A stretch of DNA of 64,000 nt from Pedococcus bigeumensis (GTDB lineage: Bacteria; Actinomycetota; Actinomycetes; Actinomycetales; Dermatophilaceae): contig NZ_RCZM01000007.1 of NCBI RefSeq assembly GCF_006438965.1, positions 1-64,000 of the forward strand, read 5' to 3'. Below are positions 1 through 64,000 of the stretch, in pieces. The stretch's first letter is position 1, and the number at the start of each line of letters is the position of its first letter. The translations under genes were made by a program, and so were the position numbers. The notes beneath the pieces were generated by a model. It did no database searches, was not told the DNA's origin, and was given only the letters and a program-made list of their open reading frames with translations.

Positions 1-2
1 AG

Positions 3-398
3 CCCAACGCCGAGAGCGTGCACGCTCAGTTCGAGCGGATCATCGACGCCCTGGCCGGCAAGCTGCCGACCGTGGCCGAGCACCTCGAGACCGCCCGCGA
101 GGACATCTTGGCGTTCACCGCCTTCCCCAAAGAGCTCTGGCGCCAGATCTGGTCCAACAACCCCAACGAACGCCTCAACCGCGAGATTCGCCGCCGCACC
201 GACGTTGTCGGCATCTTCCCCAACCGCGAGGCCACCATCCGCCTGGTCGGCGCCGTCCTGGCCGAACAGCACGACGAATGGGCCGAACAACGCCGCTAGA
301 TCGGACTCGAGGCCCTGGCCCGATCACGAGACGTCCTAACCGCCGACACCGACCCCAAGGAGGACACCCACACCCTCATCGGCGCCCTCAGCGCCTGA
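3..398 (+). pseudogene. IS256 (mutator)-family transposase, C-terminal remnant with in-frame stop
   Basis: The reading frame enters from beyond the left edge and encodes the C-terminal part of a mutator-type transposase, with the typical [13 protein letters not shown] stretch followed by VGIFPN. It meets a TAG at 297-299 in a context (RR-stop-IGLEALARS) where relatives usually carry a Tyr codon. The same frame then stays open for 32 more family-like codons to a TGA at 396-398, so I read this as a nonsense mutation rather than the natural end. The sequence just after it (about 420-445) resembles the end of such an element, but I cannot confirm a terminal inverted repeat because the other end is outside the window. 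Confidence 0.75.
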
Positions 399-523
399 CC
401 CGATCACAGGATCACCGACGTACACCACGCCCCGGGACTTGACCGGGTGTGCTCGAAAGACGACGTCTGGCGTCGAGTATCCGTGGCGATTTCGCGGCGA
501 AGTTCGCCGGTGAGCCACGAAGC

Positions 524-603
524 CGCAGGTGGACGAACGGCATACGGCGGTCTGTAAATCCATCGCGAAAGCTTCGAAGGTTCGAATCCTTCACCTGCCA
601 CCC
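524..603 (+). tRNA. tRNA-Tyr-like sequence, probably a 3' fragment or degenerate copy
   Basis: The 3' half is convincing: anticodon loop CTGTAAA with GTA at 554-556, a tRNA-Tyr-like variable region, a perfect 5-bp T stem (576-580 with 588-592) around TTCGAAT, and an acceptor 3' strand at 593-599. The 5' half is poor. Position 8 is G instead of the near-universal T, the D arm does not fold well, the first acceptor pair is C-C, and the anticodon stem has two mismatches and one wobble. CCC rather than CCA follows. A preserved 3' half with a foreign 5' half is what an integration site in a tRNA gene leaves behind, and transposase remains lie next to it. A working but divergent tRNA is not excluded. 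Confidence 0.5.
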
Positions 604-614
604 AGTGCACAGGA

Positions 615-653
615 GGGCCCCTGACCAGCGGAAATGCTGGCCAGGGGCCCTTT
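615..653 (+). terminator. Strong intrinsic terminator
   Basis: Fifteen-base arms (615-629 and 636-650) pair at 14 positions around a 6-base loop and are followed by TTT. It sits just after the tRNA-Tyr-like sequence and before the 3' end of the fructanase gene on the other strand, so it may stop transcription from either side. Confidence 0.75.
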
Positions 654-725
654 GCCTGCCCCCGACGATGTCCGGCTGCAACTGGCCGGTGCAGCTGCTG
701 AGCTGCCCTGGCCGCCCCGACCCGG

Positions 726-3260
726 TTAGGGGCGGATGGGTGTCACCTTGACGTCGACCGCCTTGGCAGTCCCGCCCACCGCGTAGGCAGCGACACCCGT
801 CGCCGAGGCGGGCGGGTAGATGAGGTCGGTGACCGATGCCTGACCGCCTTCGGCCAGCACCTCCACCGAGCTGCGGTCGAGGTATGCCGTGAAGGTCACC
901 TCACCGTCGCGCACCGTCACGGGCGCCTCCTCGACGCTCGCGAAGAGGGGGTTGAACCCGACGTCGCCGCTGCGTGTCCGGTCGACGACCAGGGTGCCGT
1001 CGCGACGGACCCCGACCCTGGTGCCCACGGCGCCGTCGGCGCTGAGCCTCAGCACGACACCAGCCTCGGACGCCGAGCCCAGGGCGACGCGGACCTCGAC
1101 CCGTGCCACGGTCGCGACGAGCCCGGTCGGCGTCACACCGGCCGCGACCGAACGCTCCTTGGCCTGCTGCTTGTCGCGGTTCACGGTCACCGCATCGACT
1201 CCGGGGACCGGTGTCTGGCGAAGGCGCGGTCCCGCCTCGGTCGTGACGAGGGACAGCCTGCGGGGCATCGTCATCTGGCCGCGCCACGGGTCGGTGGGCA
1301 CGTCACCGGCGTACTGCCAGTTGTTCATCCAGCTGATGGTGGTGCGCTGGTTGTCGGGCAGCCCGTTGAAGGTCACGCCGGCGTAGTTGTCGCGGCCGTA
1401 GTCGACCCAGCTGGCCCGGTCGGTCCCGCTCTTGGCAGGCGCCGATGCGAGCATGAACTGGTCGGCGAGGATGTGGCCCCACCCACCGGAGTTGTGGTCG
1501 ACGACCGTGATCTGCGCGGTCCTGCCCTGCAGGTTGCTGAGGTCCCACGCGGCCCAGTCGAGGGCTTCGCTGTCCGACCCCGTGCTGGACCGCACGACCT
1601 CGCCGCCGACGACGAGGTTGACGGTGGTCTGGGTGTCGCGCGGGCCGGCTGCCGTGTCGGAGACCCGGATGTCGTCCACCATGAGGTGTCCCCAGTCGCC
1701 GCCGCTGTGGTCGTCCCGGATCACGATCCGGGCCTGCTGGCCCACCGCTGCCCGGGCGTCGATGTGGCGCCAGTCCATCTCACCGGAGTTGTTGCCGGTC
1801 ACCGACCCGACGACGCTCCCACCCGAGACGAGCTCGACGACGGTCGGGCCACTGGTCCCGAGCGGGTGCGTGCCGCCTGCGATGAGGAGGTTGACGTAGC
1901 CCTTGGTCACGGTGAACTCGGGCGACACGAAGGTGCCTACAGCAAGGTCGCATTTGTCGGGCACGACGCAGGTGTCGAGCACCTTGTCACCCTGGTGGTT
2001 GGGCAGGCTCGAGCTGGTCGCGCCGTAGCCGACGAAGTCTCCTGTGGCACTCCACCCGGCGGGCAGGTGTGTCGCGGGGTCGAGGTCCTCGAAGTTGGTG
2101 AAGACCTCGCCGCCCGGGTCGCCCTGGGTCGCGCCGGCGACGGCCTCGTGGTGGCCACCGCCGATGAGGAAGTTGAGGTACCTCTGGTTGATCGTGAACT
2201 GCGGGGAGGTCAGCTCGCCCTGCGCGCCGTCGAAGTCGATGAAGCTGTTGACGAGGTGCTGGCCCACGTAGCCGGTGACCTGCTGCTGGCCCGGCAGCGA
2301 ACCGGATGCCGGCTCAGATCCGAAGGCGGTCCCGGTCGGGGTCCATCCGGCATACCCGTTCTCGAACCCCTGCAGGAGCGTTCCGGAGGGAGGCTCGTAG
2401 CTCGCGGGGCCGCCGGGTGTGAACGTCGTACCGTCGAAGTCACCGACGAAGTACTGGGTGCCGGAGCCGCCGGCGATCCCACCCGGGTTGAGGCTGACGG
2501 TCATCACCCACTTGACGTTCCCCGGGTCGCCGTCGACCGCCAGCGGGAACAGGTCGGGGCATTCCCAGGCGCCGCCGATGGCGTTGCGCGGGCCGAACTC
2601 GGAGAGCCGGGTCCAGTGCTTGAGGTCGGCGGAGCGCCAGATCAGGACCTTGTGCTCGTTGGCGATCACCGACACCATCCGCCACTCCTTGGCGGGCGCG
2701 TACCAGAAGACTTTGGGGTCGCGGAACTCGCGCGAGCCGATGTCGATGACCGGGTTGCCCGAGTACTTGGTCCACGTCTGACCGTCGTCGGTCGAGTACG
2801 CCAGCGACTGGGCCTGGATGCCGTCGCGCCCGCTGGCGGCCGTGTAGGCGCTGGTGTACATCGCCACGAGCGGGGGGTTGGTCAGCGTGCCGAAGCCCGA
2901 ACTGTTGGTCTTGTCGATGACCACCGAGCCGGAGAACACTCCCTCGTTGGCATCGAACGGGATGGCGACCGGTTGCTCCTTCCAGTGGACGAGGTCGGTG
3001 CTGGTCGCGTGCCCCCAGGACATGTTGCCCCAGACACTGCCGAGCGGGTTGTGCTGGAAGAAGAGGTGGTAGACGCCCTTGTAGAAGACCAGCCCATTGG
3101 GGTCGTTGAGCCAGTTCTTCGCGGGGCTGAAGTGGTATGCCGGGCGGTGCTGCGGCGTGTCGGCCGCCGCGGGCACAATTCCGAGTGCCGCGACGAACGC
3201 GACGACCATCAGGACGACGGCAAGCGGGCGGCCCATAGGTGGACGAGTGCTGACGGACAT
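726..3260 (-). CDS. Secreted glycoside hydrolase family 32 fructanase (levanase/inulinase type) with nested insert
   Basis: An 844-residue GH32 enzyme, expected to hydrolyse beta-fructosidic bonds in levan, inulin or sucrose outside the cell. A signal peptide spans about residues 1-33. Catalytic motifs are WLNDPNG (nucleophile Asp53), FRDP (Asp181) and WECPD (acid/base Glu233); the C-terminal beta-sandwich follows from about 665. The five-blade propeller is interrupted between about 290 and 615 by an insert. It contains two related modules, the second (about 386-537) lodged inside the first (about 294-371 and 541-607). The ATG is preceded by GGAGG seven bases upstream, and a 16-bp palindrome lies just before that. 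Substrate (levan or inulin) cannot be told from sequence. Confidence 0.9.
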   Translation of the reverse strand: MSVSTRPPMGRPLAVVLMVVAFVAALGIVPAAADTPQHRPAYHFSPAKNWLNDPNGLVFYKGVYHLFFQHNPLGSVWGNMSWGHATSTDLVHWKEQPVAIPFDANEGVFSGSVVIDKTNSSGFGTLTNPPLVAMYTSAYTAASGRDGIQAQSLAYSTDDGQTWTKYSGNPVIDIGSREFRDPKVFWYAPAKEWRMVSVIANEHKVLIWRSADLKHWTRLSEFGPRNAIGGAWECPDLFPLAVDGDPGNVKWVMTVSLNPGGIAGGSGTQYFVGDFDGTTFTPGGPASYEPPSGTLLQGFENGYAGWTPTGTAFGSEPASGSLPGQQQVTGYVGQHLVNSFIDFDGAQGELTSPQFTINQRYLNFLIGGGHHEAVAGATQGDPGGEVFTNFEDLDPATHLPAGWSATGDFVGYGATSSSLPNHQGDKVLDTCVVPDKCDLAVGTFVSPEFTVTKGYVNLLIAGGTHPLGTSGPTVVELVSGGSVVGSVTGNNSGEMDWRHIDARAAVGQQARIVIRDDHSGGDWGHLMVDDIRVSDTAAGPRDTQTTVNLVVGGEVVRSSTGSDSEALDWAAWDLSNLQGRTAQITVVDHNSGGWGHILADQFMLASAPAKSGTDRASWVDYGRDNYAGVTFNGLPDNQRTTISWMNNWQYAGDVPTDPWRGQMTMPRRLSLVTTEAGPRLRQTPVPGVDAVTVNRDKQQAKERSVAAGVTPTGLVATVARVEVRVALGSASEAGVVLRLSADGAVGTRVGVRRDGTLVVDRTRSGDVGFNPLFASVEEAPVTVRDGEVTFTAYLDRSSVEVLAEGGQASVTDLIYPPASATGVAAYAVGGTAKAVDVKVTPIRP

Positions 3261-3275
3261 GGACGAACCTCCGGT

Positions 3276-3291
3276 ATGACAACGTTGTCAT
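3276..3291. promoter_or_regulatory. Perfect palindrome, probable LacI-family operator of the fructanase gene
   Basis: ATGACAACGTTGTCAT is a perfect 16-bp palindrome with a central CG step, the usual form of LacI/GalR operators. It lies 16-31 bases upstream of the fructanase start codon, overlapping the likely promoter or transcript start, so binding there would block expression. No LacI-type regulator gene is in the window. Confidence 0.7.
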
Positions 3292-3590
3292 CGGCGAGTG
3301 TGACGGTGACCGTGGGGTAGGTCAAGAAGTGGGTGCCGCATCGTGGGACGCCTGCAGGGGCGTCCTGTGGTTTGCGTGTCCAGGCCCCTACCAGTTGACT
3401 CGCGCGCGCTGCACGCGGACGGCTACCGCGGCAAAGCCCGGATGACCATCGACTCGCCCCCGAAACGTCCTCATCGGCTTCACCGCTGTCGGGCCGGACG
3501 TCGCCGAGCTGCTGCACGCAGCCACGATCGCCATCACCGCAGAGGTCCCCTTGACCGCCTCTGGCACGCGGTACCCGCGAGCCATCCGGC
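3292..3590. other. Gap without a recognisable gene
   Basis: The stretch between the fructanase operator and the end of the glycosyltransferase operon has open frames on both strands, but none shows a ribosome binding site, a family motif or credible protein composition. I see no gene, RNA or clear hairpin. Confidence 0.5.
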
Positions 3591-4436
3591 TCATGGGCTG
3601 ACGCGCCACCGCCCGGTCGCGTGGTCCAGCTCTGCCAGGCCGCGGGTCGCAAACTCGGCAAGCCATGCCTCCATGGGAAACCATCCCCACCTGTCATGAA
3701 AGATGTTGGCATTGCGCACGATCGCCCTCAGGTGGTGAACGGGCGGAACATCCGTGGGGTGGTGTTGGTGGTATGCCGCCGCGCCGCCGACCCAGAGCAG
3801 CTCGCCGTTGGCGGCGGTGAGCCGCTGACCGAAGTCGGTGTCCTCGGCGCCGTAGCCGACGTAGGCCTCGTCGAAGCCGCCCAAGGCCAGCCAGTCGTCA
3901 GCTGTCACCGCGAAGGACAACGACCAGAAGAGCCGTGTGTCCTCGGCGACGAGCACGGCAACGGGCCTCGGAACCGGGCGTGCGGGATGCGGCCGGGCGC
4001 GGTCGGCCAGGCCTGGAGCGCGGTACTCGGCCGGGTGGCCAACGGGTGGCAGGTAGCTCACCTCCCCGCAGGCGACCACCGGCCGCCTACTGACCGCCGT
4101 CGTCAGGACGTCGGCGTAGCGCGCGACGGTTGTCGTGTCGGGGATGCAGTCCACGTCGAGGAACACCAGCACGTCTGCGCCGGCCCGGATCGCCGCACCG
4201 GCTCCGGCGTTCCGGGCTTCGGCCAGAGGCAGGTCCGAACCGACCGGAGCGACCTCGAGCGCGACGACTTCAGGATGCTGCTCACGGGCGACTGCGGCGA
4301 CCTCGGGGTCGCCCATCGCCACGACGACGTAGAGGTCGGCGGGCCGGGTCTGCTGACGCAGTCCCCACGCCTGGCCGCGCAGGTGCTCGTGCCGCCCGTG
4401 CGCGATCGTCACGACGGCAGTCTTCGCCGGTCTCAC
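3591..4436 (-). CDS. Family 2-like (GT-A) glycosyltransferase
   Basis: A 281-residue cytoplasmic GT-A enzyme. The N-terminus has the beta-strand typical of GT2 (TAVVTIAHGR), the metal-binding DxD is in FLDVD near the middle, and a C-terminal GFDEAYVGYGAEDTDF motif matches the galactosyltransferase-type (GT7C) acceptor and catalytic region. The start is GTG at 4436, because it overlaps the previous gene's TGA as GTGA; the longer reading upstream is only Arg-rich frame shadow. It is the last of four coupled glycosyltransferase genes. Donor and acceptor are unknown. Confidence 0.8.
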   Translation of the reverse strand: MRPAKTAVVTIAHGRHEHLRGQAWGLRQQTRPADLYVVVAMGDPEVAAVAREQHPEVVALEVAPVGSDLPLAEARNAGAGAAIRAGADVLVFLDVDCIPDTTTVARYADVLTTAVSRRPVVACGEVSYLPPVGHPAEYRAPGLADRARPHPARPVPRPVAVLVAEDTRLFWSLSFAVTADDWLALGGFDEAYVGYGAEDTDFGQRLTAANGELLWVGGAAAYHQHHPTDVPPVHHLRAIVRNANIFHDRWGWFPMEAWLAEFATRGLAELDHATGRWRVSP

Positions 4437-5458
4437 GAACGGTCGCCTGCGGCGAGTCCCACGCTCAGCAGGTGGGCGGCCGCGTCCTCTGCAGCGTGTC
4501 CCGTGGACCAGCGCTTCCAGCCGTCTCCGCCCCGTAGCAGCGCGAGCTCGAGCGTGGCCGGCCACTGCTCCCCGCTCGGCCAGACGTCGCGGCCGACCGC
4601 GATCCCCCAGTCATCGATCTGACGTGCCGTCGCCACTTGCTCGTCGAAGGGGCGCGGCTGTGCCACGACCACTGCCGGCCGACGTGCCGCGGCCACCTCG
4701 GCCACAGCGTTCTGCCCGGCATGGGTCACCACGACGTCGGCGCGCTGCAGGTCATCCCAGAGCTGCGTCGTCGACGGAACCCCCGGCGCCCGCTCGACCC
4801 ACGTCCAGGAGGGTGTCGCGGCTCGGGCCGCATCGAGCTCGGCTTCGGTGGTGGTGCGGCCTCCGGCCCCCCAGAGAACGAGGACGGTGCCGCCTCCGTC
4901 TCGCGCCGGTGGGGCGGCGGTTGACGCAGCGGCGAGGTGGTCGAACCGGGAGATGCCGCCGACGAAGCATGCCTTGTCGGTCCATTCGCGCGGCCAGTCG
5001 TGGTCGTGAGCCCCCTGGGGCCAGGGCGCCAGGAGGGCATCGGCAGTGTCGTAGGCGAGCCGATGCGCTCGGTCGTGTCGCTGACCCGGCATGGCCACGA
5101 CCACGGTTGGCACGCCGCAGAGCCGCGCGAGCAGGGCAACCTCCACCGAGACGTCGACCACGAGGGCCCGCGGCCGTTCGTGGGCTGCCCACGCAGTGAT
5201 CTGCGCCGAGCGCTGGGCCAGGCCGTGGTGTCCGCGAGGCACCCAGTGCAGGGCACCATTCGCCGTCGGGTCGCAGTCACGGGCGAGCCGATGCGCGTCG
5301 GGGTCGTCGTCACGAGCCAGCTGGGTCCACCCCGAGTCCCATCCGGCCGGCGCGGGGGAGGAGCTCAGGCCCCAGACCGACTCGTCCATCGCGGCAGCGA
5401 TGCTCTGCATCCGGGTGAGGTGTCCCGCGCCCTGGTGGTGCGCGTAGTACCCGATCAT
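4433..5458 (-). CDS. GT-B glycosyltransferase (MurG/GT28-like)
   Basis: The 341-residue product begins GYYAHHQGAGHLTR, the glycine-rich N-terminal loop of GT-B enzymes acting on activated sugars. It carries a C-terminal VVTHAGQNAVAE motif like the nucleotide-sugar site of GT28/GT1 enzymes. It overlaps both neighbours by four bases (ATGA upstream, GTGA downstream), so translation is probably coupled. It most likely adds one sugar in the same glycan as its neighbours; the substrate cannot be named. Confidence 0.8.
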   Translation of the reverse strand: MIGYYAHHQGAGHLTRMQSIAAAMDESVWGLSSSPAPAGWDSGWTQLARDDDPDAHRLARDCDPTANGALHWVPRGHHGLAQRSAQITAWAAHERPRALVVDVSVEVALLARLCGVPTVVVAMPGQRHDRAHRLAYDTADALLAPWPQGAHDHDWPREWTDKACFVGGISRFDHLAAASTAAPPARDGGGTVLVLWGAGGRTTTEAELDAARAATPSWTWVERAPGVPSTTQLWDDLQRADVVVTHAGQNAVAEVAAARRPAVVVAQPRPFDEQVATARQIDDWGIAVGRDVWPSGEQWPATLELALLRGGDGWKRWSTGHAAEDAAAHLLSVGLAAGDRS

Positions 5459-6522
5459 GCCGCCCTCCCCAGCCCCGTCGTGAGGTCAAGGTACTGAGCC
5501 AGGTAGGCGTCCACCATGACGTCGAGGGAGCAGTGCGACTCGGCGTGCTCGCGGCAACGCTGCCGATCCATGGCGCAGACCCGGTCGACCTCGGCGGCTG
5601 CGGCCAAGACATCACCGGGCGCCACGAGGGCACCGCAGTCCCCGGCCACGAACTCCGGCAGCCCGCCCCGGCGGAACCCCACGACCGGGGTGCCGCACGC
5701 GAGGGACTCGGCCGCGACGAGGCCGTAGGGCTCGTCCCACTCCGGCGTGACGACCATGGCGGCGCTCGACCCCACCAGGTCCCGCAGCGCGATCGCATCC
5801 AGGTGCCCCAGGTACTCAGCCCGAGGACCGAGAAGCGGCTCCACCTGCGAGCGGAAGTACTCGGCGTCGCCGACCGGTCCAGCGAGTCGAATCCTGCGGC
5901 CGCTCGCGGCAGCGATGCGGATCGCCTGGTGCGGCGCCTTCTCAGGGACCACCCGACCGACCCAGACGAGATCGGACCCACCGCGGCCTGGAGTCCACGC
6001 GGCAGTGTCCACGCCGTTGTGGAGGACGCCCGCGTTCGTCACGTGCTCCCACTGGTGCGCGGTATGGGCGCTGACCGCGACGAAGACGCTCCGCCTCTGG
6101 TCCATCAGGGCGATGGTCGGCTCGAGCCACGGCGTCGGGGGTGTGTGCAACGTCGTCAGCATCGGCGCACGGCAGGACTGCGCGAGGGCCAGCGGAAGGA
6201 AGTGGAGGCTGTTGTTGTGGATGACATCCACGTCGCGACGGTCCTTGAGCTCGAGCATGACCTGGAGGTAGGCGTGGTGCTCACGGAGCCAGGGCTCGGG
6301 CGGCATCGACGCGTCGCTCCGAGCCGCCTCACTGAGCTCAAGAGGAGCCACCGTCAACTCTCGAGCTCCCAGCGCCGGGTCGCTTCCAGACCCAGCGAAC
6401 AGCGTCACGTCGACGTTGCGCTCGCGCAGTCCCCGGACGAGCGCCCAGGTGAGCGACTCGAGGCCGCCCGCGAAGGGCTGCCGCAGGGGGTGCCGTGCCG
6501 CAGCGAGGATCACGACGTGCAT
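5455..6522 (-). CDS. Family 4 glycosyltransferase
   Basis: A 355-residue GT-B protein. The N-terminal domain has the glycine loop FAGGLESLTW. The C-terminal domain has the family 4 signature E-x7-E in WDEPYGLVAAESLACGTPVVG, where the glutamates contact the nucleotide sugar. It overlaps the next gene by ATGA and the preceding gene by 13 bases. The cassette position points to a shared surface glycan or glycolipid product (inference). Confidence 0.88.
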   Translation of the reverse strand: MHVVILAAARHPLRQPFAGGLESLTWALVRGLRERNVDVTLFAGSGSDPALGARELTVAPLELSEAARSDASMPPEPWLREHHAYLQVMLELKDRRDVDVIHNNSLHFLPLALAQSCRAPMLTTLHTPPTPWLEPTIALMDQRRSVFVAVSAHTAHQWEHVTNAGVLHNGVDTAAWTPGRGGSDLVWVGRVVPEKAPHQAIRIAAASGRRIRLAGPVGDAEYFRSQVEPLLGPRAEYLGHLDAIALRDLVGSSAAMVVTPEWDEPYGLVAAESLACGTPVVGFRRGGLPEFVAGDCGALVAPGDVLAAAAEVDRVCAMDRQRCREHAESHCSLDVMVDAYLAQYLDLTTGLGRAA

Positions 6523-7598
6523 GCGAGCCTGCGTTCCAAGACCTCTGCGTACAGCTCCGTGTGGGAGCGGGCGAGGGACGTTCGTTCGGTATGCCGGTCG
6601 GCCAGGTCAGCGCGCGGGGCGACCTCCCCGGCCAACCAGCGGGTGTGTGCGGTGCGCACCGCCTCGACGAGGGACGAGGCGCGCTCGGGCCCGGTCGCGG
6701 CATACGTCAGGCATGGGCGCTGCTCGGCGTAGAAGCCGCAGTCCGGCGCCGCGACCCACGTGCCAAGGTCGTGGCACGCCTCGAGCCAGCCCGAGTGGGT
6801 GCCGAACTGGTAGGGCAGTACCGACACGTCGAGATCGTGGAGGTAGTTCCACAGCTCGTCGTCCGAAAAGAAGTCGTGCACCCGCAGCTCGATCAGGTGG
6901 TGGTTGGCCAGGTCGTTGAGGTGGTCGGCGAATTCGATGTCGTGGCGCGGGAATCCAGCCGTCATGACGTCGGTGTGCGCGTCAACGCGCAGCCGGGCAC
7001 CCGGCATATCGGGAAGGGCGGCGGTGAGGGCGTCCACGAGCGGCAAAGGGTCCATGTTGGCGCGCAGGCTCTTCGCGTGCAGCCCGACAACGAACCCGTC
7101 GCGCTCGGGACGGGGCCGACCCAGCCACTCGTCAGGGACCACGTGCGGGTGGGGGAGGACGATCGCGTCCCGACCCCAACGAGTGCGGATCACCGAGGCA
7201 GCCCCGGGTGTGAGCGTGACGATGGCGTCGGCCGACGCCATCAGCACGTCGAGCTGGGAATCGTGCGTCGCTGCGGCGTCGTGGTGCGGGTTGCGCAGGT
7301 CGTGCACCGTCAGCACAAGGGGCTTGGCGTGCCGCCGCAGTGCTGCGGCGACGTCACGCAAGTGGTCGGGGGAGAGGGCGTCGAACCCGAAATGGATGTG
7401 CATGAGGTCGAAGTCGGCGGCGTGTTCGGCGATCCAGTCGGTCGTGAGCATCCGCGGCGGCCACCACGGCGAGTCCGGCGACGCGCCCGACGGGGGGTCG
7501 GGCAGGCGGACGACCGTGTCGCCTCCCGAGCCAGCGGAGGGCGAGAGGTGTCTGACGTAGACGTGGCCGGAAGGGATCGAGGCGACAACGATGCTCAA
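6510..7598 (-). CDS. Glycosyltransferase (GT4-like GT-B), first gene of the cassette
   Basis: A 362-residue protein with a GT-B layout: an N-terminal domain with DLMHIHFGFD and VLTVHDLRNP, and a C-terminal domain with VSVLPYQFGTHSGW. It lacks the clean E-x7-E motif of its neighbour, so the family assignment is looser. The best start is TTG at 7598, which has AAAGG seven bases upstream. As the first gene, its roughly 230-base upstream gap should hold the promoter for all four genes, though I see no clear -35/-10 pair. Confidence 0.75.
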   Translation of the reverse strand: MSIVVASIPSGHVYVRHLSPSAGSGGDTVVRLPDPPSGASPDSPWWPPRMLTTDWIAEHAADFDLMHIHFGFDALSPDHLRDVAAALRRHAKPLVLTVHDLRNPHHDAAATHDSQLDVLMASADAIVTLTPGAASVIRTRWGRDAIVLPHPHVVPDEWLGRPRPERDGFVVGLHAKSLRANMDPLPLVDALTAALPDMPGARLRVDAHTDVMTAGFPRHDIEFADHLNDLANHHLIELRVHDFFSDDELWNYLHDLDVSVLPYQFGTHSGWLEACHDLGTWVAAPDCGFYAEQRPCLTYAATGPERASSLVEAVRTAHTRWLAGEVAPRADLADRHTERTSLARSHTELYAEVLERRLACTS

Positions 7599-7828
7599 GG
7601 CTGACCTTTGACAGGGGCGTCGAGCGCGCCTGACGCAACCCGACTGGGGCAGCTGGCGCGTGGCTTGACCGGCTCTGGTTCAAGCCCAACATAGCCGTTG
7701 TGACCGACAAGAGCGAGCCTGCATCGTGAACTCGCAACCCGTTGACCTGCCCGTTTGTCCATGTGTCCATGTGTCCGGGGTCAGAGTCCCCTCAGGTGGC
7801 CCACGCAGTGCGCCCGCGCCCCGACGGT

Positions 7829-8317
7829 TCAGCGCCGCAGGTCGTAGAGCTGACCCATCAGTCCATCGGGATCCAGCCTGGTCAGCAGGGCGTCGCAGAT
7901 CTGCTGCAGCTGCGTGACCTGAGCGGGGTTCAGCACGTCGAGGACGTGGCTGCGCACCGCTTCGACGTGCCCGGGTGCAGCAGCAACGACCTCGTCCCAC
8001 CCGGCCGGCGTCAGCCGGGCGTTGGTGGCCCGCCCGTCCTCGGGGCAGGGGAAGCGCTCAATCAGGTCGCGCCCCTCGAGTCGGCGTACCACGTGCGACA
8101 GACGGGGCAGCGTCGCGTTGGTGCGCAGGGCGAGCGCTGTCATCCGCAGGGTGCGGTCCGGCGCCTCGGACAGCATGGCCAGGACGAAGTAGTCGTAGTG
8201 CGTGAGGTGGGCATCGCGGCGCAGCTGGGTGTCCAGTACTCCAGGGAGGAGCTCCACCACCGCGATCAGGCGCAGCCATGCCGCGCGTTCGCCTTCGTCC
8301 AGCCACCGTGTGTCCAT
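7829..8317 (-). CDS. MarR-family transcriptional regulator (MhqR-like context)
   Basis: A 162-residue winged-helix regulator with the MarR core (DYFVLAMLSEAPDRTLRMTALA, then LPRLSHVVRRLEGRDLIER and a DGRA wing). I place the start at ATG 8317 (MDTRWLDEG); the upstream extension is not family-like. No Shine-Dalgarno is visible before this ATG, so the transcript may be leaderless. It diverges from the reductase-VOC-esterase operon, with two palindrome-like sites between, so it probably represses both sides. The partner genes recall MhqR, which responds to quinones, but the ligand is not shown. Confidence 0.85.
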   Translation of the reverse strand: MDTRWLDEGERAAWLRLIAVVELLPGVLDTQLRRDAHLTHYDYFVLAMLSEAPDRTLRMTALALRTNATLPRLSHVVRRLEGRDLIERFPCPEDGRATNARLTPAGWDEVVAAAPGHVEAVRSHVLDVLNPAQVTQLQQICDALLTRLDPDGLMGQLYDLRR

Positions 8318-8335
8318 GAGAGGAGCGTAGCGAAT

Positions 8336-8384
8336 ACTTGAAGGAACAACTAAATGGTGTAGGGTGTTACTTGAAGCATCAACC
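8336..8384. promoter_or_regulatory. Two MarR-type operator-like sites in the divergent promoter region
   Basis: ACTTGAAGGAACAACT (8336-8351) and ACTTGAAGCATCAACC (8369-8384) are related sites with a TTGA/TCAA-like dyad, spaced 33 bp apart start to start (about three helical turns, the same DNA face). They lie between the MarR gene and the operon at 8411, where a dimeric MarR repressor would be expected to bind. Confidence 0.6.
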
Positions 8385-8410
8385 AATCACCCTCGACACA
8401 GGAGCTCCTC

Positions 8411-8989
8411 ATGGCACACCTCTCCATCATCGGCACCGGCAACATGGGCCAGGCCATCGCGGCCGTGGCCGGGCGCGGCGGTCACACCGTCCAGCTGCTC
8501 GGTCAGGACGACGTAGCGACCCAGGTCACCGGCGACATCGTCGTCCTCGCCGTCCCGTACCCGGCCATCAGCGCTGTGCTCGCCCAGCGCGGCGAGAGCC
8601 TTGCCGGCAAGGTCGTCGTCGACATCACGAACCCGTTGAACTTCGAGACCTTCGACTCGCTCACGGTCCCGACAGGCAGCTCCGCGACCGCCGAGATCGC
8701 GGCCGCGCTCCCGCAGTCACGGGTCCTCAAGGCCTTCAACACCACGTTCGCCTCGACCCTGGCGAAGGGAACGGTCGGCGAGCTCACCACCACCGTCCTG
8801 ATCGCCGGCGACGACGCGGACGCCAAGTCCGTCCTGGCTGGTGTCATCACCTCGGGCGGTCTCGAGGCCATCGACGCCGGGTCGCTGGCGCGGGCCCACG
8901 AGCTCGAGGCGATCGGCTTCCTCCAGATCACCCTCGCGGCCAACGAGAAGATCGCCTGGACCGGCGGCTTCGGCATCGTCGCGGCCTGA
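8411..8989 (+). CDS. NADPH-dependent F420 reductase-like / dinucleotide-binding oxidoreductase
   Basis: A 192-residue Rossmann protein with GTGNMGQAIA at its N-terminus, VVVDITNP in the middle, and LKAFNTTFA, the pattern of the COG2085 'predicted dinucleotide-binding' group that includes F420:NADP oxidoreductases. It has GGAG ahead of the ATG and is the first gene of a three-gene operon controlled by the divergent MarR. A paralogue lies at 10349-10963. Whether it uses F420 or another acceptor cannot be seen; a role in reducing a quinone-like or aldehyde substrate fits the neighbours. Confidence 0.8.
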   Translation: MAHLSIIGTGNMGQAIAAVAGRGGHTVQLLGQDDVATQVTGDIVVLAVPYPAISAVLAQRGESLAGKVVVDITNPLNFETFDSLTVPTGSSATAEIAAALPQSRVLKAFNTTFASTLAKGTVGELTTTVLIAGDDADAKSVLAGVITSGGLEAIDAGSLARAHELEAIGFLQITLAANEKIAWTGGFGIVAA

Positions 8990-9040
8990 CAGAGCCTCCC
9001 TGGAAGCGACACCCGACCAGACAGCTCAGAAAGAAGTCTC

Positions 9041-9550
9041 ATGACCATCCAGGCTGTTCGCCTGAACCACGCGGTGCTGTTCGTCGCCGACCTCGAGCGC
9101 AGCATCGCCTTCTACGAGGCAGCGTTCGGAACCGAGATCGTGGCTCGCGAACCCCGCGCCAACGCAGCATTCCTGCGTATGCCGCGCTCTGGCAACCACC
9201 ACGACCTGGGCCTGTTCGGTGTCGGCGCCCAGCCCCCCCGGGGCCGGGGAGCCATCGGCCTGTACCACCTCGCGTGGCAGGTCGACACGATCGACGACCT
9301 CGAGCAGGCCAGGGCGACGCTGTCCGATCTGGATGCCTACACGGGCGAGTCCAGCCACGGTGCGACCAAGAGCGTGTACGGCCAAGACCCCGACGGCAAC
9401 GAGTTCGAGGTCATGTGGATGGTCCCGAAGCAGAGCTGGGGCGAGTTCGCCAACGCAGCCCCGGTCGACCGGCTCGACCTGGCCGCCGAGGTCGACCAGT
9501 GGCGCGGCGTTCGCACCGCAGCCGAACTCGTCCCCCTGGACGCACGATGA
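9041..9550 (+). CDS. VOC (glyoxalase/ring-cleaving dioxygenase-like) protein
   Basis: A 169-residue vicinal-oxygen-chelate protein with paired beta-alpha-beta-beta-beta modules. Probable metal ligands are His10 (RLNHAVLFV), the His in LYHLAW and the Glu in NEFEVMW, and the YGQDPDGNEFEV signature is typical of catechol 2,3-dioxygenase-like members. It ends in ATGA overlap with the esterase gene. In the comparable mhqNOD operon the MhqO protein is a VOC ring-cleaving dioxygenase, which makes the same role plausible here. Confidence 0.82.
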   Translation: MTIQAVRLNHAVLFVADLERSIAFYEAAFGTEIVAREPRANAAFLRMPRSGNHHDLGLFGVGAQPPRGRGAIGLYHLAWQVDTIDDLEQARATLSDLDAYTGESSHGATKSVYGQDPDGNEFEVMWMVPKQSWGEFANAAPVDRLDLAAEVDQWRGVRTAAELVPLDAR

Positions 9551-10260
9551 CCGCCTTCGCGCCGCCAACCGTGGCTTTCCACGGCAGCACCGACCCGAAC
9601 GCGCCGTTGGTCGTGCTGCTGCACGGACGGGGATCTCACGAGCGGGAGATCATCTCGCTCGCGCCCCACCTTCCCGAAGGTGTCACCTATGCGGCTGTCC
9701 GCGCGCCCATCGCCGAAGGTGGCGGGTTCGCGTGGTTCGCCAACCGTGGCATCGGCCGCCCTGTCGCAGCGTCCCTGAGCGAGACGATGGCCTGGTTCCG
9801 TGAGTGGCTCGAGGGCGTTGCACCGGCAGGTCGACCCGTCGTCGTGGTCGGCTTCAGCGGCGGTGCGGCCGTTGCTGGCGGGCTCGTCCTCTCGGACCCG
9901 GCAAGGTATGCCGGCGCGGCGATCCTGTACGGAACGTTGCCCTTCGACGCTGGTGCCCCCGTCACTCCCTCGCGGCTTGCTCACACCCCGGTGTTCGTTG
10001 CTCAGGGTGACGCCGACCAGGTCATCCCCCGTGAGCTGCTCGACCGCACGTGGACGTACTTGCTGACCGAGTCCGGTGCCCCGGTCGAGGCCCACCGCGA
10101 CCCCGGTGGTCACGGGATCACTGCCGGGACTTTGCACCGGTTCGCCGGCTGGCTGCACGCCCGCCTGAACTTCCTTGCTGACAACCCGACCGTGACGGTC
10201 CTCGAGCAGGAGCCACGACGGCTCGCTGCACCTGGCCCCACCCCGGCAGCTGGCGGCTGA
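9547..10260 (+). CDS. Phospholipase/carboxylesterase-family alpha/beta hydrolase (MhqD-like)
   Basis: A 237-residue alpha/beta hydrolase. It shows the oxyanion HGRGSHE segment near residue 26, nucleophile Ser104 in GFSGG, the acid in GDADQ (about 155-157) and catalytic His189 in GGHG. The start is the ATG overlapping the VOC stop codon. This is the PF02230 carboxylesterase type found as MhqD/MhqE in quinone-detoxification operons. The last 30 residues are Pro-rich and not part of the fold. The true ester substrate is unknown. Confidence 0.85.
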   Translation: MTAFAPPTVAFHGSTDPNAPLVVLLHGRGSHEREIISLAPHLPEGVTYAAVRAPIAEGGGFAWFANRGIGRPVAASLSETMAWFREWLEGVAPAGRPVVVVGFSGGAAVAGGLVLSDPARYAGAAILYGTLPFDAGAPVTPSRLAHTPVFVAQGDADQVIPRELLDRTWTYLLTESGAPVEAHRDPGGHGITAGTLHRFAGWLHARLNFLADNPTVTVLEQEPRRLAAPGPTPAAGG

Positions 10261-10304
10261 TCACCACGCGTCGCTGTGGGCATCCACCCTGCCAGACAGC
10301 GCAA

Positions 10305-10343
10305 GAAGGGCCCTCGAGCAGCAACCGCTGACGAGGGCCCTTC
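10305..10343. terminator. Bidirectional terminator between convergent genes
   Basis: A perfect 12-bp stem (10305-10316 with 10332-10343) around a 15-base loop lies between the convergent 3' ends at 10260 and 10349, and can serve both transcripts. Confidence 0.6.
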
Positions 10344-10348
10344 GCCAT

Positions 10349-10963
10349 TCACGCGTTGACGCCGAGGGAGAAGTTGAACCCCAGGCCGGCCCGGGCCAGG
10401 CCCATCTCCAGCAGGCCGGCGCCCTCGAGCCAGTGCGCCATGCTCAAGTCACCGGCGTCCCGGGGGCGATGTCCGAGGCTCTCGACGAACGCTGCGACGC
10501 GTGCCTTGGCGTGCGGGTCGTCGCCGGCCATGAAGACATCCACCGGGTCGCCCGCGCCCAGGACGTGGCTGAACAGGGTGTTGAACGCCTTGACGACATG
10601 CGTGCTTGCGGGGGCTGCCTCGGCAACCATCTGCGCGACCGAGGTGTCGTGGCCGACGGCCAGCCCGGTGGCGTCGGCGTTGAACGGGTTCGTGATGTCG
10701 ACGACGATCTTGTCGGCAAGCGCCTCCCCGTACTCGCTGACAACCGGTACGGCTCCGGCGAACAGCACGGCGAGGATGACGATCTCCCCGGTCGGCGCGG
10801 CGCCCCACGTTCCTGTGGTGGCGCCGTCACCCAGCGCCCGGGCCAGCGCCCGGGCCTTGTCCGCATCCCGACCGATGACTTCGACGGTGTTGCCGCCCTT
10901 GAGGGCCAGGGCGCCGATGGCGCTGGCCATGTTTCCCGATCCGATGATGCTGATGCTGCTCAT
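10349..10963 (-). CDS. NADPH-dependent F420 reductase-like oxidoreductase, paralogue
   Basis: A 204-residue Rossmann protein starting MSSISIIGSGNMASAIG, with GEIVILAV, IVVDITNP and HVVKAFNTLF as in the protein at 8411, so both belong to COG2085. AAGGAG precedes the ATG at 10963. It is transcribed away from the TetR gene at 11195, with a 17-bp inverted repeat between, so TetR probably represses it. Two paralogues only 1.4 kb apart under different regulators suggest separate inducers for similar chemistry. Confidence 0.82.
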   Translation of the reverse strand: MSSISIIGSGNMASAIGALALKGGNTVEVIGRDADKARALARALGDGATTGTWGAAPTGEIVILAVLFAGAVPVVSEYGEALADKIVVDITNPFNADATGLAVGHDTSVAQMVAEAAPASTHVVKAFNTLFSHVLGAGDPVDVFMAGDDPHAKARVAAFVESLGHRPRDAGDLSMAHWLEGAGLLEMGLARAGLGFNFSLGVNA

Positions 10964-11033
10964 GATGTGCTCCTTCGTGGTGTCTGTCTCGGTTGGCCGT
11001 GAGGTCGAGGGGTGGTCGATCTGACCTCTAAGG

Positions 11034-11078
11034 TGAGGCACCCCTCCGGTCGTGAGGTTGAACCGGAGGAGTGCCTCA
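11034..11078. promoter_or_regulatory. Large inverted repeat between reductase and TetR genes, probable operator
   Basis: TGAGGCACCCCTCCGGT (11034-11050) is repeated in inverted orientation at 11062-11078 with one mismatch, separated by 11 bases. It is in the divergent promoter region 70 bp upstream of the reductase start. Because each 17-bp arm is long, it could be two operator half-sites for the TetR protein or an RNA hairpin in the reductase leader; the position favours the operator. Confidence 0.6.
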
Positions 11079-11194
11079 GGTATTCCGCGACGGCGTCGTG
11101 GACCGATTCCTGAGTGGTCTCGTCGCTGGCGTTGGTCCGGCCTTCCTGGGTCGGAACCGGAGGGGACCCTCAGCTCTCGAGGTAGATTGGCTAC

Positions 11195-11857
11195 GTGACC
11201 ATCGGCGAGGTTGAGCGGACGCGGGCGCCACTGCGCCGAGACGCCCAGGAGCGCCACGACAGGCTCCTCGCCGCGGCGCGGCGGGAGTTCGCCGCCCAAG
11301 GCGTGGCTGCCTCCTTGGAGAGGATCGCGCGCGACGCCGGTGTCGCCATCGGAACCCTGTACCGCCATTTCCCGACCCGCTTGGACCTGCTCATGGCGGC
11401 CCTCGAGCCTCGACTTCGGGAGTTCACCGACGGGTCCGAGAAGGCCATGGAGATCGACGACCCGTGGGAAGGGTTCGTCTCCTACCTGGAGAACCTGTTT
11501 CGCGTGCAGGCGGGAGACCGAGGATTCAACGACTTCCTCTCCCGCCGCTTCCCCGGCAGCCCTGAGACCGAGCGCATCCACGACCAGATGTGCCGACAGA
11601 TCGAAGAGGTGCTCACCCGGGCGCAAGAAGCCGGCGAGGCACGCCCGGACATCACCCAGGCCGACATCGTCAACCTGATCTGGTCCAACGGCCGGATGAT
11701 GGACGCCACCAGCACCACTGCGCCCACGGCATGGCGGCGTCCCCTCTACCTCATGCTCGACGCCTACCGGGCCGAGCGGGCACACCCGATCCCCGAGCCG
11801 CCAATGACCGACAAGCAGCTCTACGACGCCATGGTCCATCTCAGCACGGCGGGCTGA
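11195..11857 (+). CDS. TetR-family transcriptional regulator
   Basis: A 220-residue TetR protein. The N-terminal helix-turn-helix spans about residues 20-65 (LLAAARREFAAQG, then LERIARDAGVAIGTLYRHFPTR), followed by an all-helical ligand domain. The start is GTG at 11195. Divergent from the reductase at 10963, with a large dyad between, it most likely represses that gene and itself. The inducer is unknown. Confidence 0.88.
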   Translation: MTIGEVERTRAPLRRDAQERHDRLLAAARREFAAQGVAASLERIARDAGVAIGTLYRHFPTRLDLLMAALEPRLREFTDGSEKAMEIDDPWEGFVSYLENLFRVQAGDRGFNDFLSRRFPGSPETERIHDQMCRQIEEVLTRAQEAGEARPDITQADIVNLIWSNGRMMDATSTTAPTAWRRPLYLMLDAYRAERAHPIPEPPMTDKQLYDAMVHLSTAG

Positions 11858-12027
11858 ATGGAGACCGCTCGGGAGATCACACCAACAGGGCGTGCTGAAG
11901 GGTCTCGCTGAGCCGGGTCAGCTTGCTGCGCGATGGTCGGGCCGGTGCTGCCAACCGCAACCGCGTCCCGCGCGTCACAGAGGGTGGCGGGCAACCGCCC
12001 ACCGCAACCGACCAGGGGGTCACTCCC

Positions 12028-12534
12028 ATGACGAAGAAACTGATCCTCACCATGACGTCCGCTGCCGCACTGACGGTCGCCACGCTCGTCCTGGCGCCAT
12101 CGTCGGCACAGGCCGCCACCCCCCGCTGCACCAACGCCAAGCTGGCGGCGAGCCTCGTCAACGTCCAGGGCGCCGCCGGCAGCCGGATCGGCGACCTGCG
12201 CCTGACGAACATCAGCCGGGGCCAGTGCTGGACGCGGGGCTACCCGGGTGTCTCGTATGTCGGCTTGGGCAACGGCACCCAGATCGGACGCGCGGCTACC
12301 TGGGACGCCGGCGCGGTCACGACGATCACCTTGGCACCCAGGCAGCACGCCGACGCGCCGATCCGCCTGGTCAACGTGCACAACTATGCCGCCTCCGTAT
12401 GCCGTCCCACGCCAGTGGACGGACTGCGCGTCTACGTGCCCGGCTCCACGCTCGCGAAGTTCATCCCCTACCGGACGACGGGCTGCCGGTCCACGAGTAT
12501 CACGACGCTCTTCGTCAAGCCGCTGGCCCGCTAG
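12028..12534 (+). CDS. Secreted DUF4232 domain protein
   Basis: A 168-residue exported protein. The signal peptide runs MTKKLILTM to an AQA cleavage site near residue 30, and the mature part matches the actinobacterial DUF4232 pattern (a C-T-N-A-K-L start, GDLRLTNISRGQC, GYPGVSYVG). Conserved cysteines (CTNAK, QCW, VCRP, GCRS) could form two disulphides outside the cell. The start is ATG 12028 because the signal peptide begins there; earlier codons are not protein-like. Function of the family is not known. Confidence 0.85.
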   Translation: MTKKLILTMTSAAALTVATLVLAPSSAQAATPRCTNAKLAASLVNVQGAAGSRIGDLRLTNISRGQCWTRGYPGVSYVGLGNGTQIGRAATWDAGAVTTITLAPRQHADAPIRLVNVHNYAASVCRPTPVDGLRVYVPGSTLAKFIPYRTTGCRSTSITTLFVKPLAR

Positions 12535-12601
12535 AGGCCCGCTGTACCGGCGCGATCGAAGGCTGCCGCGCCGGTGACCGGCCTGGCGACGTCTCCACGA
12601 G

Positions 12602-15600
12602 TCAGCCGTTGGCTGAGCGAGAGCCTCGCTTGGTGGCCGACTTGGTGGCTCGCTTGCCCGCGGCTTCGGCGGACTTGGCGGCCGCCTTGGTGGCCCGCTT
12701 CTTCGGTGGTTTGAGTGGCGGAAGGCCTGGGATGGGGAACTGCGGACGGTGCTCGTGCCCGCCCATCTGGTGGTGTGAGCCGACGATGATCTTGGGTGGG
12801 GCGAGCGGGAGCCGGTCGAGGTGGACCCACAGGGCGACAGAAGGGATGTCGCAGTCATCGACGACGAAGAGCAGGTACCACCCGGGTGGCGCGAGGTTGG
12901 GGTTGTCGGTGACCTCGACGGTGAGGCTGCAGGCGTCGCGGCACACGATGGGCAGGTCGACGAGGCGCTGGCTGGTGTCGGCGGAGTGGGTGGTGGCCAT
13001 GGGGCGCACCAGATGGGCCCACTTCACGGTCATGGACGACGGGGTGCTCACCTCGACCGTGGTGCCATACCGCCACTCGGTCGGCGCGGAGTCCAGCACC
13101 GGCCGCGGTCCCCGGAACAGGTAGGGCGGGTGGTAGAGCTCGAGCCGCAGCTCGTCGTCGCCGCGGTCCGGGTTGGACCCAGCCGTGACCACGCGGCCGT
13201 CGGGGAGCAGCAGGGCGATGGAGTGGTAGAGCCGGGACACGGTCGCCTCGGCAACGGACCGCATGGTGTTGGTGGCCGGGTCGTAGATCTCGGCGAGTTG
13301 TACGGCGTCGGCCCTGGTCTCACCGTGCAGACCACCTCCGGTGACCAGGACGGTCCGGTCGGGAAGGATCACCGAGTTGCAGAGCCCACGCGCCTTGGCC
13401 AGGTCGGGGCCGGGGTGGAAGGCCGCCCCGCCCGGTCCGGAGGACAGGTCGATGATGTCGGTGCGCTTGGTGGACGAGGGGGCGCCGCCTCCGCCGATGA
13501 CCATGACCCGCTGGGCCTGGGCGGGTGGCAGCAGGATGCTGCTGCCCTGGTCCCTCTTGGCCTTGTCGCGCAGCCCGGACACGGTCTGCTCGGCTCCCGT
13601 GAACGGGTTGATGGCGCGACCTTCGACGGTGGCGTTGCCCAGCTGACCGCCGGTGTAGAACAGGTGGCCGTCCTTCAGGAGCAGCAGGTGCGGGTAGAGC
13701 GGGAGGCTGGTGGTGTTCGGCAGCGGGCGCCACCCGATGGCAGGGTCGAAGACCTCGTTGGGCGCCTGGATGCCGGAGCTGACGACGGCTCGGCCGTCGC
13801 CCATGGTCACGAGGGTGGGGTACCAGCGGTGGGCGTCCATGTCGTCCACGCGGATCCATTGCCGCAGCTGCGGGTCGAACAGGTAGGTGGCCTGTGAGCC
13901 GACGAAGTCGTCGTACTTGTCCGTGCCGCCGGCCACGAGCACCTTGCCGTCGGAGAGCACGGTCTGACTGGAGCAGAACACGTCGAAGGGGCAGCCAGGG
14001 TCGTAGAAGGTGCCCTCCTGGTAGTCCCACACGACGCTCCTGACGAGGTGCGCGTTGAAGTTGGGGACGTTGTTGCCGGAGCCGGCAAAGAAGAGCACCT
14101 GTCCGGTGTGCATGAGGACGGCGTGGACCGCCAGGACGTGGGAGTCGACGGGCAGCAGCTCCCAGTAGCCGGTGTCGGCCAGGTCGCACACGTCGATCGG
14201 CCGCGCGTCCGGCATACCGGGCATGGTCATGACTGGCATGGCGGGCACTCCCGGCGTACCCGCGGTGGGCGTCACCGGACCGTGCAGAGGCAGGTGCATC
14301 GCGTCCGTGAGTGCGTCCCGGGCGAGGCCTGTCGTGCTGGCGCGGGCCGCGCTCCGTGCGGGATGCAGATGCCCCGGACCGGTCTGGTGTCCGTCGTCCG
14401 TGGCGTCGCCGGGGCCATGGTCGTCGGCTCCGTCGTCGCCGGCGCCGTGGCCGTGGCGGCCCCCGTGGGTGTGGTGCCCGCCGACGCGTTCGCACACCTC
14501 GCACGGCTCCGCCGCATCGTGGCCGCAGCAGCGTCCGGTGCCGTGGTCGTGTCCGCAGCACCGCCCGCCGGGCTTGCCCGGCGGGTGGGCATGGTCGTGC
14601 GGGCACTGCTTGGGGTCACAGTCGGTGCCGTCATGGGCGGTGACCCCGTGGTGGCGGGCCGGGTGGCCGGGGTGGTCATCGTCGTCCTCGGGTATGCCGC
14701 AGCACGGGTTGTGCGGCTTGGTGTGCGTGTGCGGGTGGTCGTGGTCGCCGGTGGCACAGTCGCCGCACCGGACCAGGTCGACCCAGTCGAGGTCGTTGCG
14801 CCCGTCGTCCAGTGGCAGCCTCAGGTCCGACGACCAAGCTGTCTTGGGATCGACCCAGACCCAGTCGCGGGCGCGAACCAGGCCGGCGAGGCCGGCCATC
14901 ATGTGCTCCTCGAGGTGGCAATGGAACAGGAAGTCGCCCTTCACCCGCACCCGGCAGGCGTCGTCCGGGGGGTCGCACTGCAGGTCCTGGAGCTCGCACG
15001 GCAGGCGCAGGGCAGCAGGCACGATGGTGTCGGCGGTGAACCCCTCGGCCGGGCTCAGGCCGTGCACGTCGGCCGCGCCGGCCGGGGGTGCGGGGAGCGC
15101 CCACCGGGCTGAGTGCGGGTGGAAGTTGTGCCACACGGATCCGAGGTCGAGGTTGACGACGTGCCACCGCAACCGCTGCCCGCTGTGTGCCTCGATGGTG
15201 GGAGTGTTGCCGACGAACGCGCGACCGTTGAGGCAGTAGGTCAGCGCGCCACCGCCGGGAGCGAGCACGATGTGGTCGAAGTTCTGCGCCAGCGTCCAGA
15301 TGACTTTCTTGCCCGGGCGGACGGACACGGCCTGCGGGACGAAGCTGTTGTCGTGGATGTCGACGGTGCGGTCCCCAGCAGGGGCTCCGGGGTCGACAGT
15401 GACCGTCCCGGACATCGTGGGCCCGTGGATCTTGCAGTGGTAGGCCACCACCCCGGCAGTCGTGAACGTGTGCTCGAAGGTCTGCATCGGCGTTGCCTTG
15501 TGCAGCACCGGGCTCTCGAAGGAGTCAGCTATGCTGGGCGCCTGCATGGCGTGCAGGAACATCGGGACGTCCAGCGCACGCGGCGCTGCGGGGTTGCGCA

Positions 15601-16174
15601 CGACCAGGGCGCCGAACAACCCGCGGTTGACGTTGGCCTGCACCATGTGGGTGTGGTCGTGGAAGGCCCACACCCCGACGGTCTCCTCGGTGACGTCGAA
15701 GCTGTAGGTCCAGCTCTGCCCCGGGAGGATCTCGTCGCTGCGCAGGCCACGGCGAGTGCCGACCCCGAACGGCCACGCGCCGTCTGAGTCGATGCCGTAC
15801 TTCACCCCGTGGACGTGCAGGCTGTGGCAGTCGTTGTCGGCGTTGAGCACGTGGATGTACAGCTGCTCGCCCGGTTCGGCATACAGGACAGCGCCGGGGA
15901 CCCTGCGGTACCACGGCGGCTCGTTGACGTCGGCCTCGACGAGCTTGGCGGTGTTCGGCGTCGTGTAGTGGTCGTCGAGGTACTCCCGGTAGACGAGGGC
16001 GTTGACCGTGGTGGCGGCGATCTCGGTGGGCTGGACGCGGCCTGTCTCGTGACCCATGCCGTACATGGCGTCGCGCCCGTACCTTCGGCTGCCGGCCACC
16101 GGAGCCAGCGGGCTGTACCCGCCCAGGGGTTCGATCTTCAGAAAGATGTCCCGTCGACGCAGACCTTCGGACAT
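12602..16174 (-). CDS. Fusion of multicopper oxidase and galactose/glyoxal-oxidase-like copper-radical oxidase
   Basis: A 1,190-residue protein; the start at 16174 has GGAGG just upstream. Residues about 1-445 are a multicopper oxidase with its four copper motifs: HSLHVHG (117-122), FHDHTH (171-176), HNFHPHS (349-355) and FHCHLEEHMM (417-426). A linker (about 470-605) holds about 25 His and 12 Cys. Residues about 660-1130 are a kelch propeller plus C-terminal E-set domain. They hold every galactose-oxidase active-site residue: Cys734 (FCSSQ), Tyr785 (HRWYPT), Tyr983-His984 (LYHSI) and His1063 (TTHSADTSQ). The last 30 residues are a Lys/Ala-rich tail. I see no signal peptide or Tat motif. Substrates are unknown. 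Confidence 0.88.
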   Translation of the reverse strand: MSEGLRRRDIFLKIEPLGGYSPLAPVAGSRRYGRDAMYGMGHETGRVQPTEIAATTVNALVYREYLDDHYTTPNTAKLVEADVNEPPWYRRVPGAVLYAEPGEQLYIHVLNADNDCHSLHVHGVKYGIDSDGAWPFGVGTRRGLRSDEILPGQSWTYSFDVTEETVGVWAFHDHTHMVQANVNRGLFGALVVRNPAAPRALDVPMFLHAMQAPSIADSFESPVLHKATPMQTFEHTFTTAGVVAYHCKIHGPTMSGTVTVDPGAPAGDRTVDIHDNSFVPQAVSVRPGKKVIWTLAQNFDHIVLAPGGGALTYCLNGRAFVGNTPTIEAHSGQRLRWHVVNLDLGSVWHNFHPHSARWALPAPPAGAADVHGLSPAEGFTADTIVPAALRLPCELQDLQCDPPDDACRVRVKGDFLFHCHLEEHMMAGLAGLVRARDWVWVDPKTAWSSDLRLPLDDGRNDLDWVDLVRCGDCATGDHDHPHTHTKPHNPCCGIPEDDDDHPGHPARHHGVTAHDGTDCDPKQCPHDHAHPPGKPGGRCCGHDHGTGRCCGHDAAEPCEVCERVGGHHTHGGRHGHGAGDDGADDHGPGDATDDGHQTGPGHLHPARSAARASTTGLARDALTDAMHLPLHGPVTPTAGTPGVPAMPVMTMPGMPDARPIDVCDLADTGYWELLPVDSHVLAVHAVLMHTGQVLFFAGSGNNVPNFNAHLVRSVVWDYQEGTFYDPGCPFDVFCSSQTVLSDGKVLVAGGTDKYDDFVGSQATYLFDPQLRQWIRVDDMDAHRWYPTLVTMGDGRAVVSSGIQAPNEVFDPAIGWRPLPNTTSLPLYPHLLLLKDGHLFYTGGQLGNATVEGRAINPFTGAEQTVSGLRDKAKRDQGSSILLPPAQAQRVMVIGGGGAPSSTKRTDIIDLSSGPGGAAFHPGPDLAKARGLCNSVILPDRTVLVTGGGLHGETRADAVQLAEIYDPATNTMRSVAEATVSRLYHSIALLLPDGRVVTAGSNPDRGDDELRLELYHPPYLFRGPRPVLDSAPTEWRYGTTVEVSTPSSMTVKWAHLVRPMATTHSADTSQRLVDLPIVCRDACSLTVEVTDNPNLAPPGWYLLFVVDDCDIPSVALWVHLDRLPLAPPKIIVGSHHQMGGHEHRPQFPIPGLPPLKPPKKRATKAAAKSAEAAGKRATKSATKRGSRSANG

Positions 16175-16332
16175 GGCGCCCTCCTGTTCCATCGGCCGCC
16201 CACTGCGCAACAACGGCTGCGTTTAGGCGAAATTCACCCTATTGGCGCCGAGTTGCAGCTGGGATCCACCGTTTGCAGTAGATGACTGCGGACCCACGGG
16301 AATGGCGCCCGGGCCCCTTGTGGAGCGCCCGA

Positions 16333-16369
16333 AAGGGCCCTGACCAGCGCAAACGCGGTCGGGGCCCTT
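16333..16369. terminator. Terminator-like hairpin between divergent genes
   Basis: AAGGGCCC and GGGCCCTT ends close an imperfect GC-rich stem with a CAAA-type loop. It lies between two divergently transcribed genes, where no terminator is needed, so it may end a short leader transcript or insulate the promoters. Its sequence resembles the hairpin at 615-653. Confidence 0.4.
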
Positions 16370-16451
16370 CGTCATCTCGGCGCGACAGGGGTAGGTTGAA
16401 CCCGAAGTGCGGCGCCGTCGGTGTCCTCACCCCGAGCCATGGGAGCCATTG

Positions 16452-17525
16452 GTGCGAGTCGTCGTCATGGGCGCTGGAGGCTACGTCGGCAGCCGCTTGG
16501 TGCCCGCCCTCCTCGCGGCGGGTCACGAGGTCACCGCTACCTTCACCGACGCCACGACCGCGGGCCGCTTCTGGTGGGCAGGCCAGGCCGATGTCGTGGA
16601 GATGGACGTCCGCGAGCGGGCGTCGGTGCGTGCCGCCACGGACGGGGCCAGCGCCCTGTACTACCTCGTCCACGGGCTCGGCGGGGTGGACTTCGCGACG
16701 AGTGACCGGCAGGGCGCCTACAACGCGGCGCACGCCGCCGTCCGCGCCGGGGTGGAGCGCATCATCTACCTCGGCGGGCTCGTCCCTGACATCGCCGACA
16801 CCGACCTGTCACCGCACCTGAGGTCGCGGCTCGAGGTCGAGGAGGTGCTCACCGACTCCGGGGTGCCGACGCTGGCGCTGCGTGCGGCGATGGTCATCGG
16901 CAGTGGCTCGACCTCGTTCGAGATCATGCGCCAGATGAGCGAGCGGATGCCGGTCCAGGTGCTGCCCACGTGGATGGACAGCCAGGTCGAGCCGGTGGCG
17001 GTCACCGACGTGATCACCGCTCTCGTCGGTGCGCTGACGGCACCCCTGCTCAGCCGCGCCTTCGACGTGGGCAGCGGGGAGCGGATGGCGTATGCAGCGT
17101 TGCTGCGGCTCTACGCGGACCGGGCCGGGCTTCGACGCGTCCAGGTGAGCGTGCCCGGACTGCCGACCGCCCTGGTGTCGAGGCTCGCGCCGATCCTCAC
17201 GCAGGCCCCGGCAGCGACGGTCCAGACGCTGGTCGAGAGCCTGCGCCACGACATGATCTGTGGCCGCCAGGACTTCATGGTCCAGCTGATGCCACGACGG
17301 CACGTGCTCACGCCGGTGGCCGAGGCCCTGGACCGCGCCCTGGCGCTGCCGGACGAGACGGTGCCGGACTCACAGCGCGACGTCATCGGACCGCTGACGT
17401 CCGACGTGCCCTGGGCGGGGGGACAGGTCAGTCGCCGGAACGGGATGCCCGTGCACCGCGGCGACGGGTGGCGTGGCCTGCTGCTCGGCCCGGCTCCGGA
17501 CCCGGGGGCACCTGCCGCGCTCTGA
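16452..17525 (+). CDS. NAD(P)-binding (extended SDR/NmrA-like) protein
   Basis: A 357-residue protein with a Rossmann start VRVVVMGAGGYVGSRL at its very N-terminus, which sets the start at GTG 16452. Later segments resemble atypical SDR/NAD(P)H-binding proteins (VERIIYLGGLVPD, ALRAAMVIGSGS). There is no clear YxxxK, consistent with an atypical SDR. The C-terminal 120 residues are less recognisable. It ends one base before the convergent SRPBCC gene. The substrate is unknown. Confidence 0.75.
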   Translation: MRVVVMGAGGYVGSRLVPALLAAGHEVTATFTDATTAGRFWWAGQADVVEMDVRERASVRAATDGASALYYLVHGLGGVDFATSDRQGAYNAAHAAVRAGVERIIYLGGLVPDIADTDLSPHLRSRLEVEEVLTDSGVPTLALRAAMVIGSGSTSFEIMRQMSERMPVQVLPTWMDSQVEPVAVTDVITALVGALTAPLLSRAFDVGSGERMAYAALLRLYADRAGLRRVQVSVPGLPTALVSRLAPILTQAPAATVQTLVESLRHDMICGRQDFMVQLMPRRHVLTPVAEALDRALALPDETVPDSQRDVIGPLTSDVPWAGGQVSRRNGMPVHRGDGWRGLLLGPAPDPGAPAAL

Positions 17526-17526
17526 C

Positions 17527-17994
17527 TCAGCCGCGTCGGGTCTTGAGCTGTCGTTCGAGGTTGCGTGCGAAGCCGACCCCCATCGCGGCGATGACTGCCT
17601 GCATCGATGCCTGCACGGCAGGCTTGGCGATCTTCGGGAAGGGCAGGTCGACGTCGACGCCCAGCTCGATGGCCAACCGGGTCCCCTCGCCGCTGTCGGT
17701 CAGCGCGTAGATGCCCTCGACGCCCGCGCGCTCGTCGCCCTTCGGCGCATGGGTGTAGACGATCCGCTCGTTGGGCGTGAACTCCATCCGCTCCGTGAAG
17801 GACAGCCCGATGCTCTTGCCCAGCACCTCGATGGGAGACAGCTTCCACAGCCAGGTGTCGCCGTGGTCCTCGATCGAGCGGACCATCGGTGTCAGCTTGG
17901 CCACCTGCTTCGCGTCGCTCAGCACCGCCCACACGGCGTCACGGGGGTAGGGCACGACCGCGGTGGACCGCTTGGAGGCTGAGAAGACCGACAT
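17527..17994 (-). CDS. SRPBCC (START-like) family protein
   Basis: The 155-residue product has the SRPBCC layout: an N-terminal strand STAVVPYPRDAVWAVLSDAKQVAKLTP, a beta-sheet core with YALTDSGEGTRLAIE, and a C-terminal helix MQAVIAAMGVGFARNLERQL. These proteins form a hydrophobic pocket for lipids, polyketides or aromatic ligands. It is convergent with the gene before it and has no obvious operon partner, so the ligand is not predictable. Confidence 0.8.
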   Translation of the reverse strand: MSVFSASKRSTAVVPYPRDAVWAVLSDAKQVAKLTPMVRSIEDHGDTWLWKLSPIEVLGKSIGLSFTERMEFTPNERIVYTHAPKGDERAGVEGIYALTDSGEGTRLAIELGVDVDLPFPKIAKPAVQASMQAVIAAMGVGFARNLERQLKTRRG

Positions 17995-18078
17995 ACCCGC
18001 GAGTCTGGCTCATGGGCGTCGGGGCTGCCCCACAGGGATGTGGAGGCAGCACCGGCGGCACCGCGCCAGACTGGTGCC

Positions 18079-19314
18079 ATGGTCGAGCGGAACTGGGCAG
18101 GCAACCACACCTACCGGGCGCAGCGGGTCGTCCGGCCGACCAGCACCGAGGAGCTGCAGGAGCTGGTCGCCGGTGCGGGCCGGGCCCGGGCCCTCGGCTC
18201 GCGACACTCGTTCACCGACCTGACCGACACCGACGGCCTGCTCGTGTCCCTCGCCGACCTCCCGTCCGAACCGCTCATCGACGAGTCGGCGCGCACGGTA
18301 ACCGTCGGAGCCGGCCAGGACTACGGAACGGTGACCCCCGCGCTCGAGGAGCGTGGCTGGGCCTTGGCGAACCTCGCCTCCCTACCGCACATCAGCGTCG
18401 GCGGGGCGGTCGCAACCAGCACCCACGGGTCGGGCGACCGGCTCGGGTCCTTGGCCTCCGCAGTCGCCGCCATCGAGCTCGTGGGGCCGACCGGCGAGCT
18501 GCGCACGGTGGTGCGCGGTGATGCTGACTTCGAGGGCAGCGTGGTGGCGATGGGTGCGCTCGGCGTCGTCACCCGACTGACGCTGGACGTCGAACCCAGC
18601 TACCTGATGCGGCAGGACGTCTACACCGGAATGCCTTGGCACGTGGTCGAATCCGAGTTCGACGCGATCACCGGAGCGGCTGACAGCGTCAGCCTGTTCA
18701 CCCGGCTCGACGACCGCGGTGTGCTCCAAGTCTGGTGCAAGAGCCGGTCGGCGGACGCGCCCGGGGACCTGTTCGGGTCACCACGCGCGAGCGGGCCGCT
18801 GCACATGCTGGACGGCGCCTCGGCCGACTCGGTCACCGACCAGAGCGGAGCGCCCGGACCCTGGCTCGAACGCCTCCCGCACTTCCGTCGTGAGTTCACC
18901 CCGAGCCGAGGGGAGGAGCTGCAGAGCGAGTACCTCGTCGAACGGTCCGTGGCGCTCGATGCCCTTGCGGCCCTGCGGTCCCTCGAGCCGCGGTTGCGCT
19001 CGGTCCTCCAGAGCGTCGAGATCCGCACCGTCTCTGGGGACAACCTCTGGCTCAGCAGCTCCTACCGGCGGCCGACGGTGGGCTTCCACTTCACCTGGCT
19101 CCTCGACGAGCCGGCCGTGTATGCAGTGCTGCCCGAGATCGAGGCCGCCCTCCTGCCGCTGGGCGCGCGACCGCACTGGGGCAAGTGCTTCGTGGCCACC
19201 GCCGAGGAGCTGGCGCCGTGGTACCCGCGGTGGGCGGACTTCCGGGCACTCCGGTCGAGTGTCGACCCGGACGGAAAGTTCGCAAATGCCTTCCTCGATC
19301 GAGTGCTGGGCTGA
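18079..19314 (+). CDS. FAD-dependent alditol oxidase
   Basis: A 411-residue VAO-family flavoenzyme close in length to Streptomyces AldO (418). His43 in GSRHSF matches the covalent FAD-linking His of AldO; FAD-binding stretches LPHISVGGAVATSTHGSG and MGALGVVTRL follow, and the alditol-oxidase C-terminal RPHWGKCF and FANAFL are present. It would oxidise the terminal hydroxyl of sugar alcohols (xylitol, sorbitol) with O2, giving the aldose and H2O2. The ATG at 18079 fits the family start. A TetR gene follows 26 bases downstream but belongs more likely with paa. Confidence 0.87.
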   Translation: MVERNWAGNHTYRAQRVVRPTSTEELQELVAGAGRARALGSRHSFTDLTDTDGLLVSLADLPSEPLIDESARTVTVGAGQDYGTVTPALEERGWALANLASLPHISVGGAVATSTHGSGDRLGSLASAVAAIELVGPTGELRTVVRGDADFEGSVVAMGALGVVTRLTLDVEPSYLMRQDVYTGMPWHVVESEFDAITGAADSVSLFTRLDDRGVLQVWCKSRSADAPGDLFGSPRASGPLHMLDGASADSVTDQSGAPGPWLERLPHFRREFTPSRGEELQSEYLVERSVALDALAALRSLEPRLRSVLQSVEIRTVSGDNLWLSSSYRRPTVGFHFTWLLDEPAVYAVLPEIEAALLPLGARPHWGKCFVATAEELAPWYPRWADFRALRSSVDPDGKFANAFLDRVLG

Positions 19315-19340
19315 GCCGCTGCCGTGAGAGTCTGGCCATC

Positions 19341-19967
19341 GTGAGCGAACCAGCGTCGGCCGCCCCGCGCAGGGGACGTCCCGGCTACGACCAGGAGACG
19401 GTGCTGCGTCGCGCGATCGAGCTGTTCAACGAACAGGGCTACGACGGCACGAGCATGGGAGACCTGGCCCGCGAGCTCGGCTTCACCAAGTCCGCCATCT
19501 ACCACCACGTCCCGAGCAAGACCCACCTGCTGTCCCTCGCCCTCGACGAGGCCCTCGACGGGCTGACCCAGGTCATCGAGGAGGCGAGCAGCGGCGCGCC
19601 CGGCCGCACGGCATACGAACGGCTCCGTCAGGCAGTGCACAGGAGCGTCGAGGTGCTGGTCGAGCACCAGCCGGCCGTCACCCTGCTCTTGCGGGTGCGT
19701 GGCAACAGCGAGGTGGAGCTCGCGGCGCTGCGCCGCAGACGCGAGATCGACGCGCGCCTCGCCGCGCTGGTCAAGGAGGCGATCGACGAGGGTTCGCTGC
19801 GCACCGACGTCGCGCCCGCGCTGGTGAGCCGGTTGCTGTTCGGCATGGTCAACTCACTGGTGGAGTGGCACCGCGCCGGCGGTGGGGTGGACGGGGTTCA
19901 GCTGTCCGAGGCGATCACGACGATCGCGTTCGACGGGCTGGCGATCAGGCCGCTTCACCAGTCGTAG
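19341..19967 (+). CDS. TetR-family regulator, probable repressor of the paa cluster (PaaR-like)
   Basis: A 208-residue TetR protein. The DNA-binding part is RRGRPGYDQETVLRRAIELFNEQGYDGTSMGDLARELGFTKS, followed by the YHHVPSKTHLL helix, and the C-terminal ligand-binding domain is of the acyl-CoA-responsive type seen in KstR2/PaaR relatives. GTG 19341 is the start nearest the domain. It converges with the paa operon, overlapping its last gene by 13 bases, and a TetR-type palindrome sits at the paaA promoter (26089-26106). Control of paa by phenylacetyl-CoA is inference from context and from Corynebacterium PaaR. Confidence 0.8.
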   Translation: MSEPASAAPRRGRPGYDQETVLRRAIELFNEQGYDGTSMGDLARELGFTKSAIYHHVPSKTHLLSLALDEALDGLTQVIEEASSGAPGRTAYERLRQAVHRSVEVLVEHQPAVTLLLRVRGNSEVELAALRRRREIDARLAALVKEAIDEGSLRTDVAPALVSRLLFGMVNSLVEWHRAGGGVDGVQLSEAITTIAFDGLAIRPLHQS

Positions 19968-20812
19968 AAGCCCCGTCCGCTCTTGCGCCCCAGCTCGCCC
20001 GCGGCCACCTTGTCGCGCAGCAGCTGCGGCGGCTCGAACCGTGGTCCCAGCTCGCGGGCCAGGTGCTCGGCGATGGCCAGCCGGACGTCGAGGCCGACGA
20101 TGTCGGTGGTCTTGAGCGGTCCCACGGGGTGCCGATAGCCCAGGGTCATCGCCGTGTCGATGTCCTCCGCCGACGCCACGCCCTCCTGAACCATCCGCAT
20201 CGCCTCGAGGGCGATCGCGACACCGAGCCGGCTGCTGGCAAAGCCGGGTGAGTCCTTGACCGTGATCGCGGTCTTGCCCAGCGCCGCCACCCAGCCACGC
20301 GCCTGCTCCACGAGCGGGTATGCCGTGTGCTCGCCGACCACGACCTCGACCAGGTCGCTGGCGGGGACCGGGTTGAAGAAGTGCAGGCCGATGAAGCGCT
20401 CGGGTGCGGTCAGGCCCGCAGCGATGGCGTCGATCGACAGCGAGCTGGTGTTGGTGGCGAGCACCGCGTCGGGCACGACCTGCTCGACCCGCTGGAAGAC
20501 GGCCAGCTTGAGAGCGGCGTCCTCGGGCACGGCCTCGATGACCAGCTCGACCTGCGCGAGGTCGTTCGTGTCCGTGGTGGTGGTGAGCCGGGCGGCGGCT
20601 TCGTCGGCGGTGCCGCTCAGGGCGCCGCGCTCGGCCGCCTTGCCCAGGCTGCTGACGACGCGCTCGCGAGCTGCCAGTGCCGACTGGTCGTCGCCCTCCA
20701 CGACCACGACCCGGCAGCCAGCCGCGAGGAAGGTGTGGGCGATGCCGGCGCCCATCCGGCCACCGCCGTAGACGCCGATGAGGGTGGGCAGGACGGCGGG
20801 CGAGTCGGGCAT
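19955..20812 (-). CDS. paaH: 3-hydroxyacyl-CoA dehydrogenase (PaaH-like)
   Basis: A 285-residue protein with the NAD-binding loop GVYGGGRMGAGIA at residues about 12-24, active-site region FIGLHFFNPVP, and the C-terminal VKDSPGFASSRLGVA and GRKSGRGFYDW of 3HCDH. It would convert a 3-hydroxyacyl-CoA to the 3-oxo form with NAD, in phenylacetate degradation the 3-hydroxyadipyl-CoA step. It lies 34 bases after the thiolase gene, at the end of the paa operon. General beta-oxidation use is possible. Confidence 0.88.
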   Translation of the reverse strand: MPDSPAVLPTLIGVYGGGRMGAGIAHTFLAAGCRVVVVEGDDQSALAARERVVSSLGKAAERGALSGTADEAAARLTTTTDTNDLAQVELVIEAVPEDAALKLAVFQRVEQVVPDAVLATNTSSLSIDAIAAGLTAPERFIGLHFFNPVPASDLVEVVVGEHTAYPLVEQARGWVAALGKTAITVKDSPGFASSRLGVAIALEAMRMVQEGVASAEDIDTAMTLGYRHPVGPLKTTDIVGLDVRLAIAEHLARELGPRFEPPQLLRDKVAAGELGRKSGRGFYDW

Positions 20813-20846
20813 GGTGGCTCCGTTCGGGCGGGCGTGTGGAGAGGGG

Positions 20847-22025
20847 TCAGGGGCGTTCGAGGAGCAGGGCGCTGCCCTGGCCGACGCCGACGCACATGGT
20901 GGCCAGGCCTCGCTTGGCGTTCGCGCGTTCGAGCCGGCCGAGCAGCGTCACGACGATGCGGGTGCCGGAGCAGCCGAGCGGGTGGCCGAGGGCGATCGCT
21001 CCGCCGTCGGCGTTGACGAGCTCATAGTCGAGGCCGAGGTCGCGGATACACGCGATCGACTGCGAGGCGAACGCCTCGTTGAGCTCGACGGCATCGAGGT
21101 CGTCGACCGTCCACCCGGCCCGCGTCAGCGCCTTGCGCGTCGCGGGGACGGGCCCGATGCCCATGATCTCCGGAGCCACACCGGCGCTCGCGGCCGCGAC
21201 GACGCGCGCCCGGGGCGTCAGGCCGTGCTCGGCGATGAACCGCTCACTGGCGACCACCACTGCGGCGGCACCGTCGTTGAGGGCACTGGAGTTGCCGGCC
21301 GTGACCAGCCCGTCGGGCCCGTGGATCGGGCGCAGCGCGGCCAACCGCTCGAGGCTGGTGTCGGCGCGTGGCCCCTCGTCGACCGCGAACTCACCGTCAC
21401 GCAGCGGTACCGCGATCGTCTCAGCCTCGAAGCGGCCGTTCTTGATGGCGTCGAGCGCCCGCTCGTGCGATCGGAGGGCAAAGGCGTCGAGCTCGTCACG
21501 GGTCAGGTTCCATTGCTGCGCAACGCGTTCCGCCGTCTGCGGCATCGTCAGGGTGGTGTCGGCGTCGAAGCGCGGGTTCGCGAACCGCCAGCCGATCGAG
21601 GTGTCGAAGGTTGCCCCCGGCCGGGCGAACGCCTTGGTCGGCTTCTCGGTCACCCAGGGTGCGCGGGTCATCGACTCGACCCCGCCGGCGACGACGACGT
21701 CGGCATCACCGGCGGCGATCATCTGCCGCGCGGTGGCGATGGCCGTGAGGCCCGAGGCGCAGAGCCGGTTGACGGTGAACCCCGGCACCGACTGGGGGAG
21801 CCCGGCAAGCAGGACCGCCATCCGCGCGACGTTGCGGTTGTCCTCTCCTGCCTGGTTGGCCGCACCGAAGACGACCTCGTCGATCAGCTCGGGGTCGATA
21901 CCGGAGCGCGCGACGGCCTCGCGGACCACGAGCGCCGCAAGGTCGTCGGGGCGCACCGAGGCCAGCCCACCGGCATACCGGCCGATCGGCGTGCGGACGC
22001 CGTCGACGATGAAGGCCTCGGTCAC
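20847..22025 (-). CDS. paaJ: Acetyl-CoA acyltransferase (3-oxoadipyl-CoA thiolase type)
   Basis: A 392-residue thiolase with nucleophile Cys89 (NRLCASG), substrate His in NEAFA, His in GGAIALGHPLG and the second Cys in MCVGVGQG, all as needed for CoA-dependent cleavage. Within a paa operon the expected substrate is 3-oxoadipyl-CoA, giving succinyl-CoA and acetyl-CoA. It is separated by 27 bases from paaE. PcaF in the protocatechuate route is nearly the same enzyme, so dual use is likely. Confidence 0.88.
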   Translation of the reverse strand: MTEAFIVDGVRTPIGRYAGGLASVRPDDLAALVVREAVARSGIDPELIDEVVFGAANQAGEDNRNVARMAVLLAGLPQSVPGFTVNRLCASGLTAIATARQMIAAGDADVVVAGGVESMTRAPWVTEKPTKAFARPGATFDTSIGWRFANPRFDADTTLTMPQTAERVAQQWNLTRDELDAFALRSHERALDAIKNGRFEAETIAVPLRDGEFAVDEGPRADTSLERLAALRPIHGPDGLVTAGNSSALNDGAAAVVVASERFIAEHGLTPRARVVAAASAGVAPEIMGIGPVPATRKALTRAGWTVDDLDAVELNEAFASQSIACIRDLGLDYELVNADGGAIALGHPLGCSGTRIVVTLLGRLERANAKRGLATMCVGVGQGSALLLERP

Positions 22026-22052
22026 GGTGTGCTCCTTGGGGTGTCGCGGAGG

Positions 22053-23153
22053 TCAGGCGTCGAAGTCGACGGTCACGGCGTCGCTGACGGGATAGGACTG
22101 GCAGGTGAGGACGAAGCCTTCGGCGACCTCGGCCTTCTCGAGCGCGTAGTTGCGCCGCATGTCGACCTCACCGCCGCGGACCAGCGCCCGACAGGTGCCG
22201 CAGACACCGCCTTTGCAGGCGAACGGCAGGTCGGTGCGCGACGCCTGGGCCGCGTCGAGGATCGACTGCCCGCGCGGCATCGGGGTGGTCGAGCTCAGCC
22301 CGTCGAGCACCACGGTCACGTCACTGGTCTCTCCCTCGACGACGGCATCGGCACGGTGCAGCTCGGGCGGCGGCTCGTCGACGTAGAACAGCTCGAAGTG
22401 GACACGGTCCTCGGCCACACCCACCTCGGCCAGCACCTCACGGGCGGCGCCGATCATGGTGAACGGGCCGCAGAGCCAGACGTCGTCGACGTCGTCGATG
22501 GGCACCAGCACGGCGAGCAGGCGGCGCAGCCGGTCGGCGTCGATCCGGCCGGAGAAGAGCTCCACGTCGCGGGGTTCGCGCGACAGGACGTGGATGAGCT
22601 GGAGCCTTGCGCCGTAACGGTTCTTGAGGTCGGCGAGCTCCTCGGCGAACATCACCGAACCGGTGGTGCGGTTGCCGTAGATGAGGGTCACCTCGGCGTC
22701 GGGGTTGCTGAGCATGGTGCTGGCGATGGACAGCATCGGCGTGATGCCGGAGCCCGCCGCGATGCACAGGTGGCGCCCTCCCGTCGCGGGGTCGGCCCGG
22801 AAGCTGCCCGACGGCGTCTGCACCTCGATCTCGGTGCCCGCCTCCACCTCGTGGACCAGCCAGTGCGAGAAGAGCCCGTCGGGGATCTCGCGGACGCCGA
22901 TCCGTGGCCGTTCGCCGACGGCCGCGCAGATCGAGTAGGTGCGGCGGTGCTCCTGACCGTCGATCGTGCGCCGCAGCGTCAACGACTGTCCCGCAGCGAA
23001 GTCGTAGGCCGCGGCGAGCTCGACCGGGACGTCGAAGCTCACCGCGACGGCGTCGTCCGTGAGCTGCTCGACCGAGTGGACGGTCAGCATGTGGAAGACG
23101 GGGGCGGTGCGCCCCGGTCGCTTGAGCAGCAGCGAACCCGTGGTGGCGGTCAC
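22053..23153 (-). CDS. paaE: Phenylacetyl-CoA epoxidase reductase subunit PaaE
   Basis: A 366-residue reductase. The N-terminal FAD domain (HRRTYSICAA) and NAD(P) domain (AAGSGITPMLSIASTML) are followed by a plant-type 2Fe-2S ferredoxin domain with Cys313, Cys318, Cys321 and Cys351. It passes electrons from NADPH to the PaaA di-iron centre. It follows paaD by three bases. Confidence 0.94.
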   Translation of the reverse strand: MTATTGSLLLKRPGRTAPVFHMLTVHSVEQLTDDAVAVSFDVPVELAAAYDFAAGQSLTLRRTIDGQEHRRTYSICAAVGERPRIGVREIPDGLFSHWLVHEVEAGTEIEVQTPSGSFRADPATGGRHLCIAAGSGITPMLSIASTMLSNPDAEVTLIYGNRTTGSVMFAEELADLKNRYGARLQLIHVLSREPRDVELFSGRIDADRLRRLLAVLVPIDDVDDVWLCGPFTMIGAAREVLAEVGVAEDRVHFELFYVDEPPPELHRADAVVEGETSDVTVVLDGLSSTTPMPRGQSILDAAQASRTDLPFACKGGVCGTCRALVRGGEVDMRRNYALEKAEVAEGFVLTCQSYPVSDAVTVDFDA

Positions 23154-23156
23154 GAC

Positions 23157-23711
23157 CTAGATCTCCTTCACGTGCTCGAACGGCTCGAGACAGCTCGTGC
23201 AGCGGTAGAGCGCCTTGCAGGCGGTCGGCCCGAACTCGGAGGTCAGCTCGACGGCGCCGGATCCGCACTGCGGGCAGTGCAGCTCGCGCCGGGTCGGCAT
23301 CAGCGAGAGGGCGACGGGGCCCGAGCGCACCGGAACCCTGCCGGGAGCCGACAGGCCGTGGTCGGTGAGCGCCTGTCGGCCGCGCGCGGTGATCCAGTCG
23401 CTCGACCAGGCGGGGGACAGCGACACCCGGATGGTGGCGTCGGCGAAGCCGGCCACGCCGAGCACCCGGACCAGGTCGTCACGCATGGTGGCCATCGCCG
23501 GGCAGCCGGTGTAGGTCGGCGTGATCGCCACCGTGACGGCGCCGGACCCGGACACCTCGACGGACCGCAGGATCCCGAGGTCGTCGAGGGTCAGCATCGG
23601 CATCTCGGGGTCGGTGACGCTGCGCGCTGCGGCCAGGGCGCGCTCGCGGATGCGCGTGGCGTCGTCGGTCGCAGTCGCAGTCGCAGTCGCAGTCGCAGTC
23701 GTCGTCGTCAT
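23157..23711 (-). CDS. paaD: PaaD, iron-sulphur maturation factor of the phenylacetyl-CoA epoxidase
   Basis: A 184-residue protein of the DUF59/MIP18 fold (DPEMPMLTLDDLGIL, PTYTGCPAM) plus a C-terminal zinc ribbon with CPQCGS and CTSC, the standard PaaD layout. It is thought to help assemble the metal centres of the PaaABC(E) complex. ATG 23711 is three bases past the paaC stop; a GTG that overlaps that stop is an alternative start. The N-terminus is a Thr-Ala run (residues about 3-14) encoded by a hexanucleotide repeat. Confidence 0.88.
   Translation of the reverse strand: MTTTTATATATATATDDATRIRERALAAARSVTDPEMPMLTLDDLGILRSVEVSGSGAVTVAITPTYTGCPAMATMRDDLVRVLGVAGFADATIRVSLSPAWSSDWITARGRQALTDHGLSAPGRVPVRSGPVALSLMPTRRELHCPQCGSGAVELTSEFGPTACKALYRCTSCLEPFEHVKEI
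23668..23709. repeat. Hexanucleotide tandem repeat inside the start of paaD
   Basis: GTCGCA is repeated five times in a row (23668-23697) and continues as GTC trinucleotides to the paaD start codon. On the coding strand it encodes alternating Thr and Ala. The unit is a multiple of three, so copy-number change would alter length but keep frame. Confidence 0.9.
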
Positions 23712-23713
23712 GG

Positions 23714-24724
23714 TCACCACTGACCCATCGGGTGGGCGCGGGCGACGACCTGCATCTCCCCGACGATCCGGCTCAGCGCCTCGGTGTGCATGCCGTCGCG
23801 GCCCTGTCGGCCCTGGACGGCCGCCAACGGCGCCTTGGTCGGCTGGTCGACACCGCTGAGCGCGAACACCTGCGCGAGGACGACGGCGACGGCGTCGGCG
23901 ACCGTGGCGGGGTCGACCCCGACGCCGGCGGCGGCGACTCGTGCCTCGACGGCGTGGGTCGCGAACATCTCGGCCTGCAGCGGCGAGACCTGCCCCAGGG
24001 CGGCGTCGATGCGGCGACGGGACTCCTCGGTTCCTCGCGCCAGGGTGAGGAACCAGCGCCCGGCGTAGTCGCGGTGGTAGGTCAGCTCCTTGATCCCCTT
24101 CGCCGCCACGGCGGACAACACGTGGTCGCGGCTGTCGACGAGCTGTTCGAAGATCGCGATCCGCGCGCTCGAGTGAAGCAGCAGCTTGACGATGGTCACG
24201 GCGAAGTCGCCGTTGTCCAGCTCGACGAGGCGCACATTGCGGAACTCGCCGGCGTCGCGGAAGAAGGCCAGGGCGTCCTCGGCCGGGACGGGCGATCCCT
24301 CGGGGAGAGCCGGCACGAGCGAGGGGTCGGCTGCCGCAGCACGGGCGAGCAGCAGCCGGGCCTGGCCAAGCAGGTCGAGTGCGATGTTGGACAGCGCGAT
24401 GTCGTCCTCGAGGTCCGGCGCGCGGCTGCACCACTCCGAGAGCCGCTGCGACGCGATCAGTGCGTCGTCGGCGAGCATCAGGCAGTAGGTGCCCAGGTCC
24501 GCGGCGTCCACCCCCTCCGGCATGGTCGTGTCGACCCCGGCCAGCGGGTCCTCGAAGTCGGTCCCGAACGCCCAGTGCGACGGGTCGCCACCGAGCAGCC
24601 CGTCGTAGACCGACCCGTGTGCGTCGTTCGGGTCGGGCGCGGGGTGCGACGGCTGGTGGACGACGTCGTCGGCCACCGACTGGATGGCGTCGAGCTCGTC
24701 GGGCATTGCTGTCTCGTCAGGCAT
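23714..24724 (-). CDS. paaC: Phenylacetyl-CoA epoxidase structural subunit PaaC
   Basis: A 336-residue ferritin-like helical protein. The PaaC-type core begins near residue 80 (YCLMLADDALIASQRLSEWCSRAP) and includes IALDLLGQARLL and the KGIKELTYHRDYAGRW helix. It is the structural partner of PaaA in the epoxidase. The first 75 residues are an acidic extension longer than in many relatives, and a second Met seven codons in is an alternative start. It begins 11 bases after paaB. Confidence 0.92.
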   Translation of the reverse strand: MPDETAMPDELDAIQSVADDVVHQPSHPAPDPNDAHGSVYDGLLGGDPSHWAFGTDFEDPLAGVDTTMPEGVDAADLGTYCLMLADDALIASQRLSEWCSRAPDLEDDIALSNIALDLLGQARLLLARAAAADPSLVPALPEGSPVPAEDALAFFRDAGEFRNVRLVELDNGDFAVTIVKLLLHSSARIAIFEQLVDSRDHVLSAVAAKGIKELTYHRDYAGRWFLTLARGTEESRRRIDAALGQVSPLQAEMFATHAVEARVAAAGVGVDPATVADAVAVVLAQVFALSGVDQPTKAPLAAVQGRQGRDGMHTEALSRIVGEMQVVARAHPMGQW

Positions 24725-24735
24725 GGGTCAGCAGC

Positions 24736-25050
24736 TCACATGTGGGGGACGTTGTCGGGGATCTCGTAGAACGTCGGGTGCCGGTAGACCTTGTCGCCGC
24801 TGGGGGCGAACATCGGGTCCTTCTCGTCAGGGCTCGACGCCGCGATGTCCTTGGACTGCACCACCCAGATGCTGACGCCCTCGTTGCGGCGGGTGTAGAC
24901 GTCGCGGGCGTGGCGCAGCGCCATGTCGTCGTCGGCGGCGTGCAGCGAACCGACGTGCACGTGGTTGAGCCCGCGCTTGCCGCGGACGAAGACCTCATAG
25001 AGGGGCCACTCGGCGCGGACCCGCTCCTCGGGGGATGTGGACTCAGTCAT
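24736..25050 (-). CDS. paaB: Phenylacetyl-CoA epoxidase subunit PaaB
   Basis: A 104-residue protein of typical PaaB length, with [20 protein letters not shown] and the [13 protein letters not shown] stretch. It bridges the PaaA-PaaC heterodimers. Its ATG overlaps the paaA stop by four bases. Confidence 0.95.
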
Positions 25051-26063
25051 GCGGTACCTCCTCCGGCCACCTCGGAAGGTGCCGCCTCGAACGCTGCGCC
25101 CTCCAACGAGACCTGGTGCGCGGCATACGCGGTCGCTGCCTCACGCACCCACGCACCGTCCTCGTGGGCGGCGCGGCGGTGGGCGATGCGCTGGGTGTTG
25201 CACGGGCCGTTGCCCTTGACGACCTGCATGAACTCGTCCCAGTCGGGCTGGCCGAAGTCGTGCGCCTGTCGCTCTTCGTTCCAGCGCAGGTCGGGGTCGG
25301 GGAAGGTCACGCCGAGCGCCTCGGCCTGCGGCATGGACATGTCGACGAAGCGCTGGCGCAGGTCGTCGTTGGTGTTGCGCTTGATGCCCCACGCCATCGA
25401 CTGGGCCGAGTTGGGCGACTCGTCGTCGGGCGGCCCGAACATCATCAGCGCCGGCCACCAGAACCGGTTGACCGACTCCTGCACCATGGCCCGCTGCTCG
25501 TCGGTCCCGCGCATCATCGTCATGAGCAGCTCGTAGCCCTGCCGCTGGTGGAAGGACTCCTCCTTGCAGATCCGGATCATCGCGCGGCCGTAGGGCCCGA
25601 ACGACGTCCGGCACAGCGGCACCTGGTTGCAGATCGCAGCGCCGTCGACCAGCCAGCCGATCGTGCCGACGTCGGCGTACGACAGCGTCGGGTAGTTGAA
25701 GATCGAGGAGTACTTCTGGCGGCCCTCGATGAGCATCTCGGTGAGCTGGCCGCGGCTGACGCCGAGCGTCTCGCAGGCGGAGTAGAGGTAGAGCCCGTGG
25801 CCGGCCTCGTCCTGGACCTTGGCCAGCAGGATCGCCTTTCGGCGCAGCGAGGGGGCGCGACCGATCCAGTTGCCCTCGGGCTGCATGCCGATGATCTCGG
25901 AGTGCGCGTGCTGGGCGACCTGGCGGACCAGCGTCTTGCGGTAGCCGTCCGGCATCCAGTCGCGGGGCTCGATCCGGTCGTTGCGGCTGATCGTCGCCTC
26001 GAACTCGGCGAGCAGCTCCGCCTCGCCGTCGGTCCCGGTCGGCGCAGTGGTGGTGTCCGTCAT
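25047..26063 (-). CDS. paaA: Phenylacetyl-CoA epoxidase catalytic subunit PaaA
   Basis: A 338-residue di-iron monooxygenase subunit that epoxidises the ring of phenylacetyl-CoA. The iron ligands fall in Glu/His motifs [18 protein letters not shown] and [15 protein letters not shown], and the family stretch [16 protein letters not shown] is present. GGAGG lies ahead of the ATG, and a TetR-type operator lies 26-43 bases upstream, so this is the first gene of paaABCDE-paaJ-paaH. The ring-opening (paaZ, paaG) and ligase (paaK) genes are not in the window. Confidence 0.96.
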
Positions 26064-26088
26064 GCAACCCTCCGCAGTGAGGCGATTA

Positions 26089-26106
26089 ACTGACCGAGCG
26101 GTCTGT
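26089..26106. promoter_or_regulatory. TetR-type operator at the paaA promoter
   Basis: ACTGACCGAGCGGTCTGT is a near-palindrome (ACxGACCGx on both strands) immediately before the likely paaA promoter (TTAAT on the paa strand). Its ACTGACCG half matches the left half of the PaaR-site consensus I recall from Corynebacterium (ACTNACCG...), so it is the probable binding site of the TetR protein at 19341. Confidence 0.65.
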
Positions 26107-26337
26107 AATAGTGTCGCAGGCGCCGTCGGGTGTTGGCAAGCAAGCAGGTGGCAACCACGGTATGCCGCCCGGCTGGCAGTGCCTACGCGCGCGGCGAGGT
26201 GGGCATTACTCGCGAGTCACCCGTGATCGGTGGCAGGCTCGGGGCCGGTGCCCCGAGCCACCGCCTGAACCGCACCTCCGAACCACCCACGGCTCCGGCC
26301 ACCTGACCGCTGTTCGTCGTCGCTGGGAGGCCCATCC

Positions 26338-31857
<5,520 letters not shown>

Positions 31858-31862
31858 GCTCA

Positions 31863-32483
31863 CTGCGCCCGCCCAGTTCGCCCAGCCGGCTCACCCCACC
31901 CGCGGGACTCCTGCTCGCGGCTGGGGGCGGGAGCCGGATGGGCATGGCCAAGGCGCTGGTCGACGACCCCGGCGGTGGCTCGTTCGTCGAGCGGGGGGTC
32001 AGGGTGCTTCGTGACGGTGGCTGCTCGCCCGTCGTCGTGGTGGTGGGCGCCGAAGCGGAGCGCGCCACGGCGTTGGCGAACGGTGCCGGTGCCGACCTCG
32101 TCGTCGAGGCGAGCGACTGGGCGAGCGGCCAGAGCGCATCGCTGCGCCGGGGCATCGAAGCCCTGCAGACCACTGGAGCCAACGTGGTCTGCGTCCTCCT
32201 CGTCGACCTCCCCGACGTGGGCGCCGACGTGGCCGCGGCTGTGCTCGGGGCCGCGGGTGACGGACCCGCCGCCCTGGGGCGGGCGGCATACCAGGGGGTG
32301 CCCGGTCACCCCGTCGTGATCGGTCGCGACCACTGGGCGGCGATCCGCGACGAGGCGACCGGTGACCGTGGCGCGCGCGACTACCTCGCGTCCCACCCGC
32401 ACGCCAGCGTCGAGGTCGGTCACCTCGCGTCCGGCCGCGATGCCGACACCCCCGACGACCTGCGCACCCCCCACGACCGCTGA
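31863..32483 (+). CDS. MobA-like molybdenum-cofactor nucleotidyltransferase of the cox cluster
   Basis: A nucleotidyltransferase for the pyranopterin cofactor (MobA/MocA type). The signature GLLLAAGGGSRMG-x-AKAL lies at 31900-31950, and a VLLVDLPDVG motif and QGVPGHPVVIG follow. That signature begins upstream of the first ATG (31938), and no ATG, GTG or TTG precedes it in frame. I therefore propose CTG 31863, or CTG 31854 overlapping the carboxylase stop; starting at 31938 would remove the nucleotide-binding loop. Product about 206 residues. It probably makes the cytosine-dinucleotide form of Moco used by CoxL. Confidence 0.7.
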   Translation: MRPPSSPSRLTPPAGLLLAAGGGSRMGMAKALVDDPGGGSFVERGVRVLRDGGCSPVVVVVGAEAERATALANGAGADLVVEASDWASGQSASLRRGIEALQTTGANVVCVLLVDLPDVGADVAAAVLGAAGDGPAALGRAAYQGVPGHPVVIGRDHWAAIRDEATGDRGARDYLASHPHASVEVGHLASGRDADTPDDLRTPHDR

Positions 32484-32545
32484 ACGACCGGCCGGAGCCG
32501 TTCGACGAGAGCGCTGGACCCTTGCCCCTTCAATTACTCGGCCAC

Positions 32546-33454
32546 ATGAGTGATGCTGTGGACATGGAGCCACGCGAGGCCTTCGAGTCCGCGGGGGCAC
32601 TGACGCAGGGGCTGGCCGACACGGGATACCTCGCCGACGACGCCCTCGCGACGGTTGCCTGGCTTGCCCTCCGGCTCCAGCGCCCCCTGCTGCTCGAGGG
32701 CGAACCCGGCACGGGCAAGACCGCTCTCGCGGAGGCCATCGCCGCGTCGCTGGAGCTGCCGCTGATCCGGCTCCAGTGCTACGAGGGGATCGACGCGACC
32801 CAGGCCCTCTACGACTGGGACTTCCCCCGCCAGATCCTGCACCTGCGCGCCGTCGAGGCCGTGGCAGGCGACGGACAGGACCTGGCCGCGGTCGAGGACC
32901 AGCTGTTCGACCAGCGGTTCCTTCTGGCCCGCCCGGTCCTGCGCGCGCTGCGTGAGTCGCCTGTGATCCTCCTCGTGGACGAGATCGACCGGGCCGACGA
33001 CGAGTTCGAGGCGTTCCTGCTCGAGGTGCTCTCGACCTGGCAGGTGACCATTCCCGAGCTCGGGACCGTGACAGCCGCGACGCCGCCGATCGTCGTGCTC
33101 ACGTCCAACCGGACCCGTGAGCTGCACGATGCGCTCAAGCGTCGATGTCTCTACCACTGGATCGACCACCCCAGCCTCGAGCGTGAGCTCCAGATCGTCC
33201 GACGTCGCGCCCCCGAGGTCTCCGAATCCCTTGCCGCGCAGGTGGTTTTGACCGTTCAGCGGCTACGCAACGAGCAGGACCTCATCAAGCCGCCGGGAGT
33301 CGCAGAGACGCTCGACTGGGCCAGGGCGTTGCACGAGCTGGGTGCCTCCGACCTCGACTTCGAGACGGCTTCGGCCAGCCTGGGAGTCGCCGTGAAGTAC
33401 CGCGAGGACGCCGAGCGGGTCCGCGCCGCCCTTGACCGGATCCTGGCCCGATGA
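32546..33454 (+). CDS. coxD: MoxR-type AAA+ ATPase (CoxD-like)
   Basis: A 302-residue AAA+ protein. Walker A GEPGTGKT spans about residues 52-59, Walker B is VILLVDEIDRAD, sensor 1 is VVLTSNRTREL, and an arginine finger region is RRRCLYHW. CoxD works with the VWA protein CoxE to build the active-site copper/sulphur or equivalent ligand of CoxL-type hydroxylases. ATG 32546 is chosen; ATG 32564 or TTG 32522 are possible. It overlaps coxE by ATGA. Confidence 0.87.
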   Translation: MSDAVDMEPREAFESAGALTQGLADTGYLADDALATVAWLALRLQRPLLLEGEPGTGKTALAEAIAASLELPLIRLQCYEGIDATQALYDWDFPRQILHLRAVEAVAGDGQDLAAVEDQLFDQRFLLARPVLRALRESPVILLVDEIDRADDEFEAFLLEVLSTWQVTIPELGTVTAATPPIVVLTSNRTRELHDALKRRCLYHWIDHPSLERELQIVRRRAPEVSESLAAQVVLTVQRLRNEQDLIKPPGVAETLDWARALHELGASDLDFETASASLGVAVKYREDAERVRAALDRILAR

Positions 33455-34563
33455 CCGCGACGCCGGTGCATGCCGCTGACGAGATCCTCCTGGGTTTCGC
33501 CCGTGCCCTGCGCGCCGCCGGCGTCAACGTGACCGCCGATCGTGAGCGCACCTACCTCGACGCGGTCGAGGCCCTCGGCCTGGGCGACGAGCTCGGTGCC
33601 TACTGGGCGGGACGGGCCACGCTGTGCGCGTCACCGGCCGACCTCGAGCGCTACGACCAGGTGTATGCCGCGTGGTTCGGTCTCGAGCGCGCCGGTACCC
33701 GACGTCGTCGCGAGGCCACCCACACGGTTGCCCAGGCCTCCCTCGACGCGGGCCGCGGTCGTGGTGAGGACGCCGAGTCGCCGGAGGACGTGGTGCGGGC
33801 GCAGGCGAGCGCTGTCGAAGTGCTCCGCCATCGCGACGTCGCGTCGCTCAGCAGTGCCGAGCGGGCCCGCCTGACAGCCATGTTCGCGGCACTGCGGCCG
33901 CGCGCGCCCCGTCGCCCCGCCCACCGGCACGCCCCATCCCGGCGCGGTGACGTCGACGCCCGTCGGACCCTGAGGGAGCAGCTGCGCCGGATGGGGGAGC
34001 CCGGCCCGATCGCGTGGCGGCACAAGGGAACCCGTCCGCGCAGGGTGGTTCTCCTGGTCGACGTCTCCGGTTCGATGAGCGGCTACGCCGACGCCCTGCT
34101 GCGACTGGCCCACACCTACGCCGCCACCGGCCTGCCCGTCGAGGTCTTCACCCTCGGCACGCGGCTGACCCATGTCACCCGACCGCTGCGCCAACGCGAC
34201 CCGGAGCGGGCGATCGTGGCCTGCGGCGCCGCCGTGCCCGACTGGTCGGGAGGCACCAGGCTGGCCGAAGGGGTGAAGGTGTTCCTCGACAGGTGGGGCC
34301 GTCGGGGCATGGCCCGAGGCGCGGTCGTCGTGGTGTTCAGTGACGGCTGGGAGCGGGACGAGCCCGAGGCCCTCGGTGAGCAGATGCGGCGGCTGCGCGC
34401 CCTCGCCCACCGGGTCGTCTGGGTCAACCCGCACCGCGGCAAGCCCGGCTACGAGCCGGTCCAGCAGGGGATCGTCGCGGCGCTCCCGCACGTTGACGAC
34501 TTCGTGGCCGGACACTCGATGGCGGCCTTCGAGGAGCTCGTGGAGGTGGTCGGCCGTGCGTGA
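33451..34563 (+). CDS. coxE: VWA-domain protein, CoxE-like
   Basis: A 370-residue protein with a helical N-terminal half and a C-terminal von Willebrand A domain carrying the metal-binding MIDAS motif DVSGSMS (residues about 204-210) and a later FSDGWE. The ATPase-VWA pair (CoxD-CoxE) is the usual maturation partner set for CoxL-type enzymes. It overlaps coxD by four bases and the XdhC-like gene by eight. Confidence 0.88.
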   Translation: MTATPVHAADEILLGFARALRAAGVNVTADRERTYLDAVEALGLGDELGAYWAGRATLCASPADLERYDQVYAAWFGLERAGTRRRREATHTVAQASLDAGRGRGEDAESPEDVVRAQASAVEVLRHRDVASLSSAERARLTAMFAALRPRAPRRPAHRHAPSRRGDVDARRTLREQLRRMGEPGPIAWRHKGTRPRRVVLLVDVSGSMSGYADALLRLAHTYAATGLPVEVFTLGTRLTHVTRPLRQRDPERAIVACGAAVPDWSGGTRLAEGVKVFLDRWGRRGMARGAVVVVFSDGWERDEPEALGEQMRRLRALAHRVVWVNPHRGKPGYEPVQQGIVAALPHVDDFVAGHSMAAFEELVEVVGRA

Positions 34564-35758
34564 GGTGCTCCCGGAGCTGCTCCAGTGGTGGCGCGCCGGT
34601 GCCACCGTCGGTGTGGGCACCGTGGTCGCCACCTGGCGGTCCGCACCACGTCCGGCCGGGGCCGCGATGCTCGTGGGGCCCGGCGGCGAAGCCGTCGGCT
34701 CGGTCAGCGGCGGGTGCGTCGAGGGCGCGGTCTACGAGCTGGCGCAGGGTGTGGTCGCCGACGGTGCGCCGGTCCTGCAGCGCTACGGCGTCAGCGACGA
34801 CGACGCGTATGCCGTCGGGCTCACCTGTGGGGGCATCCTCGACGTCTTCGTCGAACAGGTCAGTCGCCAGACCTTTCCCGAGCTCGGCGAGGTCGCCGAG
34901 GACATCGAGGCGGACCGACCCGTCGCGGTCGCCACGGTCATCGAACACCCCGACCCGGCCTGGCTAGGGCGACGGCTGGTGGTGCGGCCAGAGACCGATG
35001 CCGGCGGATCCACCGGGTCGCGGGGCTCGTCGCTGGGCTCGTCGCGGGCCGACGACGCGGTCACCGACGACGCCCGCGGACTGCTCGCCTCCGGGCGCAC
35101 CGAGACGCTGACCTACGGCCCCGACGGCGAGCGCCGGGGTGAGGGCATGCGGGTCTTCATCTCCTCCTTCGCGCCTAAGCCGAGGATGCTCGTGTTCGGG
35201 GCGATCGACTTCGCGGCTGCGGTCGCGCACCAAGGGCACTTCCTCGGCTACCACGTAACCGTCTGCGATGCCCGGCCCGTCTTCGCCACCACCTCTCGTT
35301 TTCCCTCCGCCGACGAGGTCGTCGTGACGTGGCCGCACCGCTACCTCGAGTCAGAGCGCGACGCCGGGCGCATCGACGCCAGGACCGTCATCTGCGTGCT
35401 GACCCACGACCCGAAGTTCGACGTGCCCGTCCTCGAGATCGCGCTGCGGCTCCCCGAGGTCGGCTACATCGGTGCGATGGGTTCGCGCCGCACCCACGAG
35501 GACCGGATGGAGCGGCTGCGTGAGGCCGGCCTCACCGAGACCGAGCTGGACCGGCTCTCGAGCCCGGTCGGGCTGGACCTCGGGGCCCGCACTCCCGAGG
35601 AGACCGCGGTCAGCATCGCGGCCGAGATCATCGCCCTCCAGTGGGGTGGCCGGGGCGAACGCCTCGGCCGCCGGGACGGGCCGATCCACCACCACGCGCC
35701 GGGGCTGGTGGGCGCCACGACGGGCTCGGAGGAGGTGGCCGGAAACCACCCGGATTGA
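34556..35758 (+). CDS. coxF: XdhC/CoxF-family Moco maturation protein
   Basis: A 400-residue protein with the XdhC_CoxI N-terminal domain (GPGGEAVGSVSGGCVEGAVYE) and the Rossmann-like XdhC_C domain (LVFGAIDFAAAVAH, GAMGSRRTHEDR). XdhC proteins bind the Mo cofactor, support its sulphuration and deliver it to hydroxylases. GTG 34556 overlaps the coxE stop region. The final 40 residues are His/Gly-rich. The gap to coxS is 99 bases. Confidence 0.87.
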   Translation: MREVLPELLQWWRAGATVGVGTVVATWRSAPRPAGAAMLVGPGGEAVGSVSGGCVEGAVYELAQGVVADGAPVLQRYGVSDDDAYAVGLTCGGILDVFVEQVSRQTFPELGEVAEDIEADRPVAVATVIEHPDPAWLGRRLVVRPETDAGGSTGSRGSSLGSSRADDAVTDDARGLLASGRTETLTYGPDGERRGEGMRVFISSFAPKPRMLVFGAIDFAAAVAHQGHFLGYHVTVCDARPVFATTSRFPSADEVVVTWPHRYLESERDAGRIDARTVICVLTHDPKFDVPVLEIALRLPEVGYIGAMGSRRTHEDRMERLREAGLTETELDRLSSPVGLDLGARTPEETAVSIAAEIIALQWGGRGERLGRRDGPIHHHAPGLVGATTGSEEVAGNHPD

Positions 35759-35857
35759 CCGTTGCCACCATCCGGCACAGCGGGAAGTATCCGAGGTGCC
35801 GAGCCCGCCCAGCCAGCCAGCGTTCAGGCAAGCATTTCGTCACAGAGAGGTGAGCGA

Positions 35858-36379
35858 ATGACCCGCATCAGCGTCACGGTAGATGGAGTCGACTACTCGG
35901 ACGAGGTGGAGCCGCGAACGCTCCTCGTCCACTACCTGAGAGAGCAGCTGGGCAAGACAGGCACCGTGGTCGGGTGCGACACGAGCAACTGCGGAGCCTG
36001 CACCGTGCACCTCGACGGCCGCAGCGTGAAGTCCTGCAACGTGCTCGCCGTGCAGGCCGACGGTCACGACGTGACGACCATCGAGGGCCTGGCCACGAAC
36101 GGCGAGCTGCACCCGATGCAGCAGGCCTTCCACGAGTGCCACGCCCTCCAGTGCGGCTACTGCACGCCGGGCATGATCATGCAGGCGATCGACGTGCTCA
36201 ACGACAACCCGAACCCCAGCGAGCAGGAGATCCGGGTCGGGCTCGAGGGCAACCTGTGCCGCTGCACCGGCTACCACAACATCGTCAAGGCCGTGCAGCA
36301 AGCGGCAGGGGCCGGTGCCGCCACGGGGTCGTCAGCCGGCACGACGAGCGGTTCCACGTTGGGTGGTGAGCCGGTATGA
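35858..36379 (+). CDS. coxS: CoxS-like [2Fe-2S] small subunit of molybdenum hydroxylase
   Basis: A 173-residue iron-sulphur subunit. The N-terminal plant-type cluster uses CDTSNCGAC plus the Cys in VKSC, and the C-terminal four-helix cluster uses QCGYC and CRCTGY. It carries electrons from the Mo site to CoxM. AGAGAGG precedes the ATG. The C-terminal 25 residues are Gly/Ala/Ser-rich. It overlaps coxL by ATGA, starting the S-L-M run. Confidence 0.95.
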
Positions 36380-38865
36380 CCGTCACCGAGGAGCGCACCG
36401 GCACGCCGGAGATCGGGAACCGCCGCCTCCGCAAGGAGGACCAGCGCCTGATCACCGGTCGCACCCGCTGGACCGACAACATCATCCTGCCGGGCATGCT
36501 CCACGCCGCCATGGTCCGCAGCCCGCACGCCCACGCCATGGTCACCGGCATCGACACCGAGGCGGCTCGCAAGGCCCCGGGTGTGGTGGCCGTCGTCACC
36601 GGAGCGGACGTCAAGGACGGCCAGGGCGCCGTGGCCAACGCCTGGCCGATCACCGCCGACCAGAAGGCCCCTGCCCACCTGCCGATCGTGCTGGACCACG
36701 TTGCCTGCGCCGGGGAGATCGTCGCCGTGGTGGTGGCGCGCACCGCCGCGCAGGCCCGTGACGCGGCGGAGCTCGTGGATGTCGACTACGACGAGCTGCC
36801 CGCTGTCCTCGATGCCAAGGAGGCCGTCGACGACGCCGTTCTCGCCCATCCCGACCTCGGCACCAACAAGTCCGCCCTGTGGCGGCTCGACTCCGCCGAC
36901 CAGGGCAGCGGGGGCGACGTCGACGAGGAGATCGACAAGGCTCGCGCCGAGGGCATCGTCATCGAGCGCGAGATCCGCCAGCAGCGACTGATCCCCTCCT
37001 TCATGGAGCCGCGTTCGACGGTGGTCGACCCGACCGGCGAGCAGATCACGGTGTGGACCTCCACGCAGGTCCCGCACATCCTGCGGTTCCTCATCGCGGC
37101 GACGACCGGGATCCCGGAGTCCAAGGTGAGGGTGATCGCGCCCGACGTCGGTGGCGGTTTCGGGGGCAAGCTGCAGACCACGGCCGAGGAGTTCGCGACG
37201 CTGGCCGTCGCCCGCCTGGTGGGCAAACCCGTCAAGTACACCGAGACGCGCTCGGAGTCCCTCGTCTCCGGTCACCACGGGCGCGACCAGTACCAGAAGC
37301 TCACCCTCGCGGCCACGAAGGACGGCACGGTGACGGCCCTGAAGGTCGACCTCATCGCCAACCTCGGGGCCTACGTCGGCCTCGTCGGTGGCGGTGTGCC
37401 CGTCCTCGGGGCCTGGATGTACAACGCGATCTACAAGTTCCGCGCCTACCGGTTCACCGTGCAGACCGTCCTCACCAACACCACCTGGGTGGACGCCTAC
37501 CGCGGCGCAGGCCGTCCCGAGGCGACGTTCGCGATCGAGCGGCTGATGGACGACCTGGCGGCCGAGGTCGGTGTTGACCCGCTGCAGATCCGCGAGCAGA
37601 ACTGGATCAGGAACGACGAGTTCCCGTTCACCTCGGTGGCGGGGATGACCTACGACTCGGGCAACTACGAGGTCGCGACTGCTCGTGCCGTGGAGCTCTT
37701 CGACTACGAAGGGCTGCGACGCGAACAGAGCGAGCGTCGTGAGCGCAAGGACCCCGTCCAGCTCGGCATCGGCGTCTCCACCTTCACCGAGATGTGCGGC
37801 CTGGCCCCCTCCCGCGTGCTCGGCGCCCTCAACTACGGTGCAGGCGGGTGGGAGCACGCGTCGGTCCGGATGCTCGCCACCGGCAAGGTGGAGGTCATCA
37901 CGGGCACCTCCCCGCACGGCCAGGGTCACGAGACGGCCTGGAGCCAGATCGCGGCTGACCGGCTCGGGGTTCCCTTCGAGGACATCGAGGTGCTGCACGG
38001 CGACACGCAGATCGCGCCACGCGGACTCGACACCTATGGGTCCCGCTCCCTGGTCGTCGGCGGTGAGGCGGTCGTCCGTGCCGCCGACAAGGTCGTCGAG
38101 AAGGCCAAGGTCGTGGCGGCCCACCTGCTGGAGGCCAGTGCTGACGACCTGGAGTTCTCGAACGGCCGGTTCACCGTGCGCGGCACCGACAACGGCATCG
38201 GCATCACCGAGATCGCGACCGCCCAGTTCACCTCGCACAACCTCCCCGCTGGCTTCGAACCCGGTATCGACGCCGACGCCACCTTCGACCCGGACGACTT
38301 CTCGTTCCCCCACGGCACGCACCTGTGCGCGGTGGAGGTCGACACCGAGACCGGCCAGACCACGATGCGCAAGTACGTCTGTGTCGACGACGTCGGGCAG
38401 ATCATCAACCCGTTGATCGTCGAGGGCCAGGTGCACGGAGGACTGCTCCAGGGCATCGCCCAGGCGTTGTGGGAGGAGGCCGTCTTCGACGACCAGGGGA
38501 CCCTGGTCACGGGCTCGTTCGTGGACTACACGCTGCCCACCGCCGCCGACACGATCAGCTTCGTCACGGAGAACACCACGTCTCCCTCCACCACCAACAC
38601 CCTTGGCACCAAGGGCGTTGGCGAGGCCGGCTCCATCGCCTCCACACCGGCCGTCGTCAATGCGGTCGTCGACGCACTGCGGCCACTGGGCGTCACCGAC
38701 GTCCAGATGCCGTGCACGCCGAAACGGGTCTGGAAGGCCATCCAGTCCGCCGGGTCCGTGAGCGATGCCGCGACCATCGACTCGGCCCAGCCGCACTTCG
38801 ACCCTGGTGCTCCCAACCAGGACGCCCCAGATACCGGCACCTCGACGAACGGAGCAGGCCAGTGA
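36376..38865 (+). CDS. coxL: Form II CoxL-like molybdenum hydroxylase large subunit
   Basis: An 829-residue Mo-MCD hydroxylase subunit with MPT contacts [10 protein letters not shown] and the catalytic Glu near residue 750 (GVGEAGS). The active-site loop reads AYRGAGR (about residues 374-380). In genuine CO dehydrogenases (form I) this loop is AYxCSFR with the copper-bound Cys; the Cys is absent here, so this is form II, whose substrate is not firmly known (possibly an aldehyde or another CO-like substrate). S-L-M gene order also matches form II. It overlaps both neighbours. Confidence 0.93.
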
Positions 38866-39716
38866 TCCCCGCATCGTTCGACTACCTCGCCCCCACCTCG
38901 GTGGCCGACGCCCTGTCAGCGCTCGCCGAGGCCGGCGACGACGTCGAGGTGCTCGCCGGTGGACAGAGCCTCCTGCCCATCCTGCGGATGCGTCTGAACG
39001 CCCCTGACAAGGTCATCGACCTCGGCAGGATCAAGGAGCTCCAGGGAGTCAGCGAGGACGGCGACCACGTCGTCATCGGTGCGATGACCACGTATGCCGA
39101 CGTGCTGGCGAGCGACCTCGTCCGCCAGCACGCGGGGCTGCTCACCGACGCGATCGCCGAGGTGGCCGACCCCCAGATCCGGCACCGCGGAACGGTTGGC
39201 GGGGCGCTCGTCCACGCCGACCCGGCCGGTGACGTGGGCGCTCCGGCGCTGGCGCTCGACACCGAGTTCGTCATCACCGGGAGTGGCGGCGAACGCACCG
39301 TGGCGGCCGGCGACTTCTTCCAGGACCTCTTCGAGACGGCCGTGGGGGAGGGCGAGCTCCTCACCGCCATCCGGATCCCGAAGCACACGGGCTGGGGGCA
39401 CCGCTACGAGAAGTTCGTGCGGGTGTCGCACCAGTGGTCCATCGTCGCCGTCGCGGCGACGGTGCGCGTCGACGGCGGCACCATCGCCGAGGCGCGGATC
39501 GGGTTGACCAACATGGGATCGACCCCGCTGCGGGCGACCGCGGTCGAGCAGGCCCTGGTCGGGAAGGCCGCCACCGACGAAGCCGTGCGCGACGCGTGCG
39601 CGGCAGCCGCCGACGGCACCAACCCGCCATCGGACCTCAACGGCGACAGCGACTACCGCAAGCACCTCGCCACGGTGCTGACCCGACGAGCGGTCCTCGC
39701 CGCAGCAGGAGGCTGA
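38862..39716 (+). CDS. coxM: CoxM-like FAD-binding medium subunit
   Basis: A 284-residue FAD subunit with the flavin loops AGGQSLLPILRMR and IRHRGTVGGALVHADPAGD, and the C-terminal CO_deh_flav domain. It accepts electrons from CoxS and hands them to quinone or another acceptor. The start is GTG at 38862 overlapping the coxL TGA (GTGA). Confidence 0.95.
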   Translation: MIPASFDYLAPTSVADALSALAEAGDDVEVLAGGQSLLPILRMRLNAPDKVIDLGRIKELQGVSEDGDHVVIGAMTTYADVLASDLVRQHAGLLTDAIAEVADPQIRHRGTVGGALVHADPAGDVGAPALALDTEFVITGSGGERTVAAGDFFQDLFETAVGEGELLTAIRIPKHTGWGHRYEKFVRVSHQWSIVAVAATVRVDGGTIAEARIGLTNMGSTPLRATAVEQALVGKAATDEAVRDACAAAADGTNPPSDLNGDSDYRKHLATVLTRRAVLAAAGG

Positions 39717-39720
39717 GTCC

Positions 39721-40491
39721 GTGGAGCTGAGCCACACCTTCACCGTGCCGGCGACGGTCGACCAGACCTGGGCCACCTTCATGGACCTGCCCCTGGTCGG
39801 CGGGTGCTTCCCCGGCGCCACCGTCACCGAGGTGACCGAGGAAGGTTTTGCCGGCACGGTGAAGGTCAAGCTCGGCCCGATCGCGCTGCTCTACACCGGG
39901 ACGGGTGCCTTCGTCGAGCGGGACGACGACGCCCACCGGGCGGTCATCGAGGCCAAGGGCAAGGACAAGCGGGGCAACGGCACGGCCGGCGCCACCGTGA
40001 CGATCCAGCTGACCGACGCCGGCGACGGCTCGACGCGTGCCGACGTGCAGACCGACCTCGCCGTGACCGGCAAGCCCGCCCAGTTCGGGCGAGGCGTGAT
40101 GCAGGACGTGTCGGACAAGCTGCTGGGCCAGTTCATCGCCTGCATCGAGGGCAAAGTCGGCGATGCGCTGCCGCAGGTCGCGGAAGACGGGGCAGCCGGC
40201 ACCGCACCCGAGCCCACCCCCGAGGCCGCCGCAGAGCCGACGGCCGCTGCGGCGCACCCCGCCGCTGCGGCGGCAGCCTCAACCCCGGCACCAGCCACGC
40301 CAGCACCGGCCACGCCTGCAGCAGCCGCTGCCCCACCGGCCACGACGGCCAAGGTCGAGGACAAGGACGACGCACTCGACCTGGGCTCCACAGTGCTCCC
40401 GATCCTGCTCAAGTCCTACGGCAAGCAGGTCGTCATCGGTGTCGTGGTGGTCGTCGCCGTGGTCGTGATCTGGCGAGCGCTCAGCGGCTGA
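39721..40491 (+). CDS. coxG: CoxG-like SRPBCC protein with C-terminal membrane anchor
   Basis: The 256-residue product starts with an SRPBCC domain (1-150; HTFTVPATVDQTWATFMDLPLVGGCFPGA). An Ala/Pro-rich linker (about 160-220) follows, then one transmembrane helix near the C-terminus (VVIGVVVVVAVVVIW). CoxG is reported to tie CO dehydrogenase to the membrane and supply quinone, so this may couple the form II enzyme to the respiratory chain. Start GTG, four bases after coxM. Confidence 0.88.
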   Translation: MELSHTFTVPATVDQTWATFMDLPLVGGCFPGATVTEVTEEGFAGTVKVKLGPIALLYTGTGAFVERDDDAHRAVIEAKGKDKRGNGTAGATVTIQLTDAGDGSTRADVQTDLAVTGKPAQFGRGVMQDVSDKLLGQFIACIEGKVGDALPQVAEDGAAGTAPEPTPEAAAEPTAAAAHPAAAAAASTPAPATPAPATPAAAAAPPATTAKVEDKDDALDLGSTVLPILLKSYGKQVVIGVVVVVAVVVIWRALSG

Positions 40492-40518
40492 GACCAAACG
40501 GCCGCCTAGCCCACCAAA

Positions 40519-40540
40519 CGGATGAGGACGGCATCATCCG
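40519..40540. terminator. Weak hairpin after the cox cluster
   Basis: CGGATGA and TCATCCG pair around an 8-base loop 28 bases past the coxG stop. It has no T-tract, so it may be an RNA 3'-end structure or a weak terminator. Confidence 0.35.
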
Positions 40541-40651
40541 CTCATGTGGACCTGCGGTGACCTACCCTGAAACTGGTCGGTCACATGGCAGGGTGGCCGC
40601 ACCGCAGAGCCGCGGCCACACGGCATACCGCAAGCACAGGAGCGCGCCCAG

Positions 40652-41101
40652 ATGAGCCAGCAGACCGTCGTCGTCCTCAACGGACCGAACCTCAACCTGC
40701 TCGGCGAGCGCGAGCCGGAGATCTACGGGTCGGACACCCTCGCCGAGATCGAGGCGCTCTGCCGCAAGGCCGCGAGCCTGGCCGGTCTGGAGATCGACTT
40801 CCGCCAGAGCAACCACGAGGGTGCGCTGATCGACGCCATCCACGAGGTGCGCAAGAGCGCCGTCGGCATCGTCATCAACGCCGGCGCCTACACGCACACC
40901 TCCATCGCGCTGCGCGACGCGCTCGCCGCCGTGAGCATCCCCGTCTTCGAGGTCCACCTCAGCAATGTGCACCAGCGCGAGGAGTTCCGGCACTACTCCT
41001 ACCTGTCCGCCGTCTCCGACGGCGTCATCCTGGGCTGTGGCCCCAGCGGCTACGCCTACGCCATCGCGCGGATCTCCGAGCTGATCGACGACCGGCACTG
41101 A
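40652..41101 (+). CDS. aroQ: Type II 3-dehydroquinate dehydratase
   Basis: A 149-residue enzyme of the shikimate pathway, dehydrating 3-dehydroquinate to 3-dehydroshikimate. It has the N-terminal [17 protein letters not shown] with Tyr25, the FRQSNHEG loop, [10 protein letters not shown] and catalytic EVHLSN, the expected type II motifs and length. Confidence 0.96.
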
Positions 41102-41115
41102 CCCCCTGGCTCACG

Positions 41116-41169
41116 CACCTGTTGGAAGCGAAACTTCCGGGGATCCGGTAGTTCCACTTCCAACAGGTG
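41116..41169. repeat. Long inverted repeat between aroQ and acyl-CoA dehydrogenase genes
   Basis: CACCTGTTGGAAG (41116-41128) is repeated perfectly inverted at 41157-41169, with a 28-base loop that itself contains a shorter imperfect dyad. It lies 15 bases past the aroQ stop and 28 bases before the next start, so it could be a terminator, an RNA control element or a double operator. No T-run follows. Confidence 0.6.
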
Positions 41170-41197
41170 GGGAGAGCCGTGCTGCAAGACTGCGGGC

Positions 41198-42397
41198 ATG
41201 ACACCGCAGTCGCCGCTCGACCCCATGGACCTCGCCGGCATCGACGACCTGCTGAGCGACGAGGAGAAGGCGATCCGCGGCACCGTCCGCGCCTTCCTGG
41301 ACAAGCGGGTCGAGCCGCATGTCGCCGACTGGTTCGAGCGGGGTGAGATCGACGACGTCCGCGGCCTGACCAAGGAGCTGGGAGCGCTCGGGCTGCTCGG
41401 CATGCACCTCGAGGGCTACGGCTGCGCCGGCCTGAGCGCGGTCGACTACGGCCTGGCCTGCCTCGAGCTCGAGGCTACCGACTCCGGCGTCCGGAGCCTG
41501 GTGTCGGTGCAGGGCTCGCTGGCGATGTTCGCGATCCACCGCTGGGGCACCGAGGAGCACAAGCAGGAGTGGCTCCCGCGGATGGCGGCCGGCGAGGCGA
41601 TCGGCTGTTTCGGCCTGACCGAGCCGGACCACGGCTCCGACCCCGCCTCGATGCGCACCCGGGCCCGCAGGGACGGCGACGACTGGGTGCTCGATGGCTC
41701 CAAGATGTGGATCACCAACGGCTCGATCGCCGACGTCGCGGTGGTCTGGGCCCAGGTCGACGAGGCCGGGGACGGCAAGAGCGTCATCCGGGGCTTCGTG
41801 GTGCCCACCGACACCCCCGGCTTCTCGGCCCCGGAGATCAAGCACAAGATGTCGCTGCGTGCCTCGGTGACCAGCGAGCTCGTCCTCGACGGGGTACGCC
41901 TGCCTGCTGACGCGGTCCTTCCCGACGTGACCGGGCTCAAGGGACCGTTGTCATGCCTCTCCGAGGCGCGCTACGGCATCGTCTGGGGGTCGCTGGGGGC
42001 CGCGCGCTCCAGCCTCGACACGGCCCGGCGCTACTCGATCGAGCGGCACCAGTTCGGTCGTCCGCTCGCAGGGTTCCAGCTGACCCAGCAGAAGCTCGCC
42101 GACATGGCCCTCGAGCTCGTCAAGGGGCAGCTGCTCGCCCTGCACCTGGGCCGCCGCAAGGACGCCGGCACGCTGCGTCCCGAGCAGGTCAGCCTCGGCA
42201 AGCTCAACAACATCCGCGAGGCCATCGACATCTGCCGCACCTCACGAACCATCTTGGGCGCCAACGGAATCAGCCTCGAGTACCCGATCATCCGGCACAT
42301 GAACAACCTCGAGTCGGTGCTCACCTACGAAGGCACCGTGGAGATGCACACCCTCGTCATCGGGCAGGCCATGACTGGTGAGCAGGCCTTCCGCTAG
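41198..42397 (+). CDS. Acyl-CoA dehydrogenase (glutaryl-CoA dehydrogenase-like)
   Basis: A 399-residue flavoprotein of the ACAD fold, with SVQGSLAMFAIHRWG, FGLTEPDHGSDPA, WITNGSIADV and catalytic Glu in LTYEGTVEMHTLVIGQ. The combination resembles glutaryl-CoA dehydrogenase, which oxidises and decarboxylates glutaryl-CoA to crotonyl-CoA in lysine/tryptophan catabolism. A more general short-chain role is possible. Confidence 0.85.
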   Translation: MTPQSPLDPMDLAGIDDLLSDEEKAIRGTVRAFLDKRVEPHVADWFERGEIDDVRGLTKELGALGLLGMHLEGYGCAGLSAVDYGLACLELEATDSGVRSLVSVQGSLAMFAIHRWGTEEHKQEWLPRMAAGEAIGCFGLTEPDHGSDPASMRTRARRDGDDWVLDGSKMWITNGSIADVAVVWAQVDEAGDGKSVIRGFVVPTDTPGFSAPEIKHKMSLRASVTSELVLDGVRLPADAVLPDVTGLKGPLSCLSEARYGIVWGSLGAARSSLDTARRYSIERHQFGRPLAGFQLTQQKLADMALELVKGQLLALHLGRRKDAGTLRPEQVSLGKLNNIREAIDICRTSRTILGANGISLEYPIIRHMNNLESVLTYEGTVEMHTLVIGQAMTGEQAFR

Positions 42398-42441
42398 GCC
42401 TGCCGCAGATCTCGCCACCACCCCCGTGAGAAGGTCGCCGC

Positions 42442-43224
42442 ATGATCGAGATCCTGAACCCCACCGAGCTGGCCCGAGCACGGGACACGGGCGCCCTGGT
42501 CGCTGACATCCTGCAGAGCCTGAAGGCGCGCAGCACGGTCGGCACGAACCTGCTGGACATCGACCGGTGGGCCCAGACCATGATCGTCGAGGCCGGAGCG
42601 CAGTCCTGCTACGTCGACTACGAGCCGTCGTTCGGGCGCGGACCGTTCGGCCACTACATCTGCACGTCCGTCAACGACGCGGTGCTCCACGGGCTGCCGC
42701 ACGACTACACCCTCGCCGACGGCGACCTGCTCTCCCTCGACCTCGCGGTGTCGAAGGCCGGTGTCGCCGCAGACTCCGCGATCAGCTTCATCGTCGGCGC
42801 GTCGAGGCCTCCGGAGAGCGTCGCGTTGATCAGCGCCACCGAACGCGCCCTGAGCGCAGCGATAGCCGCCGCGGGACCCGGGGCTCGCATCGGTGACATC
42901 TCGCACGCCATCGGCACGGTCCTCCTCGACGCGGGCTACCAGGTCAACACCCAGTTCGGAGGTCATGGCATCGGCTCGACGATGCACCAGGACCCGCACG
43001 TCTCGAACACGGGGCGGCCCGGCCGTGGCTACCAGCTGCGCCCCGGCCTGCTGCTCGCCCTCGAGCCGTGGGTGATGGCGGACACCGACGAGCTCGTCAC
43101 CGACCCCGACGGGTGGACGCTCCGCAGCGCGACGGGCAGCCGGACCGCACACAGCGAGCACACCATCGCCATCACCGACGACGGAGCCGAGATCCTCACG
43201 GCTCCCGACCACGCCCAGAACTGA
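42442..43224 (+). CDS. map: Type I methionine aminopeptidase
   Basis: A 260-residue metallopeptidase that removes the initiator Met. The five metal ligands are visible: Asp in LSLDLAV, Asp in AADSAISF, His in GHGIGSTMH, Glu in LALEPW and Glu in HSEHTI. The N-terminus lacks any extension, as in short type Ia enzymes. It follows the acyl-CoA dehydrogenase gene by 44 bases. Confidence 0.94.
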   Translation: MIEILNPTELARARDTGALVADILQSLKARSTVGTNLLDIDRWAQTMIVEAGAQSCYVDYEPSFGRGPFGHYICTSVNDAVLHGLPHDYTLADGDLLSLDLAVSKAGVAADSAISFIVGASRPPESVALISATERALSAAIAAAGPGARIGDISHAIGTVLLDAGYQVNTQFGGHGIGSTMHQDPHVSNTGRPGRGYQLRPGLLLALEPWVMADTDELVTDPDGWTLRSATGSRTAHSEHTIAITDDGAEILTAPDHAQN

Positions 43225-43438
43225 CGCCCCAGCCACCCTCCGGCCGGTCGCCGCAGCCCTTCGGAACAGGTCGCCTCGGCCCTTCCGGATGGCCCGTTGC
43301 AGCCCCTCGTGGCAGGGCACGGAAACGCCGTCGCGCGGACCGGGCGACCCGGCATACCCTCGATTTTCGGTGGAGGCATTGGACCGTGTAGTCTCACCGT
43401 CGCACTTCCGCGCGGCTCTCGCGAGCCCCGGTGAGCGC

Positions 43439-43511
43439 GCCCCCTTAGCTCAGTCGGTAGAGCGTTTCCATGGTAAGGAAAAGGTCGTCGGTTCGATTCC
43501 GACAGGGGGCT
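43439..43511 (+). tRNA. tRNA-Thr (GGT)
   Basis: A full cloverleaf of 73 bases: 7-bp acceptor stem (GCCCCCT with AGGGGGC), TAGCTCAGTCGGTAGAGC D arm, anticodon GGT at 43472-43474 in a perfect 5-bp stem, and GGTTCGATTCC T arm. No encoded CCA. It begins a conserved actinobacterial trio with tRNA-Met and rpmG. Confidence 0.97.
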
Positions 43512-43543
43512 CTGGGAACGGCGTCGCGAGGCGCAGGCCCCAT

Positions 43544-43617
43544 GGCGGGGTAGCTCAGCTGGTTAGAGCGCACGACTCATAATCGTGAGGTCGCGGGATC
43601 GAGCCCCGCTCCCGCTA
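43544..43617 (+). tRNA. tRNA-Met (CAT), elongator type
   Basis: A 74-base cloverleaf with anticodon CAT at 43578-43580 and a 7-bp acceptor stem that has two wobble pairs at its ends, as in elongator rather than initiator tRNA. The T loop reads ATCGAGC instead of the usual TTCGAGC, so T54 is A. No encoded CCA. Confidence 0.95.
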
Positions 43618-43741
43618 CAACCGCGATTTCAGGAATCAGCCTGGACTCGCGTATTCTGATGCGTCGCCGCCTGATGTTGCCCGATGTCAGCGCGCGCCCC
43701 ATCAGTTTCAGACCAAGTCAGTTCCGAGAGCAGGTTGCCCC

Positions 43742-43912
43742 GTGGCTAGCAAGAGCGCAGATGTCCGCCCCAAGATCACCTTGGCGTGCGTGGATTGCAA
43801 GGAGCGCAACTACATCACCAAGAAGAACCGTCGGAACAACCCCGACCGCCTGGAGATGAAGAAGTTCTGCCCTCGCGACAAGAAGCACACGGTGCACCGC
43901 GAGACCCGCTGA
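43742..43912 (+). CDS. rpmG: 50S ribosomal protein L33
   Basis: A 56-residue L33 (the reading starts GTG-GCT-AGC at 43742). It has [14 protein letters not shown], the conserved [16 protein letters not shown] and HTVHRETR at the end. The zinc-binding type of L33 has two CxxC pairs; here the second is CPRD, so the fourth Cys is replaced by Asp and zinc binding may be weakened or lost. Confidence 0.95.
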
Positions 43913-44004
43913 CCCAGCACCTCGCGCACCACGACAGCCGCCTCGGACCCTCGTCCTCGGGCGGCTTTGTCGTGTCCCGGCAGGGCACCAATAGAGTGGT
44001 TGCC

Positions 44005-44451
44005 ATGGCCGTCAACGCAGACTTCGCAGGGCGCAGCTACCCGCCCAGTGGCCCGTATGCCGTGGACGCGGCGACGCTTGCAGCGTTCGCCGCCGCGGTG
44101 GGCTCGCAGGATCCAGTGCACACCTCGAGCGAGGCCGCGCAGGCCGCCGGTTACCGCGACGTGATCGCGCCGCCGACCTTCGCCGTGACCATCGCCCAGC
44201 AGTGCGACGCGGTCTTCGTGCAGGACCCCGAGGCGGGCATCGACTACACCCGCGTGGTCCACGGCGAGCAGCGGTTCATCCACCACCGACCCATCACGGC
44301 CGGCGACTCGGTGGTCGGCACGCTGACCGTCGACTCGGTGCGCGAAGCGGGTGGGCACGCGATGGTCACGACCCGCACCGAGCTCGCGACCGAGGCCGGC
44401 GAGGCACTGTGCACCTCCACGTCAACCATCGTCATCAGGGGAGGGGAGTGA
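44005..44451 (+). CDS. hadA: FAS1-like/MaoC dehydratase, HadA type
   Basis: A 148-residue hot-dog-fold protein with ADFAGRSYPPSGPYAVDA at the N-terminus and SSEAAQAAGYRDVIAPPTFAVT, the HadA-type half of (3R)-hydroxyacyl-ACP dehydratase. It forms a heterodimer with HadB and dehydrates acyl chains in fatty acid elongation. ATG 44005 is preferred. It overlaps hadB by GTGA. In mycobacteria this pair belongs to FAS-II; in this organism the exact use is not known. Confidence 0.88.
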   Translation: MAVNADFAGRSYPPSGPYAVDAATLAAFAAAVGSQDPVHTSSEAAQAAGYRDVIAPPTFAVTIAQQCDAVFVQDPEAGIDYTRVVHGEQRFIHHRPITAGDSVVGTLTVDSVREAGGHAMVTTRTELATEAGEALCTSTSTIVIRGGE

Positions 44452-44876
44452 CCGTGGCCGTACGCACCGTGGCCCAGACCACCGTCGGCGAGACCATCGG
44501 GCCGCTCACCCTGAGCGTCGCGCGCGAGACCCTGGTCGCCTACGCCGGCGCCTCCGGCGACCAGAACCCGATCCACCAGGACGAGGCCTTCGCCAAGTCG
44601 GTCGGCCTGCCCGATGTCATCGCCCACGGCATGTGGACGATGGGCGCGGTCGGGTCGGTCGTCGAGGAGTGGGCCGGTGACGGCGGCCGCGTCGTCGAGT
44701 TCGGCACCCGCTTCACCAAGCCCGTGGTCGTCCCGCAGGGCGGCGGCGAGGTCGAGGTCACCGGTGTCGTCAAGGCAGTCGATGAGGACGCCAAGCGCGC
44801 CACCGTCGAGCTCACCGCCACCAGCGAGGGCGCCAAGGTGCTCGGACGCTGCATCGCGGTCGTCCAGCTCGACTGA
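44448..44876 (+). CDS. hadB: MaoC-like dehydratase, HadB type (catalytic subunit)
   Basis: A 142-residue hot-dog protein with the hydratase 2 motif SGDQNPIHQDE, whose Asp and His are catalytic. It has GGGGAGG upstream and overlaps hadA. Together they give the heterodimer HadAB, which dehydrates 3-hydroxyacyl-ACP. The hadA-hadB-murB order is conserved in Actinobacteria. Confidence 0.9.
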   Translation: MTVAVRTVAQTTVGETIGPLTLSVARETLVAYAGASGDQNPIHQDEAFAKSVGLPDVIAHGMWTMGAVGSVVEEWAGDGGRVVEFGTRFTKPVVVPQGGGEVEVTGVVKAVDEDAKRATVELTATSEGAKVLGRCIAVVQLD

Positions 44877-44886
44877 CCGGGCCTTG

Positions 44887-45963
44887 ATGCACGACGAGCA
44901 CGACGTCCCCCTGGCGTCCCTGACGACGATGCGCGTGGGCGGCCCGGCCGCGCGGCTCGTGACCGGGCAGACCATCGACGAGGTCGTCGACGCCGTCCGC
45001 GAGGTCGACGACGCCGACGAGCCACTGCTCGTCCTCGGCGGCGGATCGAACCTGGTCATCGCCGACGCGGGGTTCGCGGGGAGCGTGGTGCGCCTCGCGA
45101 CTGATGGCGTGACCGTCGAGTCCGCAGACCTGTGCGGCGGGGTGATGGTGCGGGTAGCGGCCGGCGTGGTCTGGGACGACTTCGTCGCGCAGGCCGTCCG
45201 CGAAGGCTGGTCGGGGGTCGAGGCACTGTCCGGCATCCCGGGGTCCACCGGCGCCACCCCGGTCCAGAACGTCGGCGCCTACGGCCAGGAGGTTGCCCAG
45301 ACCATCGCCTCGGTCCGGGTCTACGACCGCGCCCAGCAGCAGGTGCGCACCCTCGCGTCGGTCGACTGCGACTTCACCTACCGTCACTCGGTCTTCAAGG
45401 CCACCTCGCGCTACGTCGTGCTCGACGTCCTGTTCCAGCTCATCCCCAGTGAGCTCAGCCAACCGGTCAGGTATGCCGACCTGGCCGGTCAGCTGGGCGT
45501 CGACACGGGGGAGCGGGTGCCGCTGGGCGAAGCCCGCGAGGCGGTCCTGGCACAACGACGGCTGCGTGGCATGGTCCTCGACGAGTCCGACCACGACACG
45601 TGGTCGTGCGGGTCGTTCTTCACCAACCCGATCCTGTCCGCACACCGGTTCGGGACCCTGGAGTCGCGAGCCGCGACGAGGCTCGGCCCCGACGCGTCGG
45701 CCCCACCCCGGTTCACCGACACCGACGGCAACGTCAAGACCTCGGCGGCCTGGCTGATCGACAAGGCGGGCTTCGCCAAGGGTTACGCACTGCCGGGCAG
45801 CGGCGCGGCCCTGTCGACCAAGCACACGCTGGCCATCACCAACCGCGGCGAGGCCACGGCATACGACGTCGCAGCGCTTGCCCGGCACCTCCAGCAGGGG
45901 GTCCACGACGTGTTCGGCGTGACCCTGGTCAACGAGCCGGTGTTCGTAGGGCACGACCTGTAG
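44887..45963 (+). CDS. murB: UDP-N-acetylenolpyruvoylglucosamine reductase
   Basis: A 358-residue flavoenzyme of peptidoglycan synthesis that reduces UDP-GlcNAc-enolpyruvate to UDP-MurNAc with NADPH. It shows the FAD-binding VLGGGSNLVIADAG and GIPGSTGATPVQNVGAYG, catalytic Arg in YRHSVFK, Ser in WSCGSFFTNP and Glu in VNEPVFVG. The ATG at 44887 follows hadB by ten bases. Confidence 0.96.
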   Translation: MHDEHDVPLASLTTMRVGGPAARLVTGQTIDEVVDAVREVDDADEPLLVLGGGSNLVIADAGFAGSVVRLATDGVTVESADLCGGVMVRVAAGVVWDDFVAQAVREGWSGVEALSGIPGSTGATPVQNVGAYGQEVAQTIASVRVYDRAQQQVRTLASVDCDFTYRHSVFKATSRYVVLDVLFQLIPSELSQPVRYADLAGQLGVDTGERVPLGEAREAVLAQRRLRGMVLDESDHDTWSCGSFFTNPILSAHRFGTLESRAATRLGPDASAPPRFTDTDGNVKTSAAWLIDKAGFAKGYALPGSGAALSTKHTLAITNRGEATAYDVAALARHLQQGVHDVFGVTLVNEPVFVGHDL

Positions 45964-45971
45964 TTCGTCGT

Positions 45972-47000
45972 TCAGTCGGTTGGGGCTGCCAGCCAGGTGT
46001 CGATGTCCGCGAGGGCCGCGTCGCGCACGTCCTTGGGGGCACACGAGGCCATGACCGAGCCGCGGGCCAGCGCGGCCAGCTCGTCATCGGTGAAGCCCAG
46101 GGCGGTGCGGGCCAGCTCGTACTGGTCGGCCAGCCGGGAACCGAACAGCAGCGGGTCGTCGGCACCCAAGGCCACCGGTATGCCGTGCTCCACGATCGTG
46201 CGCAACGGCACCTCGGCAGCGCCGCCGTAGACCCCGAGGGCGATGTTGCTGCGGGGACACACCTCCAGGGCGACTCCCGACTCGGCGACGAGCTCGAGCA
46301 CCCGCGGGTCCTCCACGCTCCGGACCCCGTGGCCGAGGCGGTCCGGGCGGATCGCCTCGAGGGTCTCCTCGACGGCAGTGGGGCCGAGCAGCTCCCCGGC
46401 ATGCGGAACCAGGGCCAGGCCGGCCCTCCGGGCGATGGCGAAGGCGGGTGCGAAGTCGGAGGTCTGGCCGCGGCGTTCGTCGTTGCTGAGCCCGAACCCG
46501 ACCACGGTGCCCGCGCCCTCTCCGGCGTGCTGGGCGGCAAGTCGGGCCAGCGTCCGGGCGTCGAGTGGGTGGCGGATCCGGCTGGCCGCCACCACCACCG
46601 CGACCTGCGTCGCCCCCTCGCGAGAGGCTGCGGCCGCCTCGTCGAGGACGATCTCGAGGGCGGGTGAGATGCCACCGACGAACGGCGCGTACGACGTCGG
46701 GTCGACCTGGATCTCCAGCCAGCGCGACCCCTCCGCAGCGTCGTCCACGGCGGCCTCGCGGACGATCCGGCGCAGGTCTGACTCGTTGCGGACGCAAGCC
46801 CGGGCAGCGTCATACAGCCGCTGGAAACGGAACCAGCCGCGCTCGTCGCGCCCGCTCAGGGTGGGCGGGTAGCCGGTGGTCAGCGCATCGGGGAGTCGCA
46901 ACCCGTGCTGGTGTGCGAGGTCGCGCACCGTCGCCACGCGCATCGAACCGGTGAAGTGCAGGTGCAGGTGCGCCTTGGGGAGGGTGGTCACCGGGCGCAT
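45972..47000 (-). CDS. Adenosine deaminase-family amidohydrolase
   Basis: A 342-residue TIM-barrel deaminase. Zinc ligands are the HLHLH motif near residue 11, His in VPHAGE (which also carries catalytic Glu), His in RLGHGVR and Asp in ALGADDP. It should remove the amino group from adenosine or a related purine. The first motif reads HLHLHFTGSM where typical enzymes have HxHLDG, so the exact substrate (adenosine, adenine derivative or futalosine-type) is open. It converges with murB. Confidence 0.85.
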   Translation of the reverse strand: MRPVTTLPKAHLHLHFTGSMRVATVRDLAHQHGLRLPDALTTGYPPTLSGRDERGWFRFQRLYDAARACVRNESDLRRIVREAAVDDAAEGSRWLEIQVDPTSYAPFVGGISPALEIVLDEAAAASREGATQVAVVVAASRIRHPLDARTLARLAAQHAGEGAGTVVGFGLSNDERRGQTSDFAPAFAIARRAGLALVPHAGELLGPTAVEETLEAIRPDRLGHGVRSVEDPRVLELVAESGVALEVCPRSNIALGVYGGAAEVPLRTIVEHGIPVALGADDPLLFGSRLADQYELARTALGFTDDELAALARGSVMASCAPKDVRDAALADIDTWLAAPTD

Positions 47001-47019
47001 GTCGAGCAGTCTGGCAGCC

Positions 47020-47517
47020 CTAGTCCTCCACGATGTGCATGGCTGCCTCTTCCGGGCTCAGGACGTCACCGCTGGCGTCAGACTCGTCGCCCACGAGCTC
47101 GCTGTCCACGTCGGGGCCCTCGCCCTCGTCAGGGTCGGTCAGCTGCCCGACGCCCGCCGCGCCGACCTCCTCGTCGCCGAGGTAGTCGTCGTCCGCCTCG
47201 ATGGAGTCGGGGTCCGTACCGCCCACGCGGGGTTCGTCATCGAGACCGCCCTCATTGTCGGGGGCGCCGTAGGCAGAGTCAGGGTCGGGCACCTCCTGCC
47301 GGATCCGCTGCTCGATGGTCTCCTCCTGGCCCTGCTCGGTGGCCGTCGTGCCCCACTCGGTGGCGCGCGGCTGCAGGTCAGGTGGTGACGACGGTTCGTT
47401 GTCGCCCTCGCTGGAGTCCAGCAGCTCGTCCTGACCGCTGCCGGCGTCCACGCCGTCGTCCAGGCTGACACTGCCCAGGTCGTCCTCGAAGCTTTCCGTG
47501 CCCGGCTGATCGCTCAT
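47020..47517 (-). CDS. DUF5709 acidic protein
   Basis: A 165-residue, very acidic protein with the actinobacterial DUF5709 signature (EETIEQRIRQEVPDPDSAYGAPD, DEPRVGGTDPDSIEADDDYLGD, EEAAMHIVED). It has no transmembrane segment or signal peptide and is probably mostly disordered. Function unknown. Confidence 0.85.
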   Translation of the reverse strand: MSDQPGTESFEDDLGSVSLDDGVDAGSGQDELLDSSEGDNEPSSPPDLQPRATEWGTTATEQGQEETIEQRIRQEVPDPDSAYGAPDNEGGLDDEPRVGGTDPDSIEADDDYLGDEEVGAAGVGQLTDPDEGEGPDVDSELVGDESDASGDVLSPEEAAMHIVED

Positions 47518-47591
47518 GCCCCCACCCTGCGTGACGAAGGACCCTGCCGCAAGGGCGGCCCGCACCGGGTGCCGTCTTCCGGACGCCGGCC

Positions 47592-48665
47592 TCAGCGGAC
47601 GACGGCCGGTGACCACGCCTTCGCGATGAGCATCCGAGGGGCGCCGGTGCCGTCGGCGGGCACCACCCAGACGTTGGTCTCGGCGGCGTGGCTGCCCACA
47701 CCCGGCAGCCCGTAGAGGATCTGGTCCTTGTCGAGCCACTCGACCTGGTCGTCGACGCTGTGCTCCTCGGTGAGTGACACCTCCTTGCCGGTGGCCAGGT
47801 CCAGCACGGCCAGGCGCCAGTCGCCCGGGCCGCGGGTGCCCAGCTTCTTGTAGGCGACCTTGGTCCCGTCCGGCGACAAGGAGGGGCACTCCGCATCCGA
47901 GCGGATGGTCTGCACCGTCCGGGTCGACAACCGGCCGCTGGCCAGCCAGGTCTTGCTGTCGAACTTGACCGTGACGTAGAAGGCATCGTCGTCGCTGGCA
48001 AACGTCACGCCCCAGTAGTTGCGGTCGGCGGGCTTGATTGCCTTGCCCTGGTGGACGAGGCGGAAGGTCTCCAGGTCGAAGCTGCGGTCGGTACCGATCT
48101 CGGAGACGACCGTGCGCGTCGAGAAGTTGGCGGCTGCATAGGAGTCACCCGACACGAAGCTCGTCGTGGCCGCCAGCTTCGCGTCGTCGGACAGCCGTGC
48201 CCGGCTGGGTACGCCGGTCAGGGGCAGGTCCTCGGTGGGCCCGTCGGCGTCCACGAACGTCGTGGCCGTGTAGGTTGTCACGACGCCGGGGTCGGAGGCC
48301 ACGCAGAGGGTGCGCGTGCGGGCGACGAAGACGCGGTCGCACGAGGTCGGCGTCAGGGCTCGCGGACCGCTCGGGTCGGCCAGTGAGACCATCGCCACCC
48401 GCCCGTAGTCCGGCCCGATCGCCGTGTTGCGGAAGACGATTCGTGGCGCGCCAGCGATCTTGGCCACCGACACCGTGTCCTGTGGCGACGCCGTGCGGAC
48501 CGCCTCCTGCTGCTTGGCCCGCGACAGCACCAGGTAGGCGGTGGTCCCCCCGACGAGGACGACGGCGATGGCGATGAGGGCGATGACGCGCTGGCGGACC
48601 GTGCCCGGACCGGCCGTCGCGGGTTCAGGTGTCGGGGCGGGAGCGGTCCTGCGCCGCTTGCTCAT
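47592..48665 (-). CDS. Membrane-anchored beta-propeller (PD40/TolB-like) protein
   Basis: A 357-residue protein with a short Lys/Arg-rich cytoplasmic start, one transmembrane helix (about 27-47, VIALIAIAVVLVGGTTAYLVL) and an extracytoplasmic domain of PD40/TolB-like blades (SPDGTKVAYKKL, WRLAVLDLATGKEV, DKDQILYGLPG). It is downstream of the MFS gene, linked by three tiny reading frames that overlap one another by ATGA. The start at 48665 is the last of these ATGs. Function unknown; a sensor or stabilising role is possible. Confidence 0.75.
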   Translation of the reverse strand: MSKRRRTAPAPTPEPATAGPGTVRQRVIALIAIAVVLVGGTTAYLVLSRAKQQEAVRTASPQDTVSVAKIAGAPRIVFRNTAIGPDYGRVAMVSLADPSGPRALTPTSCDRVFVARTRTLCVASDPGVVTTYTATTFVDADGPTEDLPLTGVPSRARLSDDAKLAATTSFVSGDSYAAANFSTRTVVSEIGTDRSFDLETFRLVHQGKAIKPADRNYWGVTFASDDDAFYVTVKFDSKTWLASGRLSTRTVQTIRSDAECPSLSPDGTKVAYKKLGTRGPGDWRLAVLDLATGKEVSLTEEHSVDDQVEWLDKDQILYGLPGVGSHAAETNVWVVPADGTGAPRMLIAKAWSPAVVR

Positions 48666-48710
48666 GCGGTCACGCTCATGTGGTCACGCTCATGCGGTCA
48701 GCAACCTCAT
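48662..48710 (-). promoter_or_regulatory. Three overlapping minicistrons in a 14-bp tandem repeat linking the MFS and propeller genes
   Basis: A 14-bp unit is repeated three times (48661-48702; one copy differs by a base) and a fourth partial copy follows. On the coding strand each copy holds ATGA. It makes minicistrons of six codons (48690-48710, MRLLTA) and five codons (48676-48693, MSVTT; 48662-48679, MSVTA). Each start overlaps the previous stop by one base and the final ATG is that of the propeller gene. Ribosomes finishing the MFS gene could re-initiate step by step. Re-initiation itself is inference. Confidence 0.75.
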
Positions 48711-49978
48711 GCGGGCACCAGCTCGTGCGCGGACCGGTCGACATGGCGCAGCAACCACCACGCCACGGCCACGCCCACTACCAGCGCGCCGGCCACGACA
48801 TACACGGCGGTGGAGCGACCCAGCCCCGTCCAGAGGGCCCCGAAGAGCAGGGACGAGGCGAGCCTGGCCAGCGCCACCACCGTCTGGGCCGTCGCGATCC
48901 CGCTGGCCCGCATCGGCGCCGGCACCAGGGTGGAGGCGAGCGCCGCCAGCACCCCGTCGGTGCACGCGTAGAACCCGCCGAGCAGGAGCAGGCACGCGAT
49001 GGTGAGGCCCAACCCCCCGGACGGCAGGGCTGCGCAGAGGTAGGCGCCGACGAGCAGCAGGTGGCCCCCCACGAGCACCTTGGCCCGGCCGAGCCGGTCG
49101 GACAGCCGTCCGAAGGGGACCGCGAGGGTCAGGTACGCGACGTTGGTGCCCACGAACAGCAAGGGGAACCACTTGCCGGCGAAGTCGTCGCGCTGCTGCA
49201 GCGACAGGTAGAGGAAGCCGTCACTGATGGTGAGCACCCCGAGCACGGCCGAGGCCGCGACGACGCGGCCGAAGCGTGGCTCGGCCAGGCTGCGCCAGGA
49301 CGGGGCCACGGGTGGGGCAGCCGTCCGACGCGCGGCGCGCCTCGGTCGCAGGTCGGGGACGAGCAGCCCGAGGAGGGCCAGCCCGAGCAGCGCAGCGGCC
49401 AGCGAGGCGATGAACACCGCGCGGTAGTTCCCGGGGATCCACCACAGTATCGAGAACGCCATGAGCGGCCCGATCGCGGCGCCCGTCGTGTCCAGGGCCC
49501 GGTGCACGCCGAAGGCCCGCCCCAGCGAGTGCTCAGGGGTCGACGCGGCGATGATGGCGTCGCGTGGTGCCGTCCGCAGCCCCTTGCCGAGCCGGTCCAC
49601 CGTGATCACAGCGGTGACGGCTGCCAGCCCCTGCGCGGGGATGAGCAGCGCCTTGGTGACAGCGGACAGGCCATAGCCCAGGAAGGCGACCCACTTCGGC
49701 CGGTCTGCCCGGTCGGACAGCCAGCCACCCAGGATCCGCACCAGCGCGCTGACACCCTGGTAGAGCCCGTCGACGAAGCCGTAGGCGAGTGGGGACAGGC
49801 CGAGCACGGCAGTCAGGTAGAGCGGCAGCACCGCCGAGAGGGACTCCGACGAGATGTCCGTGAGCAGGCTGACGAAGCCGAGCAGGATGACGGTCGACCC
49901 CACGCGGCGCCCGGTCGTGGGCGCGGCAGAGGGGGTCTCGGTGCCAGCCGCGTCCCGCGGCCGGTCGCTGAGATACAC
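48707..49978 (-). CDS. Major facilitator superfamily transporter
   Basis: A 423-residue integral membrane protein with about 12 helices. The cytoplasmic loop motif DRLGKGLRTAPRDAIIAASTP is typical of MFS, and the second half repeats with FGRLSDRLGRAKVLVGGH. The long loop after helix 6 is Arg-rich. It probably exports a small molecule or drug. It is the first of two linked genes, the second being the propeller protein. Substrate unknown. Confidence 0.85.
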   Translation of the reverse strand: MYLSDRPRDAAGTETPSAAPTTGRRVGSTVILLGFVSLLTDISSESLSAVLPLYLTAVLGLSPLAYGFVDGLYQGVSALVRILGGWLSDRADRPKWVAFLGYGLSAVTKALLIPAQGLAAVTAVITVDRLGKGLRTAPRDAIIAASTPEHSLGRAFGVHRALDTTGAAIGPLMAFSILWWIPGNYRAVFIASLAAALLGLALLGLLVPDLRPRRAARRTAAPPVAPSWRSLAEPRFGRVVAASAVLGVLTISDGFLYLSLQQRDDFAGKWFPLLFVGTNVAYLTLAVPFGRLSDRLGRAKVLVGGHLLLVGAYLCAALPSGGLGLTIACLLLLGGFYACTDGVLAALASTLVPAPMRASGIATAQTVVALARLASSLLFGALWTGLGRSTAVYVVAGALVVGVAVAWWLLRHVDRSAHELVPA

Positions 49979-50139
49979 GCGCGCCCCCTCGGCGCCGGAG
50001 TCGGCCCGGCCAGTGCCGCCAATTCTAGGTATGCCGTGTCGGCGTCGTCGGAGCTTTTCCCCGATTCACAGGCGGCGTCCAGCGTCCGAGACGCGCCCCA
50101 AGCAGCGGAGCACGCGGCATACCAGCGAGCTGTCGCCGG

Positions 50140-51438
50140 TCAGGCCTGGCCGCGCACCTGCTCGACGGCGGCGAGCAGGACGCAGGTGGCCACGGCCTCC
50201 ATCGCCTCGCTGACCTGGTCCAGCGGGGGGAACGTGGGCGCGAGGCGGATGGTGCGGTCACGCGGGTCATCACCGTGGGGGAACGAGGCACCGGCAGGGG
50301 TGAGGGCGATGCCGGCGTCCTTGGCGAGTGCCACGACTCGTGAGGCGGTGCCGTCGAGGACGTCGAGGCTGACGAAGTAGCCGCCGGTCGGCCGGGTCCA
50401 GGTCGCGACACCGAGACCCCCGAGCCGCTCGGTCAGGATGCGCTCCACCTCGGCGAACTTCGGGGCGATGATCTCGCGGTGCTTGACCATGTGGTCGCGC
50501 ACACCCTGGGGGGAGCCGAAGAACTGCGAGTGGCGCAGCTGGTTGACCTTGTCGGGACCGATGGCGCCCTTGCCGAGGTGGCCGGTGTACCACTTCACCG
50601 TCTCGACCGACCCGGCCAGGAAGGCGACCCCGGCGCCCGCGAGCGTGATCTTCGACGTGGACGCGAACATGATCGGCCGGTGCGGGTGTCCCGAGGCTGC
50701 CGCCAAGGTGAGGATGTCGGCGCTCTTGGCCTCCTCCTCGGTGAGGTGGTGGAACGCGTAGGCGTTGTCCCAGAAGATCTTGAAGTCGGGGGCGGCCGTC
50801 GGCATCGAGGCCAGCCGGGCGGCGATCTCCTGCGACACCACCGAGCCCGACGGGTTGGCGTAGGTCGGCACCAGCCACATGCCCTTGATGGTCGGGTCGC
50901 TGGCGACCAGCTGGGCCACGGCCTCGACGTCCGGGCCGTCGTCATGCATCGGCACGGTCACCATCTCGATGCCGAACCAGTCCAGCAGGGTGAAGTGCCG
51001 GTCGTATCCGGGCACCGGGCAGATGAAGGTGACCTTCTCCTCCTGGCTCCACGGGCGCTCGCTGTCCACGCCGCCGTGCAGCCACAGGTCGACCAGCACG
51101 TCGCGCATCATGACCAGGCTGGAGTTGCCGCCCGCCACGACCTGCTCGGGCTCGACCCACAGCAGCTCGGCGAACATCTCGCGCAGCTCCCTGATGCCCT
51201 CGAGCCCGCCGTAGTTGCGGGTGTCGACCCCGGCGGCGTCCTTGACACCCTTGGGCAGGCTCAGCAGGTCGTCGGCCAGGTCGAGCTGAGCCGCCGCAGG
51301 CTTGCCGCGCGTGAGGTCGAGGGACAGGCCGCGAGCCTTCAGCGCGGCATACGCCTGCTGCTGCTCCTGGGCGAAGGCCTCGAGCTCCTCGGCGGAGCGC
51401 TGGGCGAGGGGAGTGGTGGTGGCGGTCTGCTCGGTCAC
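50140..51438 (-). CDS. Class Ic aspartate aminotransferase-type PLP enzyme
   Basis: A 432-residue PLP enzyme of fold type I (Asp_aminotransf subgroup Ic, as in some Actinobacteria). It has substrate-binding VDTRNYGGLEG, PLP region FWDNAYAFHHL, Lys in FASTSKITLAGAG (Schiff-base lysine) and RPTGGYFVSLDV. It would transfer an amino group between aspartate or another amino acid and 2-oxoglutarate. Start GTG. It is convergent to nothing nearby; the gene order with tRNA-Trp and secE is common. Confidence 0.85.
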   Translation of the reverse strand: MTEQTATTTPLAQRSAEELEAFAQEQQQAYAALKARGLSLDLTRGKPAAAQLDLADDLLSLPKGVKDAAGVDTRNYGGLEGIRELREMFAELLWVEPEQVVAGGNSSLVMMRDVLVDLWLHGGVDSERPWSQEEKVTFICPVPGYDRHFTLLDWFGIEMVTVPMHDDGPDVEAVAQLVASDPTIKGMWLVPTYANPSGSVVSQEIAARLASMPTAAPDFKIFWDNAYAFHHLTEEEAKSADILTLAAASGHPHRPIMFASTSKITLAGAGVAFLAGSVETVKWYTGHLGKGAIGPDKVNQLRHSQFFGSPQGVRDHMVKHREIIAPKFAEVERILTERLGGLGVATWTRPTGGYFVSLDVLDGTASRVVALAKDAGIALTPAGASFPHGDDPRDRTIRLAPTFPPLDQVSEAMEAVATCVLLAAVEQVRGQA

Positions 51439-51655
51439 CCGCCCATGCTCCCAGAGCCCCGGTATGCCGCGTAGTCGCCGTCCGAGCGCCGGTCACCCGC
51501 GCGTGGTGGCCAAGGAGGCCCCGGCGGCGAGTTCGCGTTCGGCGGCGCGCCTCACGTATGCTTTCTGCTCGGTTGACATTGGCCAGGCTTCCGGCATGCC
51601 CGCGGGCAGGTCAGGTCAACCTCCCGGAACCCACCGCCCCCGCGATGAGTTCCGT

Positions 51656-51728
51656 AGGGCAGTGGCTCAATTGGTAGAGCTCCGGTCTCCAAAACCGGCG
51701 GTTGGGGGTTCGAGTCCCTCCTGCCCTG
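51656..51728 (+). tRNA. tRNA-Trp (CCA)
   Basis: A 73-base cloverleaf with anticodon CCA at 51689-51691, a 5-bp anticodon stem CCGGT/ACCGG, a T arm GGTTCGAGTCC and a 7-bp acceptor stem AGGGCAG/CTGCCCT. It stands directly ahead of secE-nusG, the usual actinobacterial order. No encoded CCA tail. Confidence 0.97.
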
Positions 51729-51766
51729 CGTAGCACGACCTGTGACCGGACCCGGTCACGGCAGAC

Positions 51767-52060
51767 ATGAGTGAAAGCAGAGGCACCGTGACGGACGTGA
51801 GCGCGGACACCCGCGGCTCTGGTCGCACCGGCCGCAAGAGTGACAAGGGCGGCAACCCGATCTCGCGGTTCTTCCGCTCGATCTCTCTGTTCGTCAGCCA
51901 GATCCTCGACGAGCTGCGCAAGGTCGTCCGACCGACGCGGTCCGAACTGGTCAACTACACGATCGTCGTGATCGTGTTCGTGACCTTCGTGATGGCGCTC
52001 GTCGCGACCGTGGACTTCGGCTTCACCAAGCTCGTGCTGTGGGTCTTCGGCGGCAAGTGA
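51767..52060 (+). CDS. secE: Preprotein translocase subunit SecE
   Basis: A 97-residue SecE with the conserved ISRFFRSISLFVSQILDELRKVVRPTRSEL region and one transmembrane helix near 66-88 (IVVIVFVTFVMALVATV). It stabilises SecYEG at the membrane. The N-terminal 30 residues are polar and may be unstructured. It precedes nusG. Confidence 0.95.
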   Translation: MSESRGTVTDVSADTRGSGRTGRKSDKGGNPISRFFRSISLFVSQILDELRKVVRPTRSELVNYTIVVIVFVTFVMALVATVDFGFTKLVLWVFGGK

Positions 52061-52137
52061 CCGCCGCCCCTGCCGCAGTAATCCTGCAGTCACCCCGGGG
52101 TCACCCGGCGAATACCAGAAGGAAGTAGGTCATCAGC

Positions 52138-53169
52138 GTGTCCGACCAGTGGACCACCGACAACGCCGAGCCCGAGACGGAGTCGATCTCCGTCGATGGT
52201 GTCTCTGCCGACCTCGAGACCGGCGAAGCGGGCGAGGCGCCCCAGACCGAGACCACTGACGACGCCCCCGTGACCACCGACGCCGAGATCGACGCCGCCC
52301 ACGAGGACGACGCCGAGGTCGAGGCAGCCGCCGAGCACACCGACGCGATCGCCGAGCCGGAGACCGAGGCCCAGGTCGACGCCGACCTCCAGGCCGGGAT
52401 CGAGCGCGACGAGACCGACGAGGCGCAGACCGAGGCCCACGCGCCGCAGGTGTCTACCCTCGCCTTCTCCGACGACGTCGCCTCTGACGACGCCACCCAG
52501 GACGACGCCACCGAGGACGACGCGGCTGAGGGCGACGTCACCGAGGGCGACGCCCCCGCGGGCGACCCGGTCCAGGAGTTCAAGGACGCCCTCGCCGCCA
52601 AGTTCGGCGACTGGTACGTCGTGCACTCCTACGCCGGCTACGAGAACCGCGTGAAGGCGAACCTCGAGAACCGCACCACCTCCCTGAACATGGAGGACTT
52701 CATCTTCGAGGCCGAAGTGCCCATGGAAGAGGTCACCGAGATCAAGAACGGCCAGAAGAAGCTGGTCCGCCGCGTCCGGATGCCCGGATACGTGCTGGTT
52801 CGGATGGACCTCACCGACGAGTCGTGGGGCGCCGTGCGCCACACGCCGGGCGTCACCGGCTTCGTCGGCAACGCCCACCAGCCGGTGCCGCTGAGCCTCG
52901 ACGAGGTCTTCACCATGCTGGCCCCGGCCGACCTGGAGAGCCCCGCGACGGCCGGCTCCGCCGGTGGCGGTTCGGGCAAGGCCAAGGAGGTCGCGGTCGT
53001 CGACTTCGAGGTCGGCGAGTCCGTCACCGTCATGGAAGGGCCGTTCGAGACCCTTCCCGCCACGATTTCCGAGATCAACCCCGACACCCAGAAGCTCAAG
53101 GTGCTCGTCTCGATCTTCGGCCGGGAGACCCCGGTCGAGCTGTCGTTCAACCAGGTCGCCAAGATCTGA
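52138..53169 (+). CDS. nusG: Transcription termination/antitermination protein NusG with long acidic N-terminal extension
   Basis: A 343-residue NusG. The NGN domain begins near 147 ([20 protein letters not shown]) and continues through [11 protein letters not shown]. The KOW domain follows the Gly/Ser linker (about 290-340, [20 protein letters not shown]). The first 145 residues are very rich in Asp, Glu, Ala and Thr and have no known domain; standard NusG is about 180 residues. It links RNA polymerase to ribosomes and Rho. GTG start with GGAAGTAGG upstream. Confidence 0.95.
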
Positions 53170-53261
53170 TCGCACGGCAGCACCTGTTCCCGGCATCCCG
53201 GGAGCATGCAACCGGGTCATCGCCCACGGCGTAGGCCCACACCAACAGAAGGAACACAGCA

Positions 53262-53696
53262 ATGCCTCCCAAGAGCAAGAAGATCTCCGGCTTCATCAAG
53301 CTGCAGATCCAGGCCGGTGCGGCCACGCCCGCCCCGCCCGTCGGCCCGGCCCTCGGCCAGCACGGCGTCAACATCATGGAGTTCGTCAAGGCCTACAACG
53401 CTGCGACCGAGTCCCAGCGCGGCAACGTCATCCCGGTGGAGATCACGGTCTACGAAGACCGTTCCTTCACCTTCATCACCAAGACGCCGCCGGCCGCCGA
53501 GCTGATCAAGAAGGCCGCCGGGGTGCCCAAGGGCTCCGGTGAGCCGCACAAGACCAAGGTTGCCAAGCTGTCGGCCGACCAGGTCCGCGCCATCGCCGAG
53601 CAGAAGATGGAAGACCTGAACGCCAACGACATCAACCAGGCGATGAAGATCATCGCCGGCACCGCCCGCAGCATGGGCATCGACACCACCCTTTAA
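53262..53696 (+). CDS. rplK: 50S ribosomal protein L11
   Basis: A 144-residue L11 with [34 protein letters not shown] and [19 protein letters not shown], binding 23S rRNA near the GTPase centre. The length matches the family. It is separated from rplA by a hairpin. Confidence 0.97.
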
Positions 53697-53708
53697 GGGC
53701 AACCAACC

Positions 53709-53736
53709 CGGTATGCCGCCCACGCGGCATACCGGG
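53709..53736. repeat. Perfect GGTATGCC-based hairpin between rplK and rplA
   Basis: CCGGTATGCCGC and its exact reverse complement face each other around a four-base loop (CCAC), directly after the rplK stop. The stem is 12 bp and contains one copy each of GGTATGCC and GGCATACC. No T-run follows, so this looks more like an RNA stabilising or processing element than a terminator. Confidence 0.65.
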
Positions 53737-53805
53737 GAACGTGGCAGGACCGCGCTGGTCCGAACTGACCACAACTCCACCGAAACACCCAGCACAGGAG
53801 CAGAA

Positions 53806-54525
53806 ATGAAGCGCAGCAAGGCTTACCGCGAGGCGGCCGACAAGATTGACGTCGCCAAGAGCTACGCCCCCCTCGAGGCCGTCCGCCTCGCCAAGGCGTC
53901 CGCCAAGGCCAAGTACGACGAGACGGTCGAGGTCGCGATGCGACTCGGCGTCGACCCCCGCAAGGCCGACCAGATGGTCCGTGGCACCGTCAACCTCCCG
54001 CACGGCACGGGCAAGACCGCCCGCGTCCTCGTCTTCGCCAACGGCGACAAGGCCGAGGCTGCCCGTGAGGCCGGCGCCGACTTCGTCGGTTCCGACGAGC
54101 TGCTCGAGAAGGTGGCCGGCGGCTGGCTCGACTTCGACTCGGTCGTCGCGACGCCGGACATGATGGGCAAGGTCGGTCGTCTCGGAAAGGTCCTGGGCCC
54201 GCGTGGTCTGATGCCCAACCCGAAGACCGGCACCGTCACCATGGACACCGCCAAGGCCGTGACCGACATCAAGGGCGGCAAGATCGAGTTCCGCGTCGAC
54301 AAGCACGCGAACCTCCACTTCATCATCGGCAAGGCCTCCTTCCCGGAGACCTCGCTGGTCGAGAACTACGCCACCGCGCTCGACGAGATCCTGCGTCTCA
54401 AGCCGTCCTCCTCCAAGGGCCGCTACATCGAGAAGGCGACCCTGTCGACGTCGATGGGCCCCGGCATCCCGCTGGACCACACCCGCACGCGCAACCTGCT
54501 GGCCGAGGACGAGGGCAACGCCTGA
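53806..54525 (+). CDS. rplA: 50S ribosomal protein L1
   Basis: A 239-residue L1 with [11 protein letters not shown], the [15 protein letters not shown] and [19 protein letters not shown] segments. It binds the L1 stalk and can repress its own operon. CAGGAG precedes the ATG. A terminator-like hairpin follows 17 bases after the stop. Confidence 0.97.
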
Positions 54526-54542
54526 GTCCCGCAGCACAGCAC

Positions 54543-54576
54543 GAGAGCCCGTCACCCTCAGGGGTGGCGGGCTCTC
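54543..54576 (+). terminator. Terminator-like hairpin after rplA
   Basis: A 15-bp GC-rich stem (54543-54557 with 54562-54576; one G-U) closes a four-base loop, followed by CTGCTCCTGTT. It may end or weaken read-through from rplKA into the rplJ leader. Confidence 0.6.
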
Positions 54577-54943
54577 CTGCTCCTGTTGGCCGGAGCTGGG
54601 CGTTGACTCACCGCTGCGTCGAGAGGCCACGACATGCTGGCGACGGACATCTCGTCCCAGCGTGTCGTGGCCACTCGACGGCCTGGGGGAGCCCGATTTG
54701 GTCGTGGGACGCGCCGCCCCTACGCTGGACCCTGACCAAAGACCGCTCGGTTGTCACGTGCCACCGCAATAGGCAGCACGTGACCGAAGGTTCCACTTCG
54801 GTGGGCGTCCAGCGCAGGCCACGATTCACCCGCAGTACCGGCTCCCAGAGCCTGTCCCGCGTGCGAGCCCCGTGCCCTGTGCATGGGGCTCTTTCCATGT
54901 GGCCTCCACCTCCGGCCGGTCGAACACACGGAAGGGAGGCCCC
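54577..54943 (+). ncRNA. Long structured rplJ (L10) leader with attenuator-like hairpin
   Basis: This 367-base stretch before rplJ has no gene. It holds three stems: a 22-base long-arm hairpin (54619-54640 with 54657-54678; one mismatch, one G-U), a second with TCACGTGC/GCACGTGA (about 54747-54786), and an 11-bp stem (54865-54875 with 54881-54891) followed by TTT, looking like an attenuator. L10-L12 controls its own operon in this way in other bacteria, so L10 binding is likely. Whether it equals the known L10-leader family is unproven. Confidence 0.6.
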
Positions 54944-55609
54944 ATGGCCAAAGCTGACAAGGCTGCCGCCATCGCCGAGCTGTCGGACAAGTTCCGCACC
55001 TCCGGCGCGGCCGTGCTGACCGAGTACCGCGGACTGACGGTGAAGCAGATCACCGACCTTCGCAACTCGCTGCGCGGAAACGCCACCTTCGCCGTCGTGA
55101 AGAACACGCTCACCGAGCTTGCTGCCAAGGACGCCGGCGTTACGGCGTTCGACGGCCAGCTCGTCGGACCGTCCGCCATCGCATTCGTCGATGGTGACCC
55201 GGTCGAGGCCGCCAAGGGCCTGCGTGACTTCGCCAAGGCGAACCCCCTCCTCGTGATCAAGGCCGGCGTCCTCGACGGCAAGGCCCTGACTCCCGCGGAG
55301 ATCACGAAGCTTGCGGACCTCGAGTCCCGCGAGGTTCTCCTGTCCAAGCTGGCCGGTGCCCTTCAGGCCTCGCTCAGCCAGGCCGTCTACCTCTTCGCCG
55401 CACCGCTGTCGCAGACCGCTCGGGTCGTCGACGCGCTGCGTGCCAAGGTCGAGGCCGAGGGGCCGGTGGCTGACGCCGCCGCTCCCGCTGCCGAGGCCCC
55501 GGCCGAAGCCGAGGACACCACCGCCGAGGCTCCCGCAGCCGAGGCAACCGCTGAGGCCCCCGCGGCCGAGGCAACCGCAGACGTCGCCGAGGGTGGCGAC
55601 GAGAGCTGA
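54944..55609 (+). CDS. rplJ: 50S ribosomal protein L10
   Basis: A 221-residue L10, longer than the usual 170. The N-terminal rRNA-binding part has [25 protein letters not shown] and FAVVKNTL, the L12-binding helix is near 135-165 ([20 protein letters not shown]), and the C-terminal 50 residues are an Ala/Glu-rich tail. GAAGGGAGG precedes the ATG. Confidence 0.97.
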
Positions 55610-55707
55610 CCCCGCTGCGGGTCGCCGACCGGTGACCTCACGCTGAGCCAGCTCACACACCAAAACGCCACTCACGGCATACGAATCACCACGAAAGGAC
55701 GCCCATC

Positions 55708-56094
55708 ATGGCGAAGCTCTCCACCGACGAGCTCCTTGAGGCCTTCAAGGAAATGACCCTCATCGAGCTCTCTGAGTTCGTGAAGCAGTTCGAGGACACC
55801 TTCAACGTCACCGCTGCTGCCCCCGTGGCCGTTGCTGCGGCCGGCGCCCCGGCCGGCGGCGACGCTGCTGCTGCCGAGGAGCAGGACGAGTTCGACGTCG
55901 TCCTCGAGGCTGCTGGCGACAAGAAGATCCAGGTCATCAAGGAGGTCCGCGCGCTGACCTCCCTCGGCCTGAAGGAAGCCAAGGACCTCGTGGACGGCGC
56001 CCCCAAGCCCGTTCTCGAGAAGGTCGACAAGGCTGCCGCGGACAAGGCCAAGGAGGCCCTCGAGGCCGCCGGCGCCACCGTCACGCTCAAGTGA
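55708..56094 (+). CDS. rplL: 50S ribosomal protein L7/L12
   Basis: A 128-residue L7/L12 with N-terminal dimerisation part ([27 protein letters not shown]), Ala-rich hinge and C-terminal domain ([28 protein letters not shown]). It recruits elongation factors. AAAGGA precedes the ATG. A terminator follows 35 bases past the stop. Confidence 0.98.
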
Positions 56095-56129
56095 TCTGAG
56101 CTTCCGCAAGGAAGCGACGCACTGCGCAG

Positions 56130-56163
56130 AGCGGGTCCGACTAACTGGTCGGGCCCGCTTTCG
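56130..56163 (+). terminator. Intrinsic terminator after rplL
   Basis: A 12-bp stem (56130-56141 with 56148-56159; one G-U) around TAACTG, followed by TTTC. It ends the ribosomal operon ahead of the mce genes. Confidence 0.75.
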
Positions 56164-56306
56164 CGTGCCCGGAACTTCCGGTATGCCGCGTGGCTCCGGC
56201 CCACGGGGCCTACCCTCCCGTAACTTGGCGCTCTCGGCCTCGTTGAGCCATGCGTACCGGGGCCTGCCATGAACGGCGGGCGTGGACATTCACGACGAGG
56301 TGAGCT

Positions 56307-57302
56307 GTGGGCGTTGAGATCAGGGTCGAAGGTCTGACCAAGCGATTCGGATCGCAGGTGATCTGGAACGACGTCTCGCTGACCCTTCCCGCTGGCGAGA
56401 TCTCGGTGATGCTCGGGCCGTCGGGTACCGGCAAGTCGGTCTTCCTCAAGACCCTCGTCGGCCTGCTCAAGCCCGACGCGGGAGCGATCTGGATCCAGGA
56501 CCGCGACCTGACCCAGATGCGCGAGCGTGACCTGTACGAGGTGCGCAAGCTGTTCGGGGTGCTGTTCCAGGACGGCGCCCTGTTCGGCTCGATGAACCTC
56601 TACGACAACGTCGCCTTCCCGCTGCGCGAGCACACCAAGAAGTCCGAGTCGGACATCCGCAAGATCGTGCTGGAGAAGATGGACCTCGTCGGCCTGACCG
56701 GCGCCGAGTCCAAGCTGCCCGGTGAGATCTCCGGCGGGATGCGCAAGCGCGCCGGTCTGGCCCGCGCGCTCGTGCTCGACCCCGAGATCCTGCTGATCGA
56801 CGAGCCGGACTCCGGTCTCGACCCGGTCCGCACGTCCTACATCAACCAGCTCTTCATCGACCTGAATGCGCAGATCGACGCGACGTTCCTCATCGTCACG
56901 CACGACATCAACTCGACGCGGACGGTGCCCGACAACATCGGGCTGCTCTACCACCGGCACCTCGCCATGTTCGGGCCGCGCGAGATGCTGCTCAGCTCCG
57001 AGGAGCCGGTCGTCCGGCAGTTCCTGAACGCCCAGACCATCGGTCCGATCGGCATGTCCGAGGAGAAGGACGCGGACGAGCTCGCCTCCGAGGAGGGCCA
57101 GGAGCTGCCGCCCCTGCCGCCCATCCCGCTCCAGCTCAGCACCAGTGACGGCACCCCGCGCCGCGGTGAGCGCCCGGCGGGGGACTGGTGCCGCGCGAAC
57201 GGCATCACCCCGCCTCCCGGCTCGTTCCAGTCGCAGAACGCCGGCGTGCCCGGTGTCCGCCACTCCGAGCCCACCCCGACTGCCGAGGCGCCGGTCGCAT
57301 GA
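56307..57302 (+). CDS. mceG: ABC transporter ATPase MceG
   Basis: A 331-residue ATPase. Walker A is GPSGTGKS (about 38-45), the signature is ISGGMRKRAGLARAL and Walker B is LLIDEPDSGLD, with a His switch in VTHD. A Pro/Glu-rich tail of about 85 residues is added after the ABC domain, typical of MceG. It powers the YrbE permeases of Mce lipid importers. GTG start. Followed by yrbE1A. Confidence 0.92.
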   Translation: MGVEIRVEGLTKRFGSQVIWNDVSLTLPAGEISVMLGPSGTGKSVFLKTLVGLLKPDAGAIWIQDRDLTQMRERDLYEVRKLFGVLFQDGALFGSMNLYDNVAFPLREHTKKSESDIRKIVLEKMDLVGLTGAESKLPGEISGGMRKRAGLARALVLDPEILLIDEPDSGLDPVRTSYINQLFIDLNAQIDATFLIVTHDINSTRTVPDNIGLLYHRHLAMFGPREMLLSSEEPVVRQFLNAQTIGPIGMSEEKDADELASEEGQELPPLPPIPLQLSTSDGTPRRGERPAGDWCRANGITPPPGSFQSQNAGVPGVRHSEPTPTAEAPVA

Positions 57303-57399
57303 GACAGAACTTCGGCTCACGCTCCTCGACCTTCCGGGCCTCGCTGCTTCGTCGCTCGTGTCCGCCCACGCGGACCGTGGGACCCGAGGATGTCGTCGC

Positions 57400-58170
57400 A
57401 TGAGCAATCCAGCCATCGGTGCGCTGCGCCAGAGCGGGTCGCTCTTCGCGCTCGTCCTGGACGTCGTGCGGTCCCTGCCCAGGCGACCGTTCCAGACCAA
57501 GGAGTTCATCCAGCAGTGCTGGTTCATCGCCTCGGTGACGATCGTCCCGACCGCGCTGGTCTCCATCCCGTTCGGCGCCGTCATCGCCCTCCAGCTCGGC
57601 ACCCTCACCCGCCAGCTCGGCGCCCAGTCGTTCACCGGCGCCGCCTCGGTCCTCGCCGTCATCCGCGAAGCCTCGCCCATCGTCACCGCGCTGCTCATCG
57701 CCGGCGCCGGCGGCTCGGCGATCTGCGCTGACCTGGGCTCCCGCAAGATCCGCGAGGAGATCGACGCCATGGAGGTGCTCGGGATCAGTCCCATCCAGCG
57801 CCTCGTCGTGCCTCGCGTGCTCGCGGCCATGGTCGTCTCGCTGCTGCTCAACGGCCTGGTGTCGGTCGTCGGCGTGGCCGGTGGCTACTTCTTCAACGTG
57901 ATCATCCAGGGCGGCACACCGGGCGCCTACATCGCGTCGTTCACCGCGCTGGCCCAGCTGGCCGACCTGTGGACCAGCGAGATCAAGGCGGTCATCTTCG
58001 GCTTCATCGCCGCCGTCGTCGCGTCCTACAAGGGCCTCACCGCTGGTGGCGGTCCCAAGGGCGTCGGCGACGCCGTGAACCAGAGCGTGGTCATCACCTT
58101 CATGTTCCTGTTCGTCGTGAACTTCGTGGCCAGCGCCGTCTACTTCCAAGTCGTCCCCCAGAAGATCTGA
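57400..58170 (+). CDS. yrbE1A: Mce-associated permease YrbE1A (MlaE family)
   Basis: A 256-residue membrane protein of the MlaE fold with about five to six helices. It has the EAS-type cytoplasmic loop VIREASPIVTALLIAGAGGSAICADLGSRKIREEIDAMEVLGI, which docks the ATPase. Together with YrbE1B it forms the permease for lipids carried by the MCE proteins. ATG 57400 is chosen; an upstream GTG in the same frame is possible. Confidence 0.9.
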   Translation: MSNPAIGALRQSGSLFALVLDVVRSLPRRPFQTKEFIQQCWFIASVTIVPTALVSIPFGAVIALQLGTLTRQLGAQSFTGAASVLAVIREASPIVTALLIAGAGGSAICADLGSRKIREEIDAMEVLGISPIQRLVVPRVLAAMVVSLLLNGLVSVVGVAGGYFFNVIIQGGTPGAYIASFTALAQLADLWTSEIKAVIFGFIAAVVASYKGLTAGGGPKGVGDAVNQSVVITFMFLFVVNFVASAVYFQVVPQKI

Positions 58171-58183
58171 AGGAGGTGCAGAG

Positions 58184-59011
58184 ATGAACAAGGTCCTCGA
58201 CCTCGCCGGCCGCCCCGTGGAGGCGCTCGACAGCCTCGGCGAGCAGATGCGGTTCTACGTCCGCTCGCTCGCCTGGAGCCCGCGCACCCTGCGCCGGTAC
58301 AAGAAGGAGATCCTGCGCCTGCTCGCGGAGGTCTCGCTCGGCTCGGGCGCCCTCGCCGTCATCGCGGGCACCGTCGGGGTGATCGCCTTCCTCGCCTTCT
58401 TCACCGGCAGCCAGGTCGGCCTGCAGGGCTACTCCTCGCTCAACCAGCTCGGCACCGGCGCCCTCACCGGCTTCGTCTCGGCCTACCTCAACACCCGTGA
58501 GATCGCGCCCCTCGTCGCGGGGCTGGCGCTCGCCGCCACGGTGGGTTGCGGCTTCACGGCCCAGCTGGGAGCCATGCGGATCTCCGAGGAGGTCGACGCG
58601 CTGGAGGTCATGGGCATCCCGTCGCTGCCGTTCCTCGTGACCACCCGGATGATCGCGGGCTTCGTGGCCGTCGTTCCGCTCTACGTCCTCGGGCTGCTGT
58701 CGTCCTACGGCGCCACCCGGTTCATCGTCGTGCAGTACTTCGGGCAGTCGGCCGGCACCTACGACCACTACTTCCACCTGTTCCTGCCGCCGATCGACGT
58801 GCTGTTCTCGTTCCTCAAGGTGATGGTGTTCGCGGTCGTGATCATCCTGATCCACTGCTACTACGGCTACAACGCCTCCGGCGGCCCCGCCGGGGTGGGT
58901 GTCGCGGTGGGTAAGGCGGTCCGGACCTCGATCGTCGCCATCAACATCGTGGACTTCTTCTTCTCCCTGGCCGTGTGGGGCGCCACGACGACCGTACGGA
59001 TCGCGGGCTAG
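58184..59011 (+). CDS. yrbE1B: Mce-associated permease YrbE1B (MlaE family)
   Basis: A 275-residue MlaE-family membrane protein with REIAPLVAGLALAATVGCGFTAQLGAMRISEEVDALEVMGI, the ATPase-contact loop paired with that of YrbE1A. AAGGAGG lies upstream, and it follows yrbE1A by 13 bases. It forms the permease heterodimer for lipid transport. Confidence 0.92.
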   Translation: MNKVLDLAGRPVEALDSLGEQMRFYVRSLAWSPRTLRRYKKEILRLLAEVSLGSGALAVIAGTVGVIAFLAFFTGSQVGLQGYSSLNQLGTGALTGFVSAYLNTREIAPLVAGLALAATVGCGFTAQLGAMRISEEVDALEVMGIPSLPFLVTTRMIAGFVAVVPLYVLGLLSSYGATRFIVVQYFGQSAGTYDHYFHLFLPPIDVLFSFLKVMVFAVVIILIHCYYGYNASGGPAGVGVAVGKAVRTSIVAINIVDFFFSLAVWGATTTVRIAG

Positions 59012-59014
59012 CGC

Positions 59015-60331
59015 ATGGCTGAGTCATCGAGCGGCTTCATGTCGCGCCTGGGCAACCGTGCCTACGGCGTCGGTTTCATCGTGATCGTGGGCCTGCTCAT
59101 CGGGCTGTCCGTGGCCTCCTTCCAGAAGCGGTTCACCCCCGTGGTGATGGTCAACCTCAAGACCGACCGGATCGGCTCGCAGCTGCAGACCGCGTCCGAC
59201 GTGAAGATCCGTGGGTTGATCGTGGGGGAGGTGCGCTCGATCGAGACGACCGGCAACGGCGCCACCCTCAAGCTGGCCCTGAAGCCGGAGATGGTGGGCC
59301 TGATCCCGGCCAACGTGTCGGCTCGGCTGCTGCCCAAGACGTTGTTCGGTGAGCGGTACGTCGACCTGGTGACGCCGACGACCGGTGACGTCGGGCGGCA
59401 CATCGCCAAGGGCGACACCATCGGTCAGGATCGCACCACGGTGGCGATCGAGCTGGAGCGCGTGTTCGAGGACCTGTTGCCGCTGCTGCGCACGGTGCAG
59501 CCGGAGAAGCTGGCCATGACGCTGAACGCGCTCGCGTCGGCGCTGGAGGGTCGCGGGACCAAGCTGGGCCAGAACCTCGTCCTGGTCGACGACTACTTCA
59601 AGGCCATCAACCCCAAGCTGCCGGTGATCAAGGCCGACATCAGTGGGTTGGCCGACCTGGCGTCCACGTATGCCGTGGCCGCACCTGATCTCGTGCGTGC
59701 GGCGAAGGCGCTGATCACCACGAGCACGACGATCGTGGCGAAGAAGGACCAGCTCGCGGGGTTCCTGGCAGGGACCGCCGGGTTCGCGAACACCACGGCG
59801 GACTTCCTGGACGCCAACGGCCAGCGGATCATCCAGGTGGGTCGGGTGCAGCGGCCGACGGTCGAGGTGCTGGCCAAGTACTCACCGCAGTACCCCTGCA
59901 TCGCCACTGCCATGACCAACTGGATCCCGCGGATCGACGAGGCCTGGCGGGACAAGACCTTCCACATCACGCTCGAGGTCACCCAGCAGCGTCCGGGCTA
60001 CCAGCCGGGCGAGGAGCCCCGGTGGGGCGAGACCCGCGGGCCCAGCTGCCAGGGACTGCCCGGCAAGGTGGGCACGCAGAAGAACCCGTGGGAGGGCAAT
60101 GCCTTCAACGACGGCACCAACCACTCCGGTTCGGCCTCGGCAGGCAGCGCGCTGCCGTCGATGTTCGCCGGCACCTCGGGTCAGGGCATCGCCGAGGCCG
60201 ACTCCGGCCTCGCCGGCACCGAGCAGGAGCAGGCCGTCGTGGCCGCCCTGCTGTCCCGTGACGGTCACCCGTCCGCCATCACGACGCTCCTCGCGGGCCC
60301 CATGCTGCGTGGAACGGTGGTGAACCAGTGA
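59015..60331 (+). CDS. mceA: MCE-family protein, MceA position
   Basis: A 438-residue protein with an N-terminal transmembrane segment (VGFIVIVGLLIGLSVASF) and an MCE beta-barrel domain at about 35-140 (LQTASDVKIRGLIVGEVRSIE, LFGERYVDL). A long helical C-terminal region follows. MCE subunits form a tube that shuttles hydrophobic molecules between membranes. It starts three bases after yrbE1B. Confidence 0.9.
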   Translation: MAESSSGFMSRLGNRAYGVGFIVIVGLLIGLSVASFQKRFTPVVMVNLKTDRIGSQLQTASDVKIRGLIVGEVRSIETTGNGATLKLALKPEMVGLIPANVSARLLPKTLFGERYVDLVTPTTGDVGRHIAKGDTIGQDRTTVAIELERVFEDLLPLLRTVQPEKLAMTLNALASALEGRGTKLGQNLVLVDDYFKAINPKLPVIKADISGLADLASTYAVAAPDLVRAAKALITTSTTIVAKKDQLAGFLAGTAGFANTTADFLDANGQRIIQVGRVQRPTVEVLAKYSPQYPCIATAMTNWIPRIDEAWRDKTFHITLEVTQQRPGYQPGEEPRWGETRGPSCQGLPGKVGTQKNPWEGNAFNDGTNHSGSASAGSALPSMFAGTSGQGIAEADSGLAGTEQEQAVVAALLSRDGHPSAITTLLAGPMLRGTVVNQ

Positions 60332-61374
60332 GCACTCGATCGAGCCTGGTCAAGTTCCTCATCTTCGTGGTCGCCACCATCCTCGCGACCGGCACCCTCG
60401 CAGCCACCATCTCCAACACCCAGTTCGGCGACAAGGCGACCTATCGGGGCACCTTCAAGGACGTCACCGGGCTCGCGCCGGGGCAGGAGGTCCGGATCGC
60501 CGGAGTCCGCGTCGGTGAGGTGAAGTCGATCAAGGTCGCCACCGACCGCGTGCACGCCGACGTCGAGTTCAACGTCCTGAAGACCAGCGTCCTCACCCAG
60601 GGCACCAAGGCGACCATCAAGTACCGCAACCTCATCGGTGAGCGCTACATCGCCCTCACCCAGGACGTCGGCAGTGCCGCGCCCCTCAAGGACGGCGCCA
60701 CCATCGGGCTGGACCACACCCAGTCCGCGCTCGACCTGACGGTGCTGTTCAACGGTTTCAAGCCGTTGTTCGCGGCGCTCTCGCCCAAGGACGTCAACGA
60801 GCTGTCCACCAACATCATCAGCGTCCTGCAGGGCGAGGGCGGCAACATCAACTCGCTGCTCTCCAAGACGGCCTCGCTGACCTCGACCCTCGCGGACCGC
60901 GACGAGGTCATCGGCCGCACCATCTCCAACCTCAACACCGTGCTCGGCACCGTGGACGCCCACGATGCGGCGCTCAAGCAGCTCATCGACCAGCTGCAGC
61001 GGTTCATCTCCGGGCTGGCGGCAGACCGCACCACCATCGGTGCCTCGCTGACCAACATCAACTCCCTGACGGCGGAGACAGCCGACCTGCTCAAGGTCAC
61101 CCGGCCCTCCATCAAGGCGGACATCAGCAACCTCCGCGGGCTCGCGACGAACCTCAACAAGCCCTCGAACACCGCCACCTTCGAGAAGTTCCTGTCCAAC
61201 TCGCCCGGGAAGATCAACACCATCACGCGTACGGCCACCTACGGGTCCTGGTTCAACTTCTACATGTGCGACTTCAGCGGCACGATCGTCTTGCCGGCGC
61301 CGGTCAAGGGCGCACCGGCCATCAAGATCCCGGTCGACAAGCCGGCCGGGACCTCCGGGGCGAGGTGCTCATGA
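60328..61374 (+). CDS. mceB: MCE-family protein, MceB position
   Basis: A 348-residue MCE protein: N-terminal transmembrane helix, MCE domain (GLAPGQEVRIAGVRVGEVKSI, YRNLIGERYIALTQ), then helical coiled region. GTG start overlapping the previous stop (GTGA). Part of the lipid-transport tube. Confidence 0.9.
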   Translation: MSTRSSLVKFLIFVVATILATGTLAATISNTQFGDKATYRGTFKDVTGLAPGQEVRIAGVRVGEVKSIKVATDRVHADVEFNVLKTSVLTQGTKATIKYRNLIGERYIALTQDVGSAAPLKDGATIGLDHTQSALDLTVLFNGFKPLFAALSPKDVNELSTNIISVLQGEGGNINSLLSKTASLTSTLADRDEVIGRTISNLNTVLGTVDAHDAALKQLIDQLQRFISGLAADRTTIGASLTNINSLTAETADLLKVTRPSIKADISNLRGLATNLNKPSNTATFEKFLSNSPGKINTITRTATYGSWFNFYMCDFSGTIVLPAPVKGAPAIKIPVDKPAGTSGARCS

Positions 61375-62342
61375 GCATCCCCTTCCGCGAGCGCAACCCC
61401 GTCCCGATCGGGGCCATCGGCCTACTGTCCATAGCGCTGGTGCTGTTCCTCGCCTTCAACGTCCAGAGCATCCCGCTGATCGGCGGGGGCGACCACTACC
61501 GCGCGGCCTTCAGCGAGGCCGGCGGCCTGATCAAGGGCGACGACGTGCGCATCGCCGGCGTCAAGGTCGGCAAGGTGACCAAGGTCGACCTCGCCGGCAA
61601 CCGCGTCATGGTCGACTTCAAGGTCACTGAACCGGCAGCGTTCGGCACCCGGACCGGTGCGAGCGTGCGGATGAAGACCCTGCTGGGGTCGAAGTTCCTC
61701 GCGCTCGAGCCGGCCGGTGGCGGCCAGCTCAAGGAGGGCAGCGAGATCCCGCTGGAGCGGACCGTCTCGTCCTACGACATCGTGAACGCCTTCACCGACC
61801 TGGCCACCACGTCCGAGCAGATCAACACCGACGAGCTCGCCAAGTCCCTGACCACGCTCGCGACCGAGTTCAAGGACAGCCCGCCGGACGTCAAGGCGGC
61901 GCTGGACGGCCTGAGCAGGCTGTCCAACACCATCGCGTCGCGGGACGGCGAGCTCAAGCGGCTGCTGGCCTCGGCCAACAGCGTCTCGGGCACGATCGCC
62001 GAGCGCAACAAGGCCGTGGAGTCGATCATCAAGAACGCCGACCTGCTCCTCGTCGAGCTCAACGCCCGCCGCGACGCCATCCACACCCTCTTCACCAACA
62101 CCTCGGCGATGGCCCAGCAGATCACCGGTCTGGTGCGGGACAACCGCGCCGAGCTCAAGCCGGCCCTCGACCAGCTGACCAAGGTGCTCGCGGTGCTGCA
62201 GAAGCACGAGAAGGACCTCGGCGACACGATCGCCGCCATGGGGCCGTTCACGCGGCTGTTCGCCAACGTGCTCGGCAACGGCCGCTGGTTCGACACCTAC
62301 ATCGCGAACCTCACGACTCCTGTTGCCGCGGGAGGTAAGTGA
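61371..62342 (+). CDS. mceC: MCE-family protein, MceC position
   Basis: A 323-residue MCE protein with an N-terminal transmembrane helix (IGAIGLLSIALVLFLAFNV), MCE domain (EAGGLIKGDDVRIAGVKVGKVTKV) and helical C-terminal part. ATG 61371 overlaps the previous stop. Confidence 0.9.
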   Translation: MSIPFRERNPVPIGAIGLLSIALVLFLAFNVQSIPLIGGGDHYRAAFSEAGGLIKGDDVRIAGVKVGKVTKVDLAGNRVMVDFKVTEPAAFGTRTGASVRMKTLLGSKFLALEPAGGGQLKEGSEIPLERTVSSYDIVNAFTDLATTSEQINTDELAKSLTTLATEFKDSPPDVKAALDGLSRLSNTIASRDGELKRLLASANSVSGTIAERNKAVESIIKNADLLLVELNARRDAIHTLFTNTSAMAQQITGLVRDNRAELKPALDQLTKVLAVLQKHEKDLGDTIAAMGPFTRLFANVLGNGRWFDTYIANLTTPVAAGGK

Positions 62343-63613
62343 TGAAGCGCCTGTCCGCCCTGCGGCTGCCCTCCACCCCCAGGCTCGGACTGATCCCCAA
62401 GATCGTCTCGGCACTGGTCGTGGTTGCCCTCGTCGCCGGTGCCTACGCGTTCTGGCCGCGCCACGACAACATCCACGTCACGGGTGACTTCAGCCGCGCG
62501 GTGGGCCTGTTCCCCGGCTCCGACGTGCGCATCCTCGGCGTCGCGGTCGGCAAGGTCACCGACGTGACGCCGAAGGGCGACAAGGTCGAGGTGAAGTTCG
62601 AGTTCGACCGCAAGTACAAGGTGCCCGCGAACGCCCAGGCGGCCGTGGTGGCCCCCTCGTTGGTGAGCGACCGCTACGTCCAGCTCCTCCCGGCATACAC
62701 CGCTGGTCCGGTCATGAAGGACAACGCGCAGATCGGGCTGGACCGCACGGCGGTCCCGGTCGAGCTGGACCGCATCTCCTCCAGCCTGGACGACCTCCTC
62801 GTGGCGCTCGGCCCCACCGGCGCCAACAAGAAGGGTGCCTTCGCCGACGTGCTCGACACCGGGGCCAAGAACCTCGGCGGGCAGGGCCAGAAGCTGCACG
62901 ACACCAACCGCGACCTGAGCATGGCGCTCGAAACCCTCTCCGGTGGCCGCAACGACCTGTTCGGCACCGTCAAGAACCTCCAGGCCTTCACCACCATGCT
63001 CGCGACGAACGACAGCCAGGTGCGCCGCCTCAACGGCGACCTCGCCAGCGTCTCGGTCCAGCTCGACGGGGAGCGTGACGACCTCGCGGCGGCCCTGAAG
63101 AACCTCGCCGTGGCGTTGAGCGAGGTGAGCTCGTTCGTCCACGACAACCGGGCCGGCCTCACCACCAACCTCAAGCAGCTCGCGTCGGTCACCGGTACCG
63201 TCGCGGAGCAGCGCGACGCCCTCGCAGAGACCCTGACCAACGCCCCCGTGGCGGTCAGCAACCTGCAGAACGCCTACAACCCCGACACCGGCACGCTGGA
63301 CACCCGCGCCAACATCAACGAGAACCTCACGCTCCAGAACCTGCTGTGCAACCTGATCGTCGAAGGCGGTCAGCCGGCCTCGCTGTGCAACACCGTCAAG
63401 GGCGCGCTCAAGCCGATCAAGGACCTGATCGACCAGCTCGGGAAGCTCGGGGTCAAGGTGCCCATCGACATCCTCTCCGCGCTGCCGCAGTCGCAACTGT
63501 CCATGTCGTCCACCTCACCCGCGCCGTCCACCGCCACCGCAGACCAGACGGGGACGGTGCGCATGCGCGGCGCCGACCCGACCCTGGGCGGCCTCCTGGG
63601 AGGCACCCGATGA
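62342..63613 (+). CDS. mceD: MCE-family protein, MceD position
   Basis: A 423-residue MCE protein: transmembrane segment about 18-38, MCE domain (AVGLFPGSDVRILGVAVGKVTDV, LVSDRYVQLLP) and long helical tail ending in a Pro/Ser/Thr-rich region. The ATG at 62342 overlaps the preceding TGA; a GTG three bases earlier is an alternative. Confidence 0.9.
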   Translation: MKRLSALRLPSTPRLGLIPKIVSALVVVALVAGAYAFWPRHDNIHVTGDFSRAVGLFPGSDVRILGVAVGKVTDVTPKGDKVEVKFEFDRKYKVPANAQAAVVAPSLVSDRYVQLLPAYTAGPVMKDNAQIGLDRTAVPVELDRISSSLDDLLVALGPTGANKKGAFADVLDTGAKNLGGQGQKLHDTNRDLSMALETLSGGRNDLFGTVKNLQAFTTMLATNDSQVRRLNGDLASVSVQLDGERDDLAAALKNLAVALSEVSSFVHDNRAGLTTNLKQLASVTGTVAEQRDALAETLTNAPVAVSNLQNAYNPDTGTLDTRANINENLTLQNLLCNLIVEGGQPASLCNTVKGALKPIKDLIDQLGKLGVKVPIDILSALPQSQLSMSSTSPAPSTATADQTGTVRMRGADPTLGGLLGGTR

Positions 63614-64000
63614 ACACCGACACACTCCGCCGCCCCCGTATGCCGCGTGCCCACCACGTGATCGCCAGCGTCGCCGTCGGCGCTGTGCTGATGGGGGTGT
63701 CAGGCTGCCAGGGCGCCTTCGACCTCCCACTGCCCGGTGGTGCCGCCAACCGCGGTGACATCTTCCGGGTGACCGCCGAGTTCGCGGACGTGCTTGACCT
63801 GGTCCCGCAGTCGTCGGTCAAGGTCGACCAGGTGACGGTCGGCTCGGTCGAGAAGATCGAGCTCAACGGCTGGACGGCCCGCGTCACGCTGCGGCTGCCC
63901 AAGAACGTCAAGCTGCCCGACAACGCGGTGGCCGAGCTGAAGCAGACCTCCCTGCTGGGGGAGAAGTACGTCGAGCTCGCCGCCCCGACCGGAGCCACGC
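63610..64000 (+). CDS. mceE: MCE-family lipoprotein, MceE position (partial, runs off right edge)
   Basis: The first 130 residues are visible. A positively charged start and hydrophobic stretch lead to a lipobox GVSGC with acylated Cys33, followed by the MCE domain (EFADVLDLVPQSSVKVDQVTVGSVEKIEL, LLGEKYVELAAP). This is the lipoprotein member (LprK/MceE type) of the operon. ATG overlaps the previous stop. The gene is cut by the window end. Confidence 0.88.
   Translation, partial: MNTDTLRRPRMPRAHHVIASVAVGAVLMGVSGCQGAFDLPLPGGAANRGDIFRVTAEFADVLDLVPQSSVKVDQVTVGSVEKIELNGWTARVTLRLPKNVKLPDNAVAELKQTSLLGEKYVELAAPTGAT

Follow-up and report, generated by a model that had tools for sequence, protein, structure and literature searches.

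A laccase-like multicopper oxidase with a permuted blue-copper insert is joined to a predicted copper-radical oxidase in a single Pedococcus gene

The window, that is, the whole stretch of 64,000 nucleotides analysed here (Pedococcus bigeumensis, GCF_006438965.1, NZ_RCZM01000007.1 positions 1-64,000, forward strand), carries on its minus strand an intact gene of 1190 codons plus stop (12602..16174), which runs from an ATG at 16174 to a stop codon ending at 12602 with no internal stop. A Shine-Dalgarno sequence, AGGAGG, found by eye on the same strand 5 nucleotides ahead of the ATG (16180..16185 in plus-strand numbering), supports the start at 16174. Five Pfam families scored over their cut-offs in the protein: Cu-oxidase_3 (residues 91-196), Cu-oxidase_2 (412-434), Glyoxal_oxid_N (711-840; 39.3 bits, cut-off 37.5), Kelch_6 and GO-like_E_set (1024-1118). 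Judged from its sequence, this single gene joins a laccase-like multicopper oxidase (MCO), with an extra inserted blue-copper domain, to a predicted copper-radical alcohol/aldehyde oxidase (CRO). The first-pass annotation had proposed two copper enzymes in one chain, a proposal borne out by the single frame, the Pfam domains and the in-frame homologs described below. Its account of the fusion and of the active sites stood; the MCO proved to be of the two-domain type, and the inserted, permuted blue-copper domain had been missed.

Homologous fusions, a suggested check on that proposal, were sought in sample genomes, in the genus and with six exact peptide patterns, the last of which reach close relatives only. 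Besides the protein of the window, five such fusions turned up: Pedococcus contributed two, and Actinoplanes, Arthrobacter and Amycolatopsis one apiece. The genome samples were overlapping subsets, the pattern search may omit genomes very near the window's, and the genus search covered 11 genomes including the window's own. The same in-frame junction is present in all six proteins, which come from four genera and separate assemblies, and the copper ligands of both halves are invariant among them at identities as low as 54%. Six in-frame proteins with invariant copper residues exclude that two genes were joined by an error of sequencing or assembly, an explanation for which we found no supporting point and to which we give practically no credence; the earlier concern that a sequence error had merged two separate genes is thus removed. 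Values of dN/dS across both halves and the insert were 0.05-0.20 in the four closer pairs. The pair with the Amycolatopsis protein (L015), being distant and codon-biased, gave 0.20-0.80 and was kept out of the evidence for constraint.

We also scanned the genes that neighbour the fusion in the window, L012, L046 and L013, with the neighbours of L014 and L015 outside the scan. No Pfam family was shared among the neighbours at these four loci, two of which gave no family, and an operon or copper-island context was rejected on this basis. In G002 and G009, the genes that flank the fusion gene in the window sit away from it. The lack of a common neighbour at the scanned loci indicates that the fusion protein probably works alone. 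Among the open-licence PMC papers that literature searches listed, none mentions a fusion of this kind, or a cupredoxin permuted in this way, in its title or displayed abstract.

The N-terminal half was delimited with Pfam matches, alignments and a monomer model. Domain 1 of the MCO (aa 1-200; 15575..16174, minus strand, as are all features below) starts with the strand RRDIFLKIEP and bears the motifs HVH (120/122) and HDH (172/174). The first strand of domain 2, DVPMFLHAM (aa 201-211; 15542..15574), aligns with its counterpart in two-domain MCOs and is a strand at 201-211 in the model, and the remainder of domain 2 (aa 312-440; 14855..15241) contains HNFHPH (349/352/354) and HCHLEEHMMAGL (418-429), with Leu429 in the axial position. 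We aligned 24 rows, namely the six fusions and 18 two-domain relatives hand-picked from scored frames by length and motif pattern; L062, longer MCOs and frames whose Cys motif lies in domain 1 were excluded. Ten His and one Cys (H120, H122, H172, H174, H349, H352, H354, H418, C419, H420 and H424), the predicted ligands of the type-1 copper and the trinuclear cluster, were present in 24/24 rows, so that this half is an MCO by its ligands and all four MCO motifs are intact, as first reported. The presence of HCHLEEH in domain 2 and the absence of an HCH-type motif from domain 1 assign it to the type-B two-domain class, with an extra inserted domain, and alignment and fold agree. In the model, pLDDT in blocks of ten was 80-97 at 61-200, except for 59-64 at 131-150; a full-length structure predicted from the six-row alignment had a pLDDT of 32.5. 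Nearly all matches to two-domain laccases listed by Foldseek had TM-scores of 0.66-0.74 when normalised by the two-domain laccase, in long-gap alignments with rmsd 8-13.

The axial position departs from the type-B pattern, being Leu429 in all six fusions and Met in 18/18 aligned two-domain relatives; one relative, L105, has its axial Met in a loop two residues longer. Axial Leu is not exclusive to the fusions: of 18 MCO frames outside the alignment that carry the HCH motif at the C-terminal end, Met occupies the axial place in 12 and Leu in six, all longer MCOs. The Leu-for-Met replacement, by analogy with characterised sites, predicts a higher potential for the type-1 copper of the fusions than for that of Met-axial relatives. 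Consistent with this direction, the reverse change in Botrytis laccase, L499M, is reported to lower the type-1 potential by 140 mV (PMC4220974), and a Met-ligated type-B MCO is reported at 537 mV, said there to be below sites without axial Met (PMC13151041). The axial Leu offers a ready test of potential tuning.

Between the first strand and the remainder of domain 2 lies a predicted blue-copper cupredoxin (aa 212-311; 15242..15541) in circularly permuted order, its C-terminal half (C247, H250, M254) coming first and its N-terminal half (H301) second. The insertion site holds 97-100 letters in the fusions versus 0-34 in the 18 two-domain relatives. A profile of separate cupredoxins matched all six fusions first with its model positions 52-96 and next with 8-61, in a search whose E-values were computed for six sequences only. 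In the whole protein, positions 65-98 of PF00127 (Copper-bind) matched residues 228-260 with 20.8 bits, just below the cut-off of 21.2, and the isolated insert reached 28.3 bits from two stretches; the MCO-half model has strands across the insert (232-305). As expected of a cupredoxin, the predicted ligands His, Cys, His and Met are invariant in the fusions. The ligand loop of the insert reads C-x2-H-x3-M, whereas neighbour cupredoxins have C-x2-H-x2-M in four of six cases and no Met in the other two. Because the spacing differs, copper binding by the insert itself is something that we infer from these residues. Among the two-domain relatives, six of the top-scoring 11 have a cupredoxin frame no more than about 140 nucleotides away from that of the MCO. 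A cupredoxin that adjoins the MCO in several relatives and sits inside it here fits the expectation for an electron relay, and a two-domain MCO with such an insert points to a different likely function for the N-terminal half than first supposed. The arrangement also clearly exemplifies the insertion of a domain together with its permutation.

A linker, recognised by composition and alignment, bridges the two enzymes with a His/Cys-rich part (aa 458-600; 14375..14803) and a Met-rich end (aa 601-660; 14195..14374) in which MPGM (651-654) is present in 6/6 fusions. Residues 470-600 contain 23 His and 12 Cys, close to the previous estimate of about 25 and 12 in 130. This richness (35 per 130 residues) is the highest among the window's 141 stop-to-stop frames of 200 residues or more, the next being 24. 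In the five long-linker proteins, 27/40 Cys/His positions of residues 458-670 are identical versus 33/173 other positions (Fisher p 7e-9). Constraint is weaker than in the domains, with dN/dS of 0.16-0.32 (458-600) and 0.23-0.57 (601-660) in four pairs. The Amycolatopsis linker has only 58 residues with 1 His and 3 Cys, and a Met-rich stretch, indicating that the architecture can do without the His/Cys part. The suggestion of a metal-binding linker is upheld by selective Cys/His conservation in five proteins and limited by the protein that lacks nearly all of this part; most likely, the linker would hold copper besides giving reach. Transfer of copper from one enzyme to the other, as first suggested, is a possibility that we do not favour. 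One may ask whether copper handling is the purpose of the whole protein, which would guard the cell from Cu(I): the MCO would act as a cuprous oxidase, the His/Cys/Met linker would buffer copper, and the CRO would be a copper-dependent passenger or be metallated by the linker. The retained Cys/His residues and MPGM would suit such a function, as would the lack of a signal peptide, by which cytosolic Cu(I) would be met. We consider this reading unlikely, for the scanned neighbours include no copper-resistance genes, the Amycolatopsis fusion dispenses with nearly all of the His/Cys part, and selection for a complete radical-oxidase site is left unexplained.

That site lies in the C-terminal CRO domain (aa 661-1120; 12815..14194), mapped by Pfam, comparison with GlxA and alignments. 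C734, W784, Y785, Y983, H984 and H1063 are invariant in the six fusions and all matched by residues of GlxA (PDB 4unm). They would supply the Cys-Tyr cross-link pair, axial Tyr, two His ligands and stacking Trp of an AA5-type, GlxA-like CRO, and the Pfam matches over cut-off (Glyoxal_oxid_N, Kelch_6, GO-like_E_set) give the expected fold of Kelch-type propeller and E-set domain. All of these residues except W784 also align with a galactose oxidase, so none of the active-site residues first named (C734, Y785, Y983, H984 and H1063) is missing. The domain is not a galactose oxidase proper: it has Trp beside Tyr785 as in GlxA, and the aligned galactose oxidase lacks Trp there. Galactose oxidase's own Trp stands at another place. 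As the score against the GlxA equivalog NF052501 was 387.5 bits (cut-off 800), the domain is, by sequence, GlxA-like and not GlxA. In a tree of 31 hand-picked CRO domains (duplicate loci, L020, L021, L023, L024, L025, L036 and L044 omitted), the fusions share a ten-member group with two CROs bearing FG-GAP-like repeats, a Nostoc plasmid CRO and L032 (99/94), and the Streptomyces GlxA-like rows stand apart from this group. The N-terminal partner differs among related CROs, FG-GAP-like repeats being one example.

Such differences in partner, and the full catalytic residue set in each half, would also be seen if the fusion held two independent oxidases of one pathway, the CRO acting on an alcohol or aldehyde with release of H2O2, the MCO on a phenol or other donor, and the tether providing proximity in cell-wall, glycan or secondary-metabolite chemistry. 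GlxA of S. lividans is reportedly required for glycan deposition, and aerial development of Streptomyces coelicolor is reported to require GlxA (PMC3543389). We nevertheless find this arrangement doubtful, as it explains neither the permuted cupredoxin within the MCO nor the axial Leu, and GlxA is described as having a signal peptide and acting at the cell surface (PMC3543389), whereas the fusion has no export signal.

By hydropathy, no signal peptide was found in the six fusions, the best 15-residue mean within the first 60 residues being 0.59-1.04, against 1.67-2.61 upstream of domain 1 in 11 two-domain relatives. This absence had been noted at first reading. The fusion N-terminus is instead the first beta strand of domain 1, modelled at residues 6-20 and by eye equivalent to REYWIEA of the relatives, and shows no Sec or Tat signal of the kind expected in a secreted oxidase. 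Tat export was rejected as a candidate, since RRRDIF fits only the RR of the motif and is missing in Amycolatopsis. The fusion protein seems to stay in the cytosol. Export by an unrecognised route, or leaderless release as a surface laccase or CRO like CotA (a spore-coat laccase) or GlxA, would accord with the hydrophobic leaders of 11/11 two-domain relatives examined (RRxF[LV] in seven) and with the reported surface location of GlxA (PMC3543389). It is quite improbable when the chain begins at a domain strand with no hydrophobic core in 6/6 fusions and keeps only the RR of a Tat motif. At the other end, the Lys/Ala-rich tail that had been remarked on is present (aa 1121-1190; 12605..12814), and it is variable (dN/dS 0.25-0.84 in four pairs), poorly conserved and not common to the fusions.

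Several CROs in laboratory use need peroxidase or strong oxidants to become switched on. We propose, with a probability of roughly 0.4, that the MCO and its cupredoxin together form an integral activase, driven by O2, by which the Cys-Tyr radical of the CRO is generated or restored. The CRO would rest in a form without this radical and need one-electron oxidation for activity. The inserted blue copper, the type-1 copper with its axial Leu and predicted high potential, or both would accept the electron, which would then pass to the trinuclear cluster, where O2 would be reduced to water. Activation or reactivation would proceed with O2 alone, replacing a separate peroxidase and H2O2, and the activated CRO would oxidise an alcohol or aldehyde and yield H2O2. 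More tentatively, the protein could be a self-activating, intracellular CRO built as a six-copper, probably trimeric chain, whose laccase unit and permuted relay would drain Cys-Tyr-Cu(II) with O2 alone.

Glyoxal and galactose oxidases are reported to be inactivated on purification and to require a strong oxidant; MtGLOx, reportedly fully active without activator according to the same source, counts against the activase (PMC10928124). A fungal copper-radical alcohol oxidase is activated by a partner peroxidase, and EPR is reported to back a substrate-free one-electron oxidation (PMC9770985). The fusion may be active as a trimer by analogy with type-B two-domain MCOs, in whose trimers the type-1 copper is turned to a central tunnel, a location that could hinder contact with the CRO (PMC13151041). 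Several observations also speak against the activase: 1) a cytosolic location seems likely, and a CRO is not expected to work there; 2) axial Leu also occurs outside the fusions; 3) one of the six fusions has almost none of the linker's His/Cys part; and 4) the copper site of the insert is inferred. A natural fusion of a CRO with an O2-reducing copper enzyme would allow activation to be studied within a single purified protein and, as activator-free CROs are wanted as biocatalysts, could be useful.

The proposed activase can be set beside four known systems. Like type-B two-domain MCOs (small laccases such as Ssl1, 4m3h, and CjMCO), the fusion has the D1-D2 order, the ligand pattern and the type-1 site in domain 2; unlike them, it holds a permuted cupredoxin inside D2, has Leu where they have axial Met, continues into a C-terminal CRO and shows no export signal. 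Of the relatives with solved structures, Streptomyces GlxA (PDB 4unm) scores best (E 5.1e-81 when the full protein is compared and 1.7e-82 for the CRO part by itself) and shares the Cys, Trp-Tyr, Tyr-His and His, with Trp directly before the cross-link Tyr, but the fusion CRO has no signal or anchor and an MCO in front. In copper nitrite reductases linked to redox partners, a partner is likewise joined to a copper enzyme (PMC9358711), and in the three-domain type the tethered partner is described as a cupredoxin (PMC6278305); in the fusion the partner is inserted and permuted rather than tethered, and electrons would go to a cluster that reduces O2. Finally, the fungal Tandem Peroxidase-Alcohol oxidase pair, as reported, also combines a CRO with a dedicated redox partner, for which one-electron activation is the proposed function; in contrast to that pair of secreted proteins with a haem peroxidase (PMC9770985), the fusion is one chain with a copper oxidase that would use O2.

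The fusion gene is a single 1190-aa frame on the minus strand; its ATG is at 16174, its stop ends at 12602, and an AGGAGG was seen by eye 5 bases ahead of the ATG. Pfam, NCBIfam and PDB searches identified the N-terminal half as a multicopper oxidase (MCO) and the C-terminal half as a copper-radical oxidase (CRO). All MCO ligands, as well as CRO residues C734, W784, Y785, Y983, H984 and H1063, are invariant in the six fusions known here (the window protein, two more from Pedococcus, and those of Actinoplanes, Arthrobacter and Amycolatopsis), indicating that the active sites of both enzymes are intact, as the first-pass annotation had claimed. Directly downstream lies a DUF4232 protein gene (window 12028-12531, plus strand); DNA relatives in genomes G002, G005 and G009, the last a Pedococcus congener, are located away from any fusion gene. 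Elsewhere in the window, two very long opposite-strand frames overlap, at 26338-31857 (+, 1839 aa) and 27409-31863 (−, 1484 aa), and codon composition favours the plus-strand frame as the gene.

The fusion is real and rare. The search for homologous fusions proposed earlier yielded five others, with 85, 79, 78, 74 and 54% identity to the window protein. Counting the window's own, 3 of 11 Pedococcus genomes contain it, and the same three were the only carriers in a family sample (n=149). In a phylum sample (n=396; whole protein, E up to 1e-60), a whole-length match was found only in the window's own genome, and the other 16 matching genomes possessed the CRO half alone. Profile searches of a phylum sample (n=396; MCO-half profile) and of a class sample (n=394) likewise gave a whole-length match in that genome only. 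None of the 39 plasmid records with a match covered 80% of the query. A pattern scan of 84,980 species genomes, sensitive only to close relatives, gave 10 candidate stretches, of which 4 were confirmed as fusions (Pedococcus sp. 5OH_020, Actinoplanes aureus, Arthrobacter sp. H35-D1 and Amycolatopsis vastitatis).

In a tree of 31 CRO domains, the six fusions group together (support 87/87), and 86% of the bootstrap trees show a single change. A wider group of ten (99/94) adds L016 and L027, which are CROs with FG-GAP-like repeats, a Nostoc plasmid CRO (L026) and L032; the fork separating L032 is weak (85/54). In the actinobacterial L016 and L027, FG-GAP/VCBS-like repeats precede the CRO (VPDWF...GAGIAVADLTGDG); the L016 CRO has no evident signal peptide, and the L027 frame extends beyond the locus edge, its start being outside. 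A close CRO relative on Nostoc sp. C052 plasmid pC052_B (L025, 5914-7432) is split by its annotation into two overlapping genes, as a frameshift would do. Because the fusions of Actinoplanes (78%) and Pedococcus sp. 5OH_020 (79%) are about equally near to the window protein, and because the gene occupies differing genomic places within Pedococcus, horizontal movement of the fusion gene is suggested. No neighbour family was common to the fusion loci scanned.

Judged by sequence, the fusion MCO half differs from a standard laccase. Its 11 best relatives (L053-L061, L065 and L066, ranked by whole-frame profile score) have two domains, the second of which bears the Cys motif, and alignment with 18 two-domain relatives reveals all type-1 and trinuclear ligands in the fusions. 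The fusions carry an extra block of about 100 residues (212-311), where relatives have 0-34 letters; it follows the first strand of domain 2 (VPMFLHAM) and precedes the next one (YCLNGRAF). On profile evidence, this block is a cupredoxin in permuted order. A profile built from six separate cupredoxins adjoining relatives' MCOs matches all six fusions with its C-half (model 52-96) first, followed by its N-half (8-61). Pfam Copper-bind matched the isolated segments of the window and Amycolatopsis proteins in two stretches (28.3 bits; cut-off 21.2), the best covering positions 65-98 and 60-98, respectively; in the whole window protein it scored 20.8, slightly below the cut-off. The Amycolatopsis N-half alone matched positions 6-38 weakly (E 0.095), and the window protein's N-half alone gave no Copper-bind match. 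The predicted blue-copper ligands C247, H250, M254 and H301, which follow the plastocyanin-type pattern, are invariant among the six fusions. An AlphaFold2 model of the MCO half (24 rows; mean pLDDT 75) contains eight strands within 232-305, and Foldseek matches were factor V chains, ceruloplasmin chains and two-domain laccases.

Six of the 11 best relatives have a plastocyanin-like frame no more than about 140 nt from the MCO frame, and none was found within flanks of about 1.5 kb in the other five. The two-domain MCO genes of L057, L058, L060, L061, L065 and L066 directly adjoin such a frame, that of L066 on both sides. Loci L006, L007 and L008, from other Pedococcus genomes, encode proteins in which two cupredoxin-like units stand in tandem behind a leader-like start; a tandem of this type is a plausible route to a permuted cupredoxin.

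All six fusions have Leu (Leu429) at the type-1 axial position, compared with Met in the 18 aligned two-domain relatives. Of 18 MCO frames that contain the motif but were kept out of the alignment, 12 carry Met and 6, all longer frames (505-753 aa), carry Leu; axial Leu is thus not unique to the fusions, yet departs from their nearest kin. Two reports state that a Leu-to-Met change costs a Botrytis laccase 140 mV (PMC4220974) and that the potential of a Met-ligated type-B enzyme is 537 mV (PMC13151041). From these values, the fusion MCO with its axial Leu is predicted to be a stronger oxidant.

Activation of a CRO is a one-electron oxidation of its Cu(II)-Tyr form. In glyoxal oxidases this active state is lost and redox activators are needed (PMC10928124), and for fungal alcohol oxidases a partner peroxidase is described as the activator, with EPR support without substrate (PMC9770985). 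The fused MCO may activate the CRO radical with O2: it would replace the peroxidase as an O2-driven activator, acting as a high-potential one-electron oxidant of the CRO site with water as product, and the inserted cupredoxin would serve as an internal electron relay. Against this stand two reports, in which one CRO, MtGLOx, needs no activator (PMC10928124) and the type-1 copper of known trimers faces a central tunnel (PMC13151041). That two separate activities simply share one chain would fit much of the evidence.

The apparently cytosolic location of the fusion also argues against O2-driven activation. Its N-terminus forms the first strand of domain 1 (6-20) in the AlphaFold2 model and has no hydrophobic core (hydropathy 0.59-1.04 versus 1.67-2.61 in the leaders of 11 relatives), so by hydropathy there is no signal peptide, as first noted. 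An alternative TTG start 39 bases upstream of the ATG gains no hydrophobic leader. The Tat motif was taken in its usual definition, and CotA is a leaderless spore-coat laccase. The C-terminal tail differs from fusion to fusion. In the linker (458-670) of the five long-linker proteins, 12 of 13 Cys and 15 of 27 His are identical, versus 33 of 173 other residues (p 7e-9). The Amycolatopsis linker is just 58 residues long and contains 1 His and 3 Cys; an MPGM motif is preserved in all six fusions, that of Amycolatopsis included. Copper handling by the MCO and linker is likewise compatible with much of the evidence; O2-driven activation of the CRO is the role favoured here for the fused MCO.

Every part of the fusion is a member of a known family, and neither the combination nor the inserted permuted cupredoxin turned up in print in the searches made of open-licence PMC papers. 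The window protein scores 387.5 against the NCBIfam GlxA cut-off of 800, so its CRO is GlxA-like rather than GlxA, the Streptomyces CRO. The position of galactose oxidase's own Trp and the wider mechanism of that enzyme are background to the comparison. In GlxA a Trp adjoins the cross-link Tyr, and the fusion CRO has the same arrangement, whereas the one galactose oxidase that was aligned has no Trp at that place.
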